Shown: positions 1-64,000 of the stretch, piece by piece
How the letters are laid out: each line of letters begins with the position of its first letter
How positions within the stretch are numbered: position 1 is the stretch's first letter
Assembly: GCA_023818965.1 (NCBI GenBank)
Contig: JAMWCD010000005.1
Span: forward strand, 124,001-188,000
Length of the DNA: 64,000 bases
Source: Candidatus Omnitrophota bacterium
Lineage (GTDB): Bacteria; Ratteibacteria; UBA8468; B48-G9; DTJG01
Direction: 5' to 3'
Made by a program: the position numbers and the translations under genes
Notes under the pieces: generated by a model
The model's database searches: none
Told to the model about the DNA's origin: nothing
What the model saw: the letters and a program-made list of their open reading frames with translations, nothing else

Positions 1-464
1 CATTGCATCTGTTCAGAATTTTTTTCCACTGATTCGCTGTTTAAGAAAATTAGAAGGTATTCGGACTTCTGTAAGGTGAAAAACAGTGGACCGATTTTTT
101 CCTGAAAAATCTTTGATGCTATTTCTCCGTGTTCAAGATCATGATTTCCTGCAATAGTATGTAAGGGAATGTTTAATCTGCCTGTAATACTGAGATATTT
201 GTCAATCGTTCTGTCGTACCTTTGAATACTTGCATTTTTTGGAAGTTCAACAATATCTCCAAGACAAACAGCAAATTCGGGGTTTGATTCATCCACATTT
301 ACCCGGTCTATAATGTTTTTCAAAATTGTTTCACCTATTGTTGTCGTATCTTTTAGATGACAATCGCTGAAGATGACAAAATTTAATTCTTTATTTTGAG
401 TTTCAAGGCAAAAGGAAAATCCTGCCTGAAACAGAAAAAACATTACCAGGCAAGCAAACCTCAT
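1..464 (-). CDS. Secreted metallophosphoesterase (C-terminus beyond window)
   Basis: A calcineurin-like phosphoesterase whose 3' end runs off the left edge. Translation from the ATG at 464-462 gives a hydrophobic signal-peptide-like N-terminus (MRFACLVMFFLFQAG), then the metal-binding motifs in family order: FSDCH near residue 35 (a D-x-H equivalent), GDIVE near 67 and GNHD near 101. These define the family; the substrate (phosphomonoester, diester or nucleotide) cannot be told. The start overlaps the pilT stop as ATGA and AAGGAGGAAT lies 6 bases upstream, so it is translationally coupled to pilT. The signal peptide suggests an export role. About 154 residues are visible. Confidence 0.85.
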   Translation of the reverse strand, partial: MRFACLVMFFLFQAGFSFCLETQNKELNFVIFSDCHLKDTTTIGETILKNIIDRVNVDESNPEFAVCLGDIVELPKNASIQRYDRTIDKYLSITGRLNIPLHTIAGNHDLEHGEIASKIFQEKIGPLFFTLQKSEYLLIFLNSESVEKNSEQMQ

Positions 465-1564
465 GAAATAATTCCTCCTTCCTCAGTAAGAGATATTCCC
501 CTTAATTTCATGTCCAGACTCTGTGGATTTTCAGCATGTTCAAGACCAACCTCTTTTGTTATAAAGCCCTCTGTAATCAAATAATGGAGTGATTGTTCAA
601 AGTCCTGCATTCCTTCAGTTCTTCCTGCTCTTATTGCTTTTACGATTTTTGAGTCCTGTTCTTCAACAATCAATCGTGCTATTGTTGAATTCATAAACAT
701 CAGTTCAACTGCTGGCACAAGCAATATCCCTTCTTTGCAGGATGGTAAAAGCATCTGTGACATAACCGCCTTCAAATGAGCCGCCAGTGCTCTCCTTATT
801 GATGGATGTTCAGAGTGTGGAAAGAAATTAAGTATCCTTCCAATTGTCTGGCTGACATTGGAACTGTGAAGTGTACCAAAAACAAGATGTCCTGTTTCTG
901 ATGCCTGCAGAGCAAATTCTACTGTATCCCTGTCTCTGATTTCTCCAACGAGAATTACATCAGGATCCTGTCTTACAACGTATTTTAAAGCTTCTTTGAA
1001 ACTTCCAACGTCAATGCCTATTTCTCTTTGATTTATAATTGCGAGTTCATTTTTATAAAGATATTCAATCGGGTCTTCTATACACATGATATGGCATTTT
1101 CTAATTTTATTAATCCCATTGATAATCGCAGCAAGTGTACTTGACTTTCCACAACCAGTGGGTCCAGTAACCAGCACAAGACCATTCGGGAAATCCGTGA
1201 TTTTCTTTGCTGCCTCAGGAAGATGTAATGATTCAAAGTCAGGAATTTTGTTTGAGATTCTTCTTGCTGCCAGAGCAATTGAGCTTCGTTGTAAAAATAC
1301 ACTCATCCTGAATCTTCCAATACCATGAATGCTAATGGCAGTATCAATTGTTCCCTTTTCTTCGAATGTTTTTTTGTCCTTTTCGCTCAAAACACTGAAT
1401 ATTATGTTGCGAAGTTGTTCTTCATTCAAAACAGGTAAGTCATACTGTTTTTCTATTTCTCCTTTTATTCTATACGCAACAGGACAACCTGCCTGGAGAT
1501 GAATATCAGTTGCATTCATGGGTTCCATTTTTGATAGCAAATCCTTCAGGGTTATGCCTTCCAT
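461..1564 (-). CDS. pilT: PilT-type twitching/retraction ATPase
   Basis: Secretion-superfamily hexameric ATPase that powers type IV pilus retraction at the cytoplasmic face. It shows the family order: an N-terminal PAS-like domain (TDIHLQAG), Walker A GPTGCGKSST near residue 133, the Asp box (IEDPIEY), Walker B (DVILVGEIRD), the His box (GHLVFGTLHSSN) and the C-terminal AIRAGR motif. At 367 aa it is the usual PilT length. The ORF is open 16 codons further upstream, but AGGAGG at 1570-1575 sits 5 bases before the ATG at 1564, which decides the start. No pilus structural gene is adjacent; a pseudopilin lies at 43114. PilU or a type II secretion role is possible. Confidence 0.93.
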   Translation of the reverse strand: MEGITLKDLLSKMEPMNATDIHLQAGCPVAYRIKGEIEKQYDLPVLNEEQLRNIIFSVLSEKDKKTFEEKGTIDTAISIHGIGRFRMSVFLQRSSIALAARRISNKIPDFESLHLPEAAKKITDFPNGLVLVTGPTGCGKSSTLAAIINGINKIRKCHIMCIEDPIEYLYKNELAIINQREIGIDVGSFKEALKYVVRQDPDVILVGEIRDRDTVEFALQASETGHLVFGTLHSSNVSQTIGRILNFFPHSEHPSIRRALAAHLKAVMSQMLLPSCKEGILLVPAVELMFMNSTIARLIVEEQDSKIVKAIRAGRTEGMQDFEQSLHYLITEGFITKEVGLEHAENPQSLDMKLRGISLTEEGGIIS

Positions 1565-1644
1565 TCTTTCCTCCTGTTTCATTATAGTGGAAGATGGGTT
1601 AACTTTTGACAAATAATATTAGCATAAAAAAATTTTTTCTCAAC

Positions 1645-3573
1645 TCAATGGGATTTCTTCAGAATCACCGGAAGGTTATCATAATATGAAACCTGTTCAT
1701 AGAATTTTTTAAAACTATCATACTCCTCAGGAGATATTTCAAGTGTATCAATGGAATATGTTCTTGTGTATACAATTTTATTTTCCTCTATTTTGAAATT
1801 AACAGAGTATGTTCCAAACTTGTTTTTGATATCTATGTTATCTGGCAACGCATCAATCTGATAACCTGTCGGAAGATGAAAGATGATTGAATCATGATTT
1901 GAACTTTTGTAAGGAAATCTTATCGAAAAATTTCTCTTTTCTAAACTGGTCAATTCTGTGCCTTCCATTTTTTCAATCAAAGCAGGTTTAAACAACATTT
2001 TGTCCTTTATCATTGTTGCATATCTTTTGGAAACAAAAGAATAAAGTTCTTTTACTGGAACTTCAAGTGATTCAATTCCGCTGATAACAAATTTTTTTAA
2101 ACTTGTATTTGGAATCATGCTGTTTAAACTTCTTGACAGTTCTCTCTTTCTTTCCTCATCAGAAAGATACCTGAAACCATTTCTAATGCCTGCGGCGAAA
2201 ATGCCGGATGCGTACATTGTGACATCCACGTCTATATTTCCAGTTTCATCCATGGTTACATTAATTTGCCTTTGTTTTTTGTTTTCATCTGAACCAGATA
2301 CAGGGCTTTTTATCAAAAAGGTTGTATTTTCAGTTGGTACAAGAACATGTTTGTTCTGATTATATGGGGGAAGTTCAGGAAATGGGAATACTTCTGATGT
2401 CGGATCAAGTAAAAGAAAATTATTATCACCTGGTATAGCAATAATTGCGTGATTAAATTGTCCTGGAAATGGTACATTTTCTTCAATTTGTCTTTCGGTG
2501 TTGACAAGGGCAATATAAGCAGGAATATTAACTGATTTCAGCATTGCAACCATCAGAGCTGCTTTGTCTTTACAGTCGCCATACCCGAGTTTAAAAACAT
2601 CCTTTGCTGCGTGTGGTTTAAAACCATGTATGCCAAGTTCAAGTCCAATATATCTGATGTTTTTACAAATGTAATGATAAATCGTCTTAATTTTTTCTTC
2701 ATTGTTTTTGGATTTTTCTGTCAGTTCCAGAGTGAAACTTTTAATAGTTGAATCAGGTATGGTTGAATCCCTTGAAAGATTATAAAACCATCTGCCAATT
2801 CTGTCCCAGTTATCTAAGGATGTTACAAGAATTTTTGGTACAACTTCTTCAATCGGAGGCATCATTTTTTCTGGTATTATTGCTGGCATATTTCTTTTTT
2901 CCCATTCGTAGCAAATGAACTTACCCTGTTTTTTCTTTTCTTTCATTTCAACAGAGAATGGGAATGTGTATAGATGCATACTTTCTGGAACTATTAATCT
3001 ATAATGAGAGATTACAAATGGATCTGTACTCTGGAAAAAAAATCCATCCCAGAATTCGCCTTCCATCAGTGGTTTTTCTGTTTTTATTTTGTATGTGTAT
3101 TCAACAATACTTCCTATGCCCGCTGAAGGAAAAGTTACTGTGCAAACCTTTATCCCGGGGTAGAGCACAGAAAAAGAACTTAATTCTGCAGGAGTGACAT
3201 ATCGTATACTGGACCTGTCAACCGGAAGAATTTTGTTTTCCGGGGTAACTGTTTTTGCTTCGATAATTTCTACTTTCTGTCGTTCTGAATCATAGGAAAT
3301 CTGTAACGTACCATGTTGTTTTCCCTTTTCACCTGTGATAAGGATTTTTTGATGTATTGTTGTTGTGTGACTACCGGATGGATTTACAACAACTTCTGCA
3401 AAATCAATTAAATATAAAGAACCTGTATCTGTAATAAAATTAAAATCCTTTTTTGAAATCTCTTCAGGAGAAACAGAAAGTTTTTGAAAATATGGGGAAC
3501 AACCGCAAAAAAAGAAAAATAACCCCAGTGAGAAAAATAAATAAATTTGCTGTTTAATAAACCTGTTTCTCAC
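1645..3573 (-). CDS. DUF3857/transglutaminase-like lipoprotein
   Basis: A 642-aa envelope protein. The N-terminus has a long hydrophobic stretch ending in FFFCGC, read as a lipoprotein signal with Cys26 as anchor. An N-terminal DUF3857-like beta domain follows (about 55-250). A transglutaminase-like core then shows the Cys-His-Asp triad pattern: YGDCKDKAALM, FNHAIIAIP and LLLDPTSEV. A DUF3858-like C-terminal domain ends the protein. Such proteins are common in Bacteroidota and PVC bacteria; their biochemical activity is mostly unknown. The start is GTG, overlapping the upstream stop as GTGA, so it is coupled to the small membrane protein gene. Confidence 0.85.
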   Translation of the reverse strand: MRNRFIKQQIYLFFSLGLFFFFCGCSPYFQKLSVSPEEISKKDFNFITDTGSLYLIDFAEVVVNPSGSHTTTIHQKILITGEKGKQHGTLQISYDSERQKVEIIEAKTVTPENKILPVDRSSIRYVTPAELSSFSVLYPGIKVCTVTFPSAGIGSIVEYTYKIKTEKPLMEGEFWDGFFFQSTDPFVISHYRLIVPESMHLYTFPFSVEMKEKKKQGKFICYEWEKRNMPAIIPEKMMPPIEEVVPKILVTSLDNWDRIGRWFYNLSRDSTIPDSTIKSFTLELTEKSKNNEEKIKTIYHYICKNIRYIGLELGIHGFKPHAAKDVFKLGYGDCKDKAALMVAMLKSVNIPAYIALVNTERQIEENVPFPGQFNHAIIAIPGDNNFLLLDPTSEVFPFPELPPYNQNKHVLVPTENTTFLIKSPVSGSDENKKQRQINVTMDETGNIDVDVTMYASGIFAAGIRNGFRYLSDEERKRELSRSLNSMIPNTSLKKFVISGIESLEVPVKELYSFVSKRYATMIKDKMLFKPALIEKMEGTELTSLEKRNFSIRFPYKSSNHDSIIFHLPTGYQIDALPDNIDIKNKFGTYSVNFKIEENKIVYTRTYSIDTLEISPEEYDSFKKFYEQVSYYDNLPVILKKSH

Positions 3574-3893
3574 TGTTGTGATTGTGGAGGATTTGGTACC
3601 GGTAATAGCTGCTGTTGTTGAATAGCAGGTTGTTCTCTATAGATGTAAAGATAATAATTTAACTTATTAACGCTTGGTCCACCCTGTAATTTTTGCCACT
3701 GTCCGACTGTGTAATAGTAATATCCGCCAAGCAATAACAGGATTATTGAAAGCACATACATTACAATACCCTTTTTCTTGTTGATTTCATCTATCATCAT
3801 CGCAAGCATAAATCCGAGGAAGCTCAAACCTATTACTACAAGAGAAAGCAAATAACCAACTTCAAAAAGCACACTACCCATTCCTGAATTCAT
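3570..3893 (-). CDS. Small membrane protein, two predicted TM segments
   Basis: A 107-aa protein I do not assign to a family. Two hydrophobic segments (about residues 8-33 and 42-62) are separated by a short charged loop (DEINKKKG), followed by a Tyr-rich stretch and a Gln/Pro-rich tail. GGAGGTG lies 5 bases before the ATG, and the start overlaps the upstream stop as TGATG. Its place between a cyclophilin-like protein and a transglutaminase lipoprotein in the rpsB transcription unit says little about function. Confidence 0.7.
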   Translation of the reverse strand: MNSGMGSVLFEVGYLLSLVVIGLSFLGFMLAMMIDEINKKKGIVMYVLSIILLLLGGYYYYTVGQWQKLQGGPSVNKLNYYLYIYREQPAIQQQQLLPVPNPPQSQQ

Positions 3894-4285
3894 CAGTCAC
3901 CTCCACTGGTTACGGGTTCCATTACGATTTCCTCACCGCTTTCAATATTATACAACACTTTTAAAAATGTGTCATCAATTTTCCCGATCAGAGAAACCTT
4001 GCTATACGGTTTTATTTCATTCTTGGTACTAACCGGTGTTGGACCGAAGAAAATACAGATTGCAGGACCATCAGGCCAGTATGCGATATCTCCAATATTA
4101 ACGACATCCTTTCCATCTTCAAGTGGAACTTGTACAGGAACATAAAAATATATTTCTTTTCCCCAGAGATTTACTTTTCCTTTTAATGGTAAATTTGAGT
4201 ATATCGTATTTGCGGTGTTAGTGTCGTTAAGTTTACCGCAGATTTCTTTACTTCCTATTTTAAATAAAATTTTTTTCGGGTTCAT
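3893..4285 (-). CDS. Cyclophilin-like domain protein (TM1367-like)
   Basis: A 130-aa single-domain protein resembling the prokaryotic cyclophilin-like fold family typified by Thermotoga TM1367. Visible hallmarks are ILFKIGSKEICGKL at the N-terminus, the NTANTIYSNLPLKG segment and the GDIAYWPDGPAICIFFGPTP core. Members have the cyclophilin barrel but often lack the proline-isomerase active site, so no catalysis is claimed. The start overlaps the tsf stop as ATGA, with GATTGGAG just upstream acting as ribosome site. Confidence 0.8.
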   Translation of the reverse strand: MNPKKILFKIGSKEICGKLNDTNTANTIYSNLPLKGKVNLWGKEIYFYVPVQVPLEDGKDVVNIGDIAYWPDGPAICIFFGPTPVSTKNEIKPYSKVSLIGKIDDTFLKVLYNIESGEEIVMEPVTSGGD

Positions 4286-4818
4286 GCTCCAATCTCGTAT
4301 CGAGTAAATCGTCTTACCTGAATATTCTCACCAAGTTTGGCAATTTTACTTTTAACATAATCACCAATTGTTATACTATCATCCTTGATAAATGTCTGTT
4401 CAAACAAAACCTTTTCCCTGTAAAATTGCTCAATGTCCTTGTAAAACTTTTTCTTTTCCTCAATGACACTTTCAGGAACATCATTTTTGCTGATATATTC
4501 AGGAGATGTGGCTGCAATTTGAAGACATATATTTTTTACCAGTTCTTTGAAGTCATCTGTTCTCGCAACAAAATCACTTTCACAGGTTACCTCAACCAGT
4601 ACCCCGATTTTCCCATTTGAATGGATATAACTCCCAATTAATCCTTCACCTGTTGTTTTGTCCTTCTTTTTCTCTGCAATTTTTATTCCCTGTTCCTTCA
4701 GAATTTCAAGGGCTTTCTCAAAATCATTTCCTGCTTTTTCAAGTGCTTTCTTACATTCAATGATGCCCAGTCCTGTAAGTTCACGAAGTTTCTTTATTGT
4801 TTCCACTGTCTGCGACAT
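4282..4818 (-). CDS. tsf: Elongation factor Ts
   Basis: Guanine-nucleotide exchange factor for EF-Tu. The N-terminal UBA-like domain is clear (ETIKKLRELTGLGIIECKKA), followed by the core with the CESDFVARTDDF motif. At 178 aa it is a short EF-Ts of the Thermus type, with a single core subdomain, rather than the 280-aa E. coli form. The frame is open 8 codons further, but AAGGAG precedes the ATG at 4818. The start lies 38 nt inside the rpsB 3' end, which implies strong coupling in the conserved rpsB-tsf pair. Confidence 0.95.
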   Translation of the reverse strand: MSQTVETIKKLRELTGLGIIECKKALEKAGNDFEKALEILKEQGIKIAEKKKDKTTGEGLIGSYIHSNGKIGVLVEVTCESDFVARTDDFKELVKNICLQIAATSPEYISKNDVPESVIEEKKKFYKDIEQFYREKVLFEQTFIKDDSITIGDYVKSKIAKLGENIQVRRFTRYEIGA

Positions 4819-5566
4819 TTTTCTCTCCTTCTGTTTTTGCAACTTCTTCAGATGTAATTGCTTGTGCCTTTTCTTCTACAATTGCTTTTTCACTCTGGGC
4901 TTCCTTTATTGCTTCACCAAGTTTTTCCAGCAATAGTTGGATGGACTTAAATCCATCATCATTGGCAGGTATTGGATAATCAACACTTTCAGGATTTCCA
5001 TTTGTATCAACGATTCCGACAACAGGGATTCCCATTTTTTTTGCTTCAGAAATGGCATTGGCTTCCTTTTTTACATCCACGACAACCATTATTCCTGGTA
5101 AACTCTTCATATTTCTTATTCCACTGAACTTTTTAAGTAATTCCTCTTTTTCTTTTAGAATCAAACTGGCTTCTTTTTTCGTATAATAGTTAATCTGTCC
5201 TGATTCCTCAAGTTTTTCTATTTCTTCCAGTCTTTCAATCCTTTTCCGTATGGTCTGAAAATTTGTCAGTGTTCCACCAATCCATCTGTAGTTGACATAT
5301 GGCTGTCCAAGTTTTTCAGCCACTTCTTTTACGACATCGTGTGCCTGCTTTTTCGTACCAACAAACAAAATTGTTTTTTTCTCAGATGCGAATTTTTGAA
5401 GGACTTCAGCAGCCTGATAAATTTTTTCACAGGTCTTGCTGATGTCAATAATATAGATTCCCTGTCTTTTGCCAAAAAGGTACGGTCGTATCCTTGGATC
5501 AAACTGCCTTGAGGGATGACCAAAATATGCTCCGACTTCAAGAAGTTCCTTTACAGTTACTTCCAC
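4781..5566 (-). CDS. rpsB: 30S ribosomal protein S2
   Basis: Small-subunit protein S2, 261 aa. Signatures include KELLEVGAYFGH at the N-terminus, YIIDISKT, FVGTKKQA, YRWIGGTLTNF and the GIVDTNGNPE region; an acidic, low-complexity tail follows residue 220. The start codon is GTG with AAGGAG 7 bases upstream. It heads the transcription unit that continues through tsf, the cyclophilin-like protein, the lipoprotein, pilT and the phosphoesterase. Confidence 0.97.
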   Translation of the reverse strand: MEVTVKELLEVGAYFGHPSRQFDPRIRPYLFGKRQGIYIIDISKTCEKIYQAAEVLQKFASEKKTILFVGTKKQAHDVVKEVAEKLGQPYVNYRWIGGTLTNFQTIRKRIERLEEIEKLEESGQINYYTKKEASLILKEKEELLKKFSGIRNMKSLPGIMVVVDVKKEANAISEAKKMGIPVVGIVDTNGNPESVDYPIPANDDGFKSIQLLLEKLGEAIKEAQSEKAIVEEKAQAITSEEVAKTEGEKNVADSGNNKETS

Positions 5567-5615
5567 AATTTTTCTCCTTTTTCAAAATTTTTCAAAAAAA
5601 GATTGTTGAAAAATT

Positions 5616-5643
5616 ATTTTACTTTTTTTCTCAATCTTGTCAA
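5616..5643 (-). promoter_or_regulatory. Sigma-70-like promoter of rpsB
   Basis: On the minus strand TTGACA (5643-5638) is followed after 16 bases by TAAAAT (5621-5616), about 50 bases upstream of the rpsB GTG. The hexamers and spacing match the housekeeping consensus. No hairpin recognised as the S2 autoregulatory leader was found between it and the start. Confidence 0.65.
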
Positions 5644-5676
5644 ATACGCAATTTTTTGTTTCAATACAAAGCACTT

Positions 5677-6204
5677 TCAAAAGCGTGATTTTATTATCAA
5701 AATTAAAATCGTTGCCAGAAGAGTAAGCCAGTTATAATGTTCTTTGTTTTGAAAGACAAGTTTCCATGAAAATGTATCGCTTCTGAATTTCCCTGTTATC
5801 TTAATGGGGAAAAATGCAGGGACATTTTTTCTGTACTGATGAAAATCTGAGCCAAATCTTTTTTCAAGCGATTGTTCTTCAAGCACAATTGCTGAAAGAT
5901 AGCACAATGGAAAGAAAACAATAAAATATAGTCCAACAAAGATATTCATACACATCAAAACAAAACCCGTGCCAATTAGCATGCTTCCGAGATACAGGGG
6001 ATGTCTAACAATGCTGTATATACCGCTGGTTGCAAGTTTTTCATTTTTTACAATTGTTCCTGAAGCAATTGTTCTAAACAATTCACCGATTACTATCAGG
6101 ATGATGGGCCAGAAAAAATGAATTCTCCCGATAATTGCAACAACAATAAAAAAGAACCACCCAGCACTAACTCTCACTTTTGAAAAAAAGTTAATAGCAT
6201 TCAT
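5677..6204 (-). CDS. Isoprenylcysteine carboxyl methyltransferase family membrane protein
   Basis: Integral membrane protein of the ICMT/PEMT-like methyltransferase family. Several hydrophobic segments surround the diagnostic SAM-binding region TSGIYSIVRHPLYLGSMLIG and the later EEQSLEKRFGSDFHQY motif. Bacterial members methylate unknown small molecules or lipids, so no substrate is given. Two starts are possible: ATG 6204, used here because it falls just after the UPF0280 stop, and ATG 6240, which would overlap that gene by 34 nt. Neither has a clear ribosome site. Confidence 0.8.
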   Translation of the reverse strand: MNAINFFSKVRVSAGWFFFIVVAIIGRIHFFWPIILIVIGELFRTIASGTIVKNEKLATSGIYSIVRHPLYLGSMLIGTGFVLMCMNIFVGLYFIVFFPLCYLSAIVLEEQSLEKRFGSDFHQYRKNVPAFFPIKITGKFRSDTFSWKLVFQNKEHYNWLTLLATILILIIKSRF

Positions 6205-6206
6205 TG

Positions 6207-6929
6207 TTATTTGATATAGACGAGTTCTATGTTTCCCCATGCAAAAATTTTTTCGTTCTTGACAGCAACAATTCCATCAACAAAAGGAAATTTTTCAATG
6301 TTTTTTTTTATACCAGAAAAATCTTCATCTGATGTCTGATTACACATAAAAGTTGCAAGTCCATCAGCAAGTGTTGATGTAGGACAAATGACTGTTACAC
6401 TATCGGCTTTACCAAAACTGGTTGAATGTCCAACAGTTGCACTTGACGTTGCCACTCCAAAAGGAAATTCTTTTGGTTTCACCTTTATTCCAATTTTCAA
6501 TGAGAACGGATTGTTTCCTGCATAGATTGCCACAGTCCTTTCCTTCTTTATCTTCAAGAAGATGTCCCCACCATTTTCAATAATGACTTCATCTGTAAAA
6601 TTTAATAAATATTTTCCAACCATTTCTGCAATAGCACCTGCGACAGTTGCCATAGGTCCAACTTCGCAAAGAAAAGATGCCTGGCTCATCATTTTCACTA
6701 TTTCAGGGGCTGACTCATCTGCTTTCACTGGAGTGAAGGAATAATAAAATTCTGGAAATTTGATTATGTACTGCTTTAAAAATTGTCTTTGCTTTTTTAA
6801 TTCTTTTTCTGCTTCCAGTGAAAGATTTTTTTCCGCCATAATATAGAGATCACTTTCTTCGATCTTCACAGAGAAAGTGGTCAGATCTGTTCCGACAATT
6901 CTTCTATAAAATTTTTCTGTGTATTGCAT
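6207..6929 (-). CDS. UPF0280 family protein (ApbE-like fold)
   Basis: A 240-aa member of UPF0280, distantly related to the ApbE FAD:protein FMN transferases. The family signature runs through the middle: VGPMATVAGAIAEMVGK (about 90-107), VIIENGGDIFLK (about 117-128), AIYAGNNPFS and TSSATVGHSTSFGKADSVTV (about 162-181). Biochemical function is unproven; flavin transfer to a partner protein is a reasonable guess. There is no ribosome site: TATAAT (6942-6937) lies 7 bases before the ATG, so the mRNA is probably leaderless. Confidence 0.85.
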   Translation of the reverse strand: MQYTEKFYRRIVGTDLTTFSVKIEESDLYIMAEKNLSLEAEKELKKQRQFLKQYIIKFPEFYYSFTPVKADESAPEIVKMMSQASFLCEVGPMATVAGAIAEMVGKYLLNFTDEVIIENGGDIFLKIKKERTVAIYAGNNPFSLKIGIKVKPKEFPFGVATSSATVGHSTSFGKADSVTVICPTSTLADGLATFMCNQTSDEDFSGIKKNIEKFPFVDGIVAVKNEKIFAWGNIELVYIK

Positions 6930-6970
6930 ACTATTAATTATAACATGCTGTGTTAAAATATATCATCGTG
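6930..6970. promoter_or_regulatory. Compact divergent promoter, UPF0280 gene / murG
   Basis: Only 41 bases separate the two divergent starts. Minus strand: TATAAT at 6942-6937, 7 bases from the ATG. Plus strand: TAAAAT at 6954-6959, 8 bases from an in-frame GTG (6968) and 11 from the ATG (6971). Neither gene has a Shine-Dalgarno sequence, consistent with leaderless transcripts in both directions. Confidence 0.5.
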
Positions 6971-8056
6971 ATGAAAATGCAAAAGAAAATTTTAATTGTT
7001 GTAGGTTCAACTGGTGGCCATTATTTTCCAGGTATTGCCCTTGGGGAAAAAATTAAACAGTTTCAACCAGATATTGAGATATTTTTTTCAGGGGAAAAAA
7101 AGATTAGTGGTCTTGAAATCTGGAGAAAAAAACATTTTAAATTTTTACCCGTAGCAGTTGTTAAAAGACCCCGGAGAAAGATTTTTTTCCCCTTTATTAT
7201 GATTTCCACAATCTATGTTTTGATTAAATCCATTACCTTGCTCAAAAGATTGAACCCTGATCTGATTGTTTGTATGGGAAGTTATGTCACTGTTTTCCCT
7301 GCATTAGCAGGATTGCTGATGGGTAAAAAGGTTATTCTCCATGAGCAAAATCTTTTACCAGGACTTGCAAATAAAATTCTTAATAGGTTTAACATTCCAG
7401 GAGCGATTACATTCGAGGAAACAAAGAAATATTTAAAAAACACAATCCACACAGGACTGCCGCTTAGAAAGGAATTGCAATCAACAGAAAAAAATTTCAG
7501 TAAATATGATCTTTCTTCTGAAAGAAAAACCATTCTTATTCTTGGTGGGAGTCAGGGAGCAAAATTTATCAATCATCTTGTTATTGATACTGTAAACCAC
7601 CTTGATAACAAAAAGTACCAATTTATTCATATCACAGGAAGACAGACCTATGAAGAAGTAAAACAGTTTTATCAAAAACACAATATTTGTTGTTTTGTAA
7701 AAGATTTTTCTTATGAAATGCCAGAATTAATGAATCTTGCTGATATTGCAATTGCGAGGGCAGGAGCAGGAACAATGGCAGAACTTTCTTTTAAGGGAAT
7801 ACCTGCTGTTTTTATTCCGTACAGGTTCGGCGGAGGACATCAGAAATATAATGCAGAGTGGGCTACAAAATATGGTTGTGTTATAATGGAAGAGCAGAAT
7901 GCAGGAACACAAATGCTTATAAACTGTATTAAATTACTTGAGCAGGACCTGTCAGAACGAAAAAAACTTTTTCAATCAGCATCTCTTGCAGATACTGACG
8001 GAAAACTTGCAAAACTCTGTTTGCAACTTATTGAAAGAAATGGAAAGAATAATTGA
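6971..8056 (+). CDS. murG: UDP-GlcNAc:lipid-II precursor transferase MurG
   Basis: Peripheral membrane glycosyltransferase (GT28) that adds GlcNAc to lipid I to make lipid II. The N-terminal glycine loop is GSTGGHYFPGIA, followed by CMGSYVTVFPALAG, HEQNLLPGLANK, LILGGSQGAKFIN and the UDP-GlcNAc-binding IARAGAGTMAELS with PYRFGGGHQKYNAEW. At about 361 aa it is normal length. The first G loop has Ser where GGTGGH is usual, a minor variant. In-frame GTG (6968) and ATG (6977) are alternative starts. It lies directly before murC, which supports the assignment. Confidence 0.92.
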   Translation: MKMQKKILIVVGSTGGHYFPGIALGEKIKQFQPDIEIFFSGEKKISGLEIWRKKHFKFLPVAVVKRPRRKIFFPFIMISTIYVLIKSITLLKRLNPDLIVCMGSYVTVFPALAGLLMGKKVILHEQNLLPGLANKILNRFNIPGAITFEETKKYLKNTIHTGLPLRKELQSTEKNFSKYDLSSERKTILILGGSQGAKFINHLVIDTVNHLDNKKYQFIHITGRQTYEEVKQFYQKHNICCFVKDFSYEMPELMNLADIAIARAGAGTMAELSFKGIPAVFIPYRFGGGHQKYNAEWATKYGCVIMEEQNAGTQMLINCIKLLEQDLSERKKLFQSASLADTDGKLAKLCLQLIERNGKNN

Positions 8057-8060
8057 AAAA

Positions 8061-9422
8061 ATGAATAAAATTCATATCATTGGTATTGGTGGATCAGGAA
8101 CAAGTGGGCTGGCAAAAATTTTTAAAGCCCTTGGAAAAAATGTCCAGGGTTCAGATATGAAAAAAACAGAACAAACAGAAAATCTTGAAAATTCAGGAAT
8201 AAAGGTTTTTTATGGACACAAGTTAGAAAACATTGACCCAAGCATAGACATTGTTGTTCGTTCGCAGGCAGTAAATGATGATAACCCTGAATTTGTCGCA
8301 GCGAAAAAAATCAATATTCCTGTTATTACTTATCCCAGGGCACTTGGATTGCTTATGCGTGAAAAAAGGGGAATTGCAATATCAGGAACACACGGCAAGA
8401 CGACAACTTCTGCAATGGTTGTTTACATGCTTAAAAGATGCGGATATGAACCTGATTTTGTCATTGGTGGGGAAATATCAGGATATGGAAACTCAGGTGT
8501 AGGCAATAGTGGATTCCTTGTTGTTGAGGCATGCGAATATAAAAGATCTTTCCTGAATCTTGAACCGGAAATTGGCATTATCACTTCTATTGAAGAAGAT
8601 CACCTTGATTATTACAGGGATATCAATGATATAAAAAATGCCTTTGAAAATTTTTCTGAGCGGGTACATCCTTATGGTAAGGTTATTGGAATGATTGAGG
8701 ATGATATTGTTGCTTCAGTGATGAATCACTGTGGTGTCCCTGTTATGAGTTATGGCTTTAATAGGGGAGATATTCAGGCAAAAAACATAAGATTGTCTCA
8801 GGATGGAAACAGGTTTGATTGCTTTTACCAGGGAAATAAACTTGGAGAAATTTATATACCGCTATGGGGTAAACATAACATATTGAATGCACTTGCTGCA
8901 ATATCAACTGGTTTGATTTTGGGTATTTCCTTTGAAAAAATTTCAGATTCATTGAAAAATTTTCCTGGAGTTAATCGGCGGTCTCAAATACTTGGAATAA
9001 TCAATGATGTTATTATTATGGACGATTACGGTCATCACCCAACAGAAATTGTTGCAACTTTGAATGGTCTGAGGCAACGTTTTCCATCAAGAAGATTGAT
9101 TACCATTTTTCAACCACATCAGTACAGTAGAACAAGATTTTTGTTAAAAGATTTTGCAACCTCATTCATCACGGCAGATGAAGTAATTGTTCCTGATATA
9201 TATTTTGTGAGGGATTCGGAAAATGAAAAAAAACTTGTTAATAGTGAAATCCTTGTGAATGAAATTTTGAAATCAGGAACAAGTGCAAAGTATATCAAGG
9301 AATTTGATGAAATCGTTGACTATCTTATGAAAAACGTTCGATCTGGAGATCTTGTTCTGACACTTGGTGCAGGTCCTGTTTATCAGATAGGTTTAAAACT
9401 AAAGCAGGCACTTGAAAAATGA
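8061..9422 (+). CDS. murC: UDP-N-acetylmuramate--L-alanine ligase
   Basis: Cytoplasmic Mur ligase adding L-Ala to UDP-MurNAc. The Rossmann start HIIGIGGSGTSGLAK, the ATP loop GTHGKTTT (about residues 109-116), the HNILNALAAIS segment and the C-terminal DDYGHHPTEI and FQPHQYSRTR motifs are all present. About 453 aa, full length. The start may instead be the ATG at 8040, which would overlap murG by 17 nt; neither has a strong ribosome site. murB, ddl and ftsQ, often next in such clusters, do not follow. Confidence 0.95.
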   Translation: MNKIHIIGIGGSGTSGLAKIFKALGKNVQGSDMKKTEQTENLENSGIKVFYGHKLENIDPSIDIVVRSQAVNDDNPEFVAAKKINIPVITYPRALGLLMREKRGIAISGTHGKTTTSAMVVYMLKRCGYEPDFVIGGEISGYGNSGVGNSGFLVVEACEYKRSFLNLEPEIGIITSIEEDHLDYYRDINDIKNAFENFSERVHPYGKVIGMIEDDIVASVMNHCGVPVMSYGFNRGDIQAKNIRLSQDGNRFDCFYQGNKLGEIYIPLWGKHNILNALAAISTGLILGISFEKISDSLKNFPGVNRRSQILGIINDVIIMDDYGHHPTEIVATLNGLRQRFPSRRLITIFQPHQYSRTRFLLKDFATSFITADEVIVPDIYFVRDSENEKKLVNSEILVNEILKSGTSAKYIKEFDEIVDYLMKNVRSGDLVLTLGAGPVYQIGLKLKQALEK

Positions 9423-10078
9423 AAAAAATTATTCTCACAAGAAATGAAGTTTATCTGAAGGAAAAAGTAACTTACGAAAAATACTGTATTCCACCCCTAA
9501 TTTTAATGGAAAATGCTGGAAGGGAAGTTGCTATTGAAGCAAAAAGGGTCTTACAACGTTATCGCTGGAGAAAAATTGTTGTATGTTCGGGTCCAGGTAA
9601 CAATGGTGGTGATGGAATGGTTGCTGCAAGGTATCTTTATTGCTGGGGTTATCCAGTAGAATGTATAATTCTTTTTGACCCTTCAAATTTAAAAGAACCT
9701 GCCTTTACAAATTATCAAATTCTGGTTAAAATGAATTTGGTTTCTTTTTTTAAAAATAGGGCATGGTTTGAGGAAAAGATTGTTTCATCAGATATTATTA
9801 TTGATGCCATCTTTGGAATTGGACTGCAGAGGAATGTTGAAGGAAATGCGAAAATTGCAATAGAGGCGATCAATGCATCAAGTAAATTTGTTATCAGTGT
9901 TGATATTCCCTCAGGACTTGATGCAGATACAGGCAGTGTATATTCTATTGCAGTAAAGGTAAATGAAACAATTACTTTTGGCTTTGGCAAGGCAGGTTTA
10001 TACACACAAACAGGGAAACAATATGCAGGAAGGATTAAAATTGTTGATATCGGGTATCCGCCAGAGCTTTATTCTTAG
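9419..10078 (+). CDS. nnrE: NAD(P)H-hydrate epimerase (YjeF N-domain)
   Basis: Repairs damaged NAD(P)H by epimerising R- and S-hydrates. At 219 aa it is a stand-alone N-domain without the dehydratase half usually fused in bacteria. Seen: PLILMENAGREVA, VCSGPGNNGGDGMVAARYL (about 57-75), IIDAIFGIGL and VDIPSGLDADTG. The start overlaps murC as ATGA. A separate NnrD would be expected elsewhere in the genome. Confidence 0.92.
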   Translation: MKKIILTRNEVYLKEKVTYEKYCIPPLILMENAGREVAIEAKRVLQRYRWRKIVVCSGPGNNGGDGMVAARYLYCWGYPVECIILFDPSNLKEPAFTNYQILVKMNLVSFFKNRAWFEEKIVSSDIIIDAIFGIGLQRNVEGNAKIAIEAINASSKFVISVDIPSGLDADTGSVYSIAVKVNETITFGFGKAGLYTQTGKQYAGRIKIVDIGYPPELYS

Positions 10079-12671
10079 TGTGATATTTTTGACCTTTTGT
10101 TTGAATGGTTTCAGCCAGCAAACCTGGAAGGAAATTCTTCTTAATGGAACCACAAAACAAAAGATTGAAATATTAAAGAAAATCATTTCAGAAAAAAACA
10201 CAACAATCCTTCCTGAAGTTCCAAATGTCCTTGATGATCCTTCAAAGGATGTCAGAATACTTGCTTCAGAGGCATTACTTAATCTTGGAGATAGTTCCTT
10301 TATTACCGCCTATGAGAAAGAACTCAATGACACTTTCTGGCAGGTGCGACTTAATGGAATCAAAGGACTTGTACAGTGGGGAATTGGGGATGAAATAATA
10401 AATGATTTCAAGAAAGCACTTGATGATTCATACTGGCAGGTAAGATACTGGGCAGCCACTGGCATCGGAAAATTCGGAGACGAAAAAGCAATTGATGTGA
10501 TACTGTCACATTTGAAAGACGAAAATTTTCAGGTAAGGAGTGAACTTTTCTGGTCATTGCGTAGAATTCTTGGAAGAGATGAAGCAAGATATTCATTCAA
10601 AAAACTTCCTGATTCTGCTATTACAAATATGGCACAGGCAGCAAAGGTTGATGACATTAAAACACAGGTCAATGCAATCTGGGCTTTTGAAGCAACCACA
10701 GATAAAAGGGTTGTACCTGTGCTACTTGATTTCTTAAACGCAAATTACGATGATGTGAAAATTCAGGCGGTCTGGGCTCTTGAAAATTTGAAAACAAACG
10801 AAGGATTTGAATTTTTAAGAGCAAAACTTCTTGAGCCATCAGTAAAGGTCAAGATAGAAACAATCAAATCACTTGTTCGCCTTGGAGATACTGAAAGTGT
10901 ACCTGCAATGGTTGGAAAACTTGATGATCCTGACGAAAACGTGAGGATTTTCGCTTTATGGGCCCTCAAGGAATTTAAGGATTTTGTATCCTTCCCTGCC
11001 ATTGTAAAAAAACTTGCTGATAAGTCAGAAAAGGTCAGGGATTATGCTTACAATATAATTCTGGAACTGAAAAGTCCTGATTTCATTCCAGTATTAGAGG
11101 ATGCTGTGCTTTCTCCTGATTTTCCTCTGAGTTCATCTGTGTTGGCAGCAGAATTGCTTGGAAAAATTGGTTCACCAGAAGAGGCATTATTCTTTGATTC
11201 TGTAAAAAACCATCCTGAGCCTGCCTTAAGAAAAACCATACTTTCATCATGGTATAAGGTCAATCCTGATGACAGTGCATTTTTGAATTACTTAAATTTT
11301 GCAAGTCGTCTTGATTCTGATGTGATGGTAAGAAAAAATGCTCAAAGAATACTTGAAGCAATTGTCCAGGATATCGGAAAGAACTTAAAATCCAGTGAAC
11401 AGATGAAAAGGAGTCAGGCACTTGAAAAATTGCAATTTTTCAAAGAATCAGTTTATATCACATCAACAATCCATGAAATGCTGTATTCTAATTATCAGGA
11501 TGTTCGAAACGCAGCACTTGAACTGATACCTTATCAGCCAAAGGCAGCGGTTTTTTCAATCATGAAAAAAATTTTGCTTGAGGAACAATCAGGTGAGATA
11601 AAAAAACTTGCGATAATCGCAATGGGAAAAGCAGGAATAAAACAGGCAGTTCCACTGTTGACAAATATGTTGAAAACAGATGATCCTGAAATTCAAAGTT
11701 ATGTTTCCTATGCACTGGCACTTCTTGGAAACAATGCAGGGCTTCACATCGCTCTGAGAGATACACGCAGTCCTGATATTGAAATACAGGCAATGGCAAT
11801 AGAAACAATTGCTCTTTTGAATGCAGAGGAAGCAATTCCTGCACTTTTACGGATTCTTGAGAACTCGGAACTTGCAATAAAGTTGAAAGCCGCGTGGGCA
11901 TTAAGTCGCCTTGGCGAAGAAAAGGGAATGTATACACTGGTAAACTTGAGCCATCAGGACATAGAACCATTACGTACCCAGGCACGGCAGTTTTTAACAG
12001 ATAAAAAAATTCCATCATCTCTCAGGGCAAAAATTCCAGCAATTCAGAAGGAACTTGATAAACTGATCACAGGGGTACCTGAAGCATCTTTAAAGAAAAT
12101 TGTTGCTATTAAAACAACAGAACAACCTGTCATTGATGGTAGTGCAAATGACAGAATATGGCGACTGGCAAATGAAGATAGAAGCATGATATATCTCATT
12201 GGAGAAAAAGTTCCTTCTGAAGTCCAAACATCTGTAATGGTTGCCTATGATGAAAACAGGATTTATTTCCTTTTCAATTGTCTTGACCCTGACGCATCAT
12301 CCATCACCTTTGATAGTGGAGAATTCCTTACAATTTCAATAAATCCATCGTCTTCTGATAACCGCTGGTACCAGTACACACTTCATGCAACAAATTTTTT
12401 AAAATATGCATATGTGTGGAAGAAATACATAACAGATGATATGGATACCGAGTGGCAGTCACAGTGGACATCAGCAACAAAAATAACAAATAGTGGATGG
12501 ATGGCAGAGATTATGATTCCATTTACTGATTTTGGAGTATCAAAAATTCCAGAAGGAAAATGGGAAATAAACTTCCAGAGGATTTCAGACCATCTTCCTG
12601 CTGTAACATGGACAGGGAAGATTGATAATCCTGCTCAGTTTGGACAAATTATATTTAAAACAGGTAGATAA
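10041..12671 (+). CDS. Secreted HEAT-repeat protein with C-terminal CBM9-like domain
   Basis: About 876 aa. After a signal peptide ending near GFSQQ, more than a dozen HEAT/PBS-lyase-type helical repeats run to about residue 680 (for example DDSYWQVRYWAATGIGKFGD, DDPDENVRIFALWALKEF). A family-9-like carbohydrate-binding domain closes the protein (PVIDGSANDRIW, VAYDENRIYFLF, GWMAEIMIPFTDFG). The start is inferred as TTG 10041, because AGGAAGG (10027-10033) is 7 bases upstream and a short signal peptide results; ATG 10023 is also open. It overlaps nnrE by 38 nt. The role is probably an exported scaffold or sugar binder; no enzyme motif is seen. Confidence 0.8.
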   Translation: MLISGIRQSFILSVIFLTFCLNGFSQQTWKEILLNGTTKQKIEILKKIISEKNTTILPEVPNVLDDPSKDVRILASEALLNLGDSSFITAYEKELNDTFWQVRLNGIKGLVQWGIGDEIINDFKKALDDSYWQVRYWAATGIGKFGDEKAIDVILSHLKDENFQVRSELFWSLRRILGRDEARYSFKKLPDSAITNMAQAAKVDDIKTQVNAIWAFEATTDKRVVPVLLDFLNANYDDVKIQAVWALENLKTNEGFEFLRAKLLEPSVKVKIETIKSLVRLGDTESVPAMVGKLDDPDENVRIFALWALKEFKDFVSFPAIVKKLADKSEKVRDYAYNIILELKSPDFIPVLEDAVLSPDFPLSSSVLAAELLGKIGSPEEALFFDSVKNHPEPALRKTILSSWYKVNPDDSAFLNYLNFASRLDSDVMVRKNAQRILEAIVQDIGKNLKSSEQMKRSQALEKLQFFKESVYITSTIHEMLYSNYQDVRNAALELIPYQPKAAVFSIMKKILLEEQSGEIKKLAIIAMGKAGIKQAVPLLTNMLKTDDPEIQSYVSYALALLGNNAGLHIALRDTRSPDIEIQAMAIETIALLNAEEAIPALLRILENSELAIKLKAAWALSRLGEEKGMYTLVNLSHQDIEPLRTQARQFLTDKKIPSSLRAKIPAIQKELDKLITGVPEASLKKIVAIKTTEQPVIDGSANDRIWRLANEDRSMIYLIGEKVPSEVQTSVMVAYDENRIYFLFNCLDPDASSITFDSGEFLTISINPSSSDNRWYQYTLHATNFLKYAYVWKKYITDDMDTEWQSQWTSATKITNSGWMAEIMIPFTDFGVSKIPEGKWEINFQRISDHLPAVTWTGKIDNPAQFGQIIFKTGR

Positions 12672-12672
12672 A

Positions 12673-14517
12673 ATGAAAAAAATAATTATGCTTTTCGCAA
12701 TAGGATTTATCTTAAATACACTGACAACTTTTGCACAATCATGGTATGAGAAAAATGCAGGACTGAAGGTCATTTATCCTTCAAATGTATGGACATGTAT
12801 TGAAAAAGCCCGTCAATATTATAATGCTGGAAATATTGAACTTGCAGACCAGTATTTAAGAAAAGCAGAGCAATTGACAATTGCTGCTGAGCCATTTAAT
12901 CCCAAAAACTGGCCCTCTCACTGGCCAAGAACCCAGGAGGCACTTGATATCATTAGATATGCACCTCCTTCAGCGTATATTTACAGGATATTTGCTGACT
13001 TTGCCATTGACCAGAACAGAAGTAAAGAGGCAGTGAAATATATTAAATTGTATCTTAATCGTTCGTATATTCCTGATGCTTCATATCTTTATAAACTTGG
13101 AAATCTGCTTGAGTCAGATTCAATGGTTGTACAAGCAATAAGCGTTTATCAGGAACTTATTAATTGCATAAAAACGAGAAATTTTCACAATGATGCTCCT
13201 CAACTGAATACAATTGAACGGAAAATAAGGATCCTCAATGCACAAATTGAACCTGTTGTAATTCTTCCGCTTGACATGAAAATTCAGGGATTGCCATCTT
13301 TTCTTTCTGACATTGGTAATATTTTCAAAGAAAAACTAGCGCTGCTTGATGGCAGAAAATATATTGTGATTAAAGACCAGGTTCTTGACAAACTACTTGC
13401 AGAACAGAATCTCACAAGACAGGAAATAATTGATGATTTTGAAGAAAGAGAACGAATTATCAAGTTGCTCAATGTCAATTATGTCCTCGAACCAGCAATT
13501 GCAAAAATAGAAAACATGTATATTTTTCAGGTTCGTGTATACAGGTCAACCCAGAGAGAACCAGTTGAAACTTTTGAGTATAAAAATGAGAATTATGAAT
13601 TTTTACCAAATTATTTACAGAGATTTGTTTTTGAATTTCAGGACAAACAAATTCCCGACAATTTGTTGATCCCGGAAAACTCATACCAATGGGCATATGA
13701 AGCATCGGATAATATTCAACAGGTTGCAATGTCAAATACAGGAAATACAATCATTGCTGGTTGTAAGGATGGCAGGGTATATGTGTTCAGCCGTAAAGGA
13801 AGTGTACTTGGAGCATTCAAAGAAAATGATGAAATCATAAGTGTTGCTGTATCCCCTGATGGTCATTATACATCATGGGCTTCAATTGATGGGAAAATTA
13901 CTCTCGCTGATGCCATAAAGGTTGTATTTAGAACCAGTTCAAAAAATCTTGTGAGGGCGATTTCTATAGGAGAAAATGGCAAATTCTGGGTCTATGCAAT
14001 TAATGAAAAAATTTACTATCTTGATAACAAAGGAGAAATTTACTGGACAAGATCACTTCCTGACTGGGTAAATGCGATGGAAATCAGTCCTGATTGCACA
14101 CGCGTCGCAGCCGGCTCAACAAATGGTGATTTTGTTGTTTATACAGATGAAGGAAATCTTGCGTGGAGTAAAAAACTTGGAAGTCCAATTACAAGAATCA
14201 GTTTTTCGCCAAAAATGGGTTATATCGCAGTGGGTTTAAAGAATAATGTTGTTTATGTTTTTTCAATCAATGGTGATGAAGTAATAAAGTTTACTCTTGG
14301 AGATGAAGTACGACTTCTTACCTTTAATCAGGATCTTCTTGATTCAGTGGTGGGAATATGGAATTTGTGGTATTATTTTCTTGATAAATCCAGAAGCAAG
14401 GTCTGGTTCTATTCTGTAGACAAATCAATTAACTGTGCTCACTCTGCGACTGTTTCAAACATTTATGCTCTTGCAAAAGGGAAGAGTTTGCTTGTTTACA
14501 CTGTTGTGTGGAAATAA
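12673..14517 (+). CDS. Secreted TPR / CsgG-like / beta-propeller protein
   Basis: A 614-aa exported protein; the signal peptide ends near TTFAQS. Residues about 35-190 contain TPR-like helical pairs. A middle section, PVVILPLDMKIQG to VRVYRSTQREPVETFEY (about 195-320), resembles the CsgG/TolB-N type of alpha-beta domain by pattern only. Residues 340-600 are WD40/PQQ-like blades (IAGCKDGRVYVFSRKG, VAAGSTNGDFVVYTDEG, IAVGLKNNVVYVFSING). It begins one base after the HEAT-CBM9 stop, so the two are cotranscribed and may act together in the periplasm or at the surface. Confidence 0.75.
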   Translation: MKKIIMLFAIGFILNTLTTFAQSWYEKNAGLKVIYPSNVWTCIEKARQYYNAGNIELADQYLRKAEQLTIAAEPFNPKNWPSHWPRTQEALDIIRYAPPSAYIYRIFADFAIDQNRSKEAVKYIKLYLNRSYIPDASYLYKLGNLLESDSMVVQAISVYQELINCIKTRNFHNDAPQLNTIERKIRILNAQIEPVVILPLDMKIQGLPSFLSDIGNIFKEKLALLDGRKYIVIKDQVLDKLLAEQNLTRQEIIDDFEERERIIKLLNVNYVLEPAIAKIENMYIFQVRVYRSTQREPVETFEYKNENYEFLPNYLQRFVFEFQDKQIPDNLLIPENSYQWAYEASDNIQQVAMSNTGNTIIAGCKDGRVYVFSRKGSVLGAFKENDEIISVAVSPDGHYTSWASIDGKITLADAIKVVFRTSSKNLVRAISIGENGKFWVYAINEKIYYLDNKGEIYWTRSLPDWVNAMEISPDCTRVAAGSTNGDFVVYTDEGNLAWSKKLGSPITRISFSPKMGYIAVGLKNNVVYVFSINGDEVIKFTLGDEVRLLTFNQDLLDSVVGIWNLWYYFLDKSRSKVWFYSVDKSINCAHSATVSNIYALAKGKSLLVYTVVWK

Positions 14518-14556
14518 ATTTTTTCCTGTTAACATACATAAGAAGGAGGTTTAAAA

Positions 14557-15573
14557 ATGGTAAGGGTTGCCATCATCGGAGCAGGATTTATGGGTTCAAT
14601 GCATGCAGAAGTTTATATGCAGTTGCCAAATGTGAAAGTGGCAGCAATTGTTGATGAACGAGGTGAAAAGGCAAAATCACTTGCAGAAAGGGTTGGTGCA
14701 ATTCCGTATCTTTCAGCCGACCAGGTTTTTGCAAAACCAGATATTGCAATTGTTGACATATGCCTGCCAACATTTTTGCACAAGGAATATGTTGTTAAAG
14801 CAGCAAATGCAGGTAAGGATGTTGTTTGTGAAAAGCCAATAGCATTAACTCTTGAAGACGCAAATGAGATGGTTAATGTATGTAAGGCAAACAAAGTAAG
14901 ATTTATGGTTGCTCATGTAATAAGATTCTGGCCCGAGTATGCATTTGTAAAGAAAAACTATGACCAGGGAAGATTTGGAAAACTCATAACCATCACCTGT
15001 ACAAGATTAAGTCCGAAGCCAACCTGGGGATGGCAGAACTGGTTACTTGATAATAATCGCTCAGGTGGAGCACTTTTTGACCTTCACATTCATGACGTTG
15101 ACTATCTTCTTTATCTGATTGGGAAAAAACCATTATCACTCTATTCTCGTGGTACTTTTTCTCAGGAAGAAGGATACACTCATGTTTTTACGACCTACAA
15201 CTTTCCTGATGGTATCACTGCCTTTGCTGAAGGTGCCTGGGATATGACATCAAACTTTCCATTTGAGATGAAATTTATTGCGCAGTTTGAGAAAGCAGTT
15301 GTTGATTTTGATTCAACATCAAACCCAACATTAACCGTTTATTATGCTGATGGAAGAATTGACAGGCCTCAAATGGAAAGAAAAACTTCACAGGTTTCAG
15401 GTGGAAATATTTCTGACCTTGGTGGTTATTTCTTTGAACTGAACTATTTTATTGACCATGTCGTTGCTAATAAAGAATTTCAGGTTATTACACCTGAAGA
15501 TGCTGTAGAAAGTTTATCAGTGGTTTTAAAAGAGAAAGAATCCCTGGACTCAGGTAAAATAATAAACCTGTAA
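14557..15573 (+). CDS. Gfo/Idh/MocA family oxidoreductase
   Basis: NAD(P)-dependent sugar or inositol dehydrogenase, 338 aa. The Rossmann motif is VAIIGAGFMGSMHAEVY at residues 4-20, the conserved CEKPIALT comes near 91, and the C-terminal domain contains GGALFDLHIHDVDYL. The EKP lysine and HxxD-type catalytic region look intact. AAGGAGG lies 8 bases upstream. myo-Inositol dehydrogenase-like, but the substrate is not assignable. Confidence 0.9.
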   Translation: MVRVAIIGAGFMGSMHAEVYMQLPNVKVAAIVDERGEKAKSLAERVGAIPYLSADQVFAKPDIAIVDICLPTFLHKEYVVKAANAGKDVVCEKPIALTLEDANEMVNVCKANKVRFMVAHVIRFWPEYAFVKKNYDQGRFGKLITITCTRLSPKPTWGWQNWLLDNNRSGGALFDLHIHDVDYLLYLIGKKPLSLYSRGTFSQEEGYTHVFTTYNFPDGITAFAEGAWDMTSNFPFEMKFIAQFEKAVVDFDSTSNPTLTVYYADGRIDRPQMERKTSQVSGGNISDLGGYFFELNYFIDHVVANKEFQVITPEDAVESLSVVLKEKESLDSGKIINL

Positions 15574-15578
15574 AAACT

Positions 15579-16319
15579 TTAAACTTTTTCAAATTCATAC
15601 ATCAGGATAGAGACAGCCACAATTGTTGCTGTCTCAACGCTCAGTATTCTTGGACCAAGCCCTGCAATGGGGATTCCATTGCTTTCAGCCATGGACACTT
15701 CTTCCTGTGTAAATCCACCTTCAGGACCAATAAAGATTCTGATCAGTTTTATTTCAGGCATTTTTTCTTTTATTGAGTTCAGTACAATTTTAATATGAGT
15801 TGATGCCTGCTCCCAGAAAAGTATTCCACAAATTTTATTGGAAATTACTGTTTCAAATCTCTGTGGTAAAGAAATTGAAGGAATTTTTGTTCTTCCTGCA
15901 ATCTTGCTTCCTTCGCCTGCAATTTTTTCCCATCTTTTAATTTTTGCGGGTAAACTTTTGGTATCAATATTGATGATACTTCTGGTAGTTATCATTGGTA
16001 TGATTGATGTAACACCAATTTCAGAAACCTTTTTTATGATATTTTCAAATGTTTTTGTTTTACACAATGAAATGCACAACTCAATTGAGACACTGGCTTC
16101 CTTTTGCTGATTCGTTCTCTTTTCCAAAATAACTCCTTCGACATAAGAAGGATTTGTGGATGTAATTTTTATCAAAAACTCCATCCCTGTTCCATCAAAA
16201 CCATAAAAAACAGAACCTGTGCTCATTCTAAGAACATTTTTGATATAATGAGCAGGTTCGTCATAAACAAAAATTTTTTCTCCAGTGATTTTATGATTAT
16301 AAAGATAAATGCGCCTCAT
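15579..16319 (-). CDS. rsmE: 16S rRNA m3U1498 methyltransferase
   Basis: SPOUT-class methyltransferase acting on U1498 of 16S rRNA, 246 aa. The N-terminal PUA-like domain begins MRRIYLYNH and HYIKNVLRM; the SPOUT knot shows FIGPEGGFTQEEV and LGPRILSVETATIVAVS near the C-terminus. It is coupled to the upstream DUF167 gene by an ATGA overlap and is convergent with the dehydrogenase gene 5 bases away. Confidence 0.93.
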   Translation of the reverse strand: MRRIYLYNHKITGEKIFVYDEPAHYIKNVLRMSTGSVFYGFDGTGMEFLIKITSTNPSYVEGVILEKRTNQQKEASVSIELCISLCKTKTFENIIKKVSEIGVTSIIPMITTRSIINIDTKSLPAKIKRWEKIAGEGSKIAGRTKIPSISLPQRFETVISNKICGILFWEQASTHIKIVLNSIKEKMPEIKLIRIFIGPEGGFTQEEVSMAESNGIPIAGLGPRILSVETATIVAVSILMYEFEKV

Positions 16320-16537
16320 AATATCTCAATGATTTTATTTTTTGATGTATAACCTGAAACGATTTTTATTGAAGATTTTGATACATTGAAATAATCAGAT
16401 AGCATCTCTATTACAGCAGAATTTGCTCTTCCTTCAGAAGGTGGTTCATTTAGATAAATAACAAAACTTCCATCACTCATTTCAATAATTTTTTTCTGTC
16501 TCGAAAATGGTTTTACCTTAACCCTGATTTTTTTCAA
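16316..16537 (-). CDS. DUF167/UPF0235 family protein
   Basis: YggU-type small protein, about 73 aa. The family pattern is KIRVKVKPFSRQKKI, then LNEPPSEGRANSAVIEMLSDY and IKIVSGYTSKNKIIEI. Function is unknown. The frame is open to 16651, but that extension runs into a promoter-like TATAAT around 16575 and the repeat. The TTG at 16537 with AAGGA 5 bases upstream places the start exactly at the domain edge; ATG 16597 has no ribosome site. Confidence 0.75.
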   Translation of the reverse strand: MKKIRVKVKPFSRQKKIIEMSDGSFVIYLNEPPSEGRANSAVIEMLSDYFNVSKSSIKIVSGYTSKNKIIEIL

Positions 16538-16645
16538 GTGAATCCTTTTTGAAAATTTTGTATAGCGTGACTCAACCAATATATTATAATAGCACATTTT
16601 GAGGATGAAGGGTGAGGGTGTCTGAGCAGGGGAATACCCTTTTTC

Positions 16646-16750
16646 TTGCATCCCCTCCTTTCAGGAGGGGAAAGAGGGGAGGTGGCAAAGGGGGACAAAG
16701 GGGGATTTAAAATAGTTTCTCCCTTTCATAAAGGGAGATGCAAGAGGGAT
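16646..16750 (+). repeat. Hairpin-rich dispersed repeat, copy A
   Basis: About 105 bp matching copy B (26006-26110) in the same orientation with about five differences. It contains two palindromes (CCCCTCC around TTTCA, and CTCCCTTT around CATA) and is followed by a further C5/G5 hairpin at about 16768-16788. There is no ORF or transposase; it looks like a MITE or REP-like unit. The rest of the 16538-16885 gap is purine-rich sequence with nothing else recognisable. Confidence 0.8.
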
Positions 16751-16885
16751 TGAAATCTTCCCCAGCCCCCTTTTTAGAAAAGAGGGGGAACTTGGCAAGA
16801 AAAGAAAAGGAGTGAGAGCAAGGGAAGGAGGGGAGGTTATGAGTGGCTATTTATGGATATCTCTCAAACAAAATCAAACTTCGTC

Positions 16886-17560
16886 TCACAATCTCAACAA
16901 ATAACCATTTTTTTCTAACCAATCTTTACATTTCTTATAATCAGGCAGTAACATTTTCACTTTACTCCAGAAGAATTTTGTATGATTCTTTTCTTCAAGA
17001 TGGAAAAGTTCATGGACAACAACATAATCTATGATAGGTAGAGGCGCCATAATTAGCCGCCAGGAAAAATTCAAATTTCCTTTGATAGAGCAAGATCCCC
17101 ATCTTTTATTTGCGTCAGTGATATTAATCTTATTATATACAAATCCTCTTTTTTTTGCATACCATTCAACCCTCTCAGAAATCTTTTCATAAGCCCTCTC
17201 TTTGTACCAATTAATAAATAAATCTCTCGCAACTGGCAGGTAATCTCTCAAAAGGGAAAAGCAATTATTATTGAATAACAATGGTGTGTTTTGTTTGTCA
17301 ACGATACTCAATTTATAATATCTTCCAAGGTAAAGAAAACCTTCCCCATTCACAAACTCTTTTTTAACAAACTTTGGGTCTCTTGCAATAATATTTTCTT
17401 TCTTTTTTTCTATCCAATCTTTATGTTTGATAACAACATTCCTTATAGTTTGCTCGCTCACTTCAAGCGGTGCTCTAACAATTAAAGTAGCATCATCAGT
17501 TATCTGTAAAGCAATTGTTTTTCTTTTTGTCCTTATTACTTTATCAATTTTAATTTCCAT
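16886..17560 (-). CDS. YgjP-like zinc metallopeptidase (DUF45)
   Basis: About 224 aa. The family pattern is NKRWGSCSIKGNLNFSWRL followed by the zinc site VVHELFHLEEKNHTKFFW (HExxH near residues 175-179). Such DUF45 metalloproteases often lie beside type I restriction genes; their substrate is not established. The ATG at 17560 overlaps the hsdR stop by 11 nt; in-frame ATGs at 17572 and 17587 are alternatives, none with a clear ribosome site. It is the last gene of the hsd operon. Confidence 0.85.
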   Translation of the reverse strand: MEIKIDKVIRTKRKTIALQITDDATLIVRAPLEVSEQTIRNVVIKHKDWIEKKKENIIARDPKFVKKEFVNGEGFLYLGRYYKLSIVDKQNTPLLFNNNCFSLLRDYLPVARDLFINWYKERAYEKISERVEWYAKKRGFVYNKINITDANKRWGSCSIKGNLNFSWRLIMAPLPIIDYVVVHELFHLEEKNHTKFFWSKVKMLLPDYKKCKDWLEKNGYLLRL

Positions 17561-20500
17561 TTTTATGTCCATAAATGTGATAGGCAAGTTCCAACAACCT
17601 CTGGGCTATTTTGTTTCTTTTTCCGAATAACGCATTTTTGATATTTGCTGTATATGAAACATCACCGTCTTTTACTCCACAGCCCTCTTTTTGTGGTAAT
17701 TGCTGAGAAGGATGGAATGCTAATAGATGGGATATTATGTAAGATTTTAGTTTTTTCTGCTTTGTATAGTTTTCCCAGAAGTCAACCGATGCAATTTCTC
17801 TTTTGATAATTTCTATAACATCTCGGGTTAAGTTAACCAGCAGGTTTATTTCGTCTTCTCCAAGATTTTCGATAGAAATCTCCTTTCCGAATATTATTTG
17901 TTTAAGTAAACCAAAGAAAGGCATCTCATTCTTCGGGTCAAAACCAAATGTTTGCTCATCTTCTCTCCCTTTTTTGATGGCATTCCTGATTTTTTCAAGT
18001 TCTTTAGCAAGCAACTCCCAGTTTTCCTTATATTCTTCAAGTACTTTCTTTAATCTATCTGAAAATCTCTCATAAAATTCAGGGTCTTCTTCAAAGTGCC
18101 TTTCAATGTGTTCTTTTATTGCATATTTTAATTCTTCTGCTCTGGCTTTGGGAGATTTTTCGTTCTTTATTTTTGAAATAAAATCATCTGAGAATAATGG
18201 AAATGGCGCAATCCTGGGATTAACTCCTTTTGATATTAGATACTCCTCTACAATTTCCCTTATTTTATTGCTTGCATCTTTTATGCTGAGTATATCATTT
18301 CTATATCTGTTCCTTGCACTTTCTCTTATGAAGTTGATTATCTTTAAATCTGTTACATATTTTAAAGCCTCTGGGTCAGGAAGCACCTTATCAATCGCTT
18401 TATTAAATTCGCGGACAAGATTTATAAACTCGTTTCTCGTTTCTTCATCCACTAATAAGTCAACACATTCTTCAATATTTTCTCTCCACTTATCAATACC
18501 ATATTTTTTGAAAAACTCTTCTAATTGGCTATGAGCGTATTTAAGTTCATCTTTACTTTTTGCTTTATTAACAACGACCTGGCTTATTTCTTCAATATCC
18601 TCATCTGCATATATTGAAAGGGCTTCCTTTAAGTGTCTAAAAATACCAACATAATCAACCACAAAACCACAACTTTTATTTTTATAGATTCTGTTAACTC
18701 TCGCAATTGCTTGCAAAAGATTATGTTCCTTTATGACATTGTCAAGATACATCACTTGCTCAAGAGGAGCATCAAAACCAACAATTAACATTTCATTAAC
18801 TACAATAAATCCGACATCTCCAGATACTCCGCTTTCATCAACCTCACCAAAAGGCATTTTGAAACTCTTTATGTTTTTATCCTGCTCATTTTCATCAGTA
18901 TATTCTTTTTTATATATTGAAGGGTTATCATTCGGAGATGCTGAAATTACAACAGCAACCTTTAGTTTTTTAAGTGTTTCAATGTCTATTTTATCAGGAT
19001 TATTTTTTTCAAGATTTTCTATTTTTTCTTTGAGTGCCTCTTCAAGTGCCTTTTTGTATCTTATTGCTGCAATTCTTGAAACTGCAACTACTTGGGCTTT
19101 AAATTTATTCGGAAAAACATGCGTTACATAATGTCCTACCATATCTTTTGCTTTATCCTTTATTACTTCTTCTGCTTCAAGGTAAGCCCGCCATGTATAT
19201 CTTCCCATTATCCTCTGTTTTTCCTCAGCGTCAAATGCATGAAAAACATCTTCAAATTTTGCATTAGCAGCTTCTTCATCTGATAATTCTGCAGAATGGG
19301 TTCTACCTTCATAAACAATTTCAACAGTTACACCATCTTCAACAGATTGCTTTATTCCGTATTTATCAATATATTCGCCAAAAGTCATTTCTGCTTTTTC
19401 TGTTGGAGTTCCAGTAAAAGCAATCCTAACTGCATTTGGAAGTGATTTTTTAAGATTAGCACCAAGTAGTTTATATTGTGACCTGTGGGCTTCATCTATC
19501 ATAACAAGTATATTGGGAGATTGGTTAAGTAATGGAAATTCGGTTTTAAGTTCTCTTTCCTGAAATTTATGAATCATAGCCATTACTAAATCTGGCGTGT
19601 TTGTTTTAAGAAGTTCTTTAAGTTTTTCTATACTATCAGCATGATTAATTGTAAAACGAACGCTTTTTGATGTATCTTTTAGTTGTTTTTCAAGTTTTTC
19701 TCGGTCTGTTACAAATACTATTTTAAAGTTGCTTAGTTCTGGGTCGTGATAAAATGCTCTGACTGTTTGCATCATAGTCAGAGATTTACCAGAGCCCTGA
19801 GTGTGCCATACAATTCCTCCTTTTTCTTCTGGTGTTTTTCCTTCCTTTACTCTTTTTATTATTTTTTTCACAGTTCTAAACTGCTGATATCTTGGTGCAA
19901 TTTTTTTTATTCCAATTTTTGGGTCATCAACAAAAAGGGTAAATGTATGAAGTACATCAAGCAGATTGTTTTTTAAAAGTATTCCCTGAACTAAAACCTC
20001 CTGACTTGTAATAATTGATTTATCTGGATTTATGTCTGAAAGGCTATATGGGTATGGGTCTTTCCATTCGTTAAAATGCTCATACTCAGAAGTTATTGTT
20101 CCATATTTTGCTACCTGTTTTGAAGTTGCAATCATAAAGAGGTTGTACCAGAATAATTTTTCATTTCCTTCCTTTACGCCTCTTCTATTTGAATACCTCA
20201 TAAGTTGGGTTATGGATTCATTTACAGGGTCCGAGATTGTCGGGGATTTACACTCAACAACAACAAGTGGCAAGCCATTTACAAAAAGAACAATATCAGG
20301 AATTATGTGTTTTTCTGTGCCAGGAATGTTAACTTTGAATTGTGATATTGCAATAAAAGAGTTATTTTCTGGATTTCTAAAATCTATAAACCTTACTGTT
20401 GGGCTTTTCTCTCCTGTTTTTCTATTTTCTGATACTGAAGTGTTTTCAAGAAGTAAATTATGAATTTCTCTATTTGCTTCAAGCAGGGAATTTGCCTGCG

Positions 20501-20786
20501 GTGTTGTTATTCTTCTAACAACTTCATTTATCTGGTCATCCTCAATCCAGGTGTTTATTCTCTTTATTGAATTTCTTAATTCCTCTTCAAGGATTACTTC
20601 TCTAAAACTTTCCCTGAATTTTACGCTCTTGCCATAAACAGGCTCGCCAGCACTATTAAATGTTATAATTTCTTTTACCTCTTCAGGATCATCCTTATTC
20701 TGTCTATAAATTTTCCAACCCAATCTTTGCAATTGGGCAAAAAAGGGATTTTCTACATAATGTTCTTCATCAAGCTTGTAGTACAT
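17550..20786 (-). CDS. hsdR: Type I restriction enzyme R subunit
   Basis: Motor and nuclease subunit, 1078 aa, full length. The PD-(D/E)xK nuclease reads PDIV (163-166) then ECK (178-180). The SF2 motor follows with HTQGSGKSLT (328-337), DEAH (431-434), AFTGTPTEK and LLQAIARVNR. It would combine with HsdM and HsdS to translocate and cut unmodified DNA. All key residues are present, so it appears active. AAGGTG stands upstream of the ATG, which overlaps hsdS by 17 nt. Confidence 0.96.
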   Translation of the reverse strand: MYYKLDEEHYVENPFFAQLQRLGWKIYRQNKDDPEEVKEIITFNSAGEPVYGKSVKFRESFREVILEEELRNSIKRINTWIEDDQINEVVRRITTPQANSLLEANREIHNLLLENTSVSENRKTGEKSPTVRFIDFRNPENNSFIAISQFKVNIPGTEKHIIPDIVLFVNGLPLVVVECKSPTISDPVNESITQLMRYSNRRGVKEGNEKLFWYNLFMIATSKQVAKYGTITSEYEHFNEWKDPYPYSLSDINPDKSIITSQEVLVQGILLKNNLLDVLHTFTLFVDDPKIGIKKIAPRYQQFRTVKKIIKRVKEGKTPEEKGGIVWHTQGSGKSLTMMQTVRAFYHDPELSNFKIVFVTDREKLEKQLKDTSKSVRFTINHADSIEKLKELLKTNTPDLVMAMIHKFQERELKTEFPLLNQSPNILVMIDEAHRSQYKLLGANLKKSLPNAVRIAFTGTPTEKAEMTFGEYIDKYGIKQSVEDGVTVEIVYEGRTHSAELSDEEAANAKFEDVFHAFDAEEKQRIMGRYTWRAYLEAEEVIKDKAKDMVGHYVTHVFPNKFKAQVVAVSRIAAIRYKKALEEALKEKIENLEKNNPDKIDIETLKKLKVAVVISASPNDNPSIYKKEYTDENEQDKNIKSFKMPFGEVDESGVSGDVGFIVVNEMLIVGFDAPLEQVMYLDNVIKEHNLLQAIARVNRIYKNKSCGFVVDYVGIFRHLKEALSIYADEDIEEISQVVVNKAKSKDELKYAHSQLEEFFKKYGIDKWRENIEECVDLLVDEETRNEFINLVREFNKAIDKVLPDPEALKYVTDLKIINFIRESARNRYRNDILSIKDASNKIREIVEEYLISKGVNPRIAPFPLFSDDFISKIKNEKSPKARAEELKYAIKEHIERHFEEDPEFYERFSDRLKKVLEEYKENWELLAKELEKIRNAIKKGREDEQTFGFDPKNEMPFFGLLKQIIFGKEISIENLGEDEINLLVNLTRDVIEIIKREIASVDFWENYTKQKKLKSYIISHLLAFHPSQQLPQKEGCGVKDGDVSYTANIKNALFGKRNKIAQRLLELAYHIYGHKNGN

Positions 20787-21975
20787 TTTCTACACCTTCT
20801 TTTATTAAATGATTGACTCTAACCTTGCCAGTTAATAAGTCCTCCATAAGTCCCTGTTTTATTCTTTTAAGTTTCTCTTTATATTGTTCTTCTTTTTCTA
20901 TTGTTTTGTCTATTTGTGAAAGAATTTCGGCTATGCGTTCCTGTTCAGGGAGTGGGGGAAGGGTGATTTGAATTCTATAAATAATAGTTTGTGTCATTAG
21001 AGGTTGACCAGTTTCTGCGCTAAATTGATTAAGATTTAAATATTTCAAAAGATAGCATAAGAATATATTGTTATAATCTATTTTCTTTGCAACAACATAT
21101 AATGCATTATCCGTTACCCATCCTTCATTTGCTATATATACAGAACCACAATATTCACCTACCCTGCCTATTATAATTGTTTCTATATTAAAATTCTTTT
21201 CATTTGTATATCCAAGGATACCATTGCCACCATAAACAGGATAATTACCAAATTCTGAAGTATCTATTGGTTTTGTCATTCCACTCTTTAATTTGAATAC
21301 CTCCCCCAACTCCACCACTTCCCACTCTTCTGGTATCCTGCCAAGAGGGGAATCTTTAAATTTGTGTGTTTTTTCGCTTCTGATGTTGCCGTTTTCGTCT
21401 ATGCCTTTGGTGAGTAAATCCTGCATCAAGCCCTGTTTTATGCGTTTGTATTTTTCTATAATCTTGTCTGTCTTTTCTATGGCATTATCAACTGTTTCAA
21501 GAATTTCAGCAATTTTCTGCTGTTCGGGGAGTGGGGGGAGAGGGAGTTTATAACTCAATACATCTTTATCATTTACACTTGGGTATGTTGTTCCTGTCTC
21601 TAATTTACCTAAGAAATTAAAAAATTGAGTTCTAGAAAGAGAATAAAATAAAAATTTTGAATTGTGAAAATCTATTAATAAAAAAGCAGGACTTACAAAT
21701 AAAAAAGGCTCTTTAATTATTGATATAGCACCTCTCGTAGGTCTTACTTTAGATATAATTATTTCTCCTTTTTTAGCTTTTATACAATGATTTGGCGATG
21801 GTTTATCTTTTATAAAATATTTTTTAGAATTTATATCAATATCACCAATTTCCAAATAAGGACTTGAACCTTTAGGTGCAATATTTTTATTACTTATTAT
21901 AACCTCTCCCAACCTTACTCTTTTCCATCCTTCTGGTAAATTTTGAATATCTTTAATTACATTGTTTCTTTCCAT
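20770..21975 (-). CDS. hsdS: Type I restriction specificity subunit
   Basis: About 401 aa with two target-recognition domains (residues about 15-155 and 215-350), each followed by a central repeat: PLPPLPEQQKIAEILETVD with IKQGLMQDLLTKG, and TLPPLPEQERIAEILSQID with IKQGLMEDLLTGK. This is the expected layout for a subunit that reads a bipartite DNA site. The ATG at 21975 follows GAGGTG; an in-frame GTG lies at 21984. The duplicated helices give DNA-level repeats that could allow domain shuffling. Confidence 0.95.
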   Translation of the reverse strand: MERNNVIKDIQNLPEGWKRVRLGEVIISNKNIAPKGSSPYLEIGDIDINSKKYFIKDKPSPNHCIKAKKGEIIISKVRPTRGAISIIKEPFLFVSPAFLLIDFHNSKFLFYSLSRTQFFNFLGKLETGTTYPSVNDKDVLSYKLPLPPLPEQQKIAEILETVDNAIEKTDKIIEKYKRIKQGLMQDLLTKGIDENGNIRSEKTHKFKDSPLGRIPEEWEVVELGEVFKLKSGMTKPIDTSEFGNYPVYGGNGILGYTNEKNFNIETIIIGRVGEYCGSVYIANEGWVTDNALYVVAKKIDYNNIFLCYLLKYLNLNQFSAETGQPLMTQTIIYRIQITLPPLPEQERIAEILSQIDKTIEKEEQYKEKLKRIKQGLMEDLLTGKVRVNHLIKEGVENVLQA

Positions 21976-21996
21976 ACTTTTCACACCTCAATATTT

Positions 21997-22094
21997 TTGC
22001 GTATAACAAACTTTACACAAAATAAATTGCGTAAAGCGAAACATAATTTTACTTTACACAAAACAGTTTGCGTATATTTTACTTTACACAATTT
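21997..22094. promoter_or_regulatory. Triple repeat of TTGCGTA / CTTTACACAA between fic and hsdS
   Basis: Three copies of a unit starting TTGCGTA and ending CTTTACACAA occur in 98 bases (TTGCGTA at 21997, 22027 and about 22068; TTTACACAA at 22012, 22053 and 22083). TTGCGTAAAG is nearly the reverse complement of CTTTACACAA, so the units form imperfect palindromes. This is the only sizeable gap inside the hsd operon. An operator or attenuator for hsdS/hsdR is inferred, not shown. Confidence 0.55.
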
Positions 22095-23220
22095 AATATA
22101 CATCTCTACTCTTAATAATATCTATTATGCTATTAAAAGCATACTCTGCTGATTTTCTTCCTTCAGAAGGTTTATATAAGCTAATTAATCCTGCCTCAAT
22201 CAAACTTTTTAAAACATTATTAGCGGTTATTCTATTAGGTATACCTGTTATCTGTATAAAATTTGCAGTGTTTATTATCGGCTGTCTAAAAAACGCATCA
22301 AGAGCAGGAATAGCATATCGAGACTTAGTCGCCTGTATAAATCTATCCTTCATCTCATTATAAAGATTTAAAAGCTTTTGAGCTTTATCAATATTTATTT
22401 TAGCCTGCTGTATAACTGCTGTTAGAAAGAAATCCACCCAACCGCTCCAATCATTATTTTTAGTTATCATCAATAATCTATCGTAATACTCAGTTCTATT
22501 TTTTTCTAAATACTCACTCAAATAAAAACTTGGTCTTGATATTAAGCCTTTCCAATACAAAAACAAAGGAATTATAAGACGTCCAACTCTACCATTGCCA
22601 TCTTCAAAAGGATGAAGAATTTCAAACTGAGCATGCAATAAACCAAGCTGGACTATTTTATCAGGATAATCATCAGATTTTAAAAACCTTTCCCAGTATT
22701 CAAGATGCTCTGGCAAAATAATAGGGTCTGGTGGTATGTATCTTGCATTTTCAATAGAACTACCGGGTGAGCCAATCCAATTTTGCGTCTTTCTAAACTC
22801 ACCAAGTAACCTATTCTCGCCTCTTACACCAGTTAAAAGAATTTTATGGAGCCCTTTTATAAAAGACAGCGATAACGGTCTCCTCTTTATTTCTTCAGCA
22901 CCAGAGAGCAGTGCCTTTTTATAATTTAGCACTTCTTTCCTGTCGTTTCTCTGTGTATCAGAAATCCCTTTTGAAATTATTCCTGCCTCCTCTTGGAGCA
23001 CATCTTCAAAAGTTGCTTGTGTCCCTTCAATTCTGCTTGATAATACTGCCTCATTTGTCATTAATGGTGCAAGTAAAATATCTGGATTTGGCAGTCCTAC
23101 TAAAATTCCATCAAAAAGAGCAATCCCTCTATTTGATTCTCCAATCTTTCGTATAAAAGGTTCTAACTTCAATCCTTTCGGTGGAAATTCAAGAGGAATA
23201 TAAGGTTTTATTTTATTCAT
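22093..23220 (-). CDS. Fic family AMPylase-like protein
   Basis: A 375-aa Fic-domain protein. The catalytic loop [12 protein letters not shown] (203-214) matches the canonical HPFx(D/E)GNGRxxR, and SSRIEGT (61-67) fits the N-terminal inhibitory helix of self-inhibited Fic proteins. The C-terminal part (about 300-375) looks like a winged helix ([16 protein letters not shown]). It probably AMPylates a protein or regulates its own gene. Inserted between hsdM and hsdS, its ATG overlaps the hsdM stop as ATGA and has GGAGG upstream, so it belongs to the operon. Confidence 0.93.
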
Positions 23221-25790
23221 CGGTCCTCCGATTTATTCTTTCCTATATACCCCAATTTTCTTAGAAACTCATCTAATTTTCTAATTTCTTCATCCCTCTC
23301 CTGTTTTATTGCTACCAATGAAATTTTATATTTATCCCATAGGTTTTCAAAGATTTTAATTAGTTCTTTCTTCTCAGCATTTAGATATTTTTCAAGATAT
23401 TGTTTTATGGTTTGATTAAATTTTTCCAGTAGTAATTCTTTTGCTTCTTGTTCTGTTAAAGAGTTTCTCTTTTGGTCAATTTTCCCTTGTGTAACTTTTA
23501 TAGATTGTTTAGTATTTTTATCTTTTTTATATATCCCTTCCAATTCCTGTGTTTTTGCTTTTAATTTCCTTTTCCATTCATTTAACTCCCTACTTTTATT
23601 GTGAATTTTTTCGTGTAGTTGCCATATCTCCACTATAGTTCTTTTTGCCACTGCTGATAGTAGTGCCCCTTTAAAGTTCTTTTCGGCATTAACAAACTTT
23701 TTATTCCATGTTTGCTCTTTGGGCACAAACAAAATATCTTTTATCTGTTCTTTCAGATATTGAGTAACATTTTTTATAGTTTTCTTTCCATAGTCTTCTT
23801 CATCCCAATCCTCTACTTCTTCAAGAAGTTCATTTAATTCACTTTCAAGTTCTGAAATTTTGCTTTCCAGTTCTTCAATATTTTTTAAATCATCTGCAAA
23901 AAATTTTTTCTGTATTCTTTCATCCTCAATAAGCATATTACTCCATCCTGATGAAACAACGGACTTAAAATCGTATTTTAATTCTTCCCACCAGTTGACA
24001 AATACACCAGCAATCTTAAATTCATCAAGAACTCCCAAAGCGAGAATTTTTTCTTTAAGATTTTTTAATGCTTTATTCCTGAATTCCCAGAGATTATTAT
24101 GTCCCGGGAATTTTTCTATTTCTTTTCCAACTTCAAGCCACCATTCCTGCAACTTTTGAAAATGGGCAGAGAATTTATTTTTAACACTATCGGAAGATTC
24201 TATAATCTCTTTTATATCGCTTTTGTCTTTAATATCCCCTCTAAATTCTAAGGTTTTTTCATCTTTTTCTACTAATAAAACATTTGCCGTGAAACCTAAT
24301 TTTTCTATTTGTGCCTTGTAAATTTCAACCTCTTTTTTTGGCACACCTCCTAAAATGTGATAATGAACACATTCCATTTCAGGGTCAGGAGAGTTGTCAA
24401 CATATCTCCGAATATTTAAATTAAAATCATTTTGCTCAATCTCCTTAATATCAACAAGTTTTGAATACTTTGGTATTTCTAACTTTCTATCAAAAACTGT
24501 AACTATTTTCTCAATATCTTCAGGTCTCAAATAATTTTGATTTCTACCTTCACCATATTCTTTATCTGCATTTATGAAAAAGATTTTGTTTTTGAGATGC
24601 TCGGGTTTTCTTTTATTTATCACAATGATGCAAGCAGGTATACCTGTATTGTAAAATAATTTTTGAGGCAAGCCAATAATTGCCTCTATTATATCGTCTT
24701 TAACTATTCCTTCTCTTATTACTTTTTCCTGTCCGCCTCTAAATAAAACACCGTGTGGCATAACACTTGCCATAATTCCATTTTCTTTTAAACTCGCAAT
24801 CATATGCTGTAAAAACATTAAATCTGCTTTCTTTCCTGTTTCAGGAGTAAAGCCGTATTTAAATCTCTGAGGGAATTCCATATTTGCTCTTGTGTAATTC
24901 TGAGAAAATGGCGGATTTGCTAACACTCTATCAAAGCTTTTTATATAACCATTCTCAAGAAATTTTGGAGTGGTAAGAGTGTCTTCATTTTCTATATGGG
25001 CATCTGGAATGTTGTGAAGAATCATGTTCATCTTACATATTGACCATGTAACACCGTTATTTTCCTGTCCGTAAAGAGCTAAATTTGTTGGATTTTGTCC
25101 TGTTGCCTCAACATATTCTCTTGATTCTATGAGAAATCCACCAGAGCCAACAGTAGGATCATAAACAATCATCCCTTCCTGAGGTTTTACAATCCTAACC
25201 ATTAGTGTCTTTACATGTGATGGTGTATAGAATTCTCCACCCTTTTTACCAGCAGAATCTGCAAATTCTTTTAAAAGATATTCATAAGCAGCACCAAGCA
25301 AATCAGGAAATTCAAAATCTTCGTTTCTTAATCTGTACTTATTAAAGTGATGAATTAAATCAACGAGTTGCTGGTCTTTTAGTTTTGTCTTACCTTTCAC
25401 CGCATTGAAATCTATATGCTTCAAAACACCTTCAAGTTCTGGATTTGCCTCTTCCAATGCGGCAAGGGCTTTATTGAGCTGATTGCCAACATCTTCTTTT
25501 AAGTTCAAGATGTTTTTCCATCTTGCTCGTTCAGGTACAAAAAAAGTGTCACCATAAGAATCTGAATCTTCAATTAAATCATCTATTTCATTTTCAGATA
25601 GCCCCTTACTGATGAATTCATTTCTGATTTCTTCCTGCTTAGATTCAAAGACATCTGAGACACGTTTTAAAAAAAGCATGCCGAAAATGTATTCTTTGTA
25701 TTCTGAGGCATCCATTTTGCCTCTTAAAATATCTGCGGCTTTGAACAGGTATGTTTCAAGTTGTTTTAAGGTTAATTTTCCTTCGTTCAT
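23217..25790 (-). CDS. hsdM: Type I N6-adenine DNA methyltransferase with long C-terminal coiled coil
   Basis: Modification subunit, 857 aa. The N-terminal helical domain is followed by the gamma-class methyltransferase core with motif [10 protein letters not shown] (211-219) and motif IV NPPF (292-295), as expected for adenine-N6 methylation. HsdM is usually about 500-530 aa. Here residues beyond about 480 add charged heptad-rich helices ([20 protein letters not shown] and later Lys/Glu stretches) to the end. AAGGATG lies upstream of the ATG. It heads the hsdM-fic-hsdS-hsdR-ygjP unit. Confidence 0.95.
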
Positions 25791-26005
25791 AGTGGCATCC
25801 TTTTATTTTTTTAAAACCGACTCTTGTATTTGATTTAATTTATTCATATTCAAGCAAGGTAAAGACATTTTACCAGATTTTGGAGTATATAATCAATAAC
25901 ACAAAATTGCAACATAAGAAATCCTTTAAATACTGGCAAATTCTGAGATCCTCTTTTTGCATGCTATTTCTTACCCGTATCTTTCCCCCCCTTTTCAACC
26001 TCCCC

Positions 26006-26110
26006 TTGCATCCCCTCCTTTCAGGAGGGGAAAGAGGGGAGGTGGCAAAGGGGGACGAAGGGGGATTTAAAATAGTTTCTCCCTTTCACAAACGGAGATG
26101 CAAGAAGGAT
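26006..26110 (+). repeat. Hairpin-rich dispersed repeat, copy B
   Basis: Direct copy of 16646-16750 on the other side of the restriction operon, 9360 bp away, and again followed by an imperfect CCCTCC/GGAGGG hairpin (26136-26161). No coding capacity. The remaining non-coding sequence between hsdM and this copy (25791-26005) is AT-rich with no recognisable gene. Confidence 0.8.
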
Positions 26111-26183
26111 TTTTATCTTTATGAAAAATCCACCCCAGCCCTCCTTTGGAAAAGGAGGGAGATCAGGAGGGGAATGAGGGGGT

Positions 26184-26585
26184 ATTCAAATTCCCTTATG
26201 GAAAAATAAAGGGTGGGTGAGGGGATTTGGCGCCCTCGCCTCCACTACGGCTCGGGTCGCCGTCCGCTGGGATTGCTGCGCCAGCTCGCAATCCCTTACT
26301 TCTCTCCAATTCAAATCCCCTTATGGAAAAATAAAGGGTGGGTGAGGGGATTTGGCGCCCTCGCCTCCACTACGGCTCGGGTCGCCGTCCGCTGGGATTG
26401 CTGCGCCAGCTCGCAATCCCTTACTTCTCTCCAATTCAAATCCCCTTATGGAAAAATAAAGGGTGGGTGAGGGGATTTGGCGCCCTCGCCTCCACTACGG
26501 CTCGGGTCGCCGTCCGCTGGGATTGCTGCGCCAGCTCGCAATCCCTTACTTCTCTCCAATTCAAATCCCCTTATGGAAAAATAAA
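26184..26585 (-). repeat. 125-bp tandem repeat carrying the tRNA-His 3' end
   Basis: Three identical 125-bp units (26211-26335, 26336-26460, 26461-26585) plus a 27-bp partial unit at 26184-26210, abutting tRNA-His. In tRNA sense each unit ends with a copy of tRNA-His from C56 to the 3' end. It also carries an inverted copy of the T-loop/T-stem (for example 26560-26571), a perfect GGGATTGC/GCAATCCC hairpin and the motif GACCCGAGCCGTAGTGG followed by AGGCGAGGGCGCC. It is visibly GC-richer than its surroundings. The open frames inside are repeat artefacts. Confidence 0.92.
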
Positions 26586-26586
26586 G

Positions 26587-26660
26587 GGTGGGTGAGGGGA
26601 TTTGAACCCCCGGCATCCAGAGCCACAGTCTGGCGCTCTATCCGCTGAGCTACACCCACC
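26587..26660 (-). tRNA. tRNA-His (GTG)
   Basis: Full cloverleaf on the minus strand: acceptor GTGGGTG/CACCCAC, the His-specific extra G(-1) opposite C73, D stem GCTC/GAGC, anticodon stem CCAGA/TCTGG with loop CTGTGGC (anticodon GTG) and T arm GGGGG-TTCAAAT-CCCCT. CCA is not encoded. The 3' end faces the restriction island and the tandem repeat. Confidence 0.97.
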
Positions 26661-26727
26661 ATCGGACATAATATTTTACACAAAATTTTAATGTAGTAAA
26701 ATTGATGTATGAACTCAAAGGAGCAGT

Positions 26728-27123
26728 ATGAAAAGGATAATCAAAATATTAACAGTATTTTTAATTGCTGGCATTACCGGTTGTGTACAGAAAAACATTT
26801 CTTTTTCAATACCAGTAATAAGTGAAAATGAAATGAAGACAGAGTTATCAATTAAAAAAGAGGATTCTTTTAGAATTGAACTTGAATCAAACCCAACAAC
26901 TGGTTATATGTGGTATGAAAAACACGATAGTCAAATGATTTCACTGATAAAAAGTGGATTTGTTTCATCTTTACCGGAAAAAAAGATTGTGGGCAATCCA
27001 GGTAAACAGATTTTTGTTTTCAAAGCAGTGGAAAAAGGAGAAACAGTTATTGAGTTTGTCTATAAAAGGGAATGGGAAAAAGAGATAGTGAAAAAAATTA
27101 ATTTCAAAATAAGGATAAATTAA
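26728..27123 (+). CDS. Chagasin-like (I42) protease inhibitor lipoprotein
   Basis: A 131-aa exported protein with a clear lipobox (ITGC, Cys19). The three inhibitor loops of the I42 family are visible: SNPTTGYMW (about 54-62), VGNPGKQIF (the G-x-P-G loop, about 91-99) and YKREWE near 112-117 where RPW is usual. Members inhibit C1 cysteine proteases. GGAG lies upstream of the ATG. Its stop overlaps the next start as TAATG. Confidence 0.85.
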   Translation: MKRIIKILTVFLIAGITGCVQKNISFSIPVISENEMKTELSIKKEDSFRIELESNPTTGYMWYEKHDSQMISLIKSGFVSSLPEKKIVGNPGKQIFVFKAVEKGETVIEFVYKREWEKEIVKKINFKIRIN

Positions 27124-27887
27124 TGGAAATCTTGAAATTAAAAGGAAAATCTGCCTTGATTACAGGCGGTAATTCTGGAATTGGTTTTGGCATTGCGAAG
27201 GCAGTTGGTTTAGCAGGAGCAAGTGTTTTGATAATCGGAAGAAATGAAGAGAAAAATAAAAGGGCGATTAATGAATTAACCAAACTAAATATCTATTGTT
27301 CTGCAGAAAAATTTGATCTATCAAAGTATCGCAAAGTTCCTTCTTTTTTTGAAAAAATTCAAAAAAAATACGGCATCTTTGATATATTGATAAATTGTGC
27401 GGGTACTACCATCAGAAAAAGAGCAGATTTAATGACAATAGACGAGTGGCTATCTGTTATTGATACCAATTTAACATCAACGTTTGTTATAACAACAAAA
27501 TGGGCAAGTTCTTTGATTAAAAAAAATAAACCAGGTGTTTGTTTGATAATACTCTCTTTGATGAGTGAAGTTGCCAGACCTACAACTTCTGCATATGGTG
27601 CTTCAAAGTCAGCATTGAGACAACTGGTGAAATCGTTTGCAGTGGACTGGGCAAAATTTAACATTCGTGTTAATGGAATTTCTCCTGGTTACATAAAAAC
27701 CGAATTGACAGAGCCCCTTTATACCAATAAACAATTCGCAGAATGGGTTGTATCAAGGACTCCTCTTGGAAGATGGGGATGTCCTGATGATATTGGTCCA
27801 GTAGCAGTTTTTTTGTGTTCTAACGATGCAGGATTTATTACAGGACATACAATTTTTGTTGATGGTGGATTTCTTGCTTCCCTTTAA
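27123..27887 (+). CDS. SDR family oxidoreductase (gluconate 5-dehydrogenase-like)
   Basis: Classical short-chain dehydrogenase, 254 aa. It has TGGNSGIGFG for NAD(P) binding, NCAG in place of NNAG, the catalytic Ser in ILSLMS, YGASK with the Tyr and Lys, and the FVDGGF C-terminus. Similarity in pattern to gluconate/uronate-type SDRs suggests a sugar acid substrate; this is inference. It shares one base with the inhibitor gene's stop. Confidence 0.9.
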   Translation: MEILKLKGKSALITGGNSGIGFGIAKAVGLAGASVLIIGRNEEKNKRAINELTKLNIYCSAEKFDLSKYRKVPSFFEKIQKKYGIFDILINCAGTTIRKRADLMTIDEWLSVIDTNLTSTFVITTKWASSLIKKNKPGVCLIILSLMSEVARPTTSAYGASKSALRQLVKSFAVDWAKFNIRVNGISPGYIKTELTEPLYTNKQFAEWVVSRTPLGRWGCPDDIGPVAVFLCSNDAGFITGHTIFVDGGFLASL

Positions 27888-28729
27888 TCCTGAAGAGTTT
27901 TTCTGAAGTAAGACAGAATAAGATTTTTAATAAGGAAGGCATGAAACAGAAAAAAGTGATGTGATTTTATCCAGATTATCCTGGGTCTACCGAGTGCATT
28001 CCAGAGTTGCATCGTATAAACAGGTCTAACAGATGTATCATATTTTGAATTGATCATAAGGACATTAAGTCCTTTTTTTGCATATGTGAGAGGGTCGATA
28101 TCACGCCAGATTTCTATCAATTGTTTTTTTGTGACATATTTTTTTAAAAGTTTTTTATACATCCTCGCAATGAAGTCCCTTGATTCCCATAGCATACTTG
28201 CAAGATTGCCACCGCCGACAATGTAAACACCCGAACGAATTCTTTCATCTATTGATTGGACTATACTTGCGACATTTGCTCCCATACTAATGCCAAGAAT
28301 TCCAATGACACCGTTTTCTTTTTCAAGAAAATCAATGGTTTTTCTAACATCAATCACACACTGTATCAGACCTCTCTTAAATATTCCTACCCAGTCAAAA
28401 TTTTCCGGGACTTTTTTAAAAGGATTTTTTTTGGGAATTCTTGCTGGAGCATAGGGCATAATAAGCATAAAACTTGAAATTCCTTTTTTTGCCAGTTTCC
28501 TGCAAAAGTATTTTGTAGTAAAAACCATTGAAAGACCGTGAAGGGCAATAACACACCTTTTTGAATTTTTTGCTTGATAATACAGACCCCATACCCTGTC
28601 ACAAACTGGAATTCCTGTAGGTAAGGCAGATTGGAATTTAACGATGACGATATCAAAAAATTTGCCTCTTTTCAGAACTTTTGACGAAAAATCATCCTTC
28701 TTTTCATATGAAAAAATTTTAGAGTTCAT
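27884..28729 (-). CDS. Alpha/beta hydrolase
   Basis: A 281-aa serine hydrolase fold. The oxyanion/His-Gly segment is VIALHGLSM (about 60-68), the nucleophile elbow GISMGAN (about 145-151), an acidic candidate lies in NSKYDTSVRP, and the late histidine pair is in KSHHFFLFH. No signal peptide. The substrate is unknown. No ribosome site: TAAAAT (28741-28736) lies 6 bases before the ATG, consistent with a leaderless mRNA. It is convergent with the SDR gene, overlapping by 4 bases. Confidence 0.82.
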   Translation of the reverse strand: MNSKIFSYEKKDDFSSKVLKRGKFFDIVIVKFQSALPTGIPVCDRVWGLYYQAKNSKRCVIALHGLSMVFTTKYFCRKLAKKGISSFMLIMPYAPARIPKKNPFKKVPENFDWVGIFKRGLIQCVIDVRKTIDFLEKENGVIGILGISMGANVASIVQSIDERIRSGVYIVGGGNLASMLWESRDFIARMYKKLLKKYVTKKQLIEIWRDIDPLTYAKKGLNVLMINSKYDTSVRPVYTMQLWNALGRPRIIWIKSHHFFLFHAFLIKNLILSYFRKTLQD

Positions 28730-28808
28730 GGAATTATTTTAACGAGTTGAAAAATTTTTTCAACAGAAACTTGCAATTAAAAGTGCCATAGATTAACATA
28801 AATATGAT

Positions 28809-28860
28809 AAAACCGAAGCCTACGGGGAAATCCGCCGCGGGGGTAGGCAAAGGGAGGGGA
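28809..28860 (+). other. GC-rich structured leader of unknown type
   Basis: A compact GC-rich block in AT-rich surroundings, just upstream of a small ORF. A 6-bp stem GCCTAC (28818-28823) / GTAGGC (28843-28848) encloses a possible inner CGG/CCG pairing and CCGCGG. It ends in GGGAGGGG, the ribosome site. It might be a riboswitch or leader RNA, but I could not match it to a known class. Confidence 0.4.
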
Positions 28861-28861
28861 A

Positions 28862-29035
28862 ATGGCTAAAAAATTTGGAAAGGTAGAAATGACAATCTGG
28901 AAATTCATTCGTCTTGTTCTCTTTCTTGCTTTATCAATTACTGGTTTTGTATTGAGTCATTTCAACCCACAGTTTGCAACCTTTGGATGGGGATATACTT
29001 TCGGGTTGATTGGAATGGCAATATTGATTGGATAG
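28862..29035 (+). CDS. 57-aa small membrane protein, possible truncated gene
   Basis: ATG with GGGAGGGG 2 bases upstream, 57 codons, TAG stop. The sequence has a basic start (MAKKFGKVEMT) and two hydrophobic stretches, about residues 15-31 and 45-57. The pattern resembles the N-terminal membrane part of PIN/TRAM (YacL-like) proteins, but ends abruptly at the last hydrophobic segment, 2 bases from the stop of a convergent dehydrogenase. It could be a genuine small protein or the stub of a longer gene. Confidence 0.5.
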   Translation: MAKKFGKVEMTIWKFIRLVLFLALSITGFVLSHFNPQFATFGWGYTFGLIGMAILIG

Positions 29036-29037
29036 TT

Positions 29038-30324
29038 TCATTCTGAAATCTTTTTTATTATCTGGTGTAAATCCTTGATGTCTCTGTTGAATGCGCATCC
29101 TCCTTTTGAAGCCCACGGAAGTTTTTGTTCTGATGGAAATAATCCCTTTTCAATAAAATTTTCTGAAATTTTCTGGATATCATTGATAACAGTTAAGGTA
29201 TCTCCTGACTCTGAGACAATATTAATAAAAGAATCGGGTATCTGTGTAATTTTCTGTGCTGCAACATAAATCAGTCCATTTAACATAACAAATGGTTCAG
29301 TATCTGATAGTAGCGTCAGAACTCTTTCTTTTGTTCCTGTAATGTAATCAGTGTAATAGTCAATGTTATCAGTGAGAATGTTTTGATAATTACCTTTGAT
29401 TTTTTCTTCTTTACCGTTATTCCAGAGAATTGAACAATTTACCTGAAGACCATCACCACATCTTGCATTTCCTTCAAAAAATATCTTTGCTTTCTCACAA
29501 TAAATTTTTTCAATATCAGGTGTTTTTTCACTACATGCATGTGTTATGGCAATCCTTATGTCTTCAACATTCTTTGTTGATGCCCTTACAAAAACTGTGT
29601 CAGTTCCTTGAATTTTGTTCGCACGGTATAACTCAGATTCAACCTTAACAACAGGATCCCAGGAAAAAATACCCTGTTTTCCGCACCAGAACAGGATATT
29701 ATGAACAAAATGACTTAAGGCATTTCCAAAACATGAATCGAGCACAATCCTGTTGTCAAGCATTAATCTTCCTGCCCAGTTTGATCTTTTGAAATACGAT
29801 GCATACCTTGGCCAGAGCCCTGTGAAGGTAATTTTTTTGACTTTTCCGAACTCTCCTGAAAGAATTCTTTGTTTTATTTGATGTCTTTCCTTTTGAATTA
29901 TGAAATTGAAACCAACATTGGTTTTTTTCTCAATTGTTCTATCAATTTCCATCATTTCCAGTAGTTGCTGATAATCAAGGGTTGGCGGTTTTTCAAGGTA
30001 TACAGGAATGCTTCTTTTGATACATTGTTGATGCATTTCAGCATGAAGATGGACAGGTGTTGGGATGCAAACAAAATCAAGGTCATTTGAACATTCATCA
30101 AGCATATCAATATAATTTCTGAAAATTTTAACATTGCGGTCGTGTAAGAAAAACTGTTGCCATGTACTTTTTATGTTTTCTTCAAAGACATCACAGGTAC
30201 AAATAAGTTTCACCTTACCTTTTTTTTCAAGTTCAAGGACAGATGAATGATGTGCCCTTGCAAAACCTCCCATTCCAATAATTCCAATTTTAACAGGGAA
30301 AATATTATTGTTCATTTTCTTCAT
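29038..30324 (-). CDS. Gfo/Idh/MocA family oxidoreductase
   Basis: A 428-aa NAD(P)-dependent dehydrogenase: GIIGMGGFARAHHSSV near residue 14, FVCIPTPVHLHAEM, and EKPPTL in place of the usual EKP-x-A/S. The C-terminal domain is longer than normal (usual total about 340). The start overlaps the esterase gene by 20 nt; an ATG at 30315 is equally possible. Probably part of a sugar-catabolic pair with the esterase upstream. Confidence 0.85.
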   Translation of the reverse strand: MKKMNNNIFPVKIGIIGMGGFARAHHSSVLELEKKGKVKLICTCDVFEENIKSTWQQFFLHDRNVKIFRNYIDMLDECSNDLDFVCIPTPVHLHAEMHQQCIKRSIPVYLEKPPTLDYQQLLEMMEIDRTIEKKTNVGFNFIIQKERHQIKQRILSGEFGKVKKITFTGLWPRYASYFKRSNWAGRLMLDNRIVLDSCFGNALSHFVHNILFWCGKQGIFSWDPVVKVESELYRANKIQGTDTVFVRASTKNVEDIRIAITHACSEKTPDIEKIYCEKAKIFFEGNARCGDGLQVNCSILWNNGKEEKIKGNYQNILTDNIDYYTDYITGTKERVLTLLSDTEPFVMLNGLIYVAAQKITQIPDSFINIVSESGDTLTVINDIQKISENFIEKGLFPSEQKLPWASKGGCAFNRDIKDLHQIIKKISE

Positions 30325-31366
30325 TTTTCAAAAGATGTTTTTTGACCCATGGTATTGCTTTTTCTCCATGCCACCTGTGTTCGCCTTCAAATACATCGTG
30401 CAGAAACATTTTTTCTCTTCCAAGAATTTTGTAAGCGTTTTTTATTATGGAAGTTTGAGAATAAACATTTTTCAAACCACTTTTTCCATTAAGGGGGTCT
30501 CTGGTTCCGGTTTCAATCAATAGTGGTCTTGGAGCAATTAATGCAGCAATATCTCCCATATCAAGGTATTCATACAAATGTGGGACATAATTGCATGAAC
30601 AGTTTGTACACATTTCAAGAAGGGATTCTTTATAACCATACATATAACCACTGATGACAGCACATTTGATTCTATCATCAAGAGCGCTTGCCCATAATGT
30701 TTGAAGCCCGCCACCAGAAAGTCCAGCACATCCTATTTGATTTTTTACAACATCTTCTCTTGTCTGGATATAATCAATTAATCTGTGAATATCCCATGCC
30801 CACATCCCTGCAACAGTTATTCCAAGTGGGATAGCCATATTATTTAACCATAGACAGGAAGAAGCAAGAATATTGCCTTTTGCCCATTTTTCCTGTCTTT
30901 CCCCAAATCCTCTTGCATCAGGACAGAAAACAAGAAAACCATTTTCTACAAATTGAATTCCATAGTCATAATTACATTTTTTAATTGCTTCTGCTATTTC
31001 AGGAATATCTTTTCTTCCTGCTACTGCGTATTTTCCTCCACTACCATGGCCATGAACAGCAATAATTGCAGGATATTTTTTCTTATTATCCTTTGGTTTT
31101 AAGACATAAAATGGCATAACGATTTCTGGTTCTGTTTTTATTTCCATATGAATACGAACAAAATTTTCAAATTCAACAATCTCATTGATTTTTGGTGCTG
31201 GATTGGTTTTTTCAAATTTACTGTATCCTGTAAGCTGTTTTAATTTTTTTCTTGTTTTTTGTTTCCACTGGTTAAATTCTTTTTCATTCCTTGCGTTGAA
31301 TGAAAGAGGTCTTTTTTGCCTGTCAAAAAGTTTTTCAAGATATGGCGCTGTCATATATTTTTCCAT
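30305..31366 (-). CDS. Acetyl-xylan-esterase-like alpha/beta hydrolase
   Basis: About 353 aa. VHGHGSGGKY forms the oxyanion side, the nucleophile elbow is CAGLSGGGLQ, an Asp lies in ETGTRDPLNG and the His in FEGEHRWHGE. This is the pattern of the large hydrolase family that includes acetyl-xylan esterases and glucuronoyl-esterase-like enzymes. No signal peptide, so it acts in the cytoplasm. AAGGAG precedes the ATG at 31366; the frame extends upstream but without a ribosome site. Confidence 0.82.
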   Translation of the reverse strand: MEKYMTAPYLEKLFDRQKRPLSFNARNEKEFNQWKQKTRKKLKQLTGYSKFEKTNPAPKINEIVEFENFVRIHMEIKTEPEIVMPFYVLKPKDNKKKYPAIIAVHGHGSGGKYAVAGRKDIPEIAEAIKKCNYDYGIQFVENGFLVFCPDARGFGERQEKWAKGNILASSCLWLNNMAIPLGITVAGMWAWDIHRLIDYIQTREDVVKNQIGCAGLSGGGLQTLWASALDDRIKCAVISGYMYGYKESLLEMCTNCSCNYVPHLYEYLDMGDIAALIAPRPLLIETGTRDPLNGKSGLKNVYSQTSIIKNAYKILGREKMFLHDVFEGEHRWHGEKAIPWVKKHLLKNEENEQ

Positions 31367-31418
31367 ACTTTCTCCTTGTTTTATCAAAGGCAATTTCATC
31401 AGTTTCATTGCGTCTGGT

Positions 31419-31424
31419 ATTATA
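31419..31424 (-). promoter_or_regulatory. -10 box for the esterase-dehydrogenase pair
   Basis: TATAAT on the minus strand, about 53 bases upstream of the esterase ATG, giving a leader that holds the AAGGAG site. No good -35 hexamer is visible. Confidence 0.4.
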
Positions 31425-31446
31425 CAACAAATAGAATATGAACTCA

Positions 31447-31824
31447 AAAAACTTTGGACACCTGTTTATAGAAATTACAAATGCAGATTAAAACCCTTAT
31501 TGAGAATAATAAATGTCTTTCTAAGAAAAAAATTTCTTATCCACATTTTCTCCTCATTATGAACACCGAGTTTTCTTACCACGGTTTTAATCATCCGGGT
31601 TGCCTGGAAAGTTTAAAAATTGTCGAATAAACAGATTTATGTTTTAATTTTATATTAAGGGATAATGTAAAACAGGAAAACGTAATGACCTAAAAAAAGA
31701 TTGTAAGTGTACCTGAAACTTTGAGAAAAAATCTACCTTGTCCCTTCATTTTCTAAAGACGGAGGATATAAAAATAATTAACCAAAAATTTTGGCAGAAT
31801 CCAAAAATTAAAAAGGAGAAAATA
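31447..31824. other. AT-rich divergent intergenic region, no gene seen
   Basis: About 380 bases between the esterase promoter and the URO-D gene hold no convincing ORF, RNA or repeat. GGAGGATATAA at 31762 and GGAG at 31815 are ribosome-like; the latter belongs to the URO-D gene. The promoter for that gene should lie here but no clear hexamer pair was found. Confidence 0.4.
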
Positions 31825-32913
31825 ATGACAAAAAGGCAGAGGTACCTGAAAGCACTGAGAAATGAAAAGATTGACGAACTGGTCTGGGCTCCAAACTTTG
31901 ACTACTGGCTGAGGGTTAATGTTGCAGAAGGAACTCTTCCTGAAAAATACAGAACAATGTCAAGAAATGATATTGTACGAGCCATAGGCGGATATATCTG
32001 GAATAGACAAACAGGCATCAGGACAATTTATGATAGTTCTGTAAAAATTGAATCATGGAAAATAGAAGATGGTTCAATCAGAGAAATTAAAACCCCTGTG
32101 GGCGCTGTCAGGTGTATGTATAAAAAGACAGAAGGAGAACATCGTTCTCAGCATCTTTCTGAACATTTTATAAAAACAGTGGATGATATCAGGATAATGA
32201 AATATATTGCAGAAGCAACCTATTTTGAACCTGATAATGAATCAACGATAAAAGCACTTGAAGAAACAGGGGAAGATGGGATTGTTTTGAACGGTTGTTT
32301 TCCAGTCCCATTTATAGAGTTTGCAAAAATTGATGCGGGCTATGTTAATGCATTTTATTTATGGTTTGACTACAGGAAAGAAGTTGATGAACTTGTCAAC
32401 ACCTACTTTAAAAAATATATTGAAGCAGTGAAAATTCTTGCCAGCGGATATGCAGATGTTGTTGCAACAAGTGATAATATGGATGGAATAATGATTACTC
32501 CTGAAATTTTTAAGCAATATGCAATACCATATTATCAGGAATGCAAAAAAATTCTCAGTGAAAAAGGAAAAATTTTTGAAGGGCACTGGTGTGGAAGAAC
32601 TGAAAATCTTTTACCCCTTGTTCCTGGTTGCGGACTTGATGTTGTTGAAGCAATAGTCACTGCTCCTATGGCAAAGATTACTCTGAAAGAGGCACTCGAT
32701 ATCCTTGATAATAAGGTTGTTTTACAGGGTGGAATACCATCTGTACTTGTCTGTCATGAGGGTGGTACAAAGGATGATTTTATCAGATACATCAATGAAG
32801 TAATTTTGCCTTTGAAGGGTAGAAGGTCGTTTATACTGGGTATGAGTGATAATGTTCCACCAAATGCTGATTTTGAAAGAGTGGAAATCGTGAGTAAACT
32901 TATTTATCAATAA
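31825..32913 (+). CDS. Uroporphyrinogen-decarboxylase-like protein
   Basis: A 362-aa TIM-barrel protein of the URO-D/methylcobamide methyltransferase superfamily (TKRQRYLKALRNEKIDEL start, GHWCGRTENLLPLV, VVLQGGIPSVLV). The GHWCG segment occupies the region where corrinoid-dependent methyltransferases carry a metal-binding His/Cys. It is unlikely to be HemE; similar proteins abound in sugar-degrading clusters of uncultured bacteria. GGAG lies 7 bases before the ATG, which is preferred over an upstream ATG at 31738. Confidence 0.82.
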   Translation: MTKRQRYLKALRNEKIDELVWAPNFDYWLRVNVAEGTLPEKYRTMSRNDIVRAIGGYIWNRQTGIRTIYDSSVKIESWKIEDGSIREIKTPVGAVRCMYKKTEGEHRSQHLSEHFIKTVDDIRIMKYIAEATYFEPDNESTIKALEETGEDGIVLNGCFPVPFIEFAKIDAGYVNAFYLWFDYRKEVDELVNTYFKKYIEAVKILASGYADVVATSDNMDGIMITPEIFKQYAIPYYQECKKILSEKGKIFEGHWCGRTENLLPLVPGCGLDVVEAIVTAPMAKITLKEALDILDNKVVLQGGIPSVLVCHEGGTKDDFIRYINEVILPLKGRRSFILGMSDNVPPNADFERVEIVSKLIYQ

Positions 32914-33125
32914 TCAACGAGCCCAATTTTAAGTCTTTTTGCTGCACAAAGTTCGCCATCAGAATAGAATTTTTTTATGTTGAATTCTTGACTTACCTTT
33001 TTTGCATTTTCAGAAATAGTATGAGCAACCGCAACGACGTCATACAGTCCTGATTCAATAGCAGGTCTAATGTGAACTTGTCCAATTACTCCACATCCAA
33101 TTATACCAATCCTGATTTTTCCCAT
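32907..33125 (-). pseudogene. Truncated Gfo/Idh/MocA dehydrogenase (N-terminal fragment)
   Basis: From the ATG at 33125, 72 residues start like a complete family member (IGIIGCGVIGQVHIRPAIES, then NAKKVSQEFNIKKFYSDGEL). After about residue 58 the match fades and a stop follows, overlapping the convergent URO-D end by 7 bases. The EKP region and the whole C-terminal domain are missing. It is most likely a decayed remnant. Confidence 0.7.
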
Positions 33126-33236
33126 ACCTTTAACCTTTTCTTTACAAACAAAATAAGAATGCCTGCTTTTCGTAGATGGTATCATGGTTTTTATATGAAC
33201 CATCAGCGCCGGTTGAAAATTGTGGTATACTATAAT

Positions 33237-33776
33237 ATGGACTTTCTTGAACTTGTGAAAAAAAGACAGAGTGTAAGGGATTATAAACCCGAGCCGATTC
33301 CTGTTGAAGTGCTCGACCGCTGTTTTGAGGCAGCGCGACTTGCACCATCTGCGTGCAATTCTCAACCATGGAGCTTTATTGCTGTAACAGATCCTGACAC
33401 AAGAAAAAAAATATCTGATACTTTCACAGGAATTTATTCGTTTAATTCTTTTGTGAAAACTGCACCTGTGATTGTTGTTGTGATTACTGAAAGATCAAGA
33501 TATACAGCATGCCTTGGTGGATATTTTCGTGGCACTCAGTATAACCTGATTGATATTGGTATTGCTGTTGAGCACTTTATACTTCAGGCAACTTATGAAG
33601 GACTTGGAACATGCTGGATTGGTTGGTTTAATGAGAAGGAAATCCACAGAATTCTTCGTATTCCAGCAAGGCGAAAAATTGATGTATTGATTACTGTTGG
33701 TTATCCTGTATCAGATGAAATCCGTGAGAAAAAACGAAGAACCCTTGATGAAATAAGAAAATATTACAGTGATTAA
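33237..33776 (+). CDS. Nitroreductase family protein
   Basis: FMN-dependent oxidoreductase of 179 aa: KKRQSVRDYKPEPI at the N-terminus for FMN phosphate, APSACNSQPW, GIAVEHFILQATYEGLGTCW and TVGYPV. Typical short nitroreductase; the substrate is not predictable. No ribosome site: TATACT is 5 bases, and TATAAT 0 bases, before the ATG, so a leaderless mRNA is likely. Confidence 0.9.
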   Translation: MDFLELVKKRQSVRDYKPEPIPVEVLDRCFEAARLAPSACNSQPWSFIAVTDPDTRKKISDTFTGIYSFNSFVKTAPVIVVVITERSRYTACLGGYFRGTQYNLIDIGIAVEHFILQATYEGLGTCWIGWFNEKEIHRILRIPARRKIDVLITVGYPVSDEIREKKRRTLDEIRKYYSD

Positions 33777-33789
33777 AAAGGAGGAAGAT

Positions 33790-34521
33790 ATGAAAGTTTC
33801 TAAAACGTACAGGTCGATTGCATCTATTATGGTTTTTCTTTTTCTGTGTACAAGTGTTTTTGCAGCACCACCGAGGGCACTTATAAAAAGAATTGACCAG
33901 GCAAAGGAAATACTTGATGATATTATGGAAGCCCCTGACACAGAGATTCCAGCAGCATTGATTGAAAAATGCAGGGGAGTGATAATTATGAAGCAATATA
34001 AAGCAGGATTTATTTTTGGAATCAAGGGTGGTTTTGGAGTTGCTCTTGTAAAGGATGAAAAAACAGGACAGTGGAGTCCACCTGCGTTTGTTAAAGCAGG
34101 CGAGGGTAGCTATGGTGTTCAGATTGGTGGACAGGCAGTTGATTCGATACTACTGATTATGAATAAGGAAGGAATGGAAATGCTGATGAATACCAAATTT
34201 AAAATTGGTGTTGATGCATCAGCAGCAGCAGGACCAGTTGGAAGGGATGCTTCTGCAAAACTTGGACCAGGAACTGCAATACTTGTTTATTCAAGGGCAA
34301 AAGGATTATACGCAGGTGCAACGATAGAGGGTGGGGTAATTTTAAACGATGATAAGGCAAATGAACAGTTTTATGGTATCAAGGGCATTACAGTTCAGGA
34401 CATTCTTTTCGGAAATGCAGTTGAAATACCTGAGCAAGCAAAAGGTTTGATTGAAGCATTAAAGAAATACGAGAAAAGATATGAGGAATTAAAAGAAGAA
34501 AAAGAAAAAACCTCAAAGTAA
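33790..34521 (+). CDS. Secreted SYLF (Ysc84/DUF500) lipid-binding domain protein
   Basis: A 243-aa protein with a signal peptide (cleavage near VFAAPP) and the SYLF pattern: CRGVIIMKQYKAGFIFGIKGG, VGRDASAKLGPGTAILVYSRAKG and YAGATIEGGVI. The SYLF domain binds phosphoinositides in eukaryotes; bacterial secreted members may bind membrane lipids. A Lys/Glu-rich helix ends the protein. AAAGGAGGAAG lies before the ATG. Confidence 0.88.
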   Translation: MKVSKTYRSIASIMVFLFLCTSVFAAPPRALIKRIDQAKEILDDIMEAPDTEIPAALIEKCRGVIIMKQYKAGFIFGIKGGFGVALVKDEKTGQWSPPAFVKAGEGSYGVQIGGQAVDSILLIMNKEGMEMLMNTKFKIGVDASAAAGPVGRDASAKLGPGTAILVYSRAKGLYAGATIEGGVILNDDKANEQFYGIKGITVQDILFGNAVEIPEQAKGLIEALKKYEKRYEELKEEKEKTSK

Positions 34522-34548
34522 TTTTGTACTATAACCTTTTGTAGAACG

Positions 34549-35811
34549 ATGAAATTGAAAAAATCCAATACCATTGAAATAAAAGCAAAATCAGGGACAA
34601 ATGTCATACTTCAAAAAGCCATTGATACGCTTTCATCACAGGGTGGCGGGAAACTAATAATTTCAGATGGAACATTTTATATGTTTGACTCCCTCCATCT
34701 TCGTTCAAATGTAAGTATAATCGGAAGTAAAAAAACTGTGTTAAAGAAAGCAAAATGTGTATATTCAAAATTGTCTGCTGACCTTGGATATGGTCATTAT
34801 GATGTTTCTGTTGAAAAACCTGAATTATTTAAGAAAGGAATGGGTATTTATATTTTTGATGATTTCGGGAAGGGCTTTTACGGCACAGTAGCAACAATCA
34901 CATGGAAGGATGGTGACAAACTTGGCATTGATAGAATGCTCAATCACGATTATGCGAGAATTAGAAATGCCATGGTTTGTTCAGTTTTTCCCATTGTCAG
35001 TGGTTATTATGTTAAAAATGCTGTAATAAAAGGAATAATGATTGATGGAAACGCTGATGAAAATCTTTTTATTGATGGGTGCAGGGGTGGTGGAATTTTT
35101 CTTTTGCAATGCCATAACATAGACATTGAAAATGTTTTTATATCAAATTACAACGGTGATGGCCTCAGTTTTCAACAGTGTACAAATTTAAAAATATCAA
35201 ACTGCGAGATTAATAATAACCGTGGTTCAGGACTTCATCCTGGTAGTGGTTCTGCAGGGGTTGTTATGAGTAAATGTAAAATTACCAATAATGGAAAAGA
35301 TGGTGTGTTTTATTGCCTTCGAGTGACATATACACTGCTGGAAAATTGTGAGATTATGGAAAATGGTAATGATGGGATTTCTATAGGAGCAAGAGATACA
35401 GACCACATCATCAGAAACAACATAATATCAAACAATTGCAGATACGGTATTTATTTTAGACCCGCTGACAGAGTAATGGGAGGTCATAGAAATTTGATTG
35501 ACTCAAATATAATAAAGGATAATTGCAAGAACCAGGGTGATTCAGAAGTTTTTATTGAAGATATAACAGATGATATCTGGCTGAAAAAAAATCAAATCAG
35601 TGGTGAAAATTCTAAGTATGCAATTATTGTGGGCAAGTACTGTGAGAGAATTGTTGTTGACAGAGACAATGTATTCGGGCAGTTTAAAAAAGGTGTATAT
35701 CCTGAAAATTCAACCAGTATAGTTTTGAAAAAAGTCCCACAAAACTTGAAACTTGGTCCAGATTATCTGAACTTAAAAGCAGTAAGGCATCTTAACATAA
35801 AAAATCCTTGA
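34549..35811 (+). CDS. Right-handed parallel beta-helix protein
   Basis: A 420-aa protein starting with a pectate-lyase-like cap (LQKAIDTLSSQGGGKLIISDGTF), then at least six coils of the NNxIxxN type (IDIENVFISNYNGDGLSFQQ, LKISNCEINNNRGSG, HIIRNNIISNNCRYG). Polysaccharide-binding or lyase/hydrolase-type fold; catalytic residues cannot be assigned. No signal peptide is visible, unusual for this class, and no ribosome site precedes the ATG. Confidence 0.82.
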   Translation: MKLKKSNTIEIKAKSGTNVILQKAIDTLSSQGGGKLIISDGTFYMFDSLHLRSNVSIIGSKKTVLKKAKCVYSKLSADLGYGHYDVSVEKPELFKKGMGIYIFDDFGKGFYGTVATITWKDGDKLGIDRMLNHDYARIRNAMVCSVFPIVSGYYVKNAVIKGIMIDGNADENLFIDGCRGGGIFLLQCHNIDIENVFISNYNGDGLSFQQCTNLKISNCEINNNRGSGLHPGSGSAGVVMSKCKITNNGKDGVFYCLRVTYTLLENCEIMENGNDGISIGARDTDHIIRNNIISNNCRYGIYFRPADRVMGGHRNLIDSNIIKDNCKNQGDSEVFIEDITDDIWLKKNQISGENSKYAIIVGKYCERIVVDRDNVFGQFKKGVYPENSTSIVLKKVPQNLKLGPDYLNLKAVRHLNIKNP

Positions 35812-35861
35812 TTGAGAAATTAAAAGATTTTGGAATTTAAACCAGATAACAGGAGGGAGAA

Positions 35862-37142
35862 ATGGGTTTTGATGGAAGAAAGATCGGAATTCTGGTTGGA
35901 GGTGGTCCAGCACCGGGCATTAATGGTGTTATCGGTTCTGCAACAATCGAAGCGATTAATCATGGATTGCAGGTAATAGGAATCTATGATGGCTTCAAGT
36001 GGCTTTCTCAGGGAGACATTTCGCATGTAAAAAACCTTTCAAAAAGCGATGTTATAAAAAGCCGTTTTGAAGGTGGTTCTATTTTGAATACATCAAGAGA
36101 AAATCCAACGAAAAGCGAAGAAAAGATGAAAAACGTTGTAAACTCATTGAAAAATCTTGGACTTGACTATCTTATCACCATTGGTGGCGATGACACTGCG
36201 TTTAGTGCAAGTCAGACATACAAATTTGCAGGTGGCGCTATTCGTGTTGCTCACGTTCCAAAAACAATTGACAATGACCTGCCATTGCCTGCAAATATGC
36301 CGACATTCGGTTTTCATACTGCAAGACATGTTGGTGCAGAACTGGTAGCAAATTTGCTTGAGGACGCAAGAACAACACACAGATGGTATCTTGTTGTTGC
36401 CATGGGCAGAACAGCAGGGCATCTTGCTCTTGGTATGGGAATTGCTGGTGGAGCAACACTAACAATAATTCCTGAAGAATTTAAAACAAAACCAACAATC
36501 AACGATGTATGTTCAATTATTGAGGGTGCTATATTTAAAGCAAAGGCACTCGGACAGGACTATGGGGTTTGCGTTATTGCAGAAGGCGTAGGAGACCTTT
36601 TAAAGGAAGAACTCAAAGACAACCCACTTGCGATTGTTGAATATGATGAACATGGACATTTCAGAATGGCTGAAGTTCCTCTATGTCTGATAATCAAAAG
36701 AACATTAAATCAGAGATTTAAAGAAAGGGGAGAAAAGGCACAGTTTATTGATGTCACAATTGGTTATGAATTGAGGTGCGCAAAGCCCATACCATTTGAT
36801 GTTGAATACACTCATCAACTCGGTTGCGGTGCTGTAAGATACCTTCTTGACAAAACAGAATATCAGTATAAAACAGGTGCACTGATCTCCATTCAGGCAG
36901 GAAAAATTGTACCCATCCCATTTGACGAGATTCTTGACCCGAAAACTGGCAAAACTGCAGTAAGAAAGGTTGATATAAAATCAGACCTTTACAGTGCTGC
37001 AAGAAGTATGATGATACGACTTGAAAAAACAGATTTTCATAATGAAAAACTTTTATCAGAAATAAGCAGGGTGGCGAAATTATCAGTAGATGAATTTAAA
37101 AAACAGTTCAGTCAGTGTGTTGAACAAACCTCAATTTGTTAA
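35862..37142 (+). CDS. pfp: 6-phosphofructokinase, pyrophosphate-type
   Basis: Phosphorylates fructose 6-phosphate. The phosphoryl-donor site reads GGDD (108-111) and the substrate loop PKTIDND (133-139). In ATP-dependent enzymes these are GGDG and PGTIDND, and the Asp plus Lys pair marks the PPi-dependent form. MGRTAGHLALG is also present. At 426 aa it is longer than bacterial ATP-PFK (320 aa). AGGAGGGAG precedes the ATG. Class II aldolase (45338) and ApgM (46388) supply later glycolytic steps. Confidence 0.9.
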   Translation: MGFDGRKIGILVGGGPAPGINGVIGSATIEAINHGLQVIGIYDGFKWLSQGDISHVKNLSKSDVIKSRFEGGSILNTSRENPTKSEEKMKNVVNSLKNLGLDYLITIGGDDTAFSASQTYKFAGGAIRVAHVPKTIDNDLPLPANMPTFGFHTARHVGAELVANLLEDARTTHRWYLVVAMGRTAGHLALGMGIAGGATLTIIPEEFKTKPTINDVCSIIEGAIFKAKALGQDYGVCVIAEGVGDLLKEELKDNPLAIVEYDEHGHFRMAEVPLCLIIKRTLNQRFKERGEKAQFIDVTIGYELRCAKPIPFDVEYTHQLGCGAVRYLLDKTEYQYKTGALISIQAGKIVPIPFDEILDPKTGKTAVRKVDIKSDLYSAARSMMIRLEKTDFHNEKLLSEISRVAKLSVDEFKKQFSQCVEQTSIC

Positions 37143-37242
37143 AAAATTTTTAATTTTTTCTGTGGGCTGATTAAGTCCAGGAACTGAAAGACATTCAAAT
37201 GTTGTTTGATGTATTATAATAGTCGTGCAAAAAAAAGAAAAA

Positions 37243-39060
37243 ATGGATAGCGTGATTATAAAACGACAAAAAAATTCTTTAATGAAGGTTTCTCCTGTTC
37301 CGGTTGAAAATGTTTATATCAGCGGATTTTTTGAAAAATATATGGAGACAAATAGAAATAAAAATATTCCACAACTTCTTAATTTGTTTGAAAAATATGG
37401 AACAATTGACAATTTCAGAATCTGTGCAGGTTTAAAAAAAGGTGAGATCACAAGACGACTCGCCACTGATTCTGACTTATATAAATGGATGGAAGCAGTT
37501 GCATGGGATACACAGAACAAAGATAATCAAGAAAATATTGATAAACTTGATGAGTTAATTTGTTTGATTTCAAAGGCACAGGAAAAATCCGGCTATATTG
37601 ACACATATTACACGGGTGCTTACAAGAACTTGAGATTAAAAAATTTCGAAAATAGCCACGAACTTTATTGTGGTGGACATCTCATCCAGTCAGCCATTGC
37701 CCATTATCGATCCACTGGAAAAACAAATTTTATTGACATTGCCATCAAATGGGCTGATTACATCTGTAAACTTTATGAATCAAAAAAAATTAAAGAAACT
37801 GATGGGCATCCTGAAGTTGAGATGGCACTTGTTGAGTTATACAGAACTACTGGAAACAAAAAATATTTAAATCTTGCAGGTATTTTACTTTCAAAGCCAT
37901 ATGTACATCTTGGAAATAAAAGTTTTCTTGAATTTAATGAAATTACAGGACATGCAGTAAGAATGATGTATTTACTTTCTGGTGCAACTGATTATTATGC
38001 TGAAACCAGAAACCCGCAATACTGGGAGAAAATAAAGTGTCTTTTTGATGACCTGAAAATGCATAAATACTATGTCACAGGTGGAATAGGTGCAAGATAC
38101 CAGGGAGAGACATTTGGATTTAAGTATGAACTACCCAATCTGATGGCATACTGTGAAACATGTGCTTCAATTTCACTGATGATGTGGCTGTATAGAATGT
38201 TTTTAGTTGAACCTTCATCTGAATATTTTGATTTATTTGAAAATACGCTTTACAATGCTTTTCTTGCATCTGTGTCACTGGAGGGTGCAAGTTATTTTTA
38301 TGTTAATCCACTTGCTTCACTGGGCAACCATGAAAGAAAACAGTGGTATTCGACAACCTGTTGTCCTCCAAATTTCCAGAGATTCCTTGCACAGTTACCT
38401 GGTTATTTTTATACCGCAGGTGAAAATGAAATCTGGGTCAATCTTTATGATCGTAACTGTGCCACCATTGTTTTACCCGATGGCAATAACATCAATATTA
38501 ACATGAAAACAGATTATCCCTGGAATGGAAAGGTACTTGTGGAAATAATGCCAGAAAAAAATAAAATGATAACAATTAAATTCAGAATTCCACACTGGAG
38601 TGAAAACACATTGATCAAAATTGGGAAAAATCAAACGAAGGTTGACTGTGGTTGTTACTGGAAGATCGATATCAACAAAAAAACCTGCATTGAAATTAAT
38701 TTTGATGTCAAAAGTTGCTTTTATTCAGCAAATCCTGCAATTGAGTCATGTAGAAATTGTCTTGCAATCAAAAAAGGACCAATTGTTTATTGTCTTGAGA
38801 GTATTGACAACAATTTTGATGTGTTCAACTTCTTTTATATTCCGTATCAGAATCTTAAAGAAAATTTGTCCGATATTCTTGGTGGAATTATGACAATCAG
38901 TGGCTATGGTATGCTGAATAAAAAACGACTTCCGCTGTATCAGGCAGGGTTTCAAAATTATGATTTTGTAAAAACAACATTTCTGGCAATTCCATATTAT
39001 GCATGGTCAAACAGGGGTAAATCCAGTATGATTGTCTGGGTTCCTGTGTATTTTAAATAA
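37243..39060 (+). CDS. GH127-family beta-L-arabinofuranosidase-like protein
   Basis: About 605 aa, DUF1680/GH127. The zinc-thiolate active site of the family is recognisable: Glu in RYQGETFGF, Glu and Cys in YCETCAS, and the double Cys in YSTTCCPPN. It is expected to release L-arabinofuranose; relatives have other furanosidase roles. There is no signal peptide, so it would act on imported oligosaccharides. TATAAT (37215-37220) lies upstream; a GTG at 37225 is also in frame. No ribosome site is visible. Confidence 0.88.
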   Translation: MDSVIIKRQKNSLMKVSPVPVENVYISGFFEKYMETNRNKNIPQLLNLFEKYGTIDNFRICAGLKKGEITRRLATDSDLYKWMEAVAWDTQNKDNQENIDKLDELICLISKAQEKSGYIDTYYTGAYKNLRLKNFENSHELYCGGHLIQSAIAHYRSTGKTNFIDIAIKWADYICKLYESKKIKETDGHPEVEMALVELYRTTGNKKYLNLAGILLSKPYVHLGNKSFLEFNEITGHAVRMMYLLSGATDYYAETRNPQYWEKIKCLFDDLKMHKYYVTGGIGARYQGETFGFKYELPNLMAYCETCASISLMMWLYRMFLVEPSSEYFDLFENTLYNAFLASVSLEGASYFYVNPLASLGNHERKQWYSTTCCPPNFQRFLAQLPGYFYTAGENEIWVNLYDRNCATIVLPDGNNININMKTDYPWNGKVLVEIMPEKNKMITIKFRIPHWSENTLIKIGKNQTKVDCGCYWKIDINKKTCIEINFDVKSCFYSANPAIESCRNCLAIKKGPIVYCLESIDNNFDVFNFFYIPYQNLKENLSDILGGIMTISGYGMLNKKRLPLYQAGFQNYDFVKTTFLAIPYYAWSNRGKSSMIVWVPVYFK

Positions 39061-39071
39061 TGAGGACTCAA

Positions 39072-40208
39072 ATGACAGAAAAAACAAAGGAAATTTCGGA
39101 AAGAACAATGAAGGAACTTGTTAGAAAACACGGAACACCACTGTTTTTGATTTCTATTCCTGAATTAAAAAAGAGGGTAGAAATATTTCGTGAATTCTTA
39201 CCAAGGGTTGAGCCACACTATGCTGTGAAAGCAAATCCACATCCTTCAATATTAAAAACCCTGATCAAAATGGAACTGGGTTTTGATGTTGCTTCAATAA
39301 ATGAAATAAAAACGGTTCTAAAATTAGGTTCAAGTTCAGAAAAACTGGTTTTTGCAAACACTGTCAAATCACCTGAAGCAATAAAATTTGCAAAAAAATT
39401 CAATGTTGACTTAATGACATTTGATTCTGAATATGAACTTACCAAGATTGCAAAACTATTCCCTGGAGCACGTGTAATTGTGAGAATAAAGGTTCCAAAC
39501 GTTGGTTCAGTTGTTGAACTGTCCTTGAAATTTGGTGTTGAACCAGCAGATGCTGTGCCATTAATGATTAAGGCATTCAAACTTGGACTGAAGCCAGTCG
39601 GAGTAAGTTTCCACGTGGGTTCCCAGTGTACGGAAGTCAGTAATTTCATTGAAGCACTTGAAATTGCTTCAATCATTTTTCATGATGCACTGTTGAAGAA
39701 AATCTCACTTGAAATTCTTGACATTGGCGGTGGTTTTCCCATTAAACATTTTGATGACGAAGATGATCCGTTTCCTTCCATGGCTGAAAGAATAAGGGCA
39801 GAAATCGACAGATTGTTTGATAAAAACATCAGAATTATTGCAGAGCCCGGAAGATTTATTGCAGGACCTGTTTGTACACTGATCACCCGGGTGATTGGTA
39901 AATCAATAAGGAACAATAAACACTGGTATTATCTTGACGATGGGGTGTATGGATGTCTATCTGGAATTGTTTATGACCATTGCAAATATCAATACAGGGT
40001 GCTTAAAAAGGGAACAACGCAATTATCTACACTTGCAGGTCCAACATGTGACTCCTTTGATGTGATTTCTATCAGTGAGGAACTTCCAGAACTTGAAATA
40101 GGTGATATTGTTTATATCAAAAATATAGGAGCATATTCCCTTGCGACAGCAACCAATTTCAACAGTATTCCGCCCACGAAAACCGTTGTTCTCAACAAAG
40201 GAGGTTGA
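39072..40208 (+). CDS. Fold-III PLP decarboxylase, ornithine decarboxylase-like
   Basis: An alanine-racemase-fold PLP enzyme of 378 aa resembling ornithine/lysine decarboxylases. The PLP lysine is in YAVKANPHP (Lys53). [31 protein letters not shown] and EPGRFIAGP follow, and GPTCDSFD carries the Cys used across the dimer interface in ODC. Ornithine to putrescine is the default call; lysine or arginine cannot be excluded. GAGG lies 6 bases before ATG 39072; an upstream ATG (39060) overlaps the GH127 stop. It is followed 1 base later by the DHS-like gene, suggesting a polyamine unit. Confidence 0.9.
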
Positions 40209-40209
40209 T

Positions 40210-41421
40210 ATGAAACGGGAGCATAGAATTAGAGAAAATTTAAGTGATTTGCCTGACTGGATGAAAAAAAAGAAATGCCCTCATAAAGCAAAGTATCTTT
40301 CTGGTCCAAGAATTCTACCGCCAAAAATCAATGGGAAACAAACTGTTGAACAAATTGTTGATAATATTTTTCTTGCTTATAACGCTGCGAGATTAAAAGA
40401 AGGATGCCGTCTTTTTACAGAAAAAATGCTTGAAAATGATGTTACTGTTGGAATGAGCCTGGCAGGGGCATTAACTCCTGCTGGACTTGGACCAAGCTGT
40501 ATTGTCCCTCTCATTGAAGCAGGGTTTGTTGACTGGATTGTGGCAACAGGGGCGAATTTATACCATGACCTCCATTTTGCATTTAACCTTCCGCTTTTTG
40601 TTGGTTCACATCTTGTTGATGATGCTGATTTGAGAAAAAATGATGTCGTAAGGATTTATGATATTTTTCTTGGTTACACTGATTGCCTCATGGAAACTGA
40701 CAGTATCCTCAGATCAATTCTTGTTCAACCTGAATTCCAGAGAGAAATGGGAACATGCGAATTTTATTACCTGCTCGGTAAATATGCAAATGAATTCGAG
40801 AAAGCGAATAATCAATATGGTGTATCGATCGTTGCCGCAGCATATAGATGCGGAGTTCCCCTTTTTACAAGTTCCCCGGGTGACTCAACAATAGGAATGA
40901 ATATTGCTGGTCTTGAAATAGAGGGTAATAAATTGAAAATCAACCCGAGCATTGATGTAAATGATACAACAGCGATTGTTTTGAATGCAAAAAGGACAGG
41001 CGGAAAGTCAGCTGCGTTTCTTGTGGGAGGAGGAAGTCCAAAAAACTTTTTACTTCAGACAGAACCGCAGATTCAGGAAATCCTTCGCATCAAAGAAGTT
41101 GGCCACGATTACTTTTTCCAGATTACAGATGCAAGACCTGATACCGGAGGATTATCAGGTGCAACACCTCACGAAGCAGTATCATGGGGAAAAGTTGATC
41201 CAACAATGCTTCCTGATGCAATTGTCTGTTACCTTGATTCAACTGTTGCTTTACCAATCATCACTCATTATGCGCTTGCAAAACGAAAGCCAAGGGCTTT
41301 GAAACGTCTTTATGAGAAAAGAGAAGAACTCACGCAGAAATTGGTGAGAGAATATTTTGCTCATAACCCTAAAAAGACCGTCGGTAATGTTGATGAAATA
41401 AAGAAATACCTGAAGATGTAA
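40210..41421 (+). CDS. speY: Deoxyhypusine-synthase-like protein (possible homospermidine synthase)
   Basis: A 403-aa protein of the deoxyhypusine synthase fold. The catalytic lysine is in [12 protein letters not shown] (Lys328), with [11 protein letters not shown] and [15 protein letters not shown] forming the NAD and substrate site. Bacteria lack eIF5A, and bacterial DHS-like enzymes studied in cyanobacteria (SpeY) make homospermidine. The adjacent ODC-like gene fits polyamine synthesis. AAAGGAGG is 6 bases upstream. The symbol is tentative. Confidence 0.85.
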
Positions 41422-41423
41422 AA

Positions 41424-43010
41424 TTATTTGCGAATATTTTCCATTTCAGGCAAAATATCCTGCAACAAAAGCATACCGGTGTAGAAAGGGTAACCATCAA
41501 CTGTTTCAACAATGGGCATTGCATGGATCCCACGACGGGTGAAAAAAGAAATTGCATCCTGCATTGTTGCATGACGTTCAAGTGACGGGTAATTATTATC
41601 TATCACATCAGCAGAAATCACAAGACAGGAAATTTCTTCATTAAACATGGTGTCTCTAACATCATCAAGATGAATTACGCCCTTGTAAATGCCATTACTA
41701 TCAACAACAGGATATACAGACAATTCTGTATCCCGCAATTTTCTGGCAATATCACAAATCGGAGTTAGAAGATTAAACGGTTTTATGTCAAAATGGGTAA
41801 AATCCTCAACAAAAAATTCAAACTCCTGTCCCTTTATTCCAGGGAACAAAAACAAACGTGCAAAAAACGGACCCAGAATTGTTGTAATAATGGACAAAAT
41901 TATTACTGAATTAAATAGCACATCCGGAAGAATTCCAATGTCATGTGATACTATGGCAATGGCAATGGTTCCGGTTAATTGCGGTAATGCTGAAAGACCA
42001 AATCCCAGAGATTCTTTTGGAGTAAATGCATACATTCTTGTTACAGCATAAATAGAAAGAATTCTTGAAAGCGAGAAGACAATTATTGTCACAACAGAAA
42101 GTAAAAAATTTTCAGCCACACCGAAAATACCAAGATTCACTTTTGCCCCAACAATGATAAAAACAATCGGAATAAAAATATTAACTGTAAGAAAATCAAT
42201 ATTGTTTTTTACCCGTCTATTGATATTGATATTTGCGAGAGAAATTCCAGCAAAAAAGGCACAGGCAATCGGAGGAATATTAAGAAATGCTCCTATTCCG
42301 ACAACAATGATCACAAGCATTATCAACGTAGTGGTTTCATCTTCTGATGTATTCATTCCTTTGATCCTGCTTAACACCTTCTCCTGTATAAAAGGTAAGC
42401 CCTTCAGCACAATAAAGAAAAATACAAATGCAAAGACAATAAATTTCATAAAGTCAAATGGATTTTTAAGAACATAAAATGCCGTGATTCCAGTAAATAT
42501 AAATAAACTTGTTACATCAGCAAGTACTGAACTGAAAATCAATTGCCTTGAAAAAATCCTTTTGGTGTAGTCCATTTTTTTCATAAACTCACGAAACAGA
42601 TGAGCAGTAACTTCCACAGCAGGAGAAGAGAAAAGGGTTATCATATAAAATGCTATAAAAATGGAAGCAGGAATATTGAAATATTTGCCTGCAAACAATC
42701 CATAGAAAAATCCACAAATTCCAGGTAAAATCATATTGAAGAGATATAAAATTTTCAATGAGATTTTCGAATTTCCAGACGTTCCAAGTTTAAGTTCGAG
42801 ACCAGCAGAAAACATCAGAAGAATAATTCCCAGTTCATAAAAGTATCGTAACGATGCAATATCCCTGATAATGTTTAATCCTGAAGGACCAGTAAGAATC
42901 CCACCAAGAATATATACAACCAGTGTTGGAATCTTAAAAAAAACAGCAATCGGTCTTGCAAAAAAAATTATAACAAAAGCCGAAATGAAAAATCCGAATA
43001 CCTCGTTCAT
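41424..43010 (-). CDS. Cation:proton antiporter (CPA2-like) with CBS domains
   Basis: A 528-aa membrane protein: about 12 hydrophobic segments (1-395) of the Na+/H+ exchanger fold, with YILGGILTGPSGLN and LGIILLMFSAGLEL typical of monovalent cation:proton antiporters. A C-terminal CBS pair follows (residues about 410-520), where CBS domains usually sense adenine nucleotides. The transported ion is not assignable. It is convergent with the DHS-like gene and divergent from the pseudopilin gene. Confidence 0.88.
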   Translation of the reverse strand: MNEVFGFFISAFVIIFFARPIAVFFKIPTLVVYILGGILTGPSGLNIIRDIASLRYFYELGIILLMFSAGLELKLGTSGNSKISLKILYLFNMILPGICGFFYGLFAGKYFNIPASIFIAFYMITLFSSPAVEVTAHLFREFMKKMDYTKRIFSRQLIFSSVLADVTSLFIFTGITAFYVLKNPFDFMKFIVFAFVFFFIVLKGLPFIQEKVLSRIKGMNTSEDETTTLIMLVIIVVGIGAFLNIPPIACAFFAGISLANININRRVKNNIDFLTVNIFIPIVFIIVGAKVNLGIFGVAENFLLSVVTIIVFSLSRILSIYAVTRMYAFTPKESLGFGLSALPQLTGTIAIAIVSHDIGILPDVLFNSVIILSIITTILGPFFARLFLFPGIKGQEFEFFVEDFTHFDIKPFNLLTPICDIARKLRDTELSVYPVVDSNGIYKGVIHLDDVRDTMFNEEISCLVISADVIDNNYPSLERHATMQDAISFFTRRGIHAMPIVETVDGYPFYTGMLLLQDILPEMENIRK

Positions 43011-43113
43011 ACATAAATTTTATGATACAAGCGAGACCTGGTCAAAAATACTAAACCATATCTTATTTTTGCCGTCAAAATGTTAGAACAACCTCGAAAG
43101 GGGGTGAGAAAGA

Positions 43114-43821
43114 ATGAAAAGAAAAGGATTTACCTTGATAGAGCTACTGGTGGTAATCGCGATTATAGCGATTCTCGCAGCGATGTTGCTTCCTGTTCTT
43201 GCAAAGGCAAGGGAAAAAGCCCGTCGTGGTGTGTGTATGTCAAACCTGAAACAAATTGGACTTGCTCTCGAGATGTATGCACAGGATTTTGATGAATCAT
43301 TCCCTTACAGAGGTGGTGCTACAGGTAGTAATGAGACGGCATACGCCTATTGTTTATTGTTTGGAAGGGTTTGGGGCGCCTCAGGAGCTGCAAGCAAGGT
43401 TTGTCCAAACTACTTAAAGAACACAGGAATGCTTGTTTGTCCGAGTTCAAAAGACATCAAGTATATGGTTGATCCTGAAGATACATCAGTAGTATTCCAG
43501 CCGACATTTAACTTTGTTGCACCAACAGACAGAACCCATTGTTCCTATGCTTATGGTTGCGGGCTTGATGAACAGACAAATATTGAATCAGTCCTTGCAG
43601 CAGACAAGGTAACAGGAGAAGGTTCAAACACTTTGTGGGGAACCACAGATGGAACAGTGGTTGTCCGCAATGGTAATGACAGCCATGGTGCGGATGGAAT
43701 TAATGTTCTTTATGTCAGTGGTAGTGTAAACTGGGTCGCTGCTGACAGGAATGGAAATCTGCCAGTGGACAAACTTGGTGGTGGTCAGATTATTAATGCT
43801 ACAAGCATCAGGAATCCATAA
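43114..43821 (+). CDS. Type II secretion pseudopilin, H-X9-DG type
   Basis: A 235-aa prepilin. The N-terminal methylation motif is [20 protein letters not shown], with cleavage after Gly and Glu at +5. [20 protein letters not shown] follows, and the C-terminal [18 protein letters not shown] matches the H-X9-DG pseudopilin group expanded in PVC-type bacteria. Inner-membrane anchored; filament or secretion role. GGGGGTGAG precedes the ATG. Confidence 0.93.
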
Positions 43822-43874
43822 TGGATTTATGGAGAAAAAATGAAAAAAAATAAAATGAAAGGAGGTGAAAAAAG

Positions 43875-44318
43875 ATGAAAAAAATTCTGTTAATAGCCGC
43901 AGCAGTAGTTTTCATGGCCGTCTGTATAGTTGTTGCTGCAGAAAATGCACAAGGAGCGGGTATACATGGTAAAGGTCAACCTGGACAAGGTTTTCAAAAG
44001 AAGCATGGCGAAATGGGCATGGAAATGTATTCTCAGCTCAATCTAACTGACGACCAAAAAGCAAAGATTAAAGAAATTCTTGAAAGCAGACGTTCACAAC
44101 TTTCAGCCCTCAAGGAAGATACAAGCTTAAATCCCGAGCAAAAAAGAGAAAAGATGAGAACAATTATGGAAACAACAGATGAACAGATTAGTCAGATTCT
44201 CACTCCTGAGCAACAACAAAAATATAAAGAGATGAAAGAGAAAATGAGAGAAAGAATGAAAGAAAGATGGCAGAAGAAAAATCAACAGGGTAATCCGCAG
44301 ACACAGGAGACAAAGTAA
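43875..44318 (+). CDS. Secreted LTXXQ-motif (Spy/CpxP-like) protein
   Basis: A 147-aa periplasmic protein. The signal peptide ends near VVAAENA. The mature part is helical with the two family motifs LNLTDDQKAKIKEIL and ILTPEQQQKYKEM, and a Lys/Glu/Arg-rich tail. The family includes ATP-independent chaperones and metal-stress proteins. AGGAGGTG lies upstream. Its gene ends before a strong terminator. Confidence 0.88.
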   Translation: MKKILLIAAAVVFMAVCIVVAAENAQGAGIHGKGQPGQGFQKKHGEMGMEMYSQLNLTDDQKAKIKEILESRRSQLSALKEDTSLNPEQKREKMRTIMETTDEQISQILTPEQQQKYKEMKEKMRERMKERWQKKNQQGNPQTQETK

Positions 44319-44334
44319 GCCATCGCCAATACCC

Positions 44335-44370
44335 AAAAAAAGGGAGGGAAATAAATCCCTCCCTTTTTTA
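44335..44370. terminator. Bidirectional intrinsic terminator
   Basis: AAAGGGAGGGA pairs with TCCCTCCCTTT around an AATAAA loop; the plus strand continues with a T run and the minus strand with an equal one. It sits between two convergent genes and slightly overlaps the 3' end of the NagB-like gene. Confidence 0.9.
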
Positions 44371-45318
44371 ATTACATTCAGCAACAAGAGGGCCAGCAAG
44401 CTCTTTTAAGAAAAAAAGTTTTCCAGGCAATGTTGGCATAAAACTACTTGGAACCCATATATCAGGACCATATCGCAGGGTAACCCATAAACTCATACCC
44501 TGCCACATCATTCCTCTGCCAAGAGATCCATCACATCCACCAATAATTTTATCTGCCTTCAGAAAAATTCCTGGTCCAATGGTGTTTGCAAAACAGGGTA
44601 CAAGTGTTGTTCTGCTTTTAAAACTTGTGATTGCATTCTGCTCAATTGTCAATGGATGTAATTTTGCACCAAGTCGATACTCCTGCTTTTTCCAATCTTG
44701 TTCATTTTTAAATTCTGCAGCAAAGTGCGGTTCCCAGAAGGCAATGTGAAATACTCTTCCTATCCCGAATATCACAACAAGTTTTGCTCCTTGATTTCTC
44801 AACTCTGAAATTTTTTCAGGATACGTAGGAAGCAATTTCCTTGTGGCAAAATTTCTTTGTTTTTCAGGAACAGTTAATTTTTCAAGGGGTCCATAAAATG
44901 CTTGCTCCATTGCATTCTGGAACGCACCAGGATTGGTAGAAGGAAGTGTATTACCTTCGGCATCGCTCCATTCATCCATATTAAATCCATAAACATGTTC
45001 ACAGGGAACATCCCATTCTTTCAGAAAATAGACAGCCCATTTGTACATTCCCATTGGACCAACAGGAAGAATCAAAATAATTTTTCTTCCTTCTTTTTTT
45101 GCGCTGGAAATTTCAAGTGCTATTTCATGTCCCATTTTGATGTTGAATTCTTCAAGTCCATCACATGGCACGGGCTGAAATTCCTTATTCCACCATTTCT
45201 GTCTTTCAGTAATTTTTTCAGGTGGATTTGAGCAGCATTTATCAATCTTTTTCAAATCCCAGCCAGCAGGAAAGAAATTTTCAAGCAAAGAACCTTTGAT
45301 GGTGTCTATTAAATCCAT
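44368..45318 (-). CDS. NagB/RpiA-fold sugar-phosphate isomerase-like protein
   Basis: A 316-aa protein of the glucosamine-6-phosphate deaminase fold: [14 protein letters not shown] near 80, FNMDEWSD (the NagB NMDEY site with Asp72 equivalent) and [15 protein letters not shown]. In NagB the last reads GxGxDGHIAFNEP; here the catalytic Asp is Val while His and Glu remain. A change of reaction is likely. It lies downstream of class II aldolase in the same direction. Confidence 0.75.
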
Positions 45319-45337
45319 AATCCCTCCTCGTTAGAAC

Positions 45338-46315
45338 TTATTCTCCTTTTCCAGCACTTCCAAGTACATTTTTACATTTATCCGCATACATATTTTTCAA
45401 TGCTTCTCTTGCAGGACCAAGATATTTTCTCGGGTCAAATTCAGAAGGGTGTTCTGCAAGATATTTGCGAATCATTGCAGTCATCACCAATCGTCCATCA
45501 GAATCAATATTGATTTTACAAACGGCTGATTTTGCAGCACGTCGTAATTGTTCTTCAGGAACTCCAGCAGCATTTTCAATTTTACCTCCGTATTTGTTTA
45601 TTATCTCAACATACTCAGGAAGAACAGAAGATGCACCATGGAGGACAATGGGAAAACCAGGCAATCTTTTTTCACACTCCTCAAGTATGTCAAATCGTAA
45701 AGGAGGAACAGTTTCACCTGGCTTTAGTTTAAATTTATATGCACCGTGAGAAGTTCCAATTGAAATTGCCAGACTATCAACACCAGTTCTTGTAACAAAG
45801 TCCTCAACCTCTTCTGGTTTTGTATAATGGGATTTTTCAGATGAAACATGTTCTTCAATTCCTGCAAGAACTCCAAGTTCTCCTTCAACAGTCACATCAT
45901 ATTGATGTGCAAAATCCACAACCTTTTTTGTAAGTTTCACATTTTCTTCGTATGGAAGATGAGAACCATCAATCATTACGGACGAGAAACCGTTTTCAAT
46001 ACAGGACACACAGAGTTCATAACTATCTCCGTGGTCAAGATGCAATGCAATCGGAATTTTTGAACCCATTTCCCTTGCCATCGCAACTGCTCCCTGAGCC
46101 ATATACCTTAACATTGTTTGATTCGCATACTGCCTTGCTCCCTTTGAAACCTGCAGTATCACAGGCGATTTTGTTTCCACACAGGCAGTAATAATTGCCT
46201 GCAATTGCTCCATATTGTTAAAATTGAATGCAGGCACAGCATAACCACCTTTCATTGCTTTTGCAAACATTTCCCTTGTGTTCACAAGTCCCAAATCCTT
46301 ATAACTGATTACCAT
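45338..46315 (-). CDS. fba: Class II fructose-bisphosphate aldolase
   Basis: Zinc-dependent aldolase, 325 aa. It has YAVPAFNFNNMEQ, the metal site ALHLDHGDSYELC, VMIDGSHLPYEENV, the SHGAYK segment, VLHGASSVLP, and KINIDSDGRLVMT at the phosphate site. It may act on fructose or tagatose bisphosphate. AAAGGAG is 3 bases before ATG 46315; the upstream extension to 46384 lacks a ribosome site. Confidence 0.93.
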   Translation of the reverse strand: MVISYKDLGLVNTREMFAKAMKGGYAVPAFNFNNMEQLQAIITACVETKSPVILQVSKGARQYANQTMLRYMAQGAVAMAREMGSKIPIALHLDHGDSYELCVSCIENGFSSVMIDGSHLPYEENVKLTKKVVDFAHQYDVTVEGELGVLAGIEEHVSSEKSHYTKPEEVEDFVTRTGVDSLAISIGTSHGAYKFKLKPGETVPPLRFDILEECEKRLPGFPIVLHGASSVLPEYVEIINKYGGKIENAAGVPEEQLRRAAKSAVCKINIDSDGRLVMTAMIRKYLAEHPSEFDPRKYLGPAREALKNMYADKCKNVLGSAGKGE

Positions 46316-46387
46316 TTTCTCTCCTTTTGGATTGTTTAAAAAGGAAATTTCTAAAGATTTTAACACATTTTGCGTCATCTTCAAAAA

Positions 46388-47587
46388 TTATTTTCCAAGC
46401 AATGTTCTGATAAATATATCCTTACAAATAATCCCGAGCCCTCCAGAAGCACAGGCACTTTCACTGAATTTTTCCACTGAATCAGGCACAAATTCAGGAT
46501 GATAAATGACAAATGGTACTGGTTGATTTGTATGGCCCCTGACAGAAACAGGTGTGAAATGGTCAGGAATTAATGCTATGGCAGTATTGTTCCAATCAAT
46601 CTTTTTTATAATGTTACCGAGCAATCTTCTGTCAAAGTCCTCAATACACTTGATTTTCAATTCCACATTCCCTTCGTGTGCTGCTTCATCGGTTGCTTCC
46701 ACATGAACATAAACAAAATCATATTGACCAAGAGCCATTACTCCTGCTTCTGCCTTACCTTCGTAATTTGTATTATAAAGCCCTGTGGCTCCTTCCACTT
46801 TTATAACATCAAAACCTGCATATATTCCTATGCCTTTTATCAGATCAACAGCAGTAATCACAGCACCTGAAATTCCAAACCGCTTGCTGAATTTTTCCAT
46901 ATCAGGCCTTTTACCGCCTGCCCAGGGCCAGATGAAATTTGCTGGTTGTTTCCCATCCCTGATCCTTTTCAGATTTACAGGATGTGATTTTAATATTTCC
47001 TCTGCCTGCTTAATTAATGAAATCAACAATTCAGCGGTTTCTCTTCCATCAGGTGATTGAGCACAGGGTAGAAGGTTATTAATGGGTTTACCAATGTTAT
47101 CATGGGGTGGAAAACATACAACATCAGATGACATATTTTTTAACAGCAGAATATGTCTGTAATCAAGTCCAGGATAGAATTTCACTGTGTCAGAAGAAAG
47201 TTCATTATTTAAGGTTTCTATCAATTGTCTGCTCTCTGCGGTTGAGATGTGGCCTGCTGAGTGGCTTTTAATCAAACCATTTTCTACACATATCGTATTA
47301 CAGCGGAAAACAACATCATCTTTATCAATACTGATACCAAGAGATGCTGCTTCAAGAACCCCGCGACCCTGGTAGCATTTTTTCGGGTCATAACCAAGGA
47401 TCGAAAGATTTGCAACTTCAGAACCTGCTGGAAGACCATCAGGTATGGTATGCATCAAACCACATCTTCCCTTTTTAGCAAGCAAGTCCATATTTGGTTT
47501 ATTTGCAACTTCAAGTGGTGTTTTCCCGTTTAACTGTAAAACCGGCAGGTCTGCTGCCCCATCAGGCACAAGAACCAGGTATTTCAT
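46388..47587 (-). CDS. apgM: Cofactor-independent phosphoglycerate mutase, archaeal type
   Basis: Interconverts 3- and 2-phosphoglycerate. Alkaline-phosphatase superfamily, 399 aa: VLVPDGAADLP, TIPDGLPAGSEVANLSILGY with the catalytic Ser, GRGVLEAASLGI, VHVEATDEAAHEGNVELK and LIPDHFTPVSVRGHT at the metal site. It overlaps thrC by 4 nt, and an apgM-thrC coupling is plausible. Confidence 0.93.
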   Translation of the reverse strand: MKYLVLVPDGAADLPVLQLNGKTPLEVANKPNMDLLAKKGRCGLMHTIPDGLPAGSEVANLSILGYDPKKCYQGRGVLEAASLGISIDKDDVVFRCNTICVENGLIKSHSAGHISTAESRQLIETLNNELSSDTVKFYPGLDYRHILLLKNMSSDVVCFPPHDNIGKPINNLLPCAQSPDGRETAELLISLIKQAEEILKSHPVNLKRIRDGKQPANFIWPWAGGKRPDMEKFSKRFGISGAVITAVDLIKGIGIYAGFDVIKVEGATGLYNTNYEGKAEAGVMALGQYDFVYVHVEATDEAAHEGNVELKIKCIEDFDRRLLGNIIKKIDWNNTAIALIPDHFTPVSVRGHTNQPVPFVIYHPEFVPDSVEKFSESACASGGLGIICKDIFIRTLLGK

Positions 47588-48936
47588 ATGATGATGTCAA
47601 CAAGTTGCTGGTAGTCGTTTTCAATAACAGTGAACTGTTCTTCTAAAAAATCAAGATGTGCAAGAGTTTCAGGAACAGGCGGTTCTATATTCAAAACTTC
47701 TTTAATTTTTTCAGGAAATTTTGCAGGGTCTGCTGTTTCAAGGCAACAGACAGGATGATTGATGTTTGCCTTTATTGCAGCAGCGATGCTAACTGCACCA
47801 TGAGGTTCAATGATGATATGATATTTCTCGTAAATGTATTTGATTGTTCTATCCACTTCATCATCTGAAATTGAAAAAGAGATAAAGTGTTTTCTCATCA
47901 ACTCAATATCAGGTTGTCTTTTCATAACGCCCTTTTTTATTACATTGCCATTTTGATCTCTTTCATCTGTCAGCCAGCCACCATATAAATCAATCAATCG
48001 CGCCAGATTGCTTGGATGACCAACATTCATTGCATTTGAGGAGCACTTTTTTGATGGAACAACTGGTTGATAAACACCTGTTTTGAGAAATTCCGGGAAC
48101 TCATTGTTTTCATTTACAGCAACTATGAATTTTTTAACAGGTACTCCCATTTCCCTTGCAAGGACTCCGCCCATAAGATTTCCAAAATTACCTGATGGTA
48201 CTGAGAAAACAAGATCATCTCTTTTTATCTCAACGTATGCCTTAAAATAATAAACAGATTGAGGCAGTAATCTTCCAAAATTTATTGAATTGGCTGATGT
48301 TAGATTTTTATGCTTCAAAACAGGATCATTGAATGCCCTTTTAACAAGTGCCTGGCAATCATCAAATGTACCCTTTACTGCAACTGCCTTAATATTTTTT
48401 CCAAGTGTTGTCATCTGTTTTCTCTGTCTGATGCTTATTTCCTTTTCAGGGAACAGTACTATTACCCTGATATTATCCAGACCTAAAAATGCATGAGCAA
48501 CTGCTCCACCAGTATCTCCTGAAGTCGCAACAACAACAGTTAGATTTATTCCCTCCCTTGTAGCGATATAACTCATAATTCTTGCAAGGAACCTTGCTGC
48601 AAAATCCTTAAATGAAGCAGTTGGTCCTTTGTCAAGATACAGAATGAAATGATTTTCATCAATTTGTTTGACAGGAACAGGGAAGTTGTATGCCTGCTGG
48701 CATATTTTCAATAGATCCTTCTCAGGTATAAAATCACAGACAAAATGTTTTATAATTTCAAAGGCAACCTCGTAATATTCCATCATTGAAAAATTCAAAA
48801 TATCCTTGTGCGTAAAATGTGGAAGTGTTGTGGGTACATATAATCCATAATCAGGTGCCTGGCCTTTAAGAATGGCATCTTTGAATGTCACGAGCCCTGA
48901 TTGAAAATTCGTGCTTCTAAAAAGAATTTTTTCCAT
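47584..48936 (-). CDS. thrC: Threonine synthase
   Basis: PLP enzyme converting O-phosphohomoserine to threonine, 450 aa, of the long (yeast/E. coli-like) type. The PLP lysine is in TASFKDFAARFLAR; TSGDTGGAVAHAF, VPSGNFGNLMGGVLA and EPHGAVSIAAA follow. The start is ATG 48936, directly preceded by an in-frame TTG; no strong ribosome site is seen. It lies 5 bases after the GH4 stop. Confidence 0.94.
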   Translation of the reverse strand: MEKILFRSTNFQSGLVTFKDAILKGQAPDYGLYVPTTLPHFTHKDILNFSMMEYYEVAFEIIKHFVCDFIPEKDLLKICQQAYNFPVPVKQIDENHFILYLDKGPTASFKDFAARFLARIMSYIATREGINLTVVVATSGDTGGAVAHAFLGLDNIRVIVLFPEKEISIRQRKQMTTLGKNIKAVAVKGTFDDCQALVKRAFNDPVLKHKNLTSANSINFGRLLPQSVYYFKAYVEIKRDDLVFSVPSGNFGNLMGGVLAREMGVPVKKFIVAVNENNEFPEFLKTGVYQPVVPSKKCSSNAMNVGHPSNLARLIDLYGGWLTDERDQNGNVIKKGVMKRQPDIELMRKHFISFSISDDEVDRTIKYIYEKYHIIIEPHGAVSIAAAIKANINHPVCCLETADPAKFPEKIKEVLNIEPPVPETLAHLDFLEEQFTVIENDYQQLVDIII

Positions 48937-48941
48937 CAAGT

Positions 48942-50273
48942 TTACAGCCGAATATTTTTGAATGTTGGTAAATAATTTTTATTTTTTATAAACAGTTCCC
49001 TGACCATTTTTCGGATTTCAGCAAGTGATAAAACTGCTGCACTCAATGGGTCATAGGCAACAGCCCAGAAGACCATTTCAGGGTCTCCATTTAAACAGCC
49101 TGCTACTGCCATTTCCTCACTTGCGATATTGATATTGTTCAATGCTGCCAGTTGCGGTGGTAAAGGACCAACATGAACAGGATGAAAACCTTTTCTATCA
49201 ACAAATACTGGGACTTCAACACAGGCATTTTGCGGAAGATTATCAATCAAGCCCTTATTTAACACATTTCCATTGAACCTGTAAATCTCTCCGCCAAGGT
49301 AGGCATTGATAATGTATGCAGCATATTCTCCACCTCTCTGAAGCGAAATCGGCTCTTTGCTCTCAAGCCATTGTTTTACCTGCTTCTTCCATGTTTTCTC
49401 TGTTTTTAGGTAATGTTTGAGAATGAATGCATGTTCTCCTGGATTCCAGTTTTTTCCACCTGTACAATATTTTTTAATCAGGTCAGGTCTTTTCCTGAAC
49501 CACCAGTTATATTCAGAATTATGACCACTTGATTCAGTAACATAATATCCTAAATGTAAGAACATTTCATTTCTTACGATTTCCCTGTTATAAATTTCCT
49601 TTTTCTGAACTGTCTTTCTGAGTTCAGGGTACAGGTCCTTGTGTCCCTTTTTAAATTCAAGAAACCATGCCTGATGGTTGATACCAGCACATAGATAATC
49701 AACTTCTTCATATTTCAACCCAATCCAGCTCGCAAGCATTGCTGCTGTACCCTGTACGCTATGACACAGTCCTGTAACTTTTACTGATGTTTGCGATTGC
49801 ATCGCCTTACAATTCATTGCCATTGGGTTTGTATAATTAAGTAAAATAGCATTCGGGCAGAGGTTTTCAATGTCTCTACAAATGTCAAGTAATACTGGAA
49901 TAGTTCTCAATGCCCTGAAAATTCCTGCAACACCCCTTGTATCTCCAACATTAAAATCAACTCCATATTTTTTCGGTATTTCAATATCATGTCGCCATAC
50001 ACTGGTATCACCGACGAGAATCGTTGTTAACACTGCATCTGCACCCTTTAATGCCTGCTTCCTGTCAAGTGTTGCTTCAATTGTTGCAGGATATTTCCCG
50101 AGTTCAATGATTTTTTCCACTGCCTGTTTTGCAAAAGAAAGCCGTTCAGGATCAATATCCATTAACGCAATATGGGCATCTCTCATTAAAGGAAAAGTTA
50201 ATAAATCTCTTACAAGTCCCCTTGTAAACCCCAGACTTCCCGCACCAATAAAACAAATTTTCGGTCTTGGCAT
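48942..50273 (-). CDS. Glycoside hydrolase family 4 (MelA-like)
   Basis: NAD- and Mn-dependent glycosidase, 443 aa. The Rossmann loop is [15 protein letters not shown], with LMDIDPERL, the metal ligand Cys in GLCHSVQGT and His in AGINHQAW. The CHSVQ form is typical of alpha-galactosidase/galacturonidase members, but specificity is inferred. Cytoplasmic; fits catabolism of imported sugars with the genes around it. Confidence 0.92.
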
Positions 50274-50276
50274 TTT

Positions 50277-51065
50277 CTACTCCTTTTTGTTAAGAATTTT
50301 TCTTGCCTCAATCATCAAATTGTTCCAGTACTGTCCCAGTCCAATCACATCTGCCCCAAGATTAAGAAAATTGTAACCCATTTCTATAAATTCTCTGAGT
50401 TGAGCGATTGTGCACGGAGTTGAGCAGAATTTATGATACTTTCTACAGACATCTGCAACCTTTTTTCTTGTTTTAATAAGTTCTGGATGATTGAAATTTC
50501 CAGTAGCAGCAATTGCCTGAGAAAAATCCCCGGGACCAAAAAAAATAATATCAATTCCTTCAAGTTTCGCAATTTCTTCAATATCAGGTAATACTTCAGG
50601 GTCTTCGACCTGAATCATAACAAATTTTTCCTTGTTTGATGTTTCTGTATAATTTTTCATGTCAATCTGGCAGTATTTGCCGTCCGCATTTCCTCCATCA
50701 AGAGGTCTTCTTCCCACAGGATAAAATTTTGTAAAATAAACAAGTTTTTTCGCTTCTTCAATGTTCATCAAATGAGGATATATTATTCCCGTTGCATCTG
50801 CCTCAAATGGTTTGATTAAATCAGAATAAGAACCTTTTGAAACCCTTACCATTGTATCCATATCATAAATTTTCGCTGTTCTTATCATGTTGCAGATATC
50901 GTTCCAATCACATGGAATGTGTTCCATGTCAAGCCAGACACAATCAAAACCAGCAAGTGCGGCAAGTTCCACTGAGACAGGGTCAGTAAGATTAATTTTT
51001 GTGCTCAGTGCAATTTCGTTATTGCGAAGTTTTCTCAATACCCGACTTTTTCTAACTTCAAGCAT
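50277..51065 (-). CDS. HpcH/HpaI family aldolase
   Basis: Class II pyruvate-type aldolase, 262 aa: DCVWLDMEHIPCDW, VRVSKGSYSDLIKPFEADATGIIYPH with the catalytic Arg, VMIQVEDPEVL and FFGPGDFSQAI. Expected to cleave 2-keto-3-deoxy sugar acids or similar. AGAGGGA is 6 bases before ATG 51065. Divergent from the sugar isomerase gene. Confidence 0.9.
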   Translation of the reverse strand: MLEVRKSRVLRKLRNNEIALSTKINLTDPVSVELAALAGFDCVWLDMEHIPCDWNDICNMIRTAKIYDMDTMVRVSKGSYSDLIKPFEADATGIIYPHLMNIEEAKKLVYFTKFYPVGRRPLDGGNADGKYCQIDMKNYTETSNKEKFVMIQVEDPEVLPDIEEIAKLEGIDIIFFGPGDFSQAIAATGNFNHPELIKTRKKVADVCRKYHKFCSTPCTIAQLREFIEMGYNFLNLGADVIGLGQYWNNLMIEARKILNKKE

Positions 51066-51192
51066 ATTTCCCTCTGTGAAAAAAAATTGTGCTGTCAAAG
51101 TATTTTAATACAACTTGAAAATTTTACAAAATCAACATGACTTTGCAATAGAAAATCCTGTGTGATAAAATTGTGTCTCAAAAGGAGAAAAA

Positions 51193-51954
51193 ATGAAAAT
51201 AGGACTGAATTTGTATACGTTGCGTGAATTTGTTCGGGATGTATCCGGAATAGAGGAAACATTTCATAAACTTCAGAAAATTGGCTATAAATATGTTCAA
51301 ATCTCAGGAATTGGCTCAATAGATGTGAAATTGCTCAAGAAAATTCTTGATGATTGTGGGCTCAGTGTTTGTATTACCCATGTACCATACGGACGATTAA
51401 AAGATCAGACAGAACAGATAATTGAAGAACATCGAATTCTTCAGTGCAATAATATTGCCATTGGTGGGATTCCATCAGAATTGCACAATTACGAGGGATA
51501 TAAAAAATTTGCAGTCGAAGTAATTCCGGTTGCAAAGAAAATAAAAAATGCAGGTATGACCTTCAGTTATCACAATCACGCAATTGAACTTGTGAAATAT
51601 AATGGCAGGACAGGTCTTGAAATTATTTTTGAACAAACCCCAGAAGATTTAGTTTTTGCTGAACCTGACACTTACTGGATACAGTTCGGTGGTGGAGATC
51701 CTTCAGAATGGCTCAGGAGATTGAAAAACCGAATTGTGGCGGTTCATTTTAAGGATATGGGAATTATTGATAATAAACCAACGATGTTTGAAGTAGGTGA
51801 AGGAAATCTCAACTGGCAGGAGATTATTGAAGCATGCAAATATGCAGGTGTTGAATATGCAGTTGTTGAACAGGATGAATGTTATAGAGACCCATTTGAA
51901 AGCGTGGAAATAAGTTTCAAAAATATGTTGAAGATGGGACTATCACAGAAATAA
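51193..51954 (+). CDS. Sugar phosphate isomerase/epimerase (AP-endonuclease-2 fold)
   Basis: TIM-barrel protein of 253 aa. It has LNLYTLREFV, YVQISGIGS, FSYHNHAIEL, AEPDTYWIQFGGGDP, VAVHFKDMG and the metal-site EVGEGNLNWQEII. Probably isomerises a keto sugar or inositol intermediate. AAAGGAG precedes the ATG and TAAAAT lies upstream near 51166. First of a run of six catabolic genes. Confidence 0.88.
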   Translation: MKIGLNLYTLREFVRDVSGIEETFHKLQKIGYKYVQISGIGSIDVKLLKKILDDCGLSVCITHVPYGRLKDQTEQIIEEHRILQCNNIAIGGIPSELHNYEGYKKFAVEVIPVAKKIKNAGMTFSYHNHAIELVKYNGRTGLEIIFEQTPEDLVFAEPDTYWIQFGGGDPSEWLRRLKNRIVAVHFKDMGIIDNKPTMFEVGEGNLNWQEIIEACKYAGVEYAVVEQDECYRDPFESVEISFKNMLKMGLSQK

Positions 51955-51956
51955 AA

Positions 51957-53078
51957 ATGTCAATAAGGGAAAGAGTCATCTCGGTTTTTGCAGGAATAAA
52001 ACCTGATGTTGTTCCATTTATTCTTGACCTTTCTCACTGGTATTATCATCATTATAATCTTTCATGGGATCTCACGATGCCATATAATAAGCCGGATTAT
52101 GGACTTCTTGAAATTCACAAAAAATTTCGTGCAGGATTTTATATACCGATTCTGACTGTTGGCTGGAAAATCGAATATAAATCAGATATCAATTGCTCAG
52201 TATTCAAGCAATATGTTGACGGAGTTCCAACCATTGTCTGGAAATATGAAACTCCCATGGGCACTATTCAAAGACGTCGGAGGTGGGAACAAAAATCATA
52301 TTCATGGCCAATATATGAATGGGGGGTTAAGAACAAAAATGACTTGAAGATTTTACAATACTGTCTTGAAGGAAGAATTTTTCATCCAGATTTTGAAAGT
52401 TACAATATGTGGAATGAAGCAGTCGGAGAAAATGGCGTTGTCTACATGCCTTTTGGTTATAGCGCAATGGGACAACTTTTGAATGCCTGGATGGGTGTGG
52501 AAAACACAATTTATGCTACATTTGATATGGAGAAGGAGGTTATGGAGTTTATTACATCAATAAATGAAAATAATTTGAAACTTGTTGACCTGTTGTGCGA
52601 AAGCCCTGCGGAAATTATTTTGATGGGAGACAATTTTTCATCAGATATTCAAAGCCCTGAATTTTTCAATAAATGGTCAAAACAATTCTATGTTGAAGCA
52701 ATAAGAAGATTTCATAATGCCGGGAAAAAGGTTGCAGTGCATATTGACGGAAGATTGAAAAATGCCATCTCAATGATTGCAAAAACTGGTGCTGATTGCG
52801 GGGATGCCATTACCCCGGCGCCAATGGGAGATCTCAGTCCGTCGGAGTGTAGAAAAGAAGCAGGAGAAAATTTTATTCTTTCAGGGGGAGTTGCTCCGGA
52901 TCTGTGGCTTCCCACAGTGCAGGTGAAAAATTTTGAGCAGGCGGTTATTGACTGGCTTTTAACAGCAAAGGAGAATTTTCGCATCTTTGCAGCAGCAGGG
53001 GATCAGGTTCCGCCCGGTGCTGAAGAAAGAAGAATTTCTTTGATGAGGGAACTTGTTGAGATTTATGGAAAATACTGA
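51957..53078 (+). CDS. Uroporphyrinogen-decarboxylase-like protein
   Basis: A 373-aa URO-D superfamily barrel, without the substrate Arg pattern of HemE. Motifs include ERVISVFAGIKPDVVPF, LMGDNFSSDIQSPEFFNKW, VAVHIDGRLKNAI and FILSGGVAPDLWLP. The HIDGR segment takes the place where methyltransferase members show H-x-C. It begins 2 bases after the isomerase stop. Role unknown; possibly corrinoid-dependent demethylation of a substrate. Confidence 0.8.
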   Translation: MSIRERVISVFAGIKPDVVPFILDLSHWYYHHYNLSWDLTMPYNKPDYGLLEIHKKFRAGFYIPILTVGWKIEYKSDINCSVFKQYVDGVPTIVWKYETPMGTIQRRRRWEQKSYSWPIYEWGVKNKNDLKILQYCLEGRIFHPDFESYNMWNEAVGENGVVYMPFGYSAMGQLLNAWMGVENTIYATFDMEKEVMEFITSINENNLKLVDLLCESPAEIILMGDNFSSDIQSPEFFNKWSKQFYVEAIRRFHNAGKKVAVHIDGRLKNAISMIAKTGADCGDAITPAPMGDLSPSECRKEAGENFILSGGVAPDLWLPTVQVKNFEQAVIDWLLTAKENFRIFAAAGDQVPPGAEERRISLMRELVEIYGKY

Positions 53079-53167
53079 CATCAAAAACTTTGGATTGGTG
53101 TTATGTTCTCGCAGAATAAAAGTTTAAGTTAATTCAAGAAAAATTTTGCTTCAGATAGAAGGTTAAT

Positions 53168-54181
53168 ATGAAAGTGCAAATAAAACAGGTTGATGAAAGA
53201 ATCTGGAATGAAGAAATAAAAGAAATTTTACCTTCAAAAATTTTTGATGCTCATGTACATACATTGAAAAAGGATTTTTTCTCTAACTGTGTCCCTGAAG
53301 GTTTAAGGATTTACGGTGAATGCAGTGTACCAGCAGTACAGAAAAAATTATCATTCCTGTTTCAAACACGACAACTTCAATTTCTTTTTACAGGCTGGCC
53401 ATCAACTGATGCACTGATTGAAAAACAGAACATGTATCTGGTAAATTGTTCAAAAAAATATCAATTCAATTTTCTTGTAATCGTGACTCCACAATTTACT
53501 CCTTCCTATCTTGAAAAAATTGTAAAGGATAAAAATTGTATTGGTTTTAAACCCTACAAATGTTTTTCTTCAAAATCAGACCCTGAAGACGCAAAAATTA
53601 CTGACTATTTACCAGAGCACCAGATTGAAATAGCAAATGAATATGGACTTCTCATTACCTTACATCTTTCAAAAAGAAAAGGAATTTCAGACCCTGAAAA
53701 TATTGACGACCTTTTATATCTTTCAGAAAAATATCCATGTGTTTCATGGAATCTTGCCCATTGTGGTCGTTCGTATTTTCCGGAAAATATTGAGAAATCA
53801 ATGCGAAACATTATACGATTAAAAGGACGAAATGTTTTTTTTGATACATCAGCAGTAACAGACAGATGTGTCTTTGAAATTCTTTTTTCTGAGTTTGGTG
53901 CTGACTATATTATTTACGGAAGTGATGCACCGATCTGTTTTCACAGAGGGAAATGTGTGAGATTTGGATATGACTGGGCTTTTATTACAAAGGAGACACA
54001 TAGCATTACAGCAAGTTTTCCTGTTGAACCTGCTTTATTATTGTATGAACAATTGTGGGCTATGTGCCACGCAATAAAAAAATTGAAATTTTCAAAGAAA
54101 CAGGCAAATGAAATCTTTTTTGAAAATGCTGAGAAAGTTATCAAAAAGGTGAAATCATCAAAAAGGAAACATCTGTGTTGA
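53168..54181 (+). CDS. Amidohydrolase family protein (amidohydrolase-2-like)
   Basis: A 337-aa metal-dependent TIM-barrel hydrolase: IFDAHVHT (His-x-His), GFKPYKCF, LLITLHLSKRKGI, WNLAHCGRSYFPEN, VFFDTSAVTD and YGSDAPICFHRGK with the catalytic Asp. Similar proteins are lactonases or decarboxylases of sugar acids. The next start lies 7 bases inside its 3' end. Confidence 0.85.
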   Translation: MKVQIKQVDERIWNEEIKEILPSKIFDAHVHTLKKDFFSNCVPEGLRIYGECSVPAVQKKLSFLFQTRQLQFLFTGWPSTDALIEKQNMYLVNCSKKYQFNFLVIVTPQFTPSYLEKIVKDKNCIGFKPYKCFSSKSDPEDAKITDYLPEHQIEIANEYGLLITLHLSKRKGISDPENIDDLLYLSEKYPCVSWNLAHCGRSYFPENIEKSMRNIIRLKGRNVFFDTSAVTDRCVFEILFSEFGADYIIYGSDAPICFHRGKCVRFGYDWAFITKETHSITASFPVEPALLLYEQLWAMCHAIKKLKFSKKQANEIFFENAEKVIKKVKSSKRKHLC

Positions 54182-55119
54182 AAATTGCTTTTATCGGAAC
54201 AAACGAAGGAAACGGACATGTTTTCTCCTGGAGTGCGATTATCAATGGTAAATACGATAAGGAAATGATGAGAAATTGTGGCTATCCTGTAATCGTTGAT
54301 TATCTTTCAAAACAACCAGAAGAAAATCTTGGTATTCAGGATACAAAGGTTACTCATGTATGGACTGCTGATAAAGATTATTCTTACAGGGTGGCAAAGA
54401 CAACATTTATAGAAAATGTTGTTGACCGACCTGAGGATGTTATCGGCAGGGTTGATGGTGTTTTCATAACTACTGACATCGGAAGTACCCATGTAAATCT
54501 TGCAAAACCATTTATTGATGCAAATGTACCAGTTTTTATTGATAAACCGCTATGCGACAATATTTATGATTTGAAAACATTTTATCACTGGTACAAACAG
54601 GGTAAAAATTTCATTTCCTCTTCAAGTTTGCGGTACGCAAAGGAAATTGAGAATCTCAATTTAACAGAATATGGAAGTATGCAACTTGTTAGTTGTATAA
54701 TGTCGAAAACATGGGAAAGGTATGGAGTACATGCCATTGAAGGAATATACACCATTGTCAGGAAAAACATCAAAAGTGTTTTCAATATAGGAGATGAAAA
54801 CATTAACATTGTTCATCTGGAATTCATAGACGGAACAAAAGGACTTATTCAAAACATCAAACAGTCCACAATTTTTGGAAGATTTGACATCTTTTGCGAA
54901 AACAAAACCATAACCATTACTGCAGGCGATTATTTTACGATGTTCAAAAAACAGATTGAAAATGCTATTGAGTTTATGAAAACAAAAAAACATCCATATC
55001 CTTTTTCAGAAACACTTGAAATCATAGAAGTGGTGATTGCAGGGATAAAATCAAGGCAGGAGTCAAGGAAAATTGAATTATCAGAAATTAAAAAGGAGAT
55101 TGAAAATGGGTGTACTTGA
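54175..55119 (+). CDS. Gfo/Idh/MocA-like oxidoreductase
   Basis: A 314-aa dehydrogenase: KIAFIGTNEGNGHVFSW in place of the classical GxGxxG, GVFITTDIGSTHVNLAK, and FIDKPLCDN where EKP is usual. The altered nucleotide loop matches a subgroup found in sugar clusters. The start is GTG (AAGGAAA upstream), with TTG next; it overlaps the amidohydrolase by 7 nt. Confidence 0.8.
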   Translation: MLKIAFIGTNEGNGHVFSWSAIINGKYDKEMMRNCGYPVIVDYLSKQPEENLGIQDTKVTHVWTADKDYSYRVAKTTFIENVVDRPEDVIGRVDGVFITTDIGSTHVNLAKPFIDANVPVFIDKPLCDNIYDLKTFYHWYKQGKNFISSSSLRYAKEIENLNLTEYGSMQLVSCIMSKTWERYGVHAIEGIYTIVRKNIKSVFNIGDENINIVHLEFIDGTKGLIQNIKQSTIFGRFDIFCENKTITITAGDYFTMFKKQIENAIEFMKTKKHPYPFSETLEIIEVVIAGIKSRQESRKIELSEIKKEIENGCT

Positions 55120-55882
55120 AAAATTCATCTTGACTGACAGGATCGCAGTAGTCACAGGTGGTGCTGGTATGTATGGAAAATTTATTGTTGAAGGTCTTGC
55201 AGAAGCAGGAGCAGTTGTTTACGTTGTTTCAAGGAATGTGGAAAATTGCGAAAAACTTGCAGAGCAACTGCGTTCAAAGGGATATAATGTTGTTTCTGGA
55301 TACCTTGATATGGGAGACCAGAAAAGTATAGAAAACCTGTATGAACGAATATTAAAAGAGCAGGGTCGAGTGGATATTCTTGTTAATAATGCTGTTTTAA
55401 GACCAATGAAACATTACGAAGACCCCATTGAGGCATTTGACCTTTCAATGAAAATCAATGCCACAGGAATAATGAACACAACAAGGATTTTTGTTCAGAA
55501 TATGCTTGAAAGAAAAAGTGGAGTTATTGTAAATGTTTCATCAATGCAAGGAGTTGTTGGTCCGGACTTCACCCTTTACGAAGGAACAAATATGGGTGCT
55601 GCACCTGATTATTTTTTTCACAGGGCAGGACTTATTTCACTAACAAGATACCTTGCATCAAAATTTGGTCCCTATAATATCCGTGTCAACTGTATTTCAC
55701 CTGGTGGATTGTATGCAGGGCAACCCGACATTTTTGTTGAAAGATATAATAAAAGGACTTTCCTTGGAAGAATGGCAAATGGAGAAGATATAAAAGGCGT
55801 TGTTGTTTTTCTTGCTTCTGATGCTTCATCTTATATTACAGGAGCCAACATTTTGATGGATGGAGGTTATACGCAAAAATGA
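55106..55882 (+). CDS. SDR family oxidoreductase with Lys-to-Arg active-site change
   Basis: A 258-aa short-chain dehydrogenase: VVTGGAGMYGKFI, NNAVLRPMKHYED, IVNVSSMQG, and the Tyr site PDYFFHRAGLISLTRYLAS. The usual YxxxK becomes YFFHR, with Arg for the catalytic Lys. ILMDGGYTQ ends the protein. AAGGAG precedes ATG 55106, which lies 14 nt inside the previous gene. Activity may be altered. Confidence 0.85.
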   Translation: MGVLEKFILTDRIAVVTGGAGMYGKFIVEGLAEAGAVVYVVSRNVENCEKLAEQLRSKGYNVVSGYLDMGDQKSIENLYERILKEQGRVDILVNNAVLRPMKHYEDPIEAFDLSMKINATGIMNTTRIFVQNMLERKSGVIVNVSSMQGVVGPDFTLYEGTNMGAAPDYFFHRAGLISLTRYLASKFGPYNIRVNCISPGGLYAGQPDIFVERYNKRTFLGRMANGEDIKGVVVFLASDASSYITGANILMDGGYTQK

Positions 55883-56868
55883 AAAAAATTTTAATCGTCG
55901 GATGTGGTGGAATCGGGAAAAAACACATTGATGGTTTTTTAAGGACAGAGAAATTTGAAATCTATGCCTGTGAGTCTGATAAAGAAAAACTTCAGCAGGT
56001 TAAATCAATGTTTCCAGTTAAAGAGATATATGAAAATTTTTTTGATGTTGATTTAAGAAACTTTGATGGTGCTGTAATTGCAACACCAGCAAATTTCCAC
56101 ATTGAAATGGCTAATCGATGTATTGATTATGACATCCCATTTCTTCTTGAAAAACCATTGTCCGTGAATCTGGAAGGCGTTGACGATCTTGTGGAAAAAG
56201 TAAAGAAGACAAAAATTCCGCATGGGGTCGGTTATACAAGAAGAAGTGTGCCCTCATACAAAAGATTAAAAGAACTTGTTGATTCTAATATTATCGGTGA
56301 AGTAAAAATGGCAAATTTTTATTGTGGACAGGATTATAGAAAAATCAGACCTGATTATAACAAAATTTATTTTGCAAAAAAAGACATGGCAGGTGGTGTT
56401 TTAAGGGATTTTATCACTCATTTTGTAGACCTCGCACAATGGATGATTGGCAGGCCAGAAAAAGGTTATACAATTACTGCAAATCTTGTTTTTGGTGATT
56501 GCATTGAAACAGATGACTCAGCACTTTTGATTGGTTCTTTTTCAAAAAATCTTGTTTGCTTTTATTGCAATGCCTTCCAGAAACCCAATGAATTCATAAT
56601 TGACCTCGCAGGGACAAAGGGAAATCTGAAATATGTTGTTGTATCAAGAAATCTTTCGAAAATACTTTTTGCTGACGATGATTCTGGAAACTGGAAAGAA
56701 ATTGAAAAATTTGAAAATGAACCTCGTGATTACTATTTTTATCAGGCACAACATTTTTTAAATCTCCTCGAAGGTAAGCCCCATAATTTTACTACAATAG
56801 AAGAAGCCGCTGAAAATCTAAAATTTATTTTGCAGGCAATAAAGATGTCCTCCATGCAGGATTGGTAA
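55879..56868 (+). CDS. Gfo/Idh/MocA family oxidoreductase
   Basis: A 329-aa NAD(P)-dependent dehydrogenase: ILIVGCGGIGKKHIDGFLRT, VIATPANFHIEMANRCIDY, FLLEKPLSVNLEGV and GGVLRDFITHFVDLAQW. Coupled to the SDR gene by ATGA. Together with the isomerase, URO-D, amidohydrolase and SDR it should form one pathway. Confidence 0.9.
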   Translation: MKKILIVGCGGIGKKHIDGFLRTEKFEIYACESDKEKLQQVKSMFPVKEIYENFFDVDLRNFDGAVIATPANFHIEMANRCIDYDIPFLLEKPLSVNLEGVDDLVEKVKKTKIPHGVGYTRRSVPSYKRLKELVDSNIIGEVKMANFYCGQDYRKIRPDYNKIYFAKKDMAGGVLRDFITHFVDLAQWMIGRPEKGYTITANLVFGDCIETDDSALLIGSFSKNLVCFYCNAFQKPNEFIIDLAGTKGNLKYVVVSRNLSKILFADDDSGNWKEIEKFENEPRDYYFYQAQHFLNLLEGKPHNFTTIEEAAENLKFILQAIKMSSMQDW

Positions 56869-56871
56869 ACA

Positions 56872-57639
56872 ATGATGGCTGCTTTTTTTCTTGGTCTATG
56901 GCTTGTTTTCATCCTGATTATTCTTGGTATTGAATTCTATTACTACATCCTTAATAGATACTTTGAAAAAGAACTTACAGGGATTGAGGCAATCATACTT
57001 TTCATCTGCCTTATTGTTTCAATCATCCTGTTTATGAAGTCATTTTCACAGGATTCTATTATTCTATTTGGCTTGCTTTCAACATTACCAGTACCAGCAG
57101 CAGATTTCATCATAAAATCCATTGTCAAATCAAAAGAAAAAGCAGTCGAAAAAATTGAAAAAGAAAAAAATATAAAAAACTGGCTTTACACAATTGAAAA
57201 ACAACCTGACAACGTGAACGCCTATGTTGAACTTGGCAATATTTATTTTAACGATAAAAATTATGAAAAGGCAATGGAATTTTACAAAAAAGCACAACAA
57301 GTTATGGACCTTCCGTATATAAGGGAAAAAATAAAAATTACAGAGAAGGAGCTTTTAATTCAGAAGGGAATTGTATGGGTGTGTCCTGAATGCAGTTTTG
57401 ATAATCCAGGAACAAGTGAGAAATGTAAATTCTGTGGTTATACAAAAATTGATGCAAATATCTTGAGAGAACTGAAATCCAATAAACAATATCTTTTGAA
57501 AGGAATCTTCTGGATTCTGATTGGTCCACTTATTGTGATTTTCTTCTTCGCTCTTTATTTAATAATGCCTGTCTACCTTGCTCTTATCATTACAATTCTT
57601 GCGATTTACTTTGTAATAAAATATTTCCTCACTTATTGA
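56872..57639 (+). CDS. Membrane protein with TPR pair and zinc ribbon
   Basis: A 255-aa protein of unknown function. Two N-terminal membrane segments (about 3-26 and 39-56) are followed by a TPR pair (NVNAYVELGNIYFNDKNYEKAMEFYKKA), a four-Cys zinc ribbon (CPECSFDNPGTSEKCKFCGY), and a C-terminal hydrophobic region. An arrangement for protein contact at the membrane is inferred. Begins 3 bases after the dehydrogenase stop. Confidence 0.78.
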   Translation: MMAAFFLGLWLVFILIILGIEFYYYILNRYFEKELTGIEAIILFICLIVSIILFMKSFSQDSIILFGLLSTLPVPAADFIIKSIVKSKEKAVEKIEKEKNIKNWLYTIEKQPDNVNAYVELGNIYFNDKNYEKAMEFYKKAQQVMDLPYIREKIKITEKELLIQKGIVWVCPECSFDNPGTSEKCKFCGYTKIDANILRELKSNKQYLLKGIFWILIGPLIVIFFFALYLIMPVYLALIITILAIYFVIKYFLTY

Positions 57640-58295
57640 AATTCAAGGTACATCCAGTCATCCAAAAAATGAAAATTTCTGACTGTAAATCTTGCAGTTG
57701 AAGAAAGTTCCCTGCCTGATGGTAGATATGCAGAATAATCATATCTTGCAAGATGGAAAAGCCATTTATCACCTTTTTCTGGTTGCTTGCCCTTTAATGT
57801 TGGTAAACCTTTGAAGGGTATTGCGATTTCAATAGACCAGTACTGGTCAGTATCTGATGAATCATTCAGGGTACCACAAATCTTTGTTTCTACTTTTAAT
57901 CCTTCACAGTTCCATTTTGCGCATTCAAAAATATCCTGTAATTTTTCAGGTCTAGGTAAAAATGCATCAAAAACTGTTTTGATAGGAGAAAATTCAAATT
58001 CATAATAAGGACTGATATTCTCTCCTGTCTTCAAAAAAACTTCGACAACATCCTGCTGCCATGTCGGACTGTCCCTTTTTGTATATGTGGCTTTGATATC
58101 CTGGTCATGGCAGAAAAATCCAATGTAAAGAAAATCTTTATCATAGAGTAACTTTGCAGAGGTTTCTGACGATGGCTGTATCATTGTAACAGGAATAAAA
58201 AATTCAAGATTCTCTGCTTTTTCCCATTCTTTCTCCAGAATTCCATCAACAATGATTTTATCTACTCGGTGGCACCTGTATTTAATTCTTTTCAA
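57633..58295 (-). CDS. CBM9-like carbohydrate-binding protein
   Basis: A 220-aa single family-9-like domain: KIIVDGILEKEWEKAENLEF, AKLLYDKDFLYIGFFCHD, DVVEVFLKTG, YYEFEFSPI and SIEIAIPFKGL. No signal peptide, so a cytoplasmic sugar-binding or unknown role. The start is TTG 58295 with AAGGA 7 bases upstream; no in-frame ATG is closer. It resembles the C-terminal domain of the HEAT protein at 10041. Confidence 0.8.
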   Translation of the reverse strand: MKRIKYRCHRVDKIIVDGILEKEWEKAENLEFFIPVTMIQPSSETSAKLLYDKDFLYIGFFCHDQDIKATYTKRDSPTWQQDVVEVFLKTGENISPYYEFEFSPIKTVFDAFLPRPEKLQDIFECAKWNCEGLKVETKICGTLNDSSDTDQYWSIEIAIPFKGLPTLKGKQPEKGDKWLFHLARYDYSAYLPSGRELSSTARFTVRNFHFLDDWMYLEFQ

Positions 58296-58318
58296 CTTAT
58301 GTCCTTTTAAAAAAATTG

Positions 58319-58389
58319 AGCGGGATACGGGAATCGAACCCGCATTTCAAGCTTGGGAAGCTTGCACTCTACCATTGAGTTAATCCCGC
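58319..58389 (-). tRNA. tRNA-Gly (CCC)
   Basis: Cloverleaf of 71 nt on the minus strand: acceptor GCGGGAT/ATCCCGC, U at 73 as usual for bacterial tRNA-Gly, D stem ACTC/GAGT, anticodon stem CAAGC/GCTTG with loop TTCCCAA (CCC), T arm GCGGG-TTCGATT-CCCGT. CCA not encoded. No tRNA-linked repeat follows it. Confidence 0.95.
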
Positions 58390-58434
58390 TTTTATTTATT
58401 AAATTATACCTGTGTATTGCACAAAATCAAGAGA

Positions 58435-58878
58435 TCAACCTTGGTTACTATGATACCGTGAGAGATTTTTTCTGGTAGGAAGAAATCTGAATCTTGAAAA
58501 AAATGAAATTGCGCAGAAAACTGCTACCCATGTGATATTCCCGGAAATCAAAAACCCCACAAATCCTGAAACAGAAATATAATCCAGTAATACCATTGAT
58601 ATGAGATTATGCTTGATGGGAGAAAGAGGTTCGTTTTCTGGCAACCTCTTTTTTATAAATGAAACAATTCCATCAATAAAGAAAAAAACAGCAAGTCCTG
58701 AAAGATAAAGAAAATATTGAACATATCTCATTGTCGTATTTATTTCGTAAAATTCCGGTGATGGCTGATAGGCAAGATGTTTTTTCATAATGAAAGCAAT
58801 ACAGAACAGCAGAATCGGGTCAATCAGCATACTCAAATTCAAAATTTTTAATCTGTTTACTGGAATATTTTTACCCAT
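58435..58878 (-). CDS. Small multi-pass membrane protein
   Basis: 147 aa from ATG 58878, with about four hydrophobic segments, no recognised family, and a basic C-terminus. The frame is open to 58947, but that would overlap tRNA-Arg. TATAAT (58891-58886) lies 7 bases before the ATG and no ribosome site exists, indicating a leaderless mRNA. Confidence 0.65.
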   Translation of the reverse strand: MGKNIPVNRLKILNLSMLIDPILLFCIAFIMKKHLAYQPSPEFYEINTTMRYVQYFLYLSGLAVFFFIDGIVSFIKKRLPENEPLSPIKHNLISMVLLDYISVSGFVGFLISGNITWVAVFCAISFFSRFRFLPTRKNLSRYHSNQG

Positions 58879-58932
58879 GCCAATTATTATACCATCTTGA
58901 CGAAAAAGGCAAAAAAAAATATACTTTTTATA

Positions 58933-59006
58933 GCGCCTGTAGCTCAATAGGATAGAGCATCTGCCTTCTAAGCAGAGGGTTGCCCGTTCGATTCGGGCCA
59001 GGCGCG
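58933..59006 (+). tRNA. tRNA-Arg (TCT)
   Basis: Acceptor GCGCCTG/CAGGCGC, D stem GCTC/GAGC, anticodon stem TCTGC/GCAGA with loop CTTCTAA (TCT), T arm GCCCG-TTCGATT-CGGGC, discriminator G. CCA not encoded. An aldo/keto reductase ATG follows only 12 bases after the mature end, so the two may share a transcript. Confidence 0.96.
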
Positions 59007-59018
59007 CACTAATTCACA

Positions 59019-59889
59019 ATGGAAAAAATTTATCAAAGAAAACTTGGAAAAACCAATCTATCTATCTATCTCAGTGATTGGTTTTGGAGGACTGGCTCTT
59101 GCTGGCTTACCACAAAAACAGGTAGATGAAATCGTTGAATATGCAATCAGCCGGGGTGTTAATTTTTTTGATGTAGCACCAACATATGGCGATGCTGAAA
59201 TAAAACTTGGAAATGCCCTGAAAGGAAATAGAGACAAAATTTTCCTTTCCTGTAAAACAACATGTAGAACCAAATCTGAATCACTAATTGAACTGAAGAA
59301 TTCTTTAAAGAATCTTCGCACTGATTATTTTGATTTTTATTTGATGCATGGAATCAGAGACATTGAAAACGATGTCATTCCTGCCACAGGGAAAAATGGG
59401 ATGCTGATGACTGCTATCGAAGCAAAAAGAAACGGAATTGTAAAGTATATTGGTTTCAGCAGCCATACTGAAAAATCCGCCATTTTCGCCTTTGATCAGT
59501 TCGACTTTGACATCATGGCATTCCCTGTAAATTTGTTCTGTTTTCTTGCGACAGGATTTGGAAAACAGGCAATTGAATATGCAAAAAAAAGAGATGCTGG
59601 AATTATTGCCCTGAAAACACTTGCAAAACAGAAACTTGATAAATCTGTAAAAATAAAAAAATATCCAAATTGCTGGTATGAACCAGAGGAATCTCCGGAA
59701 ATGGCTAAAATTATGATGAAATGGACATACAGTCAACAGGTAAGTTCAATAATTCCACCAGCAGATGTCCGACTTTTTAAGATGGCACTGGATCTTTCAA
59801 TAGAAGTTCTAACAACGCCATTAGAACCAGAGCACATCAAAAAATTTGAGGAAATATTACCCAGCATTACACCAATTTTCCCATCCTGA
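59019..59889 (+). CDS. Aldo/keto reductase with frameshift at an ATCT repeat
   Basis: NADPH-dependent aldo/keto reductase. Family residues are present: FFDVAPTYGDAE (Asp, Tyr), FLSCKT (Lys), LMHGI (His) and YIGFSSH. The conserved N-terminus KIYQRKLGKTNLS is encoded from ATG 59019 in one frame; the remaining protein (SVIGFGG onward) is in another. They meet at four ATCT copies (59056-59071); three copies would restore a full-length frame. As written only a weak TTG at 59044 opens the main frame, giving 281 aa. It may be phase-variable, decayed or an assembly error. Confidence 0.75.
59056..59071 (+). repeat. (ATCT)4 tetranucleotide repeat in a coding sequence
   Basis: Four perfect ATCT units just inside the 5' end of the aldo/keto reductase gene. 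Loss of one unit would join the upstream ATG frame to the main frame, as in contingency loci. Confidence 0.8.
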
Positions 59890-59960
59890 AGTACTCGTTT
59901 TTTGTTGAAAATCTCCGAAAATATGATAAAATTTTATTTAGCCAAAATTTATAATCACAC

Positions 59961-60033
59961 GGGCCGTTAGCTCAACTGGCAGAGCAGGGCACTCTTAATG
60001 CCAAGGCTGGAGGTTCGATTCCTCCACGGCCTA
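59961..60033 (+). tRNA. tRNA-Lys (CTT)
   Basis: Acceptor GGGCCGT/ACGGCCT (G1-U72 wobble), D stem GCTC/GAGC, anticodon stem GGGCA/TGCCA with loop CTCTTAA (CTT), T arm GGAGG-TTCGATT-CCTCC, A73. CCA not encoded. A possible promoter lies upstream: TTGAAA at 59905, then TAAAAT at 59927. Confidence 0.96.
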
Positions 60034-60243
60034 TAGTTCCTTTTAAATTTGGGAGGAATCGAATGGGAGCGAAGATGTATAGGTCTGAGCAAGCGAAGAC
60101 CTATGCGGGTGGTTGCTGATGCGATGAATAAAGAGCATCGTATAGCAAGCCCGCCGAGATGTGAGGCGGGCCGGAACGACCCGAGCCGTAGTGGGAGGCG
60201 AGGGCGCCGATTCCTCCACGGCCTATAGTTCTTTTTAAATTTG
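60016..60243 (+). repeat. tRNA-Lys-linked element with duplicated tRNA 3' end
   Basis: A 36-bp direct repeat with one mismatch (60016-60051 and 60208-60243) starts at C56 of tRNA-Lys. Between the copies, 60052-60063 is a perfect 12-nt inverted copy of tRNA nt 54-65. Hairpins ATAGGTCT/AGACCTAT and GCCCGCC/GGCGGGC follow, then the 32-nt motif (60177-60208) shared with the tRNA-His tandem repeat. No ORF of its own; a minus-strand frame through it is an artefact. Confidence 0.88.
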
Positions 60244-60245
60244 AC

Positions 60246-60312
60246 CTCCCCTGAATCCCCTCCTGAAGGAGGGATGACAGGGGATGTTTATCCCTTCCTG
60301 GAATGAGGGAAT
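60246..60312 (+). repeat. Degenerate copy of the hairpin-rich dispersed repeat
   Basis: Hairpins CCCTCC/GGAGGG inside CCCCTG/CAGGGG, then TCCCTTCC/GAGGGA. It resembles the start and flank of copies A and B (ACCTCCCCT followed by ATCCCCTCCT) but is shorter and more divergent. It adjoins the tRNA-Lys element, as copy B lies near the tRNA-His array. The rest of 60313-60384 holds only the ribosome site of the next gene. Confidence 0.55.
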
Positions 60313-60384
60313 AAAAATAGAACTGTAAAGTTGGATGTGGGAAAATTTTAGGATCAAGTTGTGCTGTAAAAAAGGAAAAATCAA

Positions 60385-61101
60385 TTGATAAACTTAATTC
60401 AACTTCCAGAAATTGGAAGGGCAGTTTTTGTTGGAGATACTCACGGTGATATTCAAGCATCCAGGTCAATCATTAAGCAATACAAAAAGAGAAAATATCA
60501 CATCATATTTCTCGGTGATTATGTTGACCGTGGAGAGAAAAGTAAAGAAAATATTGACTTTCTAATCTCAGCACAAAAGGAATATTCCAGAATTATACTT
60601 CTTGCTGGAAATCATGAAATGCATTCAATTGAACCTGTGAGTCCTTCAAATTTCTGGGATTCACTTTCAGAAAATGATATCTCATACTACGCAGAAATAT
60701 TCAAAAATTTTCCCCTTGCAGTGTCTGGAAAAGGTTTTATTGCAGTTCACGCAGGCATACCGGACTTGCAGGATATGAACGATTGGGATAAAATTATCCC
60801 TGGCGACAGTAACTGGATAAGAATTCTCTGGGCAGATTTTAGAGAAAAAGATGGTGAAGTGCTTGGTGAGGTTTTCGGAAGAATAAAACTTGGCAGGGAC
60901 TATTTCAACAGGGTAATGAAAAATTTAAATAAGAATGTATTGATTCGTTCTCATGATCCATTAGCCCCTGAAAGAATGTTTGATAATCGTTGTCTCACCA
61001 TCTTTACATCTTCTTCCTATGGAAGATACAGACAAATAGCAATTGTTGACCTGTCCAGGGAAATTCATTCCATTGACGATATTGAAATCATTAATTTTTG
61101 A
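60385..61101 (+). CDS. PPP-family Ser/Thr phosphatase-like phosphoesterase
   Basis: 238 aa with the PPP signature: VFVGDTHGDIQA (GDxHG), FLGDYVDRGEKS (GDxVDRG) and LLAGNHEMH (GNHE), then the HAG and SHDPL His sites. Dinuclear metal phosphatase acting on phosphoproteins or dinucleotides. The start is TTG 60385 with AAGGAAA 7 bases upstream. Immediately followed by a protein kinase gene, suggesting an opposing pair. Confidence 0.88.
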   Translation: MINLIQLPEIGRAVFVGDTHGDIQASRSIIKQYKKRKYHIIFLGDYVDRGEKSKENIDFLISAQKEYSRIILLAGNHEMHSIEPVSPSNFWDSLSENDISYYAEIFKNFPLAVSGKGFIAVHAGIPDLQDMNDWDKIIPGDSNWIRILWADFREKDGEVLGEVFGRIKLGRDYFNRVMKNLNKNVLIRSHDPLAPERMFDNRCLTIFTSSSYGRYRQIAIVDLSREIHSIDDIEIINF

Positions 61102-61103
61102 AA

Positions 61104-61997
61104 ATGGTAAAAAATTTTTCTGAATATTATCTTGCGGAGAAAATTGGAGTTGGTGCTTTTGCCACTGTTTATAAGGCATATTCTCAACTTCAAAAACCAA
61201 CCTATGGGAAGGTTGTTGCGATTAAAATTCTTAATGAAAAAGTCCATGGTGCAAGTGAAAGTAAGGTGGTCAGACAATTCGAGAGAGAAGCAAGTATTGC
61301 GATGCAATTAAATCATGAAAACGTTGTGAAGGTCTATAACTGGGGCAAATTCAACGGCAGATATGCAATGATTATGGAATATGTTGATGGGAAAAATTTG
61401 AATGAATTTATACATGAACCAGGAAAATATCCTTTCAGTACACTTGTTGAGATTGGTTACAAAATTGCCTGTGGGCTTACTCATATCCATGCACATGGTA
61501 TTGTCCATAAGGATATCAAGCCAGAAAATGTTTTAATCTCAAATGATTTGAAGGTGGTAAAGATTACTGACTTTGGTATTGCAAAGGTTCCAAGACGCTG
61601 GTGGCAAAGAGACCTTTTTGAAAAAGCAGGAAGCGAAAGAAGGTTCAGCCATATTTCATATGCTGCTCCTGAACAAAAGGCAGGACAATCTGATGCAAGG
61701 TCTGATATTTACAGCTTGGGTGTTTTAATTGATGAATTGATTATTGTTAAGCTTTCTCAACCCGAAATCCCCGGAAGAAATGACCAGGACTATTTCAGGA
61801 GAATTTCTGAGGTTATCTTCAAATACAGGAAAACACAACAGATTCTTTCAGAACACCTTCCAATCCCTGAGGAATTTAAAGAAGTTTTAAAAAGAGCGAC
61901 CAATGAAGATCCTGCATTAAGATTTCAAACAGCAACAGAATTTGCTTTTCATCTCTCGAAATTTGTAGAAAATTCAGATACCATCAATCAAAATTGA
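61104..61997 (+). CDS. Ser/Thr protein kinase (PknB-like, soluble)
   Basis: Hanks-type kinase of 297 aa: glycine loop IGVGAFATVYKA, VAIKIL Lys, HKDIKPENVL catalytic loop, TDFGIAK and SYAAPEQKAGQSDARSDIYSLG. It ends shortly after the kinase domain; there is no membrane segment or PASTA domain. The catalytic loop has Lys after the His (HKD), non-RD type. ATG 61104 follows the phosphatase stop by 2 bases; a TTG at 61098 is also possible. Confidence 0.92.
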   Translation: MVKNFSEYYLAEKIGVGAFATVYKAYSQLQKPTYGKVVAIKILNEKVHGASESKVVRQFEREASIAMQLNHENVVKVYNWGKFNGRYAMIMEYVDGKNLNEFIHEPGKYPFSTLVEIGYKIACGLTHIHAHGIVHKDIKPENVLISNDLKVVKITDFGIAKVPRRWWQRDLFEKAGSERRFSHISYAAPEQKAGQSDARSDIYSLGVLIDELIIVKLSQPEIPGRNDQDYFRRISEVIFKYRKTQQILSEHLPIPEEFKEVLKRATNEDPALRFQTATEFAFHLSKFVENSDTINQN

Positions 61998-62447
61998 GAC
62001 AAAACATGCAATGGCATGTCCCTTTCCAATTTCACCAATCTGTTCTGCTGTTTTTGCTTTTATTCCAATTTTTTCATATTCAATTCCAAGAATTTCTGCA
62101 ATCCTGGTTTTCATGGCACTGTAATAGGGACTTATTTTTGGTTTTTCCGCAATGATTACAATGTCAATATTTTGAATTTTTGCTGATTTCTCTTCAATTA
62201 TTTTTTGATAATGCTGAACAATTCTGATGCTGCTAATGCCTTTTATTTTCTCATCAGTATCAGGAAATACCTGTCCAATGTCCTCAATTCCAAGGCATCC
62301 AGCAATTGCATCTGATAGTGCATGCAGTACAACATCGCCATCGCTGTGGCCTGCAAGACCAAACCCATACGGAATTTCGACTCCTCCAAGAAGGAGTTTT
62401 CTTCCTTTTTCAAATCTATGTATATCAAAACCAATTCCAATCCTCAT
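61974..62447 (-). CDS. ispF: 2-C-methyl-D-erythritol 2,4-cyclodiphosphate synthase
   Basis: MEP-pathway enzyme, 157 aa, normal length. It has GIGFDIHRFEKGRKLLLGGVEI cut into the DxH metal site, AGHSDGDVVLHALSDAI and FPDTDE, with KAKTAEQIGEIGKG near the C-terminus. The start is ATG 62447, exactly at the family N-terminus (MRIGIGFD); the ORF is open to 62477. No ribosome site. Overlaps the 3' end of the kinase gene by 24 nt, convergent. Confidence 0.96.
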   Translation of the reverse strand: MRIGIGFDIHRFEKGRKLLLGGVEIPYGFGLAGHSDGDVVLHALSDAIAGCLGIEDIGQVFPDTDEKIKGISSIRIVQHYQKIIEEKSAKIQNIDIVIIAEKPKISPYYSAMKTRIAEILGIEYEKIGIKAKTAEQIGEIGKGHAIACFVSILIDGI

Positions 62448-62523
62448 AATATCAGGATATAACATAAAAGAAAACACGTCAAAAAAATTTCTTTAAAAGG
62501 TGTTTTTGATGTAAACTAATGAT

Positions 62524-63504
62524 GTGGAAAAAATGTCTTTTATCACTGGCTTAATTTTTCGATGGAAGTTTTTTAAGGGAATAAAGGAAGAAAGTTTCAT
62601 AATCCTGACCAAACTCGGATACCAGAAAGCTCTTGAGATTCCCACAAAAACTGGATTATGGCAGGTTTATAAACTTGACAGAGATATTGCTACTGGCAGT
62701 AGAAAAGAAAAAATCTCATATTTCTATGCTCTCTATCGGTCATCCTTATCTGACAAACAATTTTCTGTTGCAGGACAATTTGAAAACATTGATGATCTGG
62801 TAAACAATTTAAAGTTTCTTTCCAGTGAAATTTTTCTTGAAAGACGTAAGTTCTCGATTGCTGATGTATTTTCTATTTCACAGGCAGATTTTGAAAAAGC
62901 ACGAGATTACGGCTATGTGTGTGGACTGATTACAGGATTTGTTCTGATGCTTGTTGACATTTTTTTCTGGCAAATCAAAAGTCCAGGTTCAACAGGTATT
63001 CTTTATACTTTTATTGATTATACACGTCTGGTTTATTATGGAACACCAGGATTTGCCATTGTTGTTGGGATGGGAGCCATTGGTATTTATTTCACTGTTT
63101 TATTCATATTGCTTCCGATTGGCATTGGAAATCTTTATGCATGGAGAGCAAGAAAAAAATTAAAAAGAGTTTCTGTGGTAGCTCCTGAATCAATTTTTGA
63201 GTATGACTATGCAGAAGAAGCCGATGAGTTTATAATAGAACAATATAAAAGAGAAGAAGAAAATTTAAAAAAAGAAAAAATGTTTCAGAAGATGTGCATG
63301 CTGTGGGAAAACTTCAGTAGAACTGATTTTGATAAAATTTACCAATTTCTGAAAGAAGGACTGTATTCTCCTGAAAATTTATTAAATATCATCAATGAAA
63401 TCAGAAAAACATGTCCTGAATTTGATTTTCAGAAATTTCTTGAGTTGTTTGTAAATATTAGTGCGAAAAATATTGATGTTGTTTTGAAAGTTTCTGAAAA
63501 ATGA
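62524..63504 (+). CDS. Unknown membrane protein with cytosolic helical tail
   Basis: 326 aa; no family recognised. Two strong membrane segments (about 140-163 and 183-210) are flanked by a mostly polar N-terminal domain and a Glu/Lys-rich helical C-terminus. The start is taken as GTG 62524 because TAAACT lies 6 bases upstream (leaderless pattern); ATG 62533 is the alternative. It overlaps the next gene as ATGA. Confidence 0.65.
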   Translation: MEKMSFITGLIFRWKFFKGIKEESFIILTKLGYQKALEIPTKTGLWQVYKLDRDIATGSRKEKISYFYALYRSSLSDKQFSVAGQFENIDDLVNNLKFLSSEIFLERRKFSIADVFSISQADFEKARDYGYVCGLITGFVLMLVDIFFWQIKSPGSTGILYTFIDYTRLVYYGTPGFAIVVGMGAIGIYFTVLFILLPIGIGNLYAWRARKKLKRVSVVAPESIFEYDYAEEADEFIIEQYKREEENLKKEKMFQKMCMLWENFSRTDFDKIYQFLKEGLYSPENLLNIINEIRKTCPEFDFQKFLELFVNISAKNIDVVLKVSEK

Positions 63505-64000
63505 AAAAAATCATCAGTGTCTTTATAATTGTGGCTTTTACTACTACCTGCGTGGCACTTGCCGAAAAACAAAAATATATTGAGGGTGAGATGTTTCCTG
63601 TTCCTCAATCAACCCACAATGGTAGTGGCTATACTGCCATTGAAGTTGGACTTGATGGAAACATTTATGTTGGCACTGCATTCTATGGTTCAAGTGCTCA
63701 CCTTGTAAGATTCAATCCCAGGACATCAAAATGGGAAGATATCATTGACGCACATAAAATCACCCGTGAAACAGGAACAGGGCTTGATTCTCAAAGTAAA
63801 TTCCATGCAAAGATTCTTGTTGATGATGATGGTGTTATATGGGCAGCCACAAAACAGGGAAATGAAAATTTTATTGATAGACCTGAATTCGGAGAAAGTT
63901 CAACAGGATATCCTGGAGGACATTTGTTTTCTTTTAATCCACGAACAAACACAGTAATAGATCACGGAATATTAAGAAAGCAAGAAGGTATTATGGGTGG
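63501..64000 (+). CDS. Secreted beta-propeller protein (C-terminus beyond window)
   Basis: Starts with a signal peptide (MKKIISVFIIVAFTTT, cleavage near ALAEK), then propeller-type repeats: IEVGLDGNIYVGTAFYG, LVRFNPRTSKWEDI, LVDDDGVIWAATKQG and LFSFNPRTNTVIDHG. NHL/SMP-30/PQQ-like fold. Read open to the window's end (166 codons). Coupled to the upstream membrane protein gene. Confidence 0.8.
   Translation, partial: MKKIISVFIIVAFTTTCVALAEKQKYIEGEMFPVPQSTHNGSGYTAIEVGLDGNIYVGTAFYGSSAHLVRFNPRTSKWEDIIDAHKITRETGTGLDSQSKFHAKILVDDDGVIWAATKQGNENFIDRPEFGESSTGYPGGHLFSFNPRTNTVIDHGILRKQEGIMG

What the first reader, a model, noticed from the sequence alone, without database searches (positions are those of the whole stretch)
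26184..26585. Three perfect 125-bp copies of the element at tRNA-His
The units are identical over 375 bp and abut the tRNA, while the outer partial unit has one mismatch. Perfect identity means recent expansion by recombination or repeated insertion at the same site, like tandem att-site insertions. The 27-bp outer partial stops right at the inverted T-arm.
Basis: seen in the sequence. Interest (0 to 1): 0.55.

Follow-up and report, generated by a model that had tools for sequence, protein, structure and literature searches.

The report
tRNA-end repeats with target-matched arms
The three identical copies beside this bacterium's tRNA-His gene belong to a small, mobile-looking repeat that sits at the tail of many different tRNA genes, copies the tRNA's end so the gene stays whole, and carries an arm matching whichever tRNA it sits in, much like a little-understood repeat long known from E. 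coli.

Summary
The array is real: three identical 125-bp units at tRNA-His plus a partial copy with one mismatch. It is one site of a dispersed family: the same ~80-bp core lies, same strand, right after tRNA genes of 30 anticodon types in this genome and its class (uncultured Omnitrophota/Ratteibacteria). Each unit is an inverted copy of the host tRNA's own T-arm, a core with two covarying hairpins, a direct copy of the host tRNA's 3' end from the T-loop, and a spacer. Nearly identical cores sit at different tRNAs while the inverted arm matches each local tRNA (58 of 77 perfect; 33 mismatches against 145 expected). Sites filled in one species are empty in another, and array length differs between close relatives. 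I read it as a gene-less, T-loop-specific mobile repeat whose flanks and left arm come from the target; the enzyme is unknown. The three His copies share private variants, so in-situ duplication is likelier than three insertions. Closest known kind: the enterobacterial RtT repeat, with the same anatomy at E. coli Tyr, Arg and Lys tRNAs, though the Rfam RtT model does not match. Copy number is unproven without long reads.

The parts
26586..26659 (-). tRNA-His(GTG), the host gene
   Evidence: ARAGORN; Rfam tRNA 68.1 bits
26587..26604 (-). native 3' end of tRNA-His from the T-loop, the stretch duplicated in every unit
   Evidence: sequence
26571..26586 (-). 16-nt locus-specific spacer, repeated at 26446-26461, 26321-26336 and 26196-26211
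   Evidence: sequence
26560..26570 (-). inverted copy of the tRNA-His T-arm (GGGGATTTGAA in tRNA sense), unit 1; repeated at 26435-26445 and 26310-26320
   Evidence: sequence
26470..26570 (-). structured element, unit 1 (tRNA-proximal)
   Evidence: R1 model 102.2 bits
26345..26445 (-). structured element, unit 2
   Evidence: R1 model 102.2 bits
26220..26320 (-). structured element, unit 3
   Evidence: R1 model 102.2 bits
26462..26479 (-). displaced direct copy of the tRNA-His 3' end (18 nt), copy 1
26337..26354 (-). displaced direct copy, copy 2
26212..26229 (-). displaced direct copy, copy 3 (outermost)
26185..26195 (-). outermost inverted T-arm with the single mismatch (26192); the flank diverges just outside it
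59961..60033 (+). tRNA-Lys(CTT), second host gene in the window
60053..60217 (+). second element of the family in the window: one long unit; inverted T-arm 60052-60063, direct tRNA-Lys end copy 60208-60225
   Evidence: R1 60 bits; L006

Best explanation
A small (~105-bp) non-autonomous mobile repeat that targets the T-loop of tRNA genes. Each insertion leaves the tRNA intact and repeats its 3' end (from the T-loop to roughly 0-15 nt past the gene) on the far side of the element. Its left arm is, or soon becomes, the reverse complement of the host tRNA's T-arm, so the unit closes into a hairpin or three-way junction (P1 = inverted arm/T-arm copy, plus hairpins P2 and P3). Shown: T-loop site, target-derived direct repeat, target-matched arm, core sharing among tRNAs of one genome, filled and empty orthologous sites, array-length variation, covarying P2/P3. 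Inferred: the inserted strand is joined by pairing with the T-arm, and the arm is rewritten from the target either during insertion (fold-back copying) or soon afterwards by hairpin-templated correction. The mobilising enzyme was not found. At tRNA-His one inserted unit was then duplicated in place to three copies.
For: All 8 own-genome matches of the array lie at tRNA genes. Of 141 unique tRNA genes in fetched loci 82 were scored element-bearing (at least 2 falsely: L085 Ala, L167 Gln) and 59 not. Inverted arm against own T-arm: 58 of 77 perfect, total 33 mismatches against permuted mean 145, minimum 113 in 2000. Of 27 same-genome pairs with cores at least 96% identical at different tRNAs, 23 have hosts with different T-arms, and in 18 of those both arms match their own host; G007 His and Lys cores are 100% identical with arms differing at 3 of 10 positions. 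Nearest core is in the same genome at another tRNA for 34 of 59, the same tRNA in another genome for 4, neither for 21. Motif TTCRANTCCY in 77 of 82 bearing against 25 of 59 not bearing, p=1e-11. tRNA-Lys(ctt): element in G000 and G007, none in G003 and G004; tRNA-His: none in G011, G013. 15 of 16 predicted pairs have double changes that keep the pair. Private variants shared by the three His units.
Against: No insertion event was observed and no enzyme found: Y1_Tnp, RVT_1 and Cas1 do not track the element. Imperfect arms (19 of 77) and tRNA loci shared across genera leave room for vertical inheritance with compensatory change. 21 of 59 cores have their nearest relative in neither class. The structure was derived from the same 58 units it is counted on. 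RNA expression is unknown.
Confidence: 0.66

Rival explanations
1. Functional tRNA-trailer RNA: the units are inherited with the tRNA operon and selected as RtT-like processed RNAs or pre-tRNA folding switches; arm complementarity is kept by selection on the RNA hairpin.
For: P1, P2 and P3 covary; the minimum-energy fold of tRNA-Leu plus its unit pairs the tRNA 5' acceptor strand with the displaced end copy (z -4.1); E. coli RtT is annotated as an sRNA processed from the tyrT transcript.
Against: The same core at many tRNAs within one genome, empty sites in sister species, and roughly two thirds of tRNA genes lacking it in G000 and G007.
Confidence: 0.17
2. Replication template switching without a dedicated enzyme: fold-back at the T-arm, a jump to an element elsewhere through the conserved T-arm, and a jump back.
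For: Explains together the fixed T-loop boundary, the variable far end of the duplication and the target-derived arm; none of three tested enzyme families co-occurs.
Against: A CTTCTTTGAA-like motif lies in the first 60 nt after the tRNA in 21 of 82 bearing loci against 2 of 59 others, so some element sequence lies left of the arm; dispersal to many sites across a class would be unusual for this process.
Confidence: 0.11
3. Satellites moved by a tyrosine integrase with tandem att sites at the tRNA T-loop.
For: Fixed boundary in the T-loop, intact tRNA, displaced 3' end, tandem arrays.
Against: A crossover with an element-borne attP would leave the donor's 3' end at the new tRNA; at the printed loci the end and spacer are the locus's own while cores are shared. 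The units (about 75-210 bp) hold no gene. I did not run an integrase search.
Confidence: 0.06

Closest known systems
RtT repeats (Rfam RF00391; E. coli tyrT/tyrV), with same-core repeats at argVYZQ and the lys tRNA cluster
   Same: Tandem units after a tRNA gene, each ending in a copy of the tRNA 3' end and carrying an inverted T-stem of that tRNA (Tyr GGGGAAGGAT, Arg AGGGAGGAT, Lys GTGNAGGAT with one mismatch), two hairpins between, variable copy number.
   Different: No Rfam RtT match in the units searched; different core, longer spacers in Tyr and Arg, three tRNA species in the K-12 loci surveyed against 30 anticodon types here.
Casposons (A. boonei, family 2)
   Same: Insert at a tRNA 3' end; that casposase reads a TCAAATC motif, which is T-loop-like (PMC6614799, passages).
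   Different: 14-15-bp TSD, terminal inverted repeats and a casposase gene there; here the duplication starts in the T-loop, varies in length, and there is no gene.
REP/BIME palindromic repeats and their Y1 transposases (RAYT; recalled)
   Same: Short structured intergenic repeats without genes.
   Different: Target is tRNA T-loops; Y1_Tnp is absent from G007, the most loaded genome.
SINE-like retroelements, and T-loop att sites of tRNA-integrating islands (recalled)
   Same: Variable-length target duplication; tRNA 3' end kept or restored.
   Different: No RVT_1 in any of the 10 family-f1 genomes; no integrase gene in the units.

Membership tests
RtT (RF00391) | covariance-model match above gathering score | tested here: not met
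   no RtT hit in L002, L004, L072, in L070, L076, L025 at E up to 5, or at the window array; the E. coli control gave 4 hits
RtT (RF00391) | unit follows a tRNA gene and ends in a copy of its 3' end | tested here: met
RtT (RF00391) | processed RNA released from the tRNA transcript | not testable with these tools
   no RNA data
Casposon | 14-15-bp TSD and a casposase-encoding element | tested here: not met
   direct repeats 9 to 90+ nt, starting in the T-loop; units too short for a gene; Cas1 absent in carriers G008, G015, G019
Retroelement (target-primed) | reverse transcriptase in the host genome | tested here: not met
   RVT_1 in 3 of 35 genomes, none of family f1; genomes are incomplete
REP/RAYT | co-occurring Y1 transposase | tested here: not met
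   0 Y1_Tnp in carriers G000, G003, G007, G008, G010; genomes are incomplete
MITE with fixed terminal inverted repeats | same terminal repeat sequence at every copy | tested here: not met
   terminal arms differ by locus and follow the host tRNA
Tyrosine-integrase tandem att element | element-borne attP end left at the new site | tested here: not met
   ends and spacers are locus-specific for shared cores
Tyrosine-integrase tandem att element | integrase gene that tracks the element | not tested
   no integrase family search was run

The most novel reading that the evidence does not exclude
A dispersed class of gene-less mobile elements, including the enterobacterial RtT repeats, that parasitises tRNA T-loops and carries a rewritable guide: a ~10-nt arm that pairs with the target T-arm, directs insertion, and is recopied from each new target, by a so far unknown enzyme or by the chemistry of the replication fork.
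Probability: 0.2. Interest if true: 0.88.

Novelty: new variant of a known kind. Interest (0 to 1): 0.68.

Why it matters
RtT repeats are known mainly as a feature of the E. coli tyrT operon. The same anatomy, spread over about a third of the tRNA genes of an uncultured lineage with arms customised to each tRNA, points to a general class of tRNA-targeting mobile repeat, and gives a comparative system for how a short element without a gene can come to match its target at each new site.

Tried and rejected
Rfam: at the window array only tRNA, palindrome-driven microRNA-type noise and a sub-threshold BjrC68 hit on the other strand (22.8 bits against 39); not pursued. Plasmid and phage collections: no match to the core. 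Enzyme candidates Y1_Tnp, RVT_1 and Cas1 did not track the element; integrases and DDE transposases were not searched. Hits in two Nonomuraea, one Humibacillus and one Bacteroidetes record from the single genome-contig scan have no tRNA in the fetched stretch and are taken as chance. Among the fetched loci I saw no longer, gene-bearing version. Literature: 10 searches listed no description of tRNA-matched inverted arms or of this repeat in Omnitrophota/Ratteibacteria; I judged from listings, and the library lacks most subscription papers. The 1991 rtT paper is not held. Priority is therefore not established. PMC2884548 (passages) had nothing on this.

Rows dropped: alignment A1 used 58 of 59 short units (L088 left out); long units and loci cut by contig ends were not aligned; the arm test used 77 of 82 loci scored bearing; one search used 59 cores. 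The 82 include at least two false positives (L085 Ala, L167 Gln). The stretches are part of the listed matches, not all. The E. coli survey covers 47 tRNA genes in 11 stretches that I chose, not all K-12 tRNA genes.

Full report
What is there. The window has three identical 125-bp units between 26184 and 26604, abutting tRNA-His on the minus strand, and a fourth, partial copy with one mismatch.

It is not a local oddity. The array sequence has 8 matches in the 1.38-Mb assembly (65% complete): besides the window they lie after tRNA-Leu, -Gly, -Val (two units), -Ser (two units, two matches), -Lys and -Met. Tyr (three units) and Lys(ttt) were found later. The tRNA-Lys(ctt) site (59961) is inside this window too. 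A search with the core alone found it in 19 of 41 genomes. With a covariance model it is in 30 of 35 genomes of the class, 21 of them with best E at or below 1e-10, and in 0 of 74 outside it (model E-values are rough, and weak hits such as G011, G017, G022, G028, G034 may be chance). Named records with the core are mostly Candidatus Omnitrophota MAGs, with Ratteibacteria STE_142 and TA06 ADurb.Bin131; G007 shares contig lengths with the JAMWBU record.

Anatomy. Read in tRNA sense, each unit is: (a) a spacer; (b) an inverted copy of the host tRNA's T-arm, e.g. GGGGATTTGAA at His and GGAGGAATCGAA at Lys; (c) a core of about 80 bp with a hairpin of variable sequence (P2) and a conserved hairpin CCCGAGCC-GTAGTGGGA-GGCGAGGG (P3); (d) a direct copy of the host tRNA's 3' end starting in the T-loop. 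P2 and P3 covary: 15 of 16 predicted pairs have double changes that keep the pair. P1, formed by (b) with (d), shows four Watson-Crick types at one position. Cores are on the tRNA strand and directly downstream, apart from loci at contig ends, the chance hits outside the class, and an odd tRNA-Ser/Pro arrangement.

Why I call it mobile. Cores cluster by genome more than by tRNA: nearest core in the same genome for 34 of 59, the same tRNA in another genome for 4, neither for 21. G007 has one core version at many tRNAs; its His and Lys(ctt) cores are identical, yet each arm matches its own tRNA. Orthologous sites are filled in one species and empty in another: Lys(ctt) filled in G000 and G007, empty in G003 and G004; Gly(gcc)-Thr filled in G000, empty in G007; Tyr-Gly filled in G000 and G003, empty in G004. 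tRNAs scored without the element rarely have the inverted arm: 4 of 59 gave a near match within 80 nt, and three of these look like remnants. The duplicated tRNA end begins at the T-loop and its far end varies: 43 of 66 loci end between 10 nt inside and 13 nt past the tRNA end, and the longer ones take in the arm or more of a unit, as expected of older array copies.

Target choice. TTCRANTCCY is present in 77 of 82 bearing and 25 of 59 non-bearing tRNAs (p=1e-11). The E. coli loci agree: 11 of 11 tRNAs with a direct end copy carry the motif against 16 of 36 without (p=0.001; 47 K-12 tRNA genes in 11 stretches that I chose).

The target-matched arm. 58 of 77 arms match the host T-arm at all 10 positions; total mismatches 33 against a permuted mean of 145. 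Slow compensatory evolution does not explain near-identical cores with different, matching arms, so I infer that the arm is copied from the target, at insertion or by later hairpin correction. A mismatched arm that fits another tRNA (L033: GGGAGTTGAA at a CAAATCCC host) fits carry-over from a donor followed by correction, but a later change in the tRNA would look the same.

How the His array arose. All three units share two variants absent from the other 57 aligned units, so in-situ duplication of one unit is more likely than three insertions. Relatives show array change directly: G007 has two units and G002 one at both His and Ser(tga), with near-identical flanks. G005 has at least two identical units and the start of a third, different one at His. 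Mixed arrays elsewhere suggest that repeated insertion also happens.

Relation to known kinds. E. coli K-12 tyrT/tyrV repeats (RtT; four Rfam hits in L193) have the same plan: GGGGAAGGAT arm, hairpins, AATCCTTCCCCCACCACCA copy. Same-core repeats follow argV/argZ and the lys tRNAs with arms fitting Arg and, with one mismatch, Lys. RtT occurs in 4697 of 5426 E. coli genomes, 1 to 14 places each. One paper, seen in passages only, places RtT-family RNAs beside Asn and Lys tRNAs in A. pleuropneumoniae and says they are released from many tRNA operons (PMC4986893); another, passages only, relates rtT-like sequences to BIMEs and attenuation (PMC2965389). The present family does not match the Rfam RtT model, so I file it as like RtT, not as RtT.

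What is not known. The enzyme, if any. RNA expression. Copy number in reads. Whether the arm is written at insertion or later.

Noticed in passing
L072:919-1150, L034, L114, L103 (end): In G007, G002 and G012 a core sits inside the T-arm of a tRNA-Ser(cga)-like gene, followed by a terminator-like hairpin; in G007 and G002 an intact tRNA-Ser(cga) follows directly, in G012 the start of another tRNA-Ser copy. G004 has the same with a tRNA-Pro 5' part. The linking pattern was found in 4 of 41 genomes.
   Followed up: partly
window 25980-26180: C-rich/G-rich palindromic repeat (CCCCTCCTTTCAGGAGGGG type) just outside the array; similar repeats lie just outside units at L002, L005, L006, L008.
   Followed up: no
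L070:703-877: 6S RNA (Rfam 66.9 bits) directly upstream of the tRNA-Tyr that carries three units.
   Followed up: no
L004 (tRNA-Val array): The displaced tRNA-end copies carry two extra small hairpins inside the acceptor strand, shared by both units.
   Followed up: no
L166 (tRNA-Ala ggc, G000), L140: tRNA followed by spacer and inverted T-arm but no core: possible scars of lost elements.
   Followed up: no
window 23217-25790: Large ORF (857 aa) that reads like a type I restriction DNA methyltransferase subunit, by eye only.
   Followed up: no

Follow-up and report, generated by a model that had tools for sequence, protein, structure and literature searches.

A gene-less structured element at the T-loop of tRNA genes in Ratteibacteria

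The window analysed here, a stretch of 64,000 nucleotides of contig JAMWCD010000005.1 from a Candidatus Omnitrophota bacterium (Ratteibacteria in GTDB), contains two tRNA genes that are followed by the same kind of noncoding unit. The gene for tRNA-Lys(CTT) occupies positions 59961–60033 (+), with T54-T55-C56 at 60014–60016 and bases 57–73, the proximal copy, at 60017–60033. A sigma-70-like promoter (TTGAAA-16-TAAAAT, 59905–59932, +; a consensus match only) lies 28 nt before it. Downstream on the same strand are a T-rich linker (60034–60051), a guide antisense to tRNA-Lys bases 54–65 (60052–60063, GGAGGAATCGAA), and the element core, beginning with GGAGCGAAG (60066–60208). This core is a long variant, in which two extra hairpins (about 60114–60172) are located between hairpin P2 (about 60074–60107) and hairpin P3 (about 60176–60208, ending GGCGCC); the usual core is about 80 nt long. 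The single unit is followed by a distal copy (60209–60243, +) made up of bases 57–73 (60209–60225) and then the first part of the linker with one substitution. Because a promoter-like site is present upstream and no terminator-like site was found between tRNA-Lys and the element, the latter is probably a 3′ trailer within the tRNA-Lys primary transcript.

The second host gene, tRNA-His(GTG), is encoded on the minus strand (26586–26659, base 57 at 26603). It bears three tandem units of 125 nt each (26479–26603, 26354–26478 and 26229–26353, −), the first consisting of tRNA bases 57–73, a linker, the guide GGGGATTTGAA, a core and a terminal GCC, and a truncated fourth unit (26183–26228, −) that contains bases 57–73, the linker and a guide with one change. 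The original prediction had described a common layout at both loci, and this was found, with the proposed shared 31-nt motif at 60178–60208 (+) and three times at tRNA-His (26229–26258, 26354–26383 and 26479–26508, −) where shuffled sequences lead one to expect none. What had been taken for a single duplication at tRNA-His proved to be the array. The folding energy of both loci was below that of all 200 shuffles. Palindromic GGAGGG/CCCTCC repeats resembling REP sequences follow the elements in the window (26040–26180 and 60243–60310) and at many loci of relatives. A long open reading frame with an N-terminal sequence like that of type I restriction methylases (HsdM; 23217–25790, −) adjoins the tRNA-His array.

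The 31-nt motif forms the right-hand terminus of a small noncoding element. The plan of the locus, in 5′-to-3′ direction, is intact tRNA, a T-rich linker of some 10–25 nt, guide, GGAGCGAAG, P2, AGCGG, P3, GCC or GCTC, and tRNA bases 57–73 again. The distal bases 57–73 are often followed by a further linker and guide, or by whole extra units. The unit encodes no protein, and the repeats enclose no gene. The right end is invariant, with P3 followed by GCC or GCT(C) and then by base 57; in the class ending in GCTC, T55-C56 is consequently repeated as well. Most copies bring with them a repeat of 17 nt or more that covers tRNA bases 57–73, and owing to this duplication of the 3′ end the host tRNA gene stays complete.

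The core is a conserved folded structure. P3 showed compensatory changes at columns 70–95 (55 CG, 11 GC), 72–92 (57 CG, 9 TA) and 76–88 (35 CG, 20 GC, 8 TA), while the counts for P2 were weaker on a single alignment because this hairpin occurs in two length registers. A second, longer type of structured unit was seen within or next to the same tRNA loci (L092, L094, L012, L013, and L150, the last being tRNA-Lys of genome G005), with a GGGAAAAG..CTTTTCCC-like hairpin, GTAGT, GGGGGGA and AAGAGCGAAG; at tRNA-Val its junction with the tRNA lies in the variable loop. At tRNA-Val of G000 (L060:950–1201), a hairpin inserted precisely behind the T stem interrupts the distal copies in two tandem units.

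Copies were located with a covariance model of the core (R1). The genome under study contains 15, and nine of its 30 tRNA genes bear the element, seven of these loci lying outside the window. All 15 motif hits fall within 650 nt 3′ of a tRNA gene on the same strand (0.7% expected per hit), in agreement with the predicted association of the motif with tRNAs. In the relative G007, at least 17 of 44 tRNA genes are occupied; 24 of its 29 copies lie 3′ of a tRNA, and most of the others are found where contigs end or belong to a chimeric Ser gene described below. Up to 33 copies were counted in a congener, and the model detected the element in 18 of 28 genomes of the order and 21 of 35 genomes of the phylum. 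About 30 isoacceptors serve as hosts across this one phylum, with up to about 40% of a genome's tRNA genes occupied and entry exactly between bases 56 and 57. The same layout recurs in another family of the class (L206–L208). In L206 (G031) the unit is enlarged by several extra hairpins inside the core, as if other small repeats were nested there.

A motif scan of 84,980 species returned 37 hits, all in metagenome-assembled genomes of the Omnitrophota/Ratteibacteria type, some of them labelled only as 'bacterium'. An exact-pattern scan of 2.9 million viral contigs gave no hit, and a viral carrier was set aside on this count. Contigs often break inside the element, as they would if it were an assembly artefact or a chance repeat; this explanation can hardly be credited, as the same structure occurs, with compensatory changes, in independent assemblies of many projects.

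Empty sites in relatives, which the original prediction had proposed to look for, were found at tRNA-Ser(CGA) and tRNA-Lys(CTT). The tRNA-Ser(CGA) gene is empty in G002 and filled in the near-isogenic G007, where a 281-bp insert sits at C56|A57 with a 19-bp repeat (GAATCCTGCTCTCTCCGCC); the flanks are identical at 324 of 330 and 399 of 400 positions (98–99.8%). This pair shows one precise insertion or one precise excision, and a loss in G002 fits as well as a gain in G007. Beside one and the same metallophosphatase gene, tRNA-Lys(CTT) is filled in G000, G001, G005 and G007 and empty in G003, G004 and G006, the repeats being 17 and 19 bp. The prediction of one noncoding family with a constant terminal motif, edges derived from the host tRNA and entry exactly at C56|A57 agrees with what we found. 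Neither result named in advance as telling against it, hits lying largely away from tRNAs or other copies duplicated from a different point, was obtained. Our preferred reading, held with modest confidence, is that this is a protein-free, structured, tRNA-specific mobile element which inserts between bases 56 and 57, is moved in trans and is possibly guided by base pairing.

The relationships among copies point to more than movement. Of 40 simple cores from the genus, 19 had their closest relative within the same genome (shuffles 6.3, maximum 17), a point for the mobile reading, and the similarity of linkers was greater between genomes at one and the same tRNA (0.68 versus 0.58). Cores that follow the genome and linkers that follow the tRNA locus suggest intragenomic homogenisation or core replacement and not only fresh insertion, and the likeness of linkers by locus suggests that many copies are old residents with converted cores, which speaks against the mobile reading. 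The same pattern, in which linker and guide follow the tRNA locus, would be expected of an ancestral trailer feature that is only decaying, is kept uniform by gene conversion and no longer transposes, and precise loss by recombination between the repeats would be easy. We nevertheless consider this distinctly unlikely, since the occupied tRNAs, of about 30 kinds, vary in their combination, a single site can hold tandem units whose cores differ, and guides fit their hosts at nearly all of these tRNAs; all this would demand an ancestor in which almost every tRNA already bore the element.

The inverted copy of the T arm that had been noticed at the two loci is present generally and could be narrowed to the guide, a stretch of roughly 10 nt antisense to host bases 54–63 and sometimes extending to base 65. 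The fit of the guide to its own host over bases 54–63 was perfect in 62 of 76 units, compared with a mean of 22 and a maximum of 35 in within-genome shuffles. Mismatches are mostly one or two changes and are concentrated in one genus (G008, G009); a recurrent variant ends in GAGAA and leaves bases 57–58 unpaired. Where tRNA-Lys(CTT) of G005 has GACTCC in place of GATTCC, both the guide and the distal copy follow the change. The earlier notion that the element copies host sequence at its edges thus holds as to the origin of the edges, and resolves into two different things, a repeat of bases 57–73 that resembles a target-site duplication and an antisense guide that fits the host. For the fit we favour a mixture of target choice by pairing, selection, and template switching between short inverted repeats. 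Such switching, with the homogenisation that it causes, is a known replication error according to PMC7202029 and PMC8604942.

The duplication had been proposed to begin at C56. The T-loop position was right, but the repeat begins one base further on, at base 57, and the C before it belongs to the terminal GCC of the element. When right ends were anchored on the core and not on the repeat, all 97 continued with base 57; bases 57–63 were perfect in 91 of them and bases 64–73 in 77, the other 20 being damaged in the latter segment. An early assumption, that base 73 is always the last of the repeat, had to be given up, as the repeat is often longer and sometimes, at array ends, shorter. In 47 of 76 loci it extends past base 73 into linker and guide, which is more than a simple short target duplication and counts against the mobile reading. 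In these 47 loci, which were chosen for a repeat with at most two mismatches in 15 and are thereby mildly biased toward conservation, linkers differed at 49 of 883 positions (5.5%), as against 0 of 329 for bases 57–63 and 1 of 470 for bases 64–73 (Fisher 2e-8).

Distal copies are hence better preserved than one would expect of a repeat without use, a further point against mobility. Conservation of bases 57–63 is expected if they pair with the guide in a stem that closes the core. That of bases 64–73 is left unexplained by such a stem and is the main support for a different view, namely that the element is a functional RNA of the tRNA trailer, long established in the phylum and active in processing, self-cleavage or regulation. 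Pairing of the guide with the proximal or the distal bases 57–63 would then act as a switch, and the distal bases 57–73 would be used, for instance as a tRNA 3′ half once the unit between C56 and A57 had been removed. The conservation of the structure throughout the phylum and the perfect 57–63 segment in nearly all anchored ends are in line with this. It is at odds with the restriction of the element to nine of 30 and at least 17 of 44 tRNAs in sets that vary among close relatives, with the complete tRNA already provided by the proximal copy, with the damage to distal bases 64–73 in 20 of 97 ends, and with the lack of any fitting Rfam ribozyme or intron family. Another possible cause of the conservation of the repeat is renewed insertion at the site, by which bases 57–73 would be recopied from the tRNA. 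We regard a trailer function, the chief rival of the mobile reading, as possible rather than probable.

One further observation bears on a trailer function and speaks in its favour. In four genomes from two families (G002, G007, G010, G012) a tRNA-Ser(CGA) gene is interrupted after base 53, in the T arm, by CTGAAATAC...ATTTCAG and a core; base 57 onward stands behind the core and is followed by a terminator-like hairpin and, where the contig continues, directly by an intact tRNA-Ser(CGA) (examples are L166:518–760 of G007, L090, L209 and L211). Similar chimeric forms exist at tRNA-Val in G024. The left hairpin of the chimeras is not copied from the host, so that the hairpin itself seems to matter. 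The chimeric genes may be source genes or a side product. In another genome, an ordinary group I intron (L071:550–792, G008; Rfam RF00028, 100.7 bits) resides in a tRNA gene, apparently tRNA-Asn, with a T-loop element downstream.

If the element is mobile, as we prefer to think, its movement might be pictured as follows. The RNA would fold as a three-way junction closed by pairing of the guide with the distal bases 57–63. The same guide could pair alternatively with tRNA bases 54–63, and this pairing would select T-arms as targets for a mobilising enzyme acting in trans. After entry into a new tRNA, template switching from one inverted repeat to the other (quasipalindrome correction) may erase guide mismatches that are left. 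Tandem units could arise from slippage or re-insertion, and loss could occur through recombination between repeats. The element might even be a mobile RNA guided by base pairing: being complementary to the joined tRNA across C56|A57, the guide would pick T-loops as targets and also align the two tRNA halves, and the unit would leave the transcript as an intron or circle, with the distal bases 57–73 completing the tRNA and no protein of its own being needed. This variant appears unlikely to us.

Candidate movers were sought in draft genomes of 54–96% completeness and among a few protein families; none emerged, which weighs against the mobile reading. Reverse transcriptase (RVT_1) was detected in two of the 28 genomes of the order, G019 with the element and G022 without it. 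Reverse transcription is unlikely because none was detectable in the genus and family of the window, and retrotransposition was rejected. Y1 transposases (IS200/IS605, REP) were absent from the element-rich but incomplete drafts G000, G003, G007, G008 and G010, Cas1, as in casposon- or CRISPR-like insertion, from the likewise incomplete G008, G015, G019 and G024, and IS110 transposases from most element-rich genomes, including G000, G004, G005 and G008. Tyrosine recombinases (PF00589) number about two per genome, a Xer-like figure, with or without the element. None of these four was retained as mover, their presence being uncorrelated with that of the element. A protein outside the families listed could be responsible. 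A further point against mobility is that neither a copy at a clear distance from any tRNA nor a relative with genes came to light.

The 3′ ends of tRNA genes are classic landing sites of integrases, and entry at the T-loop with restoration of the 3′ end is typical of these enzymes. The unit might accordingly be a remnant or satellite of a site-specific integrative element with the tRNA 3′ end as att site. We consider this very improbable: tyrosine recombinases occur in the same number regardless of the element, no gene lies between the repeats, and the attachment sequence would differ for each tRNA while the rest was common.

Rfam, searched at gathering and relaxed thresholds, yielded no ribozyme or intron family that fits the element. 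A weak antisense hit to BjrC68 (22.8 bits against a cut-off of 39) was judged to be a chance resemblance of GC-rich hairpins. The group I intron model (Intron_gpI), which scores 100.7 bits on L071, misses the element. The proposed three-way junction is similar in topology to a hammerhead ribozyme and lacks the conserved hammerhead bases. As to HDV-like ribozymes, no Rfam family was matched, and Rfam 15 may hold no theta-specific model. Of the features by which MITEs are recognised, a target-site duplication with an empty site was found (the 19-bp repeat with G002 empty; 17 and 19 bp at tRNA-Lys); usual terminal inverted repeats were not seen, nor was an autonomous relative among the loci covered. 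As far as the tests reached, the element does not fit an assembly error, the remnant of an att site, a group I intron or a known ribozyme, and a MITE derived from a known transposon seems a poor match among these loci.

If it is truly the guide that chooses the target, the unit would represent nucleic-acid-guided mobility in minimal form; should the trailer be functional, the phylum uses an undescribed tRNA-processing or regulatory RNA. No element of some 125 nt and without genes is known to us that sits at one T-loop bond in a large share of a genome's tRNAs and has antisense fitted to each host. Among the titles and abstracts returned by literature searches, none joined Ratteibacteria and tRNA or dealt with a noncoding element of the tRNA T-loop.

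With MITEs and small noncoding bacterial repeats the element shares shortness, lack of genes, palindromic structure, presumed mobility in trans and a target repeat; it differs in its single exact site in the tRNA T-loop and its host-fitted antisense guide, and neither the usual terminal inverted repeats nor a parent transposon were seen. Like tyrosine-integrase islands it enters inside a tRNA gene and restores the 3′ end, whereas it measures about 125 nt, has no integrase, occupies up to 40% of the tRNA genes in one genome and contains antisense specific to each host. Theta ribozymes, which are HDV-like and follow the 3′ ends of phage tRNAs (PMC10879173), are also structured RNAs directly downstream of a tRNA, in the trailer; our element belongs to bacterial chromosomes, has the repeat of tRNA bases 57–73 and the guide, and matches no Rfam family. 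Retrozymes (PMC4918200) are likewise small noncoding units with tandem copies and a folded RNA, but the element has no known ribozyme motif and the genomes of its genus and family are without reverse transcriptase. Group I introns in tRNAs, finally, have in common with it the location in tRNA genes and an internal guide complementary to the flank junction, in the same geometry; the element has no group I core, and the tRNA is complete before the element begins.
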